Assembly: GCA_946478755.1 (NCBI GenBank)
Contig: CAMLDJ010000046.1
Coordinates: 1 to 27,451, forward strand
From: an uncultured Pedobacter sp.
GTDB lineage: Bacteria > Bacteroidota > Bacteroidia > Sphingobacteriales > Sphingobacteriaceae
Length of the DNA stretch: 27,451 bases
Direction of reading: 5' to 3'
Made by a program: the position numbers and the translations under genes. Shown in pieces: positions 1-27,451 of the stretch (within the stretch, counting starts at the first letter, position 1; every line of letters begins with the position of its first letter). The notes under the pieces were generated by a model. It did not search any database, was not told the origin of the DNA, and was given only the letters and a program-made list of their open reading frames with translations.

Positions 1-1
1 G

Positions 2-472
2 GCGCCCAGTCGCTTAACCCGAGATGAACTATATAGGCATGTCAGTATATTCAGCCTGCTGTCCGCACCGATGTTGATTGGCTGTCCTATTGAAAAGCTG
101 GATGCATTTACCTTGAACCTGCTGACTAATGATGAAGTCATTGCGATTAACCAGGACCCCTTAGGAAAAGCTGGCCGCTTGCTACTGCATGAGGAGGGAA
201 TAGAGGTTTGGGTAAAACAACTGGAAGATGGTTCTTATGGCCTGGGCCTTTTCAACACCGACGGGTTTGGAAAGACACCGCAATCCTATTTCCGCTGGGG
301 CGATGAAAAAGAAAAATCCTATACACTCGATTTTTCTAAGATTGGTTTGAAAGGAAAATGGCAGCTAAGAGATGTGTGGCGACAAAAATCTTTGGGCCAA
401 TATAGTGGGTCATTCCAAACAAATATTCGTCATCATGGGGTCGTGATGCTCAAGGTAACGCCCGCTAATTGA
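2..472 (+). CDS. GH27 alpha-galactosidase, C-terminal part (cut by window edge)
   Basis: The reading frame is open from base 2, so the gene begins before the window; the internal ATG at 71 is not the start. The visible part reads LTRDELYRHVSIFSLLSAP, then MLIGCPIEKL, LLTNDEVIAINQDPLG and a beta-sandwich tail. The 'LSAP-LIG' and 'N-EVIAINQDPLG' strings are hallmarks of the end of the GH27 (melibiase) TIM barrel, followed by the C-terminal antiparallel beta domain. The family removes terminal alpha-linked galactose (some members act on alpha-N-acetylgalactosamine) with retention. The catalytic aspartates lie upstream and are not visible, so activity cannot be judged. It is first in a same-strand run of secreted sugar-processing genes, 55 bp before the next start. 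Confidence 0.85.
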   Translation, partial: APSRLTRDELYRHVSIFSLLSAPMLIGCPIEKLDAFTLNLLTNDEVIAINQDPLGKAGRLLLHEEGIEVWVKQLEDGSYGLGLFNTDGFGKTPQSYFRWGDEKEKSYTLDFSKIGLKGKWQLRDVWRQKSLGQYSGSFQTNIRHHGVVMLKVTPAN

Positions 473-505
473 ATGGACAGATTGAAGTCAGGATTGCTTC
501 ATATT

Positions 506-520
506 CATTAAAAAACAAAT
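506..520 (+). promoter_or_regulatory. A-rich leader element shared with the GH105 gene
   Basis: Fifteen bases (CATTAAAAAACAAAT) end 7 nt before the ATG at 528. The identical 15-mer occurs at 4071-4085, ending 9 nt before the ATG at 4095. There is no Shine-Dalgarno sequence at either start. Bacteroidetes commonly start translation on A-rich, unstructured leaders, so this is most simply a translation-enhancing leader; a shared regulatory site is possible. Confidence 0.4.
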
Positions 521-527
521 AGATACA

Positions 528-2456
528 ATGAAAAAAATAATCGTAATCGTATGGTGCTTAACCAGCTTTGCTTTACGCATAACAGCTCAGGATCAGCACG
601 ACTATAAAGTGCCTGCTATGCCCAACCCTGTGGTCCAAAAAGCAACTTTAGAAAGGGAATGGGCTGCCGCGCAAACTACGCCATCACAATTGGGTGTCAG
701 GGATTGTTTCCTCTTTCTGATAGACGCACTGGATACCCATTTTCTAAAAGATGAACAAGTAGAATGGTTACTGAAAAAAGTACAAAAAAGGGCCGTAGCC
801 AACCCGGCAGCAGGGAAAAGTTATGGTAATATTTATTGGGGCTGGCAGGAAACCGGCTTTGATGTGGGAGATGGCAATAATGTGCAGTTCTGTGTTCAGT
901 ATGGGATTTTGATGAAGTTGTTGTTCAATGACCGGCTTTCGAAAGCAGCGGCAAAAACACTCGACGAAATCTTTAGGCTGGCCAACAATGGTGTGCGCAA
1001 CCAGGAAGTTCGGATTTCTTATGCCAATATTTATTTAATGAAGGTTTGGAATCTGCTGGCCCTGGGGCAGGTTTATCATGATCCCGGTATGATTGACGAT
1101 GGACGGAGGCTTTTTGATTTGTGGCTGAGCCATGTTGCGAAATACGGTATCCGTGAATTTGATAGTCCGACCTACAGCGGTATAGACCTGGAATCTTTAT
1201 TGCTCATCAGTACCTTTTCTGAGGACGCCGCTGTTAAAATTAAAGCGGAAGATGCCCTTAATTTTTTGATAACTGATCTAAGTGCTCATTATAACAAACG
1301 TGCAGGCCTGCTTGGCGGAGCCCATAGTCGCGATTACAACCGCGTATTTAGCCGCGATCTGCTCGAAGAAAAATATCTGAATCCATTGATGGGCAGTAAG
1401 AATAACAATACGCACCTGTTTAACCAGATTTGCCTATCGGCCCTGCAAAAACTAGGTTTATCCCGTCCTCAAAAAGAGCTGATGGATCGGAAGAACCGTT
1501 TCATTGTTCAACGTTGGGATAGCCTGGCCAATACCTATGCCTGCGATTTTGTCGGCAAAAAAGTCTCTCTCGCTTCATCCAACCAGACTTACAGTCCGGA
1601 TGATAAACCATTTGTGATATACCTCAGCAGTTCCCGTATACCAGCCATGCCCAATATCGTGTATGTGATGGAAGGCCGTGATGACCATTATGGTACCTGG
1701 GCTTCAACAGGCATGGGAGAAAAAATGAAAAGCCGCATGCCTGCCAATTATCCTGTAAATGGAGGCTGGAATAAAACCAGGCACCTGATGCCATTCCTGC
1801 AGTCTGCCCAAAATAAAGGTGAATTTGTGATGTTGGTTGCGGGAGAGAAAGATCACAACTGTCTGAACGACTACCTGAATTCAACCATCATTTTGCCCAA
1901 TGTCTTCGATGAAATCTGGATGGGCGACAAGAAAATAAGCCTGCCCAAAGCTGGTAGTAAAATTGAGCTGGACGATACCAAAACGTTCTTCGCAAAATTT
2001 GAAGACGTCGTCATTGCCTTTCGTTTCCTATGGGATGATGCTGGAAAAGACGCACGCGCATCGCTTCACAACGACGGTTTTGTTTACCAATCTTCCAGAG
2101 AACAATTTCAACTGATGCACAACAAAACAATGCGCCTGACGCTACGTCATTCCAACAATCGCAAAGCAGCCATCGCGATGTGGTGGAAGACAGAAGAAGG
2201 GATAAAGACAGCTGCTCAGTTTTCTAAATTCAGGAAGAAAGTACTGACTGCGCCAATTATCCTAACTGCACAGGATGGAATAGTAGAAGTTGCGGTCATG
2301 ACCGCGGAAGGCAAGCTGGGGCTAAAGGCAGATCTGCCAAATAAAAAACGACTGGCTTATTACAATCCTTCGCCTATGCCTGCAAACTTTTTATTCCAGG
2401 TAGATGGAGTGGAAATTGGCAAGCCTATCATGGAAAAATATAAAAGCACTAAATAA
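528..2456 (+). CDS. Secreted protein of unknown family, probable alpha/alpha toroid, glycan-locus associated
   Basis: The 642-aa product has a clear Sec signal peptide (MKKIIVIVWCLTSFALRITA, cleavage probably after residue 20). Residues about 35-330 are rich in helix-like segments and aromatic motifs (NIYWGWQETGFDVGDGNN at 101-118, FDSPTYSGIDLESLL at 211-225, GGAHSRDY at 263-270). These resemble the substrate cleft of (alpha/alpha)n-toroid polysaccharide lyases and hydrolases. Residues about 340-642 look beta-rich, as in the two-part architecture of heparinase-type and related lyases. I cannot assign a CAZy family and see no certain catalytic residues. The gene lies 6 bp upstream of the Gfo/Idh/MocA gene, so they are very likely co-transcribed. 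Its neighbours suggest work on an acidic or galactose-containing glycan in the periplasm or outer envelope. Function remains an inference from context. Confidence 0.7.
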   Translation: MKKIIVIVWCLTSFALRITAQDQHDYKVPAMPNPVVQKATLEREWAAAQTTPSQLGVRDCFLFLIDALDTHFLKDEQVEWLLKKVQKRAVANPAAGKSYGNIYWGWQETGFDVGDGNNVQFCVQYGILMKLLFNDRLSKAAAKTLDEIFRLANNGVRNQEVRISYANIYLMKVWNLLALGQVYHDPGMIDDGRRLFDLWLSHVAKYGIREFDSPTYSGIDLESLLLISTFSEDAAVKIKAEDALNFLITDLSAHYNKRAGLLGGAHSRDYNRVFSRDLLEEKYLNPLMGSKNNNTHLFNQICLSALQKLGLSRPQKELMDRKNRFIVQRWDSLANTYACDFVGKKVSLASSNQTYSPDDKPFVIYLSSSRIPAMPNIVYVMEGRDDHYGTWASTGMGEKMKSRMPANYPVNGGWNKTRHLMPFLQSAQNKGEFVMLVAGEKDHNCLNDYLNSTIILPNVFDEIWMGDKKISLPKAGSKIELDDTKTFFAKFEDVVIAFRFLWDDAGKDARASLHNDGFVYQSSREQFQLMHNKTMRLTLRHSNNRKAAIAMWWKTEEGIKTAAQFSKFRKKVLTAPIILTAQDGIVEVAVMTAEGKLGLKADLPNKKRLAYYNPSPMPANFLFQVDGVEIGKPIMEKYKSTK

Positions 2457-2462
2457 ACGACT

Positions 2463-3869
2463 ATGAAAAGAAGAGACTTTATGAAGACCGGTTCATCGGC
2501 ATTGGCGATTATTGCAGGCTATTCGATTTTACCATCCAATGTATTCGGAAAATCACTTGGCCACATCGCACCAAGCGATAAGGTAAACCTGGCCTGCTGC
2601 GGTATTGGCCACAGAGGTGGCGAACTACTCAATTCCTTGTATAAAACAGGCTTGGTCAATATTGTGGCCTTGTGTGATGTGGATATGGGTGCCCCGCATA
2701 CGCTGGAAAACATGCAGAAATTTCCGGATGCAAAACGGTATAAGGACTTCAGGGAAATGTTTGATAAGATGGGCAAGAGCTTTGACGCTGTTTGTATCGG
2801 GGTGCCAGACTTTTCACATTTCCCAATAGCGATGCTGGCCATGAATCAGGGAAAAAATGTGTACGTGGAAAAACCAATGGCACACACCTTTAACGAGGTG
2901 GAGCTGATGATGAAAGCAGAAAAAAAGTACAAGGTGAAGTGCCAGATGGGGAACCAGGGCCATTCAGGTGAAAATTATTTTCAGTTTAAAGCGTGGACAG
3001 AGGCAGGTATCATTAAAGATGTGACCGCGATCACTGCCTTCATGAACAATGGTCGCCGATGGCATGGCATGATGGCTTCCAGTTTCTTGCCCGCGCAACC
3101 CGTTCCCGAGACCCTTGACTGGGACAAATGGCTCACTACCGCGGCCTTTAAGGATTATAATAAAGGTTATATCAATGGTGATTGGCGTTCCTGGTTTGAA
3201 TTTGGCAATGGCGCTTTGGGCGACTGGGGTGCACATATCATTGATACGGCACATCAGTTTTTACACCTCGGTTTACCTACCGAGGTAAATCCAATTAAGA
3301 TGGAGGGGCACAGTACATTTTTATTTCCACAGGGCTCTACTTTATTATTCAAGTTTCCAAAGCGCAAGGGGATGCCGGCCTGTGATATTACCTGGTACGA
3401 TGGCTATAATAACCGCCCCGAATTACCTGAAGGGTTCGGCGAATATGTAAGAGCAAAAAACATTCCGCCACCTACAGCCGGAGCCGCCAATACAAAGCGT
3501 TATCCCGGAAAAATAATTTACTCCAAAACATTAACTTTTAAAGGAGGCTCACACGGTTCAGCACTGGAAATATTTCCGGCAGAAAGCGCGAAGGAAATGG
3601 AGTCGATGCTCCCAGTTGTACCAGCAAGTCCGTCAGATCATTTCGCCAATTTCCTGCTGGCCTGCAAAGGTGAGGAAGAATGCCGTTCTTCTTTTGATAT
3701 TGCCGGCCCTTTATGCCAGGTGATGGCATTGGGTGTGTTGGCGCAGCGCTTAAATACAAGGCTTGTTTTTAATGCACATAAAAAACAGATCACCAATAGT
3801 GCTATCGGTAACGAATTGCTGACCGGGCCTCCACCAAGAACGGGTTGGGAACAGTTTTATAAAATGTGA
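2463..3869 (+). CDS. Tat-exported Gfo/Idh/MocA family NAD(P)-dependent oxidoreductase
   Basis: The 468-aa product starts with a twin-arginine-like signal (KRRDFMKTG, then a hydrophobic run to about residue 29). The N-terminal Rossmann fold has GIGHRG at 47-52 and CDVD at 71-74, and the Gfo/Idh/MocA signature EKPMAHT at 136-142. The C-terminal part has NGDWRSWFEFGNGALGDWG-type sequence common in exported members of the group. Such proteins oxidise or reduce sugar hydroxyls; several exported Bacteroidetes members work with DUF1080 proteins in 3-keto-glycoside chemistry. A DUF1080 gene lies 1.5 kb downstream, which supports that role here by inference. It is tightly linked (6 bp) to the upstream gene and followed by a 225-bp gap holding an imperfect tandem repeat. 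Confidence 0.88.
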   Translation: MKRRDFMKTGSSALAIIAGYSILPSNVFGKSLGHIAPSDKVNLACCGIGHRGGELLNSLYKTGLVNIVALCDVDMGAPHTLENMQKFPDAKRYKDFREMFDKMGKSFDAVCIGVPDFSHFPIAMLAMNQGKNVYVEKPMAHTFNEVELMMKAEKKYKVKCQMGNQGHSGENYFQFKAWTEAGIIKDVTAITAFMNNGRRWHGMMASSFLPAQPVPETLDWDKWLTTAAFKDYNKGYINGDWRSWFEFGNGALGDWGAHIIDTAHQFLHLGLPTEVNPIKMEGHSTFLFPQGSTLLFKFPKRKGMPACDITWYDGYNNRPELPEGFGEYVRAKNIPPPTAGAANTKRYPGKIIYSKTLTFKGGSHGSALEIFPAESAKEMESMLPVVPASPSDHFANFLLACKGEEECRSSFDIAGPLCQVMALGVLAQRLNTRLVFNAHKKQITNSAIGNELLTGPPPRTGWEQFYKM

Positions 3870-3920
3870 AAACATTGCTGAAAGCTATAATGCTGGAATA
3901 TTTAAATCAAATTATTTTGC

Positions 3921-4094
3921 TGATGAAACCATCATAAGCATACCGCTTACAAACAGCAATGAAAGCTTATGATAGCTTCAGAACAGATAAAAAACAAAAA
4001 TATAATGATGAAACCTGCATAAGCTTACCGGTTACAAAATAGAATGAATAAGTGTTGCAAGCTTCATTACCATTAAAAAACAAATTATATTCCA
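3921..4094 (+). repeat. Imperfect tandem repeat of about 85 bp in the leader of the GH105 gene
   Basis: Unit 1 (3921-4005) and unit 2 (4006-4094) both begin TGATGAAACC, share CATAAGC, TACCG and TTACAAA at matching spacing, and end in an A-rich AAAAAACAAA run. By eye about 70% of positions match. Unit 1 also holds a 9-bp inverted repeat (ATCATAAGC 3931-3939, GCTTATGAT 3965-3973). The second unit supplies the leader immediately before the ATG at 4095. The array looks like a duplicated 5' leader and promoter region. Confidence 0.6.
4071..4085 (+). promoter_or_regulatory. A-rich leader element, second copy
   Basis: Identical over 15 bases to 506-520 and placed 9 nt before the start codon at 4095. 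A degenerate version occurs in the first unit of the tandem repeat near 3988-3997. It is probably the translation-initiation leader of the GH105 gene. Confidence 0.4.
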
Positions 4095-5249
4095 ATGAAA
4101 ATTTTTTTTTGCTCGTGGATGATACCCTTGATGGTCCTTATTTCTGCTCCTGTTTTTTCCCAATCATGGGTTGATGCGGTAGATCGTCATGGCCGGGATA
4201 TATACATGCCAGCTGATCAATACAAATGGGACTGGGGCCAGGCCACTTTTTTAAATGCGCTGATCCACTTATATAACAGCTCAGATGAAGTAAGGAAAAA
4301 GACATACTTCGATTACATTAAGCGGGCCATGGATGCCACTTATACGGTTGCAAACGGTAAGCATCCAAATGCGGTAGCCTCGGCTCATGGCATGGCATTT
4401 CTTGCCCGGATAACGGGCGAAAAAAAATACCTTGATAAATGCAATGAGATTTATGCAGACTATCTGAAAATTCCCCGGGCAGCCAATCGTGGGGTTTCTC
4501 ACCGCGCAGAAACCGTAGAATTATGGGATGATACCGTGTACATGTTAAACATGTTTTTACTGGAAATGTACCGGTTAACGGGGGATGAAAAATATGTTGC
4601 TGATTTTGTTGAGCAATTTAAGGCACACCAGGAAAAACTGGCTGATGCTAAATCCGGTTTATGGGTGCATGGCTGGGATGCAGACCAGGTCAATTATAAC
4701 GATGGCTGCAGCATCATGGGCTGGCCGGATAGCCGTACCAGGAAGAGTAGCGAAATTTGGGCTCGTGGAAACGGGTGGATAGGCATGGCCCTTTCCGACG
4801 CGTTGAATACCATATCCAAAAAATCAAAGTATTGGAAGCCATTGAAAAATGCGTTTATACATTATGTTGAAGCCATTGTGCCGCTGCAAGATCTGGAATC
4901 TGGCCATTGGTATCAATTGGTGACCCTGTTAAATGAGCCAAAAAATTTCCTGGAAAGTTCTGCTACTGCGATGTTCGCCTATACCATTACCATGGGGCTG
5001 AAAATGAAAATCCTGGACGCTAAGAAATACCGTCTTATAGCGGACCAGTCCTACCAGGGTATCATCAAAAATAGTCTCAGAGATGCTGGTAACGGCTATC
5101 TGGTGCCGGCAAGGGTGTCAGGGGGCACCTGTGTGGGCGATGAAAACTATTACCTCAACCGCAAAATAACAGAGGGTACTGGTTTTGGCTATGGCTCATT
5201 CATCATGTTTGGCCTGGCCTATGAACAGTATAAAGGTATGCGTAACTAA
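4095..5249 (+). CDS. GH105 (GH88-related) unsaturated rhamnogalacturonyl/uronyl hydrolase
   Basis: The 384-aa product has a signal peptide (hydrophobic to about residue 20, FSQ cleavage zone). The (alpha/alpha)6 barrel shows family landmarks: WDWGQATFLNAL at 45-56, AHGMAFLARITG at 97-108, ETVELWDDTVYM at 139-150 (the aspartates at 145-146 are the candidate general acid by position), WARGNGWIGMAL at 222-233 and ESSATAMFAY later. GH105 enzymes hydrate and cleave the unsaturated uronic acid left by polysaccharide lyases at the non-reducing end. Its presence implies that a lyase product is processed here, which fits a pectin- or glycosaminoglycan-like substrate. The length is normal for the family. 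The leader is duplicated (3921-4094). It is 85 bp before the DUF1080 gene. Confidence 0.9.
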   Translation: MKIFFCSWMIPLMVLISAPVFSQSWVDAVDRHGRDIYMPADQYKWDWGQATFLNALIHLYNSSDEVRKKTYFDYIKRAMDATYTVANGKHPNAVASAHGMAFLARITGEKKYLDKCNEIYADYLKIPRAANRGVSHRAETVELWDDTVYMLNMFLLEMYRLTGDEKYVADFVEQFKAHQEKLADAKSGLWVHGWDADQVNYNDGCSIMGWPDSRTRKSSEIWARGNGWIGMALSDALNTISKKSKYWKPLKNAFIHYVEAIVPLQDLESGHWYQLVTLLNEPKNFLESSATAMFAYTITMGLKMKILDAKKYRLIADQSYQGIIKNSLRDAGNGYLVPARVSGGTCVGDENYYLNRKITEGTGFGYGSFIMFGLAYEQYKGMRN

Positions 5250-5334
5250 ATCAGGTTTGTGTTTTCCCAGCTGCGATAGAACGCGGATGATGGTTACCGG
5301 ACACCTATTTTTAAGAATGATTAAAACTTAAAAA

Positions 5335-6714
5335 ATGAATAAGAGAAAATTTCGTTCACTAAGTGCAGCTGTTGTCGGCTTAGTAACCATGTCATGTACC
5401 GCAGGTGCATATGCCCAATCAACTGGCTGGAAAGATTTATTTGATGGAAAAACATTGAATGGATGGCACCAGCTAAATGGCAAGGCAAAATACGAAGTGG
5501 TTAATGGTACCATTGTAGGTACTACCGTTACCAGAGAGCCAAATTCTTTTTTGGCTACTAACGAAGCCTACGGAGACTTTATATTGGAACTGGAATTAAA
5601 AGTAGGTCATATGAATTCTGGCATTCAGTTCAGGAGTTTGTCAGATTCTGCGGATCACAATGGCAAGGTAAGGGGATACCAGGCAGAGGTAGATCCTTCA
5701 GACAGGGCCTGGTCGGGCGGTATTTTTGATGAGGGCCGCAGAGACTGGATGTACCAGACAGAAATGAACCCGGCTGCAAAGAAAGCATTTAAAAAAGATG
5801 GCTGGAACAAGTATAGAATAGAAGCCATTGGACCGGTGATCAGAACCTGGGTAAATGATGTAGCAGTTACCTACATGGTAGACGATATGACTGCTAAAGG
5901 ATTTATCGCATTACAAGTGCATGGTGTTAAAGAGCGGGCAGGTGGTGCGCAAGTTCAATGGCGGAATATAAAAATACAGACTGGTGCAGCTATGAGGCCG
6001 AGGCCTTTGGATCTCTCTGTGCCGGTGGTCAATTATACGTTGAATACCATTTCACCATTGGAGCAGGCACAGGGCTTTAGTTTATTATTCAATGGAAAGG
6101 ATCTGAGCGGATGGCGCGCAGTTTTAAAACAGAGCCCGCCCGAAAAGGGATGGGAAGTTGAAAATGGCGTATTGCACATTATGCCCGCGGATAGCACGGC
6201 AAGCCAGAAGTTTGGTGATCTGCTTAGCACAAACCAATACAAGGCATTTGAACTGAACTTCGATTTCAAATTAACAGAAGGTGCGAATTCAGGGCTGAAA
6301 TATTTTGTGACGGAGTCGGAGAAGTCGGCACGGGCAGGTCTGGGATTGGAATACCAGGTATTAGATGATGCGCGCCATCCTGATGCAAAAATGGGCACTG
6401 GGGGCAACCGTACCATGAGCAGCTTATATGATCTGATTCCTGCCAGGAAGCTGGATGCGCGCTTTCAGAAAAAGATTGGTGAATGGAACCAGGCTAAGAT
6501 CGTTGTTTATCCCAATAATTTAGTGCAGCATTGGTTAAATGGATTTAAGGTTGTGGAATACGAACGAGGAAGCAATAGCTATAAAGCCCTGGTCGCCCAA
6601 AGCAAATTTGCCCCGCATGAAGGCTTTGGTCTGGCAGAACAGGGGCCGATCCTGCTACAGGATCATGGTAATTCCGTGTATTATAAAAACATCAAGATAA
6701 GGAAATTGAACTAG
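5335..6714 (+). CDS. Secreted protein with two tandem 3-keto-disaccharide hydrolase (DUF1080) domains
   Basis: The 459-aa product has a signal peptide (cleavage likely after AYA, residue 27). Two concanavalin-like DUF1080 (PF06439) domains follow: GWKDLFDGKTLNGWH opens domain 1 (31-215) and FSLLFNGKDLSGWR opens domain 2 (about 247-458). Each has the family's 'NSG' strand motif (HMNSGIQFRS in domain 1, GANSGLKYF in domain 2) and the terminal 'Q-NIKI' strand. Known members hydrolyse 3-keto-glycosides after an oxidoreductase has made the keto group. The Gfo/Idh/MocA gene in the same cluster is the natural partner. Single-domain members are about 230-270 aa, so this is a full internal duplication; the halves are clearly diverged, so it is old. 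No terminator is visible after the stop. Confidence 0.88.
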   Translation: MNKRKFRSLSAAVVGLVTMSCTAGAYAQSTGWKDLFDGKTLNGWHQLNGKAKYEVVNGTIVGTTVTREPNSFLATNEAYGDFILELELKVGHMNSGIQFRSLSDSADHNGKVRGYQAEVDPSDRAWSGGIFDEGRRDWMYQTEMNPAAKKAFKKDGWNKYRIEAIGPVIRTWVNDVAVTYMVDDMTAKGFIALQVHGVKERAGGAQVQWRNIKIQTGAAMRPRPLDLSVPVVNYTLNTISPLEQAQGFSLLFNGKDLSGWRAVLKQSPPEKGWEVENGVLHIMPADSTASQKFGDLLSTNQYKAFELNFDFKLTEGANSGLKYFVTESEKSARAGLGLEYQVLDDARHPDAKMGTGGNRTMSSLYDLIPARKLDARFQKKIGEWNQAKIVVYPNNLVQHWLNGFKVVEYERGSNSYKALVAQSKFAPHEGFGLAEQGPILLQDHGNSVYYKNIKIRKLN

Positions 6715-6769
6715 TCTGGAATGTGGTATCCGAACGCAAAATGAAATGTTATTCGTATGTAGGAAAAAA

Positions 6770-6800
6770 TTGTGTTATATGATGTTTTATTCTATCTTTG
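6770..6800 (+). promoter_or_regulatory. Bacteroidetes-type promoter upstream of tRNA-Pro
   Basis: TTG at 6770-6772 and TATCTTTG at 6793-6800 match the Bacteroidetes -33 (TTG) and -7 (TAnnTTTG) elements with a 20-nt spacer. Transcription should begin near 6806, about 110 nt before the tRNA. Confidence 0.6.
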
Positions 6801-6838
6801 CGCCGTAGCAAACGAAGCTATGGAGAAGTTCATTTAAA

Positions 6839-6928
6839 ATGTTAAAGAAAATAGGATTTATCATTTTAATATTGTTTCTTTGCAATCCCTTCGAAAAAAG
6901 GGGAAAAGATACCAAGTTCGGGGTGTAG
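6839..6928 (+). CDS. Possible 29-aa hydrophobic peptide in the tRNA-Pro leader
   Basis: ATG at 6839 opens 29 codons beginning MLKKIGFIILILFLCNPF, and the TAG stop lies inside the tRNA D-stem region. A good promoter sits about 39 bp upstream. The N-terminus looks like a signal or membrane segment. It may be chance coding in the tRNA leader; no homologue is recognised. Confidence 0.2.
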   Translation: MLKKIGFIILILFLCNPFEKRGKDTKFGV

Positions 6929-6992
6929 CGTAGCCCGGTATCGCGCCACATTTGGGATGTGGAGGTCGTAGGTTCGAATCCTGCCACCCCGA
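6919..6992 (+). tRNA. tRNA-Pro (anticodon UGG)
   Basis: A full cloverleaf can be drawn. Acceptor stem CGGGGTG (6919-6925) pairs with CACCCCG (6985-6991), with discriminator A at 6992. The anticodon stem CCACA/TGTGG (6946-6950/6958-6962) encloses loop TTTGGGA, giving anticodon TGG. The T-arm contains GGTTCGAATCC. The 3' end is not followed by CCA in the DNA. It abuts the serine recombinase remnant and is the apparent integration site of the island. Confidence 0.96.
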
Positions 6993-6999
6993 CTTCACA

Positions 7000-7036
7000 G
7001 GACAAATCAAATTTATTTTTGATTTGTCCTTTTTTA
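7000..7036 (+). terminator. Rho-independent terminator after tRNA-Pro
   Basis: A perfect 12-bp stem (GGACAAATCAAA 7000-7011, TTTGATTTGTCC 7018-7029) with a 6-nt loop is followed by a T run (7030-7035). It ends the tRNA transcript. It lies inside the recombinase remnant, so the incoming element supplied this terminator. A diverged copy is at 13920-13949. Confidence 0.8.
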
Positions 7037-7390
7037 TTTCCTTGTAACTCGTTGTCTTTCTGCCACATAAATCTCACAACTTCATTAACCCTAACAGTTC
7101 GAAGTGAGCCATTTTCTATCTCTAATTTGTCAGGACAAACAGCAGCAATAATTTCACGCTTTTTGTCTATATCAGCTATGTCATAAGCATAATCAAGCTT
7201 TAACAAATTCTCAATCCCTAATTTCAACAATTGCTCAATGTCGATCTTTTCAGAATTTAGTTTAGCCAACTGACTGTTAAGCCTGTCCATTTTTACGGCA
7301 GTTGTAGACTTCATGTTTCTGTAATCTTCAGGCTCTATCCTTTTCGCCATTAACAACTCAGCCAGATATTCTAGTTTCTCATTTAGTTCC

Positions 7391-10300
7391 TTAATGGATA
7401 TACCAATTAATGTGTGTTTTCAATAGTAGTTGTTTTACATTATTGAACCTTGATGTCACACCAGTTTGTATCCAGTAATTAATAACCTCATTTTCGACAC
7501 CATTATTACTCAAAACCTGTGCTAGCCTAACCAATTTATGCTGCAACGAAGATGGCGTCGCATCAAGCTCTTCGTAATTTTTATAGCGTTCTAGGATAAT
7601 CAGAATTTGCGGAACGAATCTCTTGAAAACTTTAAAACGCGTTGAATCAGCAATCCAGTTTGCTAGATAGGAAAAGGAATTGATGAATTCCGGTTCAACT
7701 TGCAGCATAATCCTGTAGATCAAAATATTCAAAGCCTCTTGAGGTGCTCTATTTTCAACGACTGCCAAGTTAAGTTCGGCTAATACATTATTAACTACAC
7801 CCTGATCTTTGCTCAAAAGTCCAAGGTGAATATCTTCATATTTACGTTTTTTATAGAATAGTTTTCTTGCTAATACCAGATTCTGTTCAAAATCAGGTTG
7901 TATGTGAAGAATCGATTGATATTTTTCCATAAATGTGACCATTTCCTCCAATACAGGCGTGAATGTTTGCATAAAGTCATCTGAATAATCCATCCTGGCA
8001 ACCTCAGCAAGTGGAAATTTCATCTTTTCATATAATTTTAACACTTCATTTTTTGTCCAGGTTAAACCTCTTTTCTGTAATTTGGTTTTAGTCAAATTCA
8101 TCAAGTTTAAATTGTCGAACATCCCATGGATAGTATTCCCAGTAATGCCTGTATACCAAAGTCTAGGGTGTTTCAGTAGGGCCTTTTTAACCATTTTGAA
8201 AACTTCTTTATTTTGTTCGCTGTAATAGATCACTAAACGCCAGACTCTTATATTTTTCACTTTGCTATAATCCACCTCCAATAGTTTAGCGGTAAGATTC
8301 CCACGCTGTTTAGGTGTCAAAAGATTCGCTAGGTTCGCCAAGACGAACATATTCGTATCAAAGTGAAGTGTGAGATTTTCGATCAATAAATCGAACCTGG
8401 CGGAGATTGCGGGTGGCAACTTAATGCCTTTCAATTTCGTTTTATAATATTGGTTTTGATTTAGTTGATACATGAAGCTAATGGCTTGCGCACTTTCTGT
8501 AAAGACATCTGGATTCAAGCAGTCACCAATGATTGTCAGGAGAACTTCAGTATCGTCCATATAAGTGATTGTTCGCGCAAATAAATCTGAGGTAGGTGAT
8601 CTACGTTCAGAGAAGGCATTTGCTTCGAGCAAAAGATCTTTCCAGATTATCAATAGGTCCTTCTGCCAAATTTCAGGTTCTACAGCAATTAATGCTTCAG
8701 AGAGGAAGGTGTAGGTGTTTTCGCGAAACCAATGCGGGAACTGCCTTGAGTGTTGAATTAAGTTTGTGCAGATTTTCTGTAATTCGGTTGCGATTCCATT
8801 AGCTGATGCATATAATTTACCGATTCTTTTTAAAAATTTTTCATCTGAATATTGTAAACCGTAGAAAAGGAAAGCTTCGGGATAAAACTTAAACCCAGCT
8901 TCAACAACCATTAACCAGTTTTTGTTTTGAGTAAAAACCCTATGAGGAATGCACAATTGGAACCCGGAATTAATCAATAACATTAAATATTGTATAGAAC
9001 TTCCTTCGGCTGGTTTCATCGACCAGAAATCCGGTTCTTCGGGAATTTCTCGCGCGCTCACTAGTGGTAGTGGATATGCCTGGATTTTTTTTTGCAGACC
9101 TTCGAAATTATCATATACCAAATCTATCCCAGCCTTCTTGTAGTTATCGATGATGGATAACACTTGTTTATCGATTTGACCCAAATCAGCAGACCCAACG
9201 TAGTTAAGCATTTGATATAGATACAAGGAATATTCAGCATTAAAGTTCTGTTTTTGTGAGATTCCTTTCTTCAACAGATCTTCAGCACCCAGCCGGTCAA
9301 ATAGGCTAAGTAATCCTGCTTTTAGAAGGATTTCGTTTCCGGCAGGTATCCAATTCCCAAGGAATGTTTTTAGCTCATCAAATTTGTATGTGTATGCGAG
9401 GCAAAGCGCTTGATTGTATGATTTGTATGGTATTGGGTCAATGAATGGAATCGGTTTGCCTAAAAGTAACTGATGACGCTCAATCATTGGTTTCACCATC
9501 ACTGCTGTTACTGGGTTTTCAAGACATTCAAGTATGTTTTTGTGGTCCAAAACAATTCCTATAGGTAGATGATAATCTTCTATGGCATAAAGTATTAGCT
9601 TTAGCAATTTCTCCCGATTCTGCGGATCATCATTGAAATTATTTTTTAGGGATATTCTTGCAAACGAAATCAACGTATTTTGAGTATTGGTGTCGTAAGC
9701 ATCCAAGCTCGGAAGAACTAGATTCACCTCAAGCTCGTCCAGTTTTTCTACAATTGCAGTGAGTTGTAGAGGATCAATTGGCTTTCTGGTATCATAGAAT
9801 GATGCGGTTTGCCAGGCTGTTTTCCTTGCAGAAGGTGCTAGAACGTCTTTCTTACTCACGGTCACATCTGTGTTGATATCTTGCGATAAGTATTTCAGAA
9901 ATGATGTTAGAACTTCAAAATATTCATCTGGGTCGATTTCCGAATGAGTTTTTCTCTGGAGAAAATTAATAGCCTCAGGTGAACGGATAGCTATTCGCAC
10001 TATTCGATTTTGTGCATAATGCAATCGAGCGGTGGCATCCAGTTCCTTTGTATCCATGTCAATTAAATACATGTAGTTTTTGCCCTTATGGTGTTTGCTT
10101 AAAGCTTCTGAAACCCAATCGACCCATTCTAAAAAATTTGGATCAGAACCTGAAAATCCTAGCAAACAAAATGACTCTCTCAATATTGAGACATTCATCA
10201 GTTGTCGAAAGGCAGAGTGTTTTGTTTCATAGTCTTTATAGTGGTCCTTGGAGATAACATATTGTGTTTTGGGATCTCCATCAAATCCAACCTGAAAAGA

Positions 10301-11236
10301 CTTACGCTGATTTTCGTTTCTTAAAGTTCCATGTAACTTGATGAGATTACGTTTGTTGTTATTCTGAGCCAGATCAGCTCCCTTCAGAACAAGTTTGTAG
10401 CAGGATTTCCGAGCAGATATTTTGGTATTCAAATCTTCACTTGTTTCTAACTGCTGATTTGATATTTCTTTAAGTTCTTGACGTAACTTCTGATGTTTAA
10501 TTAGGTTGTCATGATATTTACTCTTATTTTCATCACCTGGAACAGAATCCTCCTTGCCTGTTTCTAAAGATTCAATATTAGTGATTTCTTCTTCATATCG
10601 GCTGATATCAACCTTTAACCTCTGTAGATCATTTTCTTTCTTGAACAAAATAAGATCAAAGTTTTTATATTCAACTTCTAAAACAGAGATTTCTTCAGTA
10701 AGTGTTTCATAAAGGGTATGATCGACACATATATCAAGTAGATCATCATAGTTAGTGGTAAACAAGTTATTCCATGGGAGGGATACAACAGTCTTGTGCA
10801 AGCTTAATTTTTCGGTAGAAAGTAATTCTGTATGCTCTTTTGTTGTGAGTTGTATCGTATTGTCGGGAGTGAAACTAATAGTGGGAATACGCTCCTCTAT
10901 ATATGTGATAATTGATTCGGGCATTTCCTTTAATTCAATATACTTTGAAACCACCTCCAGGTATTTTTCTCGTTTTAATATTTTTTCAGCCTCAGTTCGA
11001 TAATATTTATCTTTTGTCAATTTAGCCTCCGGCTCAGTTTGGCTTAAATATTTTTCATAAGCAGCCGAGATTTGATTGTCAAAAAGTTCAACGGTAAGAT
11101 CAAAAAGCATTTCGTTCCAGTCAGGGAATAACTTGCTTACATTTTTGCTAAAACCAGATCCGACAAGTAAAGACATCTGATTCTCATAAAGTGCTTTTCG
11201 TAAATTTTCTATTTGTTCTGAAGTCGTTAATTCCAT
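7391..11236 (-). CDS. SIR2-domain (predicted NADase) defence-type protein with coiled-coil insertion, 1281 aa
   Basis: The frame is open back to 11374, but the first 46 codons look non-coding; I place the start at 11236 (MELTTSEQIENL). The N-terminal SIR2 fold shows LLVGSGFS (23-30), TTNYDDLL (160-167) and KLHGTL (300-305), then GFSGSDPNF (360-368). N162 and H302 correspond to the Asn and His essential in SIR2 NADases such as ThsA and DSR2, where they lie about 40 residues apart. Here they are 140 apart because a Lys/Glu-rich coiled-coil segment (about 180-275) is inserted. Residues about 430-1281 are helical, without motifs I recognise, probably an alpha-solenoid sensor as in DSR proteins. 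The likely role is phage-triggered NAD+ depletion (family inference). A 774-aa gene diverges from it across 182 bp. Its 3' end overlaps the recombinase remnant. The gene looks AT-richer than the flanking sugar genes, consistent with transfer. Confidence 0.85.
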   Translation of the reverse strand: MELTTSEQIENLRKALYENQMSLLVGSGFSKNVSKLFPDWNEMLFDLTVELFDNQISAAYEKYLSQTEPEAKLTKDKYYRTEAEKILKREKYLEVVSKYIELKEMPESIITYIEERIPTISFTPDNTIQLTTKEHTELLSTEKLSLHKTVVSLPWNNLFTTNYDDLLDICVDHTLYETLTEEISVLEVEYKNFDLILFKKENDLQRLKVDISRYEEEITNIESLETGKEDSVPGDENKSKYHDNLIKHQKLRQELKEISNQQLETSEDLNTKISARKSCYKLVLKGADLAQNNNKRNLIKLHGTLRNENQRKSFQVGFDGDPKTQYVISKDHYKDYETKHSAFRQLMNVSILRESFCLLGFSGSDPNFLEWVDWVSEALSKHHKGKNYMYLIDMDTKELDATARLHYAQNRIVRIAIRSPEAINFLQRKTHSEIDPDEYFEVLTSFLKYLSQDINTDVTVSKKDVLAPSARKTAWQTASFYDTRKPIDPLQLTAIVEKLDELEVNLVLPSLDAYDTNTQNTLISFARISLKNNFNDDPQNREKLLKLILYAIEDYHLPIGIVLDHKNILECLENPVTAVMVKPMIERHQLLLGKPIPFIDPIPYKSYNQALCLAYTYKFDELKTFLGNWIPAGNEILLKAGLLSLFDRLGAEDLLKKGISQKQNFNAEYSLYLYQMLNYVGSADLGQIDKQVLSIIDNYKKAGIDLVYDNFEGLQKKIQAYPLPLVSAREIPEEPDFWSMKPAEGSSIQYLMLLINSGFQLCIPHRVFTQNKNWLMVVEAGFKFYPEAFLFYGLQYSDEKFLKRIGKLYASANGIATELQKICTNLIQHSRQFPHWFRENTYTFLSEALIAVEPEIWQKDLLIIWKDLLLEANAFSERRSPTSDLFARTITYMDDTEVLLTIIGDCLNPDVFTESAQAISFMYQLNQNQYYKTKLKGIKLPPAISARFDLLIENLTLHFDTNMFVLANLANLLTPKQRGNLTAKLLEVDYSKVKNIRVWRLVIYYSEQNKEVFKMVKKALLKHPRLWYTGITGNTIHGMFDNLNLMNLTKTKLQKRGLTWTKNEVLKLYEKMKFPLAEVARMDYSDDFMQTFTPVLEEMVTFMEKYQSILHIQPDFEQNLVLARKLFYKKRKYEDIHLGLLSKDQGVVNNVLAELNLAVVENRAPQEALNILIYRIMLQVEPEFINSFSYLANWIADSTRFKVFKRFVPQILIILERYKNYEELDATPSSLQHKLVRLAQVLSNNGVENEVINYWIQTGVTSRFNNVKQLLLKTHINWYIH

Positions 11237-11418
11237 GTCGTTAATTTGTCTGCACGAGTGTATGCAAAATTGGTGATCAAAACAAACTGACCTTATAATT
11301 AAATGGATAGGAGGCAAGAAGCATTTTCGATAATTATGATTGTCGATGTTTATATATTTACAATTTGAGTGCAAAAAACTAATGTTAGTTATGTTCCACT
11401 TTGGTTATACTTGTATCT

Positions 11419-13743
11419 ATGACACGGCAATCAAATTCATACGTTTATACCACACCGCGACACAATCGCTATTTAATTTTTGTTTCAGATTCGATTACAG
11501 AGGAAAATTTAAGGACATTATTTTCGGCGAGTCTTAGGATTTGGGGTGGGAGATACAATCCAATAATTCCGGTTAAAGATGGTGTAATATCTGAAGAGTG
11601 GCTTGCGATTGCAAGACATTATGATCCCGATTTCATTTATTATCACCCTGATGTTGATTTGGAGTACATCAAAAGCCTCCATGTTTTTGCCCCGGCTGAA
11701 TATCAAGAGCTACGTAGAGATGGTAGATATCATTTGCCAGGTGTAAATGTACATAGCCTTTTACACGACACCATTCGTGGTGACAGCTATTTTAAAGGGC
11801 CATTGTCTGTTATGCAAAGTTCTGGTTTTTATAACTTAGAAATCCCTGCGAAGCATTTTTACTCACTTAATTTGGGACTCGCTGATCTGTTCTTAGGTGA
11901 AGACAAATATGTCATGAAGTATAAACAACTCAATATCGATAAGTCAAACTTCGAAAAGATCAATCGTAAGATCTATGAAACAGATCCCTTTTTCAAGTCA
12001 ATGCTCTCTGCAATTTATCTAAATACAAACTATTACCGAAGCATAAGCACTACGAGCTTAGATAATTTTGAACTGGTCGTTTATGAGGAGGATAACTATT
12101 TTGACGATCTTCTCTATTTCTGGAATCGACAGTTATACATTGAACCAAATCACTATAGTTTGAGCCAGGTTGTAGTATCTTGTAGTGAATTGGATATCCT
12201 GCTGGAAACCAGTGATTTTGAAGCGCTGCTTGCTGCCTTGGATAAGAAATGGAAAACCAAGGTCACGTCTTTGACGCTAAATTTATCAAAATTGAAGGAA
12301 ATCAGAGACAAAGTTCAATCAAAGTGCAAATCCGTTTCGATCAGCCATTACGCAATTAGCGATTTCCCGTTCAAGGTGGATAATTGCTATAGTACTAAAC
12401 TGATCAACTTTAAGGCAAGCAAGAACGTGATTTTGGGTCAGAAAGGATATTTGAAGTTCCCCGAACTCAATCTGAACACAAACTTTAAATCCTTTGATGG
12501 ATCATACGTCATTGATCTTGCGATTGAGCGAGAGGGAGAATCACAAAAACGAATGATCAAGTTCCCATATTATACTTCACTTTTTCATTTGGTTTGCAGG
12601 ACAGATTGCAGAATTAACAAAGACCATAATGTTAGCGTTTTTGTTGATCAGGAGCAAATAGGCATAGAAATCAGAATTCCCAGTGATGCAGATATCTTTC
12701 AAAGTCTGCTTGCTTACAGGTCCATTCAGAAAGAACATATTAAAATGCCGTTGGAACGCTCATATCTCAGCGCTGCCGGTCAGAAACTTTCTGCTTTAGT
12801 TAGGTTGTTTGACAACGATTGGGCTAATGTCGCTTCTTTTTTAGAAGAAAAGTTTTGGATCGATATATTCAGAAGCCATTCTGATCTTGGAAAAAATAGC
12901 ATCACGTCTGGAAAGGGAACATTTAGTTTCAGGGATGTGTTTGATGAAAGGAAAGGTTTGTATAAAAAACATTCATATGTTTTGCAAAAAGGAAGACTGC
13001 CAGAAGAAGGAGATATGAAAGAGGACCCGGCATTGGCAGAAAGAAATCTAGAGCGTTACCTTGAAGATGATAATGAATACCATCTGACTCGTGACCTCCA
13101 GTATTTGGTGGAAACTAACGGCCTTTTCATCGGAATGAAAGTTAAATGCCATCATTGTGGCTCAAAAAAATGGTATTCTCTTGAGGAACTTAATGCAAAA
13201 ATAGCATGCAAAGGCTGTTATAATGAAGCAATACCTCATATTGAATCTCCCCTTTATTACCGTGTTAGTGATGTGATCAGGAATAATCTAGTTAGTGATT
13301 ATTCCTCAGATAAAAATGAATTTGATGGTAATTATTTTGTTCTAAGAGCGCTTATCTCTCTGCGTAATGATCATAAGTGGTGCAGGTCTAGTTTCATATG
13401 GTCTCCTCCGATGGAAATTAGAATCGCTGGCAAACATCCTCGTACTACCGATATTGATATTTTGGCCCTTCAGGATGGAAAATTGATAATGGGAGAAGTA
13501 AAGGCACGTGCTGGATTGTTTACAAAAAAGGATATAGACAACTTAATTTGGATAGGGAAGAATCTATTGCCGGATGTCATTATACTTGCTTATCAATCCG
13601 GAAGATTGGGCGAACAAATTCAAAAAATTAAAAATGCTATCGGTCGCCCTGAATGTGAGGTGATAGACTTCAAAATTGGTAATTCTTATTATAAATTCGG
13701 AGGCCTGTTCGGAATCGATGGTTCAATGGAAATTCAGGAGTAA
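11419..13743 (+). CDS. Uncharacterised 774-aa protein: zinc ribbon plus PD-(D/E)XK-like nuclease C-terminus
   Basis: The frame extends to a TTG at 11401, but the ATG at 11419 gives MTRQSNSYVYTTPRHNRYLIFV, whose beta strand suits a domain start. Three parts can be seen. (a) An alpha/beta N-terminal domain (10-110) has WGGRYNPIIPV at 42-52 and HYDPDFIYYHPD at 67-78. (b) A long middle region (110-560) matches nothing I know. (c) A zinc ribbon has C577/C580 and C597/C600, followed by TDIDILAL (677-684) and MGEVKA (691-696). That D-x(about 13)-E-V-K spacing is the active-site pattern of PD-(D/E)XK nucleases (D678 or D680, E693, K695). The protein diverges from the coiled-coil SIR2 gene and shares its intergenic control region, so the two may form one system. 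I know no named system with this pair. Nuclease activity is predicted from the motif only. Confidence 0.8.
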   Translation: MTRQSNSYVYTTPRHNRYLIFVSDSITEENLRTLFSASLRIWGGRYNPIIPVKDGVISEEWLAIARHYDPDFIYYHPDVDLEYIKSLHVFAPAEYQELRRDGRYHLPGVNVHSLLHDTIRGDSYFKGPLSVMQSSGFYNLEIPAKHFYSLNLGLADLFLGEDKYVMKYKQLNIDKSNFEKINRKIYETDPFFKSMLSAIYLNTNYYRSISTTSLDNFELVVYEEDNYFDDLLYFWNRQLYIEPNHYSLSQVVVSCSELDILLETSDFEALLAALDKKWKTKVTSLTLNLSKLKEIRDKVQSKCKSVSISHYAISDFPFKVDNCYSTKLINFKASKNVILGQKGYLKFPELNLNTNFKSFDGSYVIDLAIEREGESQKRMIKFPYYTSLFHLVCRTDCRINKDHNVSVFVDQEQIGIEIRIPSDADIFQSLLAYRSIQKEHIKMPLERSYLSAAGQKLSALVRLFDNDWANVASFLEEKFWIDIFRSHSDLGKNSITSGKGTFSFRDVFDERKGLYKKHSYVLQKGRLPEEGDMKEDPALAERNLERYLEDDNEYHLTRDLQYLVETNGLFIGMKVKCHHCGSKKWYSLEELNAKIACKGCYNEAIPHIESPLYYRVSDVIRNNLVSDYSSDKNEFDGNYFVLRALISLRNDHKWCRSSFIWSPPMEIRIAGKHPRTTDIDILALQDGKLIMGEVKARAGLFTKKDIDNLIWIGKNLLPDVIILAYQSGRLGEQIQKIKNAIGRPECEVIDFKIGNSYYKFGGLFGIDGSMEIQE

Positions 13744-13830
13744 TTTATTACCCGAAAAAAATCATTTAAGTACTTCAAATACTTATACATGATCATGGCA
13801 ATCAGAATTTACTTGAAAATCTTTATCCGA

Positions 13831-14018
13831 TCACTGTCTCTCGGGAAGAACTAAAGCTGCCAATAACCTCAAATCATGCAGAAAAAGGTTCGAAATCTGC
13901 ACAGGAAAGCGACTTTACAGGATAAGTCAAATTTATTTTTAATCTATCCTTTTTTATTTCCATGTAACTTGTTGTTTTTCTGTTAGATAATCTTCACGAT
14001 TTTATTGATTCGAAGTCT
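13831..14018 (-). pseudogene. Second serine recombinase 3'-end remnant, decayed, between the two SIR2 cassettes
   Basis: Minus-strand translation from 14018 gives RLRINKIVKII, stop, QKNNKLHGNKKG, stop, IKNKFDLSC. This matches the tail of the tRNA-side remnant (VRVNEVVRFMWQ, LQGNKKGQ, KNKFDLSC) but has two in-frame stops. After a frameshift near 13910 the frame continues to a final stop at 13831-13833 as ISNLFLHDLRLLA and then LVLPERQ. Bases 13841-13920 are an imperfect direct repeat of 17681-17760, and 13920-13975 resemble the terminator and recombinase tail at 7000-7055. The gap from the nuclease-like gene (13744-13830) holds nothing else I recognise. It marks an old attachment junction. Confidence 0.65.
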
Positions 14019-14066
14019 TTGAAATGCGCACGTTTTCAATGTGCATTTTATCAGGGCATGAAGCTG

Positions 14067-16610
14067 CTAGCCGAAATGGTACATTCTATCGATTTTTCTT
14101 GGTAGGGTTGTTTGGATTATGGCCAAGTCAGGTAGGGATACCTGTTGTATTTTTGTTCCTTCTTCAAGCATTAGCGCCCGCTTACCGTCAATGTAGATGG
14201 CTTTGAACATGTCGCGGGTTTTGCCGCGGACAAGATCTTGCGGAATTGCACCAGGCTGGCCTTTTGCCACGATCAGTACTGAACCTTGAATGTTCTCAAA
14301 GAATTGGATCAGATTTCCCGTTTCATACATATCCAAAAATCCGGCTATCATATTTATTTGGCCACCTTCAGAACTTGTATCGAAGGTAAAACAGTTTTTG
14401 TGAGGGAATAATATGGTCAGTAGTGGCAGCTCGAAACTGGTCTGGGGATCAAAGAAAAACAGTATCGTCGATGATGGACCAACTTTATGCCCAATCCTGC
14501 ACCTTACCACCAAACATTCTCCATCTAACCAGCCCACTGTGCTAAGTGTCACATCCTGAAAGTTCATCCTGAATTCTTGCCCTTCAATATCGGCCAGGTC
14601 TCCATCCTCGGGAAAATAGCTATTGAGTTCATTCCAATAACCAAGGATATTCCGGCTAGAGATGACTGGAATGTATTCTCCAGAAATATACTCAAAAACA
14701 ACATTTTCCTTTAGTCCAGGAGACATACCAGCAGTACAGAATATCTTCCCCGATTTTTGTAGCCGTAGATAGTCGCCATGGCCACGGATAAGATTAGAAG
14801 TTATTATCTCTGAAAAATTCGCTATCGTCACACAAAGCTTATTCGTGAAAACATTGAGCAACACATCATTTCCCTCCTGTATCACAAGGATTTTCCAGAT
14901 CTTATCATTCTTTTGTGCGTGGTAGAATTTTACCGGCTCCAAGTCTCCGCATGGATCCCATAACATGCAATCGAGCGCGTTGCATGCGACGACTATTTTC
15001 TTACCATTATAGGCCACAAGTTTGGCATCCTCAAAGTCGAGCCTATCCTGCCACGGAAGTTCAGCAAGCGGTTCATATGGGACACTAGGTGCGTTCAGGG
15101 TAATAGCAATGTTCTCAACCATTAACAGGAGCTCACCTGGTAGTTTTTTTGCAAGTTTTGCAGGACGTTTTTCCTCATAGAGATCCTCAGGTGCTAGCGA
15201 AAGAACAGATTTCAACGAATCCATAATGCGTTTCAGGTTCTCAAAGAAATAATCGTCTCCATCAAACTCCTCCAGCTTACCACCACGCTTTTTCCAATTG
15301 ATCGCCTCATGGTAAAACTGGGTTAGGTGCCGACTGAAAAAATAGGGATGGATGACATTGGGATGACGTAGCTCAATATCGCGAAGCACTTCATCTGAGA
15401 ACTTTTGCAGCGCTTCATACGCAAAGATGCCCATATTGATATATGCGATATTGTTCACCTTTTCGCTATCCTGCCAGCTTTTGTTCCACAGCTCGATATT
15501 TTCGTGAAGCTGGGCCACATTGATCATAGACCTGATGATCAGTTGCTTGTTCTTGAATTGTTGCTGCTTGTCGTTGATCAGCTTGTTATAGCTTTCTACT
15601 GCGTCCTGAAATATCTTCAACTGATCGTTGTCTAGCCAGTAATGCGGGGAACCGAGGTTTTCTCTAACAAATGCTTCCACGCCAGATTGAAGTTCGGTCT
15701 CGGGCTGGGTTGCTAAAATCCTGGATAGTCCTTCGAATGCCTTTGCTTTGCGTTTTTCGTAACGCTTGATGATGACATCCGCATTTGGATTAATGCCATT
15801 TATGAAATCAGGAAGGCCATCGTGCTCGGATCCATATGCCACCATATGCACGTTGCATTCCTGCATAAGTTCCTTTTGAGAGGTCGATCCGATCTCGCTG
15901 TCCTTGACTAAAAGATAATGTTCGCCGGTAATGTCCGGGAACCATTCTCTCATCAGTTTTAATAAGGTGGAAAAATCTTCGTCCATTACCCCATCCCTGC
16001 TACAGCCGATGAAAAGAAAAGTCCTATTCATCCAGAGTTCCTGCAAGATATGCTTGTACGCCAATGCCTCTTTCAACCGCTCATAGTCCTCTGCACTGAA
16101 AATAGCAGTATCAGGTCTTGTATAGATACCGTGAAGATGAAAAATGAAGGGTTTTGCAGTTTGTAGGCAACGATAAATTTCTTCATGCTGCTGCCAATCC
16201 AGCGCAAGATCGGTTTCTATATTACCCACGTTACGTAGCAAGTCGTCATAATTTGTGGTAGCAATTAGCGGTTGGCATAGGTTCTGGATACTTTCAATCA
16301 GTGCTTCTGATTTGACTTGGGGGCTCCCCAGGGTGTCTGAAAACCAATTCACATACGGTCTGTTTGGCGCATTGAGTAGCGTTTTTACAATGCTTGCTGC
16401 TTCGGTTAGCTTCCATTGTTTCAACAGTTCTCTTGCCTTGCCGATTACAGACTCATCAAGCGAGGCATCCTCAGCATAGTCCAGGCCACTGGCGACCAGG
16501 CCAGACCAACTTGGAAGTGCTGCTGTAGCGTAAGAAACACCCGCACCAACCACCGGTACAATCTTTCCCTCGGCAAGTTTGACTTTTAGTTTTTGTACAT
16601 AATTGATCAT
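14067..16610 (-). CDS. SIR2-domain protein with predicted C-terminal beta-propeller, 847 aa
   Basis: Residues 17-26 are IVPVVGAGVS, the nucleotide-binding loop of SIR2_2-type proteins. ATTNYDDLLR (117-126) supplies N120 and FHLHG (157-161) supplies H160, the canonical 40-residue spacing of catalytic Asn and His in SIR2 NADases. LFIGCSRDGVMDEDF (199-213) ends the fold. Residues about 285-505 are helical. From about 525 on, repeated four-strand-like blocks (KLVAYNGKKIVVACN, MLWDP, DVLLNVFTNKLCVTI, KAIYIDGKRALML) suggest a beta-propeller, a plausible ligand sensor. The probable role is abortive-infection NAD+ depletion triggered through the C-terminal part. It is last in a minus-strand operon. 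Its stop is 48 bp from a recombinase remnant, the same arrangement as the first SIR2 gene. Confidence 0.85.
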   Translation of the reverse strand: MINYVQKLKVKLAEGKIVPVVGAGVSYATAALPSWSGLVASGLDYAEDASLDESVIGKARELLKQWKLTEAASIVKTLLNAPNRPYVNWFSDTLGSPQVKSEALIESIQNLCQPLIATTNYDDLLRNVGNIETDLALDWQQHEEIYRCLQTAKPFIFHLHGIYTRPDTAIFSAEDYERLKEALAYKHILQELWMNRTFLFIGCSRDGVMDEDFSTLLKLMREWFPDITGEHYLLVKDSEIGSTSQKELMQECNVHMVAYGSEHDGLPDFINGINPNADVIIKRYEKRKAKAFEGLSRILATQPETELQSGVEAFVRENLGSPHYWLDNDQLKIFQDAVESYNKLINDKQQQFKNKQLIIRSMINVAQLHENIELWNKSWQDSEKVNNIAYINMGIFAYEALQKFSDEVLRDIELRHPNVIHPYFFSRHLTQFYHEAINWKKRGGKLEEFDGDDYFFENLKRIMDSLKSVLSLAPEDLYEEKRPAKLAKKLPGELLLMVENIAITLNAPSVPYEPLAELPWQDRLDFEDAKLVAYNGKKIVVACNALDCMLWDPCGDLEPVKFYHAQKNDKIWKILVIQEGNDVLLNVFTNKLCVTIANFSEIITSNLIRGHGDYLRLQKSGKIFCTAGMSPGLKENVVFEYISGEYIPVISSRNILGYWNELNSYFPEDGDLADIEGQEFRMNFQDVTLSTVGWLDGECLVVRCRIGHKVGPSSTILFFFDPQTSFELPLLTILFPHKNCFTFDTSSEGGQINMIAGFLDMYETGNLIQFFENIQGSVLIVAKGQPGAIPQDLVRGKTRDMFKAIYIDGKRALMLEEGTKIQQVSLPDLAIIQTTLPRKIDRMYHFG

Positions 16611-16644
16611 AGAAAAACGTTAATTATCGCGGTAAATTAGTAAA

Positions 16645-16926
16645 TTACTGGCAGACTTCTAAATTCTGAGTTATCATTCTACGAACCTTTGTAACACCCT
16701 GATGAACCAAATGATTTCTTTGCAAAATGCCCCCTGATCCGCGATACATTCCCCAACTGGCCAAGTAAAAACCAAGTTCAGGTGCATGGTCGGAAGTTTT
16801 TAATATACCATTGAAAGCATCCCGACATCTGTCCCAGCTATGGTAGCGGCTATATTTATCTGCTACGGCTATTTCTATGTATTTTTCAATAACTCCGATA
16901 ATATCCTGTTTTGCTATCATGTCCAT
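16645..16926 (-). CDS. Short protein of unknown function, probably C-terminally truncated
   Basis: The frame opens further upstream, but the ATG at 16926 lies one base after the TGA of the preceding gene, so I place the start there (MDMIAKQDIIGVIE, 93 aa). The sequence KYSRYHSWDRCRDAF and LGFYLASWGMYRGSGG resembles, from memory, the N-terminal half of a family of about 200-aa bacterial proteins of unknown function. Here it stops soon afterwards with an unrelated-looking tail (ITQNLEVCQ), so I suspect truncation. It is 34 bp upstream of the SIR2-propeller gene in the same operon. It could be a functional short version; no catalytic motif is visible. Confidence 0.5.
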   Translation of the reverse strand: MDMIAKQDIIGVIEKYIEIAVADKYSRYHSWDRCRDAFNGILKTSDHAPELGFYLASWGMYRGSGGILQRNHLVHQGVTKVRRMITQNLEVCQ

Positions 16927-16927
16927 A

Positions 16928-17578
16928 TCAAGTGAAATACTCTTCCTCACTTTCATTATTGCCACTCCCATCAGCAATGACATTGACACCGTTCAGGTCA
17001 AAATAACCGGGAGTGATATGTTGAGCAGAAAATTCAGTAGATTCAAAAAACTTTCTGGCACCGCTATATTCATCATAGGCAAACAGCAATATCTGAAGGT
17101 TCGCCATTTTGCCAATCCCAAGCACATGGTCAAGCGTTAGCTTGTGATCAGCGGCTAAATCCTGTGTAGTCTGATCAAAAACAGGTTTTTGAAAGTAATC
17201 GCAGTCAAAAGCCTTAATTTCAAAAACGGGTCTGACATTCCTGATCCCTAATCTGTTCACCGGTCTAACAATTGCCAGCTTATGATAAGCCAAGGAGCTA
17301 ATCGGAATGTAGATTACCTCCCAGTTTCCCCGGATTTCCTTTCTAAGCCCCTTGATCCTGACCCTAACAACGACCTCAACATCAATCATGTTCCTGCGGC
17401 CGATGTTCTCAAATTTGAAACGGTACTTATATCCGGATGGATTTTCGATAGTAGGAATTTTACTGATTGAACCAGAGAACCGAATCTTTGGTGTGAGTAC
17501 CCTGAAGGTATACCACCACACCGCGTAAGAAGCAGCAACCCCAGTTACAGTACTGATTACACCATCTATAAAGGTCAT
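16928..17578 (-). CDS. Membrane-anchored beta-rich protein of unknown function
   Basis: I place the start at the ATG at 17578 (MTFIDGVISTVTG); an upstream ATG at 17593 adds five residues. One N-terminal transmembrane segment (about residues 5-24, VISTVTGVAASYAVWWY) precedes a beta-rich domain with RFKFENIGRRNMIDVEVVVRV, a pattern seen in immunoglobulin-like and CARDB-like folds. Residues about 100-200 contain a cysteine (FDCDYF), a helical stretch and a polar tail. It is the first gene of the minus-strand operon and its stop nearly overlaps the next start, so it is translated with the SIR2 partner genes. It could tether or sense at the membrane for the SIR2 effector; that role is inferred from operon context only. 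A weak -7-like TACCTTTT lies at 17639-17632. Confidence 0.65.
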   Translation of the reverse strand: MTFIDGVISTVTGVAASYAVWWYTFRVLTPKIRFSGSISKIPTIENPSGYKYRFKFENIGRRNMIDVEVVVRVRIKGLRKEIRGNWEVIYIPISSLAYHKLAIVRPVNRLGIRNVRPVFEIKAFDCDYFQKPVFDQTTQDLAADHKLTLDHVLGIGKMANLQILLFAYDEYSGARKFFESTEFSAQHITPGYFDLNGVNVIADGSGNNESEEEYFT

Positions 17579-17670
17579 AAGCAAAAAAATCAAACGTTAA
17601 TAGTAACTCTAAAATACGCTATTCTGGGACAAAAAGGTAATCTATACAGAGTCACTTCCTAATTAACATT

Positions 17671-17755
17671 TTATTTACGTTCTGGGAGCACTAAATTCGC
17701 CAATAACCTCAAATCATGCAGGAAAAGGTTCGAAATAAGTACAGGGAGGACGACT
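17671..17755 (-). pseudogene. Third recombinase-tail remnant (last about 28 codons) at the end of cassette II
   Basis: The minus frame between stops (17758-17756 and 17673-17671) reads VVLPVLISNLFLHDLRLLA then NLVLPERK and a TAA. Over the aligned 24 codons it differs from the 13831 copy by eight synonymous changes, three amino-acid changes and a TAA/TGA stop swap, so the tail evolved as protein-coding sequence. It overlaps the 17681-17760 copy of the 80-bp direct repeat, 3,840 bp from its partner. The rest of 17594-17680 holds only the operon leader. Confidence 0.6.
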
Positions 17756-17776
17756 TAAAGACTATCAACAGTCGGT

Positions 17777-17812
17777 AAAACCCCTTAAATCGTATGATTT
17801 AGGGGGTTTTTT
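17777..17812 (+). terminator. Strong rho-independent terminator beyond cassette II
   Basis: A 15-bp stem (17777-17791 with 17796-17810, one G-T wobble) and GTAT loop run into a T-rich stretch (TTTTTT at 17807-17812). It lies 20 bp after the last att-like repeat and could be the original terminator of the tRNA-Pro transcript displaced by the island. The AAAA at the 5' end also allows bidirectional action. Confidence 0.75.
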
Positions 17813-17867
17813 ATTTTTACTACCCTCCGGTTTATTCAAGTAAAATCAAGATAAATTAGACCTATTC

Positions 17868-17901
17868 GGTGACCAATTTTAGTTTCTTACTTTTGGTCGC
17901 C
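17868..17901. repeat. Inverted repeat upstream of the integrase fragment
   Basis: GGTGACCAA (17868-17876) and TTGGTCGCC (17893-17901) form an 8-of-9 inverted repeat with a 16-nt loop. It sits in the 240-bp gene-free stretch before the integrase remnant and could be a recombinase arm site or an operator. There is little else in 17813-18020 beyond AT-rich DNA. Confidence 0.3.
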
Positions 17902-18020
17902 AAAAACACTTTAAGTGACTGATATTCAATTAATTGATTAATTTATTTTGATGCCTTTTTTAGCTCTTTAATTCCGGTTTTCTGCTTTATTGTGAGACCC
18001 AATTTTAAAGACACTAAAAA

Positions 18021-18048
18021 TGGTATCAAAAGGTGCTTTTTGGAACCA
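18021..18048. promoter_or_regulatory. Imperfect palindrome just upstream of integrase start
   Basis: TGGTATCAAAA (18021-18031) and TTTTTGGAACCA (18037-18048) are near inverted repeats around GGTGC, 13 bp before the ATG at 18062. The position suits an autoregulatory or recombinase-binding site of a tyrosine integrase. Assigned by position only. Confidence 0.35.
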
Positions 18049-18061
18049 TTAATTGATAAAT

Positions 18062-18373
18062 ATGAATACATTAAACAACAGCTTTGCGGTAACCTTTTTC
18101 ATCAAAAGGTACAAAGCGAACAAAGACGGACTTTGCCCAATAGTAGCCCGTATTACCGTAAACGGTAAAAGACTGGAAATATATTTAAAACGTACTATTC
18201 ACCCGGACAACTGGAATACCGCCAAAGGGACCATTCGCGGAACACGTGAAGAAGTGATCAAATTCAACCAGTATCTTGACCGTTTTAAAGCAACGATAGT
18301 AGCTGATTATCAGGATATGTTCCTGCAAAAGAAGCTTATTACAAAATTTCACTATGAAACATTTTCAGGGTAA
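18062..18373 (+). pseudogene. Tyrosine integrase, N-terminal arm-binding fragment only
   Basis: The ATG at 18062 gives MNTLNNSFAVTFFIKRYKAN, then GLCPIVARITVNGKRLEI and HPDNWNTAKGTIRG. This is the N-terminal arm-DNA-binding domain (PF17293 type) of Bacteroidetes integrases, normally about 400 aa. Homology ends around codon 93 (QKKLIT); the last residues come from the antisense of a coupling-protein gene end that begins at 18339. The core-binding and catalytic domains (R-H-R-Y) are absent, so it cannot recombine. The start of the fragment is intact, so the break came from a deletion joining it to another part of the element. Confidence 0.8.
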
Positions 18374-18452
18374 TCTTTTCGTCAGGGTTGTCCGCAACTA
18401 TCCCTACGAATTCCCCGGAAGATAATGAGGCAATTTTCGCTGCGTTTTCACA
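18339..18452 (-). pseudogene. C-terminal remnant of a conjugative coupling protein (TraG/MobC, VirD4-type)
   Basis: Minus-strand translation gives CENAAKIASLSSGEF, VGIVADNPDEKIT, then LKMFHSEIL and a TAA at 18341-18339. A preceding in-frame TGA at 18455-18453 limits the readable part to 37 codons. The 'SSGEFVG-VADNP' and 'LK-FH-EI' strings are those I associate with the extreme C-terminus of TraG/MobC coupling ATPases of Bacteroidetes conjugative elements. It is joined tail-to-tail with the integrase fragment, so an internal deletion removed nearly all of an integrative conjugative element. The family call rests on memory of the motif. Confidence 0.55.
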
Positions 18453-18736
18453 TCACCCGGTTTAATCAGCCTAGGGCATTGCAGATTGGAAGATTTCAAA
18501 ACTCAATACTCGATGTAAGTAATAGTCATTTGCACCAATCCGGCCATCTCGGACAGATTCGGTGCGCCAAAATTAGCACCGGCATGAACACGTTCTTGCA
18601 AAAATCAACGTCGCGGATTTGCATGTTTATTTAATCATCATTAAGTTCGTACAAAATAGGAGTCCATCGAGCTGTTAATTAATTCTTCATTAATGAATCT
18701 ATTTACTGTCATCCTAAACTGGGTGAAAACCATATC
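18453..18736. other. Gene-free stretch before the sigma factor, with a 12-bp palindrome
   Basis: Minus-strand bases 18480-18620 include a 33-codon frame (VHAGANFGAPNLSEMAGL) that may be another decayed element gene; I cannot identify it. TTCATTAATGAA at 18686-18697 is a perfect 12-bp palindrome about 40 bp before the sigma factor start and is a possible operator. Nothing else is recognised. Confidence 0.35.
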
Positions 18737-19321
18737 ATGAGGCGTCAAGGAATTGTTTTAACTTATGAAGATTGGACTCGTTTTGTAGAGGGTGACGAAC
18801 GCATCTTTAGTAAAATCTTTGATGAATATTACGATGTGATCTTTCAAAAGGTGTTTAGGTTTTGTCAGTGCAAGGAGGAAGCCGAAGAAATTACCCAAGA
18901 GGCGTTTATCAAGCTCTTTATCAATAAGACTAATATTCAGGATAGTGAAGGATTATTTCCTTATTTATATATTACAGCTAAACGGCTCGCCATTTCTTTC
19001 TACCGAAAAAAAGTGGTCAGGGAGGAGTATAGCGCTGAACTGATTAGAAATTGGAGCGAGAATGATCAGCCTTTCGAGTCTGCCTTAGATAATAAATATT
19101 TAAAAGATATCCTTAACAAAGTCCTGGATGAACTGCCTCCGCAACAACAGTTAGTTTACCGGATGAATAAGCTGGAAGATTATTCATATCAGGAGATAGC
19201 TGAAAAGATTGGTCTTTCCAAAAATACGGTAAGAAATCACTTGAGTTTAGCCTCTAAGTTTATCCGGGTTAGATTAGAAAAATTACTCTTCTTAGTTATT
19301 TTGATAAAAAATATTTTTTGA
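18737..19321 (+). CDS. ECF RNA polymerase sigma-70 factor (Bacteroidetes PUL type)
   Basis: The 194-aa product has sigma region 2 (FSKIFDEYYDVIFQKVF at 24-40, EAEEITQEAFIKLF at 48-61) and region 4 helix-turn-helix (LPPQQQLVYRMNKLEDYS, YQEIAEKIGLSKNTVRNHL at 151-169). Its length is typical for sigma factors linked to FecR/SusC sets. It is held inactive by the FecR protein 46 bp downstream and released when the STN-type SusC binds its substrate, then directs transcription of the locus. The C-terminus ends in a hydrophobic run (LLFLVILIKNIF), common in this subgroup. It is the first gene after the island scar, so its native promoter lies close to the deletion junction. Confidence 0.93.
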   Translation: MRRQGIVLTYEDWTRFVEGDERIFSKIFDEYYDVIFQKVFRFCQCKEEAEEITQEAFIKLFINKTNIQDSEGLFPYLYITAKRLAISFYRKKVVREEYSAELIRNWSENDQPFESALDNKYLKDILNKVLDELPPQQQLVYRMNKLEDYSYQEIAEKIGLSKNTVRNHLSLASKFIRVRLEKLLFLVILIKNIF

Positions 19322-19367
19322 TTGGTACATTATCTCGTTCTAAGCGTGTACTTAATAAAGACACACG

Positions 19368-20582
19368 ATGGACAAGGATGAATTCAAGCGCCTGTTTAAA
19401 CGATACCAACATAAACAATGTACTTCAGCTGAGTTAAAAAGCCTCCTTTCGTTCGTCGAAAGTGATGAGGCAATAAATGTTCTGGAAGATGTTTGGGAAG
19501 AAATACAGCGCGAAGAAAGCGAGCTTCACCCCCTTGTAAGCTCAGACAGCAAGCTAGTTTATCAAAATATACTAAAAGACAGCCGCTTCTCAACAACTGA
19601 ACCAAAGTCGCTGTATACGCCTAAATGGTATCATAATAATCGTGTATGGCTGCAGGTAGCGGCTACAGTTGTTATTGTCTCCGGTATGTTCTGGTTAGTG
19701 GCAAAACAACAGTGGCCGGCATCGAAGAACCCAATAACCGTAAACCGGGCCATAGAAGTTGTAGTACCCGGACGTGAGCAGGCCAGGATCATTTTTGACG
19801 ACGGAAGTTCCCTCGATCTGAACAAGATTGAAGGGGATACGGTAATAAAGCGCGAAGGAATTACTATAGTGAAAGAAAAAGACGGGTTAGTTCGTTATCG
19901 CGCTAGTGCGGCGGCCAACTATGATGGTAAGCCGAGATACAATACTATTATTACGCCAAAAGGTGGAGAATATCGTGTAGAACTGCCGGATGGTTCACAT
20001 GTATGGCTTAATGCGCAAACTTCCCTGCGGTATCCTGTTAATTTCCATGGAAAAGTAAGACAAGTAGAATTAGACGGTGAAGCTTATTTCCAGGTGACCA
20101 AGTATTTACATAAAGGCCATCATTTACCATTTGTGATCCACACCGGCAATCAGAGACTGGAGGTAATGGGAACTGTCTTTAACATCAATAGTTTTAATAA
20201 TATAACCACAACTCTCATAGAAGGAAAGGTAAAGTTGCAGGCTTTAAAAGGGAATGGCCAGCAGACGTTCCTTCTTCCAAATGAACAGTCGGTTTACCGA
20301 GAAGACTCTGGTAAATTTACTATCACTGAGGTTGACCCCCTTTATGCCACGTCCTGGAGAAACGGCAATTTTTCCTTCGACAAAGCAACAATCCATGAGG
20401 TGATGGGGAGTATCGGTCGTTGGTATGATGTAGATGTGGAATATAAAGGACGATTTGTGAATAATTATTTCTCGGGTACGATTTCCAAGTTTGAAGATAT
20501 CGATAAACTGCTCGAAACCATTGCATTAACAGGTGGAGTTCACTTTAAACGGGAAGGAAGGAGGATAATAGTAAGGAAATAA
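19368..20582 (+). CDS. FecR-family anti-sigma factor / transmembrane signal transducer
   Basis: The 404-aa product has a cytoplasmic N-terminal region (1-90, sigma-binding, with FKRLFKRYQHKQCTSAEL), one transmembrane helix (about 94-112, LQVAATVVIVSGMFWLVA), a periplasmic FecR domain (about 195-290, GGEYRVELPDGSHVWLNA and GEAYFQVTK) and a C-terminal DUF4974 domain (about 333-403, GNFSFDKATIHEVMGSIGRWY). This is the standard order. It receives the signal from the STN domain of the SusC-like receptor 105 bp downstream and controls the upstream sigma factor. All expected parts are present, so the regulatory relay should be functional. Confidence 0.93.
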   Translation: MDKDEFKRLFKRYQHKQCTSAELKSLLSFVESDEAINVLEDVWEEIQREESELHPLVSSDSKLVYQNILKDSRFSTTEPKSLYTPKWYHNNRVWLQVAATVVIVSGMFWLVAKQQWPASKNPITVNRAIEVVVPGREQARIIFDDGSSLDLNKIEGDTVIKREGITIVKEKDGLVRYRASAAANYDGKPRYNTIITPKGGEYRVELPDGSHVWLNAQTSLRYPVNFHGKVRQVELDGEAYFQVTKYLHKGHHLPFVIHTGNQRLEVMGTVFNINSFNNITTTLIEGKVKLQALKGNGQQTFLLPNEQSVYREDSGKFTITEVDPLYATSWRNGNFSFDKATIHEVMGSIGRWYDVDVEYKGRFVNNYFSGTISKFEDIDKLLETIALTGGVHFKREGRRIIVRK

Positions 20583-20598
20583 ATTTTTACTAAAAAAA

Positions 20599-20625
20599 TT
20601 CAGGAGGGCGGCAACCACTCCTGAA
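20599..20625 (+). promoter_or_regulatory. Leader hairpin between fecR and susC-like genes
   Basis: A perfect 8-bp stem (TTCAGGAG 20599-20606, CTCCTGAA 20618-20625) has an 11-nt GC-rich loop. On the minus strand it is followed by seven T, so it could end antisense transcripts. On the plus strand there is no T run, and it may be an attenuating or mRNA-stabilising hairpin in the susC leader. Confidence 0.45.
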
Positions 20626-20686
20626 CTGTCGAAAAACGACCTCGATTGAAAATAGACGTGAAATCATTAATAATCAATCAATACAA

Positions 20687-23600
20687 ATGTATAAAAAAAA
20701 ATGCGGTGAGCGACTTCGTTCTAAATGGTGCGCTCTAAATAAAATATCAATTTTGATGAAGTTATCTTTGGTTATACCCTTGCTGCTGGCTGCAAATTTG
20801 CAGGTAAGCGCTTTTGTCTTCGGACAAACCATAACCATAAAGAAAAGCAATATTAGCTTAACTCAATTCCTCAAAGAAGTACAAAAACAAAGCGGGTATA
20901 ATATATTTTACAATGAATCGCTTATGTCCGCCGGACAGCGTTTTGATGTAGCGTTTGAAAAGATACCCTTTCAATCAGCTTTACAGAATGTTCTGGACCG
21001 ATATCAGCTGAATTATAAAATTGTTGACAAAAATATTATTTTAAGCAAAAAGGACATTTTTTTAAATGCCTATGTCTCGCAACACCCCATTAGCGGCAAA
21101 GTAGTGGATGAGCAGGGTAACCCACTCGCCGGTGTTACCGTCACTTCGCTGGCTGATGGTAGCCAAACGGTAACTAAAGAAGACGGTGGATTTAGTCTGC
21201 AACTCAAAGATGATGCTGCGACATTGCGTTTCTCAATGATCGGATTTACCACAAAAGAAGTGAGGGTTAGTAACGAGACTAACTTAGTGGTGCAGATGGA
21301 AATTGCTTTCGCACAAATGTCCGAAGTTGTTGTAGTGGGTTATGGTACACAAAAAAAGGAGCACTTAACAGGTGCAATTACCGTGGTGGACTCGAAATTA
21401 CTGCAAAGCCGGCCTGCCGCTAACGTATCGTCCCTTTTGCAGGGTACTGTGCCTAACTTACAGGTTAAATTTTCAACTGGTCGCCCTGGGGCTACGGGAA
21501 ACTTTAACATTCGGGGCATCAACTCCATCTCAAGCAATGCCTCACCTTTAGTGATCATTGATGGTTTTGAAGGGGATATTAACCGGATAAATCCCAATGA
21601 TGTTGAATCCGTTACGGTATTGAAAGATGCATCCTCGGCGGCAGTGTATGGGGCCAGGGCATCATACGGCGTGATATTGGTAACCACTAAAAAAGGAGAC
21701 AAGTCGCGTGCTGCAATTTCATATTCCGCACAAACGTCTGTGAGCGCACCGACTACTTCTACCGACTTTGAAACTAGGGGATACGACTGGGCTTTAATCA
21801 CCGACCAGTTTTTTTCATCGTATTCGGGAACGCCGTACACGAGATATACTGAGGAGGATTACAAACAACTGTTCCTCCGGAGAGATGATAAAACTGAACA
21901 TCCTGACCGACCATGGTTAACTATTCAGAACCGGGATGGCCGGGATAGTTACGTTTATTACGCCAACACCGACTGGTATCAACACCTGTTCAACACTCGT
22001 CGACCTATGCAGAGCCATAGCCTGAACATCAATGGAAGCTCTGAAAAGATTGATTACAATCTTTCCGGAAATTATTTCGACCAGGAAGGGATTTATCGCC
22101 AGAATCCCGATAATATTAAAACATATAACCTCCGGTCGAGGGTCAATTTCAAAGTAAAGTCATGGCTGGATATTAATACGAACTTATCTTATTTTACTTC
22201 TGCTTATAGTTTTCCGGGTTCAGGAAATGTAGAAAACGTTTTTAACAATTCAGCATTTCATGCGCCCGCCAGTTTTTTACCGGTAAATCCGGATGGAACT
22301 TCGGTGTATCAAACCAACCTTACCGCTTATAACCTGATGGATGGCCATGCGGCCCTGCTTAACTATGATAAACACCGCAATCTTGATAGAGTGAGTGAGT
22401 TTACGCCTACTATTGAAGCTGTTTTTAAACCGTTAAAAGGCCTCGATATCCGGACCAGTTACAGGTTCACTCATTATAACGATCAGGCGATGAACCGGTC
22501 GGTAAATATACCTTATTCAAAATTTCCGGGTGAAATACTTACCCTCACTTCGGGGATTGGTAATAACCGGTTGTTCGAATCTCAAATCAATCATCAGTAC
22601 CAGGCTCTGAATGCCTACGCTACCTATAGTAAAACGATCAAGGAAAATCACGACTTTAAAGTGATGGTCGGATATAACTATGAAACTAAACGCCTCAAAG
22701 ATATCAAGGTAGCCAGGAACGGTTTGTTAAGTAATGAATTAAGTGACTTTGAAATAGCAGCAGGCAGCGTGTCGGAAATCAACGGCGGACAAAACGAATA
22801 CGCGCTGTTCGGGACATTTTACCGGGCCAACTATGTTTACAAAGACAAATATCTGTTTGAAGCAGGGGGACGCTATGACGGCACCACCAGGTTTGCAAAA
22901 GGCCGGCGCTACGGTTTCTTTCCATCTTTTTCAGCAGGTTGGCGCATGGACAAAGAAGAGTTTTTTCAAAACTGGAATCAGGATGTGCTGAACGGTTTTA
23001 AGATCAGAGCCACTTATGGTTCATTGGGCAACCAACAGGTAGGGTACTATGATTATATCCAAACAATAAATGCTGGTAATACTGTAAATTATTCTTTTGG
23101 CGAAGGTTCGCTCGCGCCAGTTGCCACCGAAAGTGCCCCAAATTCACCTTCTCTAACCTGGGAAACGGTGAACTCGGGTAATTTAGGCCTCGACATTGAG
23201 CTGCTTAAATCAAGACTAACCTTTACTGGTGATATTTATCAGCGTGAAACGATGAATATGCTTACCGCAGGAAAGGCCATTCCATCGTATTACGGTACAA
23301 CTATTCCCAGAGAGAACGCTTCAGACCTGCTCACAAAGGGTTGGGAGATAAGCGTAACCTGGAATGACAAATTCAACCTGGCAGGTAAGAAATTTAGTTA
23401 TTATCTGGGCGCTGGTTTAGGAGATAATACCTCCAAAATTACTCGGTTTGACAATCCGAATAATAACCTGGCTAGTTTTTACGAGGGGCAAAACCTGGGG
23501 GACATATGGGGTTATGTAGTTAACGGATATTTTTTAACTGACCAGGAAGCTGCAACTTATCCTGTTGACCAGCGGTCGGTTAATACCATTATCAACTCGT

Positions 23601-24265
23601 CTGCTAAGGACAGGGGATTATTTGCCGGCGATTTGAAATTTGAAGATCTGGATGGCAACAACGTTATTTCTACAGGATCCAATACCTTAGATAATCCGGG
23701 CGACCGAAAAGTGATCGGAAATTCACTGCCCCGTTATAATTTTAATTTCAATACCGGGGGCAGCTGGAATAACATCGACCTGTCTGTATTTGTGCAGGGA
23801 GTAGGTAAGCAGGACTGGTATCCCGGTCATGAGGCTACTGTGTTCTGGGGACCATATTCACGACCTTATGCTACGTTTCTTCCAAGGGATTTTATGGACG
23901 ATGTATGGACTCCCGAAAATCCGAATGCTTATTTTCCGCGGCCCCGCGGGTTTATAGCATTAAGTAATGTCAACCGTTCCTTAGGTGTTGCCAATACAAA
24001 ATACCTGCAAAGCTTGATGTATGCGCGTGTGAAAAATATCACTCTGGGTTACTCGCTGCCGGGAAAAGTTATTTCTAAAGTTGGCCTTTCGCGCCTCCGG
24101 ATGTATGTGAGTGGCGAAAATTTGTTGACGTTTACCAAACTGCACAGTGACTACATTGATCCGGAACAGGCCTCTGCAGAAAACACCTACAATGTTTCAG
24201 CAAGCACAGCTAAAACCTATCCCTGGGCTAAAACATTCATGTTCGGTTTAGACGTAAGCTTTTAA
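20687..24265 (+). CDS. SusC/RagA-like TonB-dependent receptor with STN signalling domain
   Basis: The 1192-aa product has a long N-terminus with a hydrophobic signal (about 24-42). A secretin/TonB short N-terminal (STN) domain follows (48-122, SLTQFLKEVQKQSGYNIFYNE), then a carboxypeptidase-regulatory-like domain (135-205, ISGKVVDEQGNPLAGV). A TonB box region (VVVVGYGTQKKEHLTGAI, starting about 213) and plug (to about 335) precede a large beta-barrel ending in the aromatic-rich terminal strand MFGLDVSF. It imports oligosaccharides across the outer membrane with TonB energy. The STN domain marks it as the sensor that signals to the FecR protein. The SusD partner starts 10 bp later. Length and domain set are normal for the family. 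Confidence 0.96.
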   Translation: MYKKKCGERLRSKWCALNKISILMKLSLVIPLLLAANLQVSAFVFGQTITIKKSNISLTQFLKEVQKQSGYNIFYNESLMSAGQRFDVAFEKIPFQSALQNVLDRYQLNYKIVDKNIILSKKDIFLNAYVSQHPISGKVVDEQGNPLAGVTVTSLADGSQTVTKEDGGFSLQLKDDAATLRFSMIGFTTKEVRVSNETNLVVQMEIAFAQMSEVVVVGYGTQKKEHLTGAITVVDSKLLQSRPAANVSSLLQGTVPNLQVKFSTGRPGATGNFNIRGINSISSNASPLVIIDGFEGDINRINPNDVESVTVLKDASSAAVYGARASYGVILVTTKKGDKSRAAISYSAQTSVSAPTTSTDFETRGYDWALITDQFFSSYSGTPYTRYTEEDYKQLFLRRDDKTEHPDRPWLTIQNRDGRDSYVYYANTDWYQHLFNTRRPMQSHSLNINGSSEKIDYNLSGNYFDQEGIYRQNPDNIKTYNLRSRVNFKVKSWLDINTNLSYFTSAYSFPGSGNVENVFNNSAFHAPASFLPVNPDGTSVYQTNLTAYNLMDGHAALLNYDKHRNLDRVSEFTPTIEAVFKPLKGLDIRTSYRFTHYNDQAMNRSVNIPYSKFPGEILTLTSGIGNNRLFESQINHQYQALNAYATYSKTIKENHDFKVMVGYNYETKRLKDIKVARNGLLSNELSDFEIAAGSVSEINGGQNEYALFGTFYRANYVYKDKYLFEAGGRYDGTTRFAKGRRYGFFPSFSAGWRMDKEEFFQNWNQDVLNGFKIRATYGSLGNQQVGYYDYIQTINAGNTVNYSFGEGSLAPVATESAPNSPSLTWETVNSGNLGLDIELLKSRLTFTGDIYQRETMNMLTAGKAIPSYYGTTIPRENASDLLTKGWEISVTWNDKFNLAGKKFSYYLGAGLGDNTSKITRFDNPNNNLASFYEGQNLGDIWGYVVNGYFLTDQEAATYPVDQRSVNTIINSSAKDRGLFAGDLKFEDLDGNNVISTGSNTLDNPGDRKVIGNSLPRYNFNFNTGGSWNNIDLSVFVQGVGKQDWYPGHEATVFWGPYSRPYATFLPRDFMDDVWTPENPNAYFPRPRGFIALSNVNRSLGVANTKYLQSLMYARVKNITLGYSLPGKVISKVGLSRLRMYVSGENLLTFTKLHSDYIDPEQASAENTYNVSASTAKTYPWAKTFMFGLDVSF

Positions 24266-24275
24266 AATTAATCAC

Positions 24276-26003
24276 ATGAAAAATAATAAGATATACATAA
24301 TAATTTTATTGCTGGCGGGGTTCACGTCGTGTGAACGAGACATATTACCTGCATCGTCTTTATCGCCCGACATCTATTTCTCCACTGAAGAGGAATTGCG
24401 ATTATATAGTAACAAATTTTACTTCGATATTTTACCGAGCGGGCCGGATATCTATAATGATATTGGCAATGCAATTATTGTTTCACCGTTAAATGCGGCG
24501 GTTTCCGGTCAACGCGCGGTACCAGCAACGGGTGATGGCTGGACATGGGCTCCTCTCCGGAGGATCAACTATTTTTTAGCGAATTCACATCACACCCCAG
24601 ACATCAATGTACGTAATCAATACAATGCAGTAGCCAGGTTTTTCAGGGCTTATTTCTATTTTGAAAAGCTCAAAAGGTATGGTGATGTGCCATGGTTTAA
24701 TACGGTTCTGAGCACAGAGGACGAATTGCTTTTTAAACCAAGAGATCCCCGGGAACTGATTGCCGACTCGATTGTACGGGATCTTGATTTTGCGATCAGC
24801 AATCTGTCAAAAACCAAATCAGTTTATAGGGTAAACAAATGGACCGCTTTGGCCCTGAAATCGAGGGTTGCCTTGTTTGAAGGAACGTTCCAAAAATACC
24901 ACGGCCTGCCTAATTCGAATAAATATCTGACACTTTGTGTCCAGGCGTCAGAGCAATTGATGACTGAAGGAGGTTATTCTTTATACAAAACGGGAACTAC
25001 ACCATATCGTGATCTTTTTGCTAATACCAATGCTATTGCTCAGGAAGTTATCCTTGCCAGGGACTATAGCGAGTCGCTAGGGCTGTTTCATAACGTGCAA
25101 AATTATGAAAACGTAAGTTCTCTGGGTAAGCCAGGTCTTTCGAAAAATCTGGTAAACAGCTATCTCACCTCGTCGGGAGGAAGGTTTACAGATCTGCCGG
25201 ATTACAATAAAAAAGAATTTACCGAAGAAACCCAAAACCGCGATCCCCGCCTGGCGCAAACCATCCGCAGTCCTGGTTACACGCGTGTTAACAGTACAAC
25301 AAAGGTGGCTCCTAATTTAACTAGTGCCTCAACAGGTTATCATATAACCAAATATACAATGGAGCCCATCTACGATTCAAACGGAAAGAGCATCGCGGAT
25401 ATTCCTATTTTCCGGATTGCGGAAACTTATCTGAATTTTGCAGAAGCAAAGGCTGAAATGGGAACGTTGACACAAGCCGATCTTGATAAGTCTGTGAATT
25501 TGTTGCGTTCGAGAGTTGGCATGCCTGCCTTAAACATGGCTGCAGCAAATGCAAGTCCCGACCCGTATTTAAGCAGCCCAGATACCGGATATCCCAATGT
25601 CAGCGGGACCAATAAAGGCGTTATTCTCGAAATCAGAAGAGAGCGCAGCGTTGAACTGGTGATGGAAGGCTTCAGGTACTATGACGTTATCCGATGGAAA
25701 GTTGGCAGGCTTTTCGAAAAACCTTTCTTGGGTATGTATTTTAAAGGATTAGGGGCTTATGATCTCGACAATAACGGCACCCTGGATGTTCACCTATACG
25801 AAGGTACCAAGCCAACTTCAACTGCAAGCGTATTTCTAAAGGTTGGGACGGATGTGGTTTTAACGGAAGGCAACAAGGGAAATATTATCGTTAATGGTAA
25901 CATTTCCAGAACATTCCGAGAGGATCGCGATTACTTTTATCCAATTCCTATTCAGGAAATCGATCTTTCAAACGGTGTTTTGAAACAAAACCCGAACTGG
26001 TAA
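24276..26003 (+). CDS. SusD/RagB-like outer-membrane glycan-binding lipoprotein
   Basis: The 575-aa product has a lipoprotein signal peptide (hydrophobic 7-16, GFTSC with the lipidated cysteine at 19). The N-terminal TPR-type half includes YNAVARFFRAYFYFEKLKRYGDVPWFN and the C-terminal half includes IFRIAETYLNFAEAKAEMG, LLRSRVGMP and EIRRERSVELVMEGFRYYD, all standard SusD signatures. It ends in YPIPIQEIDLSNGVLKQNPNW, the typical terminus. It caps the SusC barrel and captures substrate at the cell surface. It is 10 bp after the susC-like gene and certainly co-transcribed. It is followed by a stable hairpin. Confidence 0.96.
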   Translation: MKNNKIYIIILLLAGFTSCERDILPASSLSPDIYFSTEEELRLYSNKFYFDILPSGPDIYNDIGNAIIVSPLNAAVSGQRAVPATGDGWTWAPLRRINYFLANSHHTPDINVRNQYNAVARFFRAYFYFEKLKRYGDVPWFNTVLSTEDELLFKPRDPRELIADSIVRDLDFAISNLSKTKSVYRVNKWTALALKSRVALFEGTFQKYHGLPNSNKYLTLCVQASEQLMTEGGYSLYKTGTTPYRDLFANTNAIAQEVILARDYSESLGLFHNVQNYENVSSLGKPGLSKNLVNSYLTSSGGRFTDLPDYNKKEFTEETQNRDPRLAQTIRSPGYTRVNSTTKVAPNLTSASTGYHITKYTMEPIYDSNGKSIADIPIFRIAETYLNFAEAKAEMGTLTQADLDKSVNLLRSRVGMPALNMAAANASPDPYLSSPDTGYPNVSGTNKGVILEIRRERSVELVMEGFRYYDVIRWKVGRLFEKPFLGMYFKGLGAYDLDNNGTLDVHLYEGTKPTSTASVFLKVGTDVVLTEGNKGNIIVNGNISRTFREDRDYFYPIPIQEIDLSNGVLKQNPNW

Positions 26004-26079
26004 TGATGCTCCGGCTATAGTAATGGGGGTACTGCAAGTATCTCCAACCGAATAAGCAACATTCTTACTTAATATGTTA

Positions 26080-26105
26080 AACCCGGGCCTGTCCAGGTCC
26101 GGGTT
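26080..26105 (+). terminator. Stable hairpin after the susD-like gene
   Basis: AACCCGGGCCTG (26080-26091) pairs with CAGGTCCGGGTT (26094-26105) with one G-T wobble and a minimal loop. It lacks a T run, so it may be a partial terminator or a 3' mRNA-stabilising hairpin separating susCD from the enzyme genes. Confidence 0.55.
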
Positions 26106-26189
26106 AATAGCTGAGCAACCATCCCGGCAGTTGGAGCGACTATAGGGAATGCTATGAACGGAAAAATCGAATACAATTTAAATTATAAT

Positions 26190-27026
26190 ATGATAAAGAC
26201 AACGGAGATGCCTTCGCTATATAGGCACCTGGAACAAATGACGACGTCGGAAATACTAACCAGCATTAACGATGAAGACGAAAAGGTGGCCGTAGCGGTA
26301 CGTAAAGTTATTCCCACAGTGGAAGAATTGGTAGATACTATTGCTGAAAAAATGCAGCAGGGCGGACGGTTTTTTTATATCGGTGCGGGAACGAGCGGGC
26401 GGTTAGGCGTTTTAGACGCCAGTGAATGTCCGCCAACTTACGGTGTATCTGCAGACCTGGTGATCGGCATTATGGCGGGTGGGGATGCTGCTTTAAGATA
26501 TGGGGTTGAGGATGCCGAAGATGATGAGGAACATGGATGGGCTGACCTTAAAGGGCATAACCCTACAAGCAATGATGTCGTAATAGGCATCGCAGCCAGC
26601 GGCACAACACCCTACGTAATAGGCGCTCTTAAAGGCGCTCAACAACTTGGTTTGACTACCGGCTGTATTACCTGCAATGAACAGTCGCCTGTGTCATCAC
26701 ATGCAGACTTCGCCATAGAAGTAATTGTAGGACCCGAGTTCGTGACAGGAAGTACACGAATGAAAAGTGGCACGGCTCAAAAAATGATCCTGAACATGAT
26801 ATCAACCGCTGTGATGATCAGACTTGGGCGGGTTTATGATAATAAAATGGTCAACATGCAGATCACCAATGAAAAGTTGCTGGACCGCGGCGTGAGAATG
26901 CTGATGGAGAATGGATGGCTTGCACAAAGTTATAATAACCAGCTGGCTTACCTACTGTTAATCCCTTGCTATCTGTACAATATCTATTATCTCTCAACCC
27001 ATCATTCATTAAAACAACTTTTATAA
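26190..27026 (+). CDS. murQ: N-acetylmuramic acid 6-phosphate etherase (MurQ), atypical C-terminus
   Basis: An upstream ATG at 26154 adds 12 unconvincing residues; the ATG at 26190 (MIKTTEMPSLYRHLEQMTTSE) matches the usual MurQ start, giving 278 aa. The SIS domain shows IGAGTSGRLGVLDASECPP (64-82; the SEC glutamate at 79 is the expected catalytic acid), GVEDAEDDEE, IGIAASGTTPYVIGAL and the family signature GPEFVTGSTRMKSGTAQKM (181-199). The enzyme cleaves the D-lactyl ether of MurNAc-6-phosphate to give GlcNAc-6-phosphate in cell-wall recycling. The last about 40 residues (QLAYLLLIPCYLYNIYYL and on) are hydrophobic and unlike the usual helical 'LL-KYGSV' ending, so a frameshift or deletion is possible. 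Its stop overlaps the next start (TAATG). It sits oddly in a galactoside-type locus. Confidence 0.85.
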   Translation: MIKTTEMPSLYRHLEQMTTSEILTSINDEDEKVAVAVRKVIPTVEELVDTIAEKMQQGGRFFYIGAGTSGRLGVLDASECPPTYGVSADLVIGIMAGGDAALRYGVEDAEDDEEHGWADLKGHNPTSNDVVIGIAASGTTPYVIGALKGAQQLGLTTGCITCNEQSPVSSHADFAIEVIVGPEFVTGSTRMKSGTAQKMILNMISTAVMIRLGRVYDNKMVNMQITNEKLLDRGVRMLMENGWLAQSYNNQLAYLLLIPCYLYNIYYLSTHHSLKQLL

Positions 27027-27451
27027 TGCTCAAGAAAATAATACTTGCCTGTTTATTAACGGTACCTAGCGTAATTACGGCTTATGCTCAGGCCACTCGC
27101 CCCATCCTGATCGAAACTAAAAATACGAGTCTTATACTTAATATAGGTAAAAAGGAAAGACTTTACCAGGCCTATTTCGGAAAAAAACTTGGAGAAGCTA
27201 ATCAATTAGCAAACCTGCATCAGGCCTACATACCTGCGGGTACCGATGATTTTTTTGAGCCGGCTATCCGTGTGGTGCATGCCGACAGTAACAGCACGCT
27301 TGATCTGCGCTATAAGGATGTTAAAATCGAGCGCAAGGGTGGCATCACACATACGATCATTCTGATGAAAGATCCGCAGTATGCTATTGAGATCGCGCTA
27401 CATTTTAAAGCCTATTACGATGATGATGTAATAAGCGCCTGGACAGAAGTT
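27026..27451 (+). CDS. GH36 alpha-galactosidase, N-terminal part (cut by window edge)
   Basis: The ATG at 27026 shares its A with the murQ TAA, so translation is coupled. The 142 visible codons give a signal peptide (MLKKIILACLLTVPSVITA, cleavage near AYAQ, residue 23). The start of the GH36 N-terminal beta-supersandwich follows: RLYQAYFGKKL, PAGTDDFFEPAIRVVHAD, STLDLRYKDV and DDDVISAWTEV. The catalytic barrel lies past the window. The family removes alpha-galactose from oligosaccharides such as raffinose-type sugars or galactomannan. Its place behind susCD makes an alpha-galactoside the likely target of the locus. Confidence 0.8.
   Translation, partial: MLKKIILACLLTVPSVITAYAQATRPILIETKNTSLILNIGKKERLYQAYFGKKLGEANQLANLHQAYIPAGTDDFFEPAIRVVHADSNSTLDLRYKDVKIERKGGITHTIILMKDPQYAIEIALHFKAYYDDDVISAWTEV

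Follow-up and report, generated by a model that had tools for sequence, protein, structure and literature searches.

A member of a large unnamed protein family with two Rossmann-like lobes and a predicted PD-(D/E)XK nuclease, encoded beside a DSR2-like SIR2 gene at tRNA-Pro

Results and Discussion

Overview of the locus

By computational analysis of a 27,451-nucleotide stretch of Pedobacter DNA (the window), we found that a 774-aa protein encoded in it belongs to a large family with strictly conserved residues and confidently predicted folds, and that this family has no fixed partner gene in the loci surveyed. Our preferred reading, which we hold with slightly better than even confidence, is that the protein is a stand-alone defence nuclease of an undescribed family in which the N-terminal lobes act as the sensor, and that the 1281-aa SIR2 protein next to it acts independently, as a DSR2-like NADase carried in the same cassette.

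The sequence-only reading of this DNA had proposed the two divergent genes as one candidate system; its coordinates, the 182-bp gap and the motif positions agreed with the ORF table and the sequence (Table 1). An in-frame TTG lies six codons 5' of the ATG of the 774-aa gene, and the frame is open between them. No match to a sigma-70-type promoter was found in 11150-11500, where shuffled sequences average 1.6 matches. The window resembles a Bacteroidota chromosome, with SusC/SusD-type genes, sugar hydrolases and a sigma/FecR pair flanking the region.

Table 1. Features of the locus (positions in the window)
Feature	Position	Strand	Basis or comment
tRNA-Pro (TGG)	6919-6993	+	presumed integration site of the cassettes
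Integrase C-terminal remnant, putative left end of cassette 1	6997-7356	-	weak PHROG 'integrase' match, E 0.013
1281-aa SIR2 protein, DSR2-like	7391-11236	-	ATG start (ORF check); Pfam, PADLOC and NCBIfam matches; alignment of relatives
Divergent intergenic region between the 774-aa and 1281-aa SIR2 genes	11237-11418	.	182 bp
774-aa sensor-nuclease-like protein	11419-13743	+	ATG at 11419, stop ending at 13743 (ORF check); family search, alignments, AlphaFold2 model
N-terminal lobe I, residues ~18-110, Rossmann/flavodoxin-like	11470-11748	+	models and alignments; W42, G44, D71 invariant
Lobe II, residues ~205-312, Rossmann-like	12031-12354	+	models and alignments; D230 nearly invariant, W235-N236 invariant
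Helical/winged-helix-like linker, residues 423-565	12685-13113	+	AlphaFold2 model; aligned with Card1/Can2 pre-nuclease region
C4 zinc ribbon, C577, C580, C597, C600	13123-13266	+	invariance in two alignments; Pfam zinc-ribbon matches
Predicted PD-(D/E)XK-type nuclease domain, residues 637-755, D680, E693, K695	13327-13683	+	NERD below cut-off, conservation, model comparisons
Putative right end of cassette 1, repeat D2, first copy	13841-13905	.	85% identical to 17681-17745
Decayed second copy of integrase tail, putative left end of cassette 2	13908-14070	-	contains repeat D1, 13910-14029
Second SIR2 gene, 847 aa, cassette 2	14067-16610	-	ORF table, Pfam, PADLOC
Putative right end of cassette 2, repeat D2, second copy	17681-17745	.	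repeat search
Tyrosine recombinase fragment, 106 aa, Arm-DNA-bind_5 only	18053-18373		just right of cassette 2

Architecture and conservation of the 774-aa protein

The AlphaFold2 model of the whole protein (41 rows) reached a pLDDT of 88.4 and a pTM of 0.85, and residues 1-316 modelled alone (60 rows) reached 91.5 and 0.91. Two N-terminal Rossmann-like lobes are followed by a strand-rich region (residues ~320-420), the linker, the zinc ribbon and the nuclease domain. The N-terminal domain, which had been described as unrecognised, is a confidently modelled module that has no clear structural match. In all 41 aligned members, the window's own counted, W42, G44, D69, D71, L196, W235, N236, R237, S284, P317, P383 and the four cysteines are invariant, as are D680, G687, E693, K695 and F701 in the nuclease region. 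A more diverse set retained the Trp-Asn pair, one Gly and one Asp of lobe I, the four cysteines and the D/E/K triad in 29 of 29 rows. Because the cysteines and D680/E693/K695 are invariant in both sets, these motifs are not due to chance. The C4 zinc ribbon was borne out by its invariant cysteines and by Pfam, which recognised a zinc ribbon in a few of the 60 rows scanned, and the nuclease motif by its invariant triad and the model comparisons.

We infer that the lobes gate the nuclease and that its role is antiphage. The conserved lobe residues may form one site; the two lobes would make up the sensor, in which W42, G44, D69/D71, D230, W235 and N236 would detect a cue of infection, for which a small ligand or a phage product is most likely. 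The helical linker and the zinc ribbon would position the C-terminal domain, which is predicted to be an active nuclease and would then cut nucleic acid, either DNA or RNA.

The same architecture could also belong to a modification-dependent (type IV-like) restriction enzyme, in which the lobes or the zinc ribbon read modified phage DNA and the PD-(D/E)XK domain cuts it with no small-molecule gating. As in type IV restriction, no cognate methyltransferase partner was seen: matches to methyltransferase families were limited to at most 3 among the 122 neighbouring genes scanned. However, Pfam modified-base readers were absent both from 60 rows at E<=0.01 (one row being the window's first 316 residues) and from the whole window protein at E<=0.1, and outside the nuclease and the cysteines the strictest conservation falls in the Rossmann-like lobes, which are unlike a known DNA reader. 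We consider the type IV-like explanation unlikely.

Comparison with CARF nucleases

The CRISPR ancillary nucleases Can2/Card1 (DUF1887, PF09002) and Can1 resemble the 774-aa protein in that a C-terminal PD-(D/E)XK domain follows a helical or winged region and an N-terminal Rossmann-type module lies in the same chain; their type of active site has its counterpart in D680, E693 and K695 (41/41 and 29/29 rows). Can1 has two Rossmann-fold (CARF) domains per chain and Can2 has one (PMC6981274, PMC7969007), and the two CARF domains of one Can1 chain bind cA4 and license its C-terminal PD-(D/E)XK nuclease (PMC6981274). By analogy, and with no family assignment, Can1 is the closest working analogue of the 774-aa protein.

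Unlike Can2/Card1, the protein has an extra C4 zinc ribbon and lobes that are not recognisably CARF: hhalign of the lobes against CARF gave 0.5%, and no CARF entry occurred among the 50 best rows in either structure comparison of the N-terminal model, which does not by itself exclude CARF. Its 774 residues compare with about 340-440 for the Can2/Card1 chains listed. The type III CRISPR link of Can1, Can2 and Card1 was not seen here, as no Cas family was among the 25 commonest of the 123 Pfam families matched by the 122 neighbours scanned. A bolder reading is that the lobes are a new ligand-sensing module that lies outside the CARF superfamily and resembles Can1's paired CARF domains through convergence, and that a Card1-like nuclease forms with them a CRISPR-independent, one-protein defence gated by a second messenger or metabolite in response to some unnamed infection signal in many phyla; we regard this as distinctly unlikely.

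Size and spread of the family

A search with the 774-aa protein returned 41 proteins at E<=1e-3, its own entry among them, and 40 of these cover at least 90% of the query, the exception being the last one. When the query was an alignment that included distant members, 815 proteins scored at E<=1e-5 among 7998 scored candidates. Among the 120 listed of these relatives none has a precomputed Pfam domain, and those with a name are nearly all called 'hypothetical protein'. The titled genome records with relatives are from Bacteroidota, Cloacimonadota, Poribacteria, Acidobacteria, Gemmatimonadota, Armatimonadetes, Aminicenantes and Pseudomonadota, a spread that rests on 36 loci, the last eleven loci being partial tblastn matches. 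Occurrence is patchy: among 395 genomes sampled from the phylum 5 gave a match (three weak), and among 400 sampled from the order 12 did (five weak), both samples containing genomes already known to be positive. A search of E. coli genomes with the DNA of a relative from Dyella found no match, although distant relatives would have escaped it at the sensitivity used.

The view that the protein belongs to no named family holds in Pfam, PADLOC, NCBIfam and PHROGs. Pfam gave only NERD (PF08378), a weak match around the catalytic motif (residues 673-720 of the 780-aa, TTG-started form) that scored 15.7 bits against a gathering cut-off of 22.1 (E 0.022). PADLOC matched neither the protein nor the family rows, NCBIfam gave no coherent match for the family, and PHROGs gave none for the protein. 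We found no description of the family in the available portions of the literature on such proteins, which proves little. In the DefensePredictor study, 13 of 31 additional validated systems have a PD-(D/E)XK domain (PMC13092281), and in the stand-alone proteins of this kind, as here, the nuclease core is joined to unfamiliar domains. Defence genes whose PD-(D/E)XK products carry additional unfamiliar domains thus already form a known class; the interest here lies in the size of the family, its strictly conserved N-terminal module without an assigned fold family, and the missing annotation. If our preferred reading is right, several hundred unannotated proteins (815) would become one family with a defined architecture and with catalytic and sensor residues, spanning Bacteroidota, Pseudomonadota and several other phyla, and two questions would be directly testable, namely the ligand of the lobes and the target of the nuclease.

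Genomic neighbours of the relatives

We surveyed up to two flanking genes of at least 80 aa on each side at 47 loci, which listed 169 genes, 122 of them scanned. The commonest PADLOC family at E<=1e-5 matched 5 of the 122, followed by restriction-modification types and others (top 25 of 446 families), and each Pfam family matched at most 3 (25 commonest of 123 families). Twenty neighbours inspected singly included HTH, TIR, STAND NTPase, HNH and AbiU2 genes, a HamA match under its cut-off next to a helicase and, in Cloacimonadota, metabolic genes such as those for an aminotransferase and a glutamine amidotransferase; no family was matched by 4 of the 20. In this survey the relatives often sit among defence genes. 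When seven window genes were compared by blastp with 428 neighbours in 36 loci, the sole match was a recombinase.

These surroundings bear on the possibility that the nuclease serves the mobile element or the cell, in DNA processing, plasmid exclusion or repair, and not phage defence. Relatives do occur beside recombinases and on plasmids (two in Burkholderia glumae, one each in Bradyrhizobium and Photobacterium, and one partial in Sphingomonas), and their chromosomal settings are varied, including the metabolic neighbours in Cloacimonadota. The patchy occurrence in the phylum sample and the recurrent defence neighbours nevertheless fit defence better than housekeeping, and we hold such a role to be very unlikely.

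Some individual loci were conspicuous. On a Bradyrhizobium barranii plasmid (L067, 9153-12304) the relative begins 3 bases after a PrlF/YhaV toxin-antitoxin pair, and the region also holds an S8 peptidase/ATPase pair and an abortive infection gene. In Xanthomonas bonasiae (L026, 7340-11212) a TIR-domain gene ends ~10 bp upstream of the relative on the same strand, and in Dyella sp. S184 (L029, 8405-14792) a 1272-aa SIR2 gene of another subfamily lies directly downstream.

The 1281-aa SIR2 protein

The SIR2 assignment of the 1281-aa protein was sustained by a SIR2_2 match (PF13289, E 6.5e-13) and by the motifs GSGFS (from residue 26), TTNYD and KLHG, the last two with the catalytic N162 and H302. 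It matched Dsr2 models with E values of 6.4e-30 (PADLOC) and 5.5e-26 (NCBIfam), the latter with a score of 90.9 bits, where the curated cut-off is 1400. Of 36 search matches, the close ones were a 99% near-copy, two at 33% and 29% identity, and one at 32% that covers 78% of the query; for the remaining 32 the coverage is at most 25%. All 5 aligned rows, the window's own and the near-copy among them, share GSGFS, N162, Y163, D164 and H302. The protein is a putative NADase. A further trait of DSR2 is a HEAT-type helical region at the C-terminus, to which phage tail tube protein binds.

In DSR2 (PMC11263360), too, a long C-terminal region accompanies an N-terminal SIR2 domain in which NYD and H are conserved, but only 38 residues separate its Asn and His (N133, H171), against 140 here, and it has 1005 aa against 1281. 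E, K and L are abundant in the additional stretch, which has one Pro in 120 residues. Its first half shows a hydrophobic periodicity of 3.5 residues with a power of 5.4, compared with 2.3 in its second half and 0.35-1.7 in three other stretches. From its composition and periodicity, the ~100-residue insertion between N162 and H302 may be a coiled-coil hairpin.

Relationship between the two genes

The sequence-only reading had proposed the pair as a candidate system. In a true two-gene system the 774-aa protein and the SIR2 NADase would cooperate, one sensing for the other, and the 182-bp region would regulate both. The genes are divergent and adjacent and are the only two large genes in one putative cassette (see below), and the Dyella SIR2 gene and the Xanthomonas TIR gene lie next to relatives. 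With a custom SIR2 profile, a SIR2 gene was found in the fetched stretch at 3 of 47 loci, namely ~4 kb from the relative in L002, ~6 kb in L062 and adjacent in L029. These 3 compare with 0.15 expected (Poisson P ~0.0005), a rough value, since the two detections differ, several stretches are short and the background (25 matches in 18 of 30 genomes) comes from the genomes of the loci themselves. Enrichment of this kind would be expected of shared defence islands and does not amount to a conserved pair.

The survey did not support the proposal. No SIR2 gene was present in the fetched stretch at 44 of the 47 loci, several of which are short contigs; relatives of the 774-aa gene do not regularly adjoin a SIR2 gene at these loci, and the single adjacent SIR2, that of Dyella, was not matched to the window's by blastp at E 1e-3. 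Homologues that never occur with SIR2 genes had been named as evidence against the pair, and co-occurrence fails almost completely, though the count is not zero. The families also differ greatly in size, 815 proteins against 3 close full-length relatives and the one at 78% coverage, and the SIR2 profile, run on 396 genomes of the order to which a Chitinophagaceae MAG belongs, gave short SIR2-core matches and none of full length. We judge a two-gene system to be highly improbable; a divergent SIR2/nuclease pair such as this one may merely share a tRNA-targeted cassette.

Two putative cassettes at tRNA-Pro

Recombinase remnants had been reported around the gene pair, and we found the same: the integrase tail on the left, which we take to be of serine type, its decayed copy, and the Arm-DNA-bind_5 fragment. 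The second SIR2 gene, which had gone unmentioned, lies between the 774-aa gene and this right-hand fragment. Repeat D1 (6990-7109 and 13910-14029, 77% over 120 nt) consists of the tRNA-Pro 3' end and the tail of the integrase gene, the second copy reading as the same tail with stops, and repeat D2 (Table 1) extends over 65 nt. Alignment of the tRNA end with the internal junction scored 92 and of the internal junction with the right end 66, against a maximum of 29 in 500 shuffles; the tRNA end against the right end scored 18, below that maximum. On the strength of the repeats and these junction scores, we read the region as two tandem integrations at tRNA-Pro, split by D1 and D2. Cassette 1 would comprise the 1281-aa SIR2 gene and the 774-aa gene, and cassette 2 two small genes together with the second SIR2 gene. 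The gene of the DSR2-like protein, as an independent NADase gene, would then have moved jointly with the 774-aa gene in one cassette.

The second SIR2 protein has LmuA- and ThsA-type SIR2 matches. Its gene is followed on the minus strand by two smaller ones, one encoding 114 aa and the other 221 aa with a hydrophobic N-terminus, and this stretch (14067-17593) is a candidate defence operon forming the second tRNA-Pro cassette. In a genome of the order sampled around the Chitinophagaceae MAG (L073, 2073-2288), no integrase ORF follows the same tRNA-Pro; the tRNA gene is followed there by ~140 bases like the left end of the window's cassette, perhaps the footprint of a lost element.
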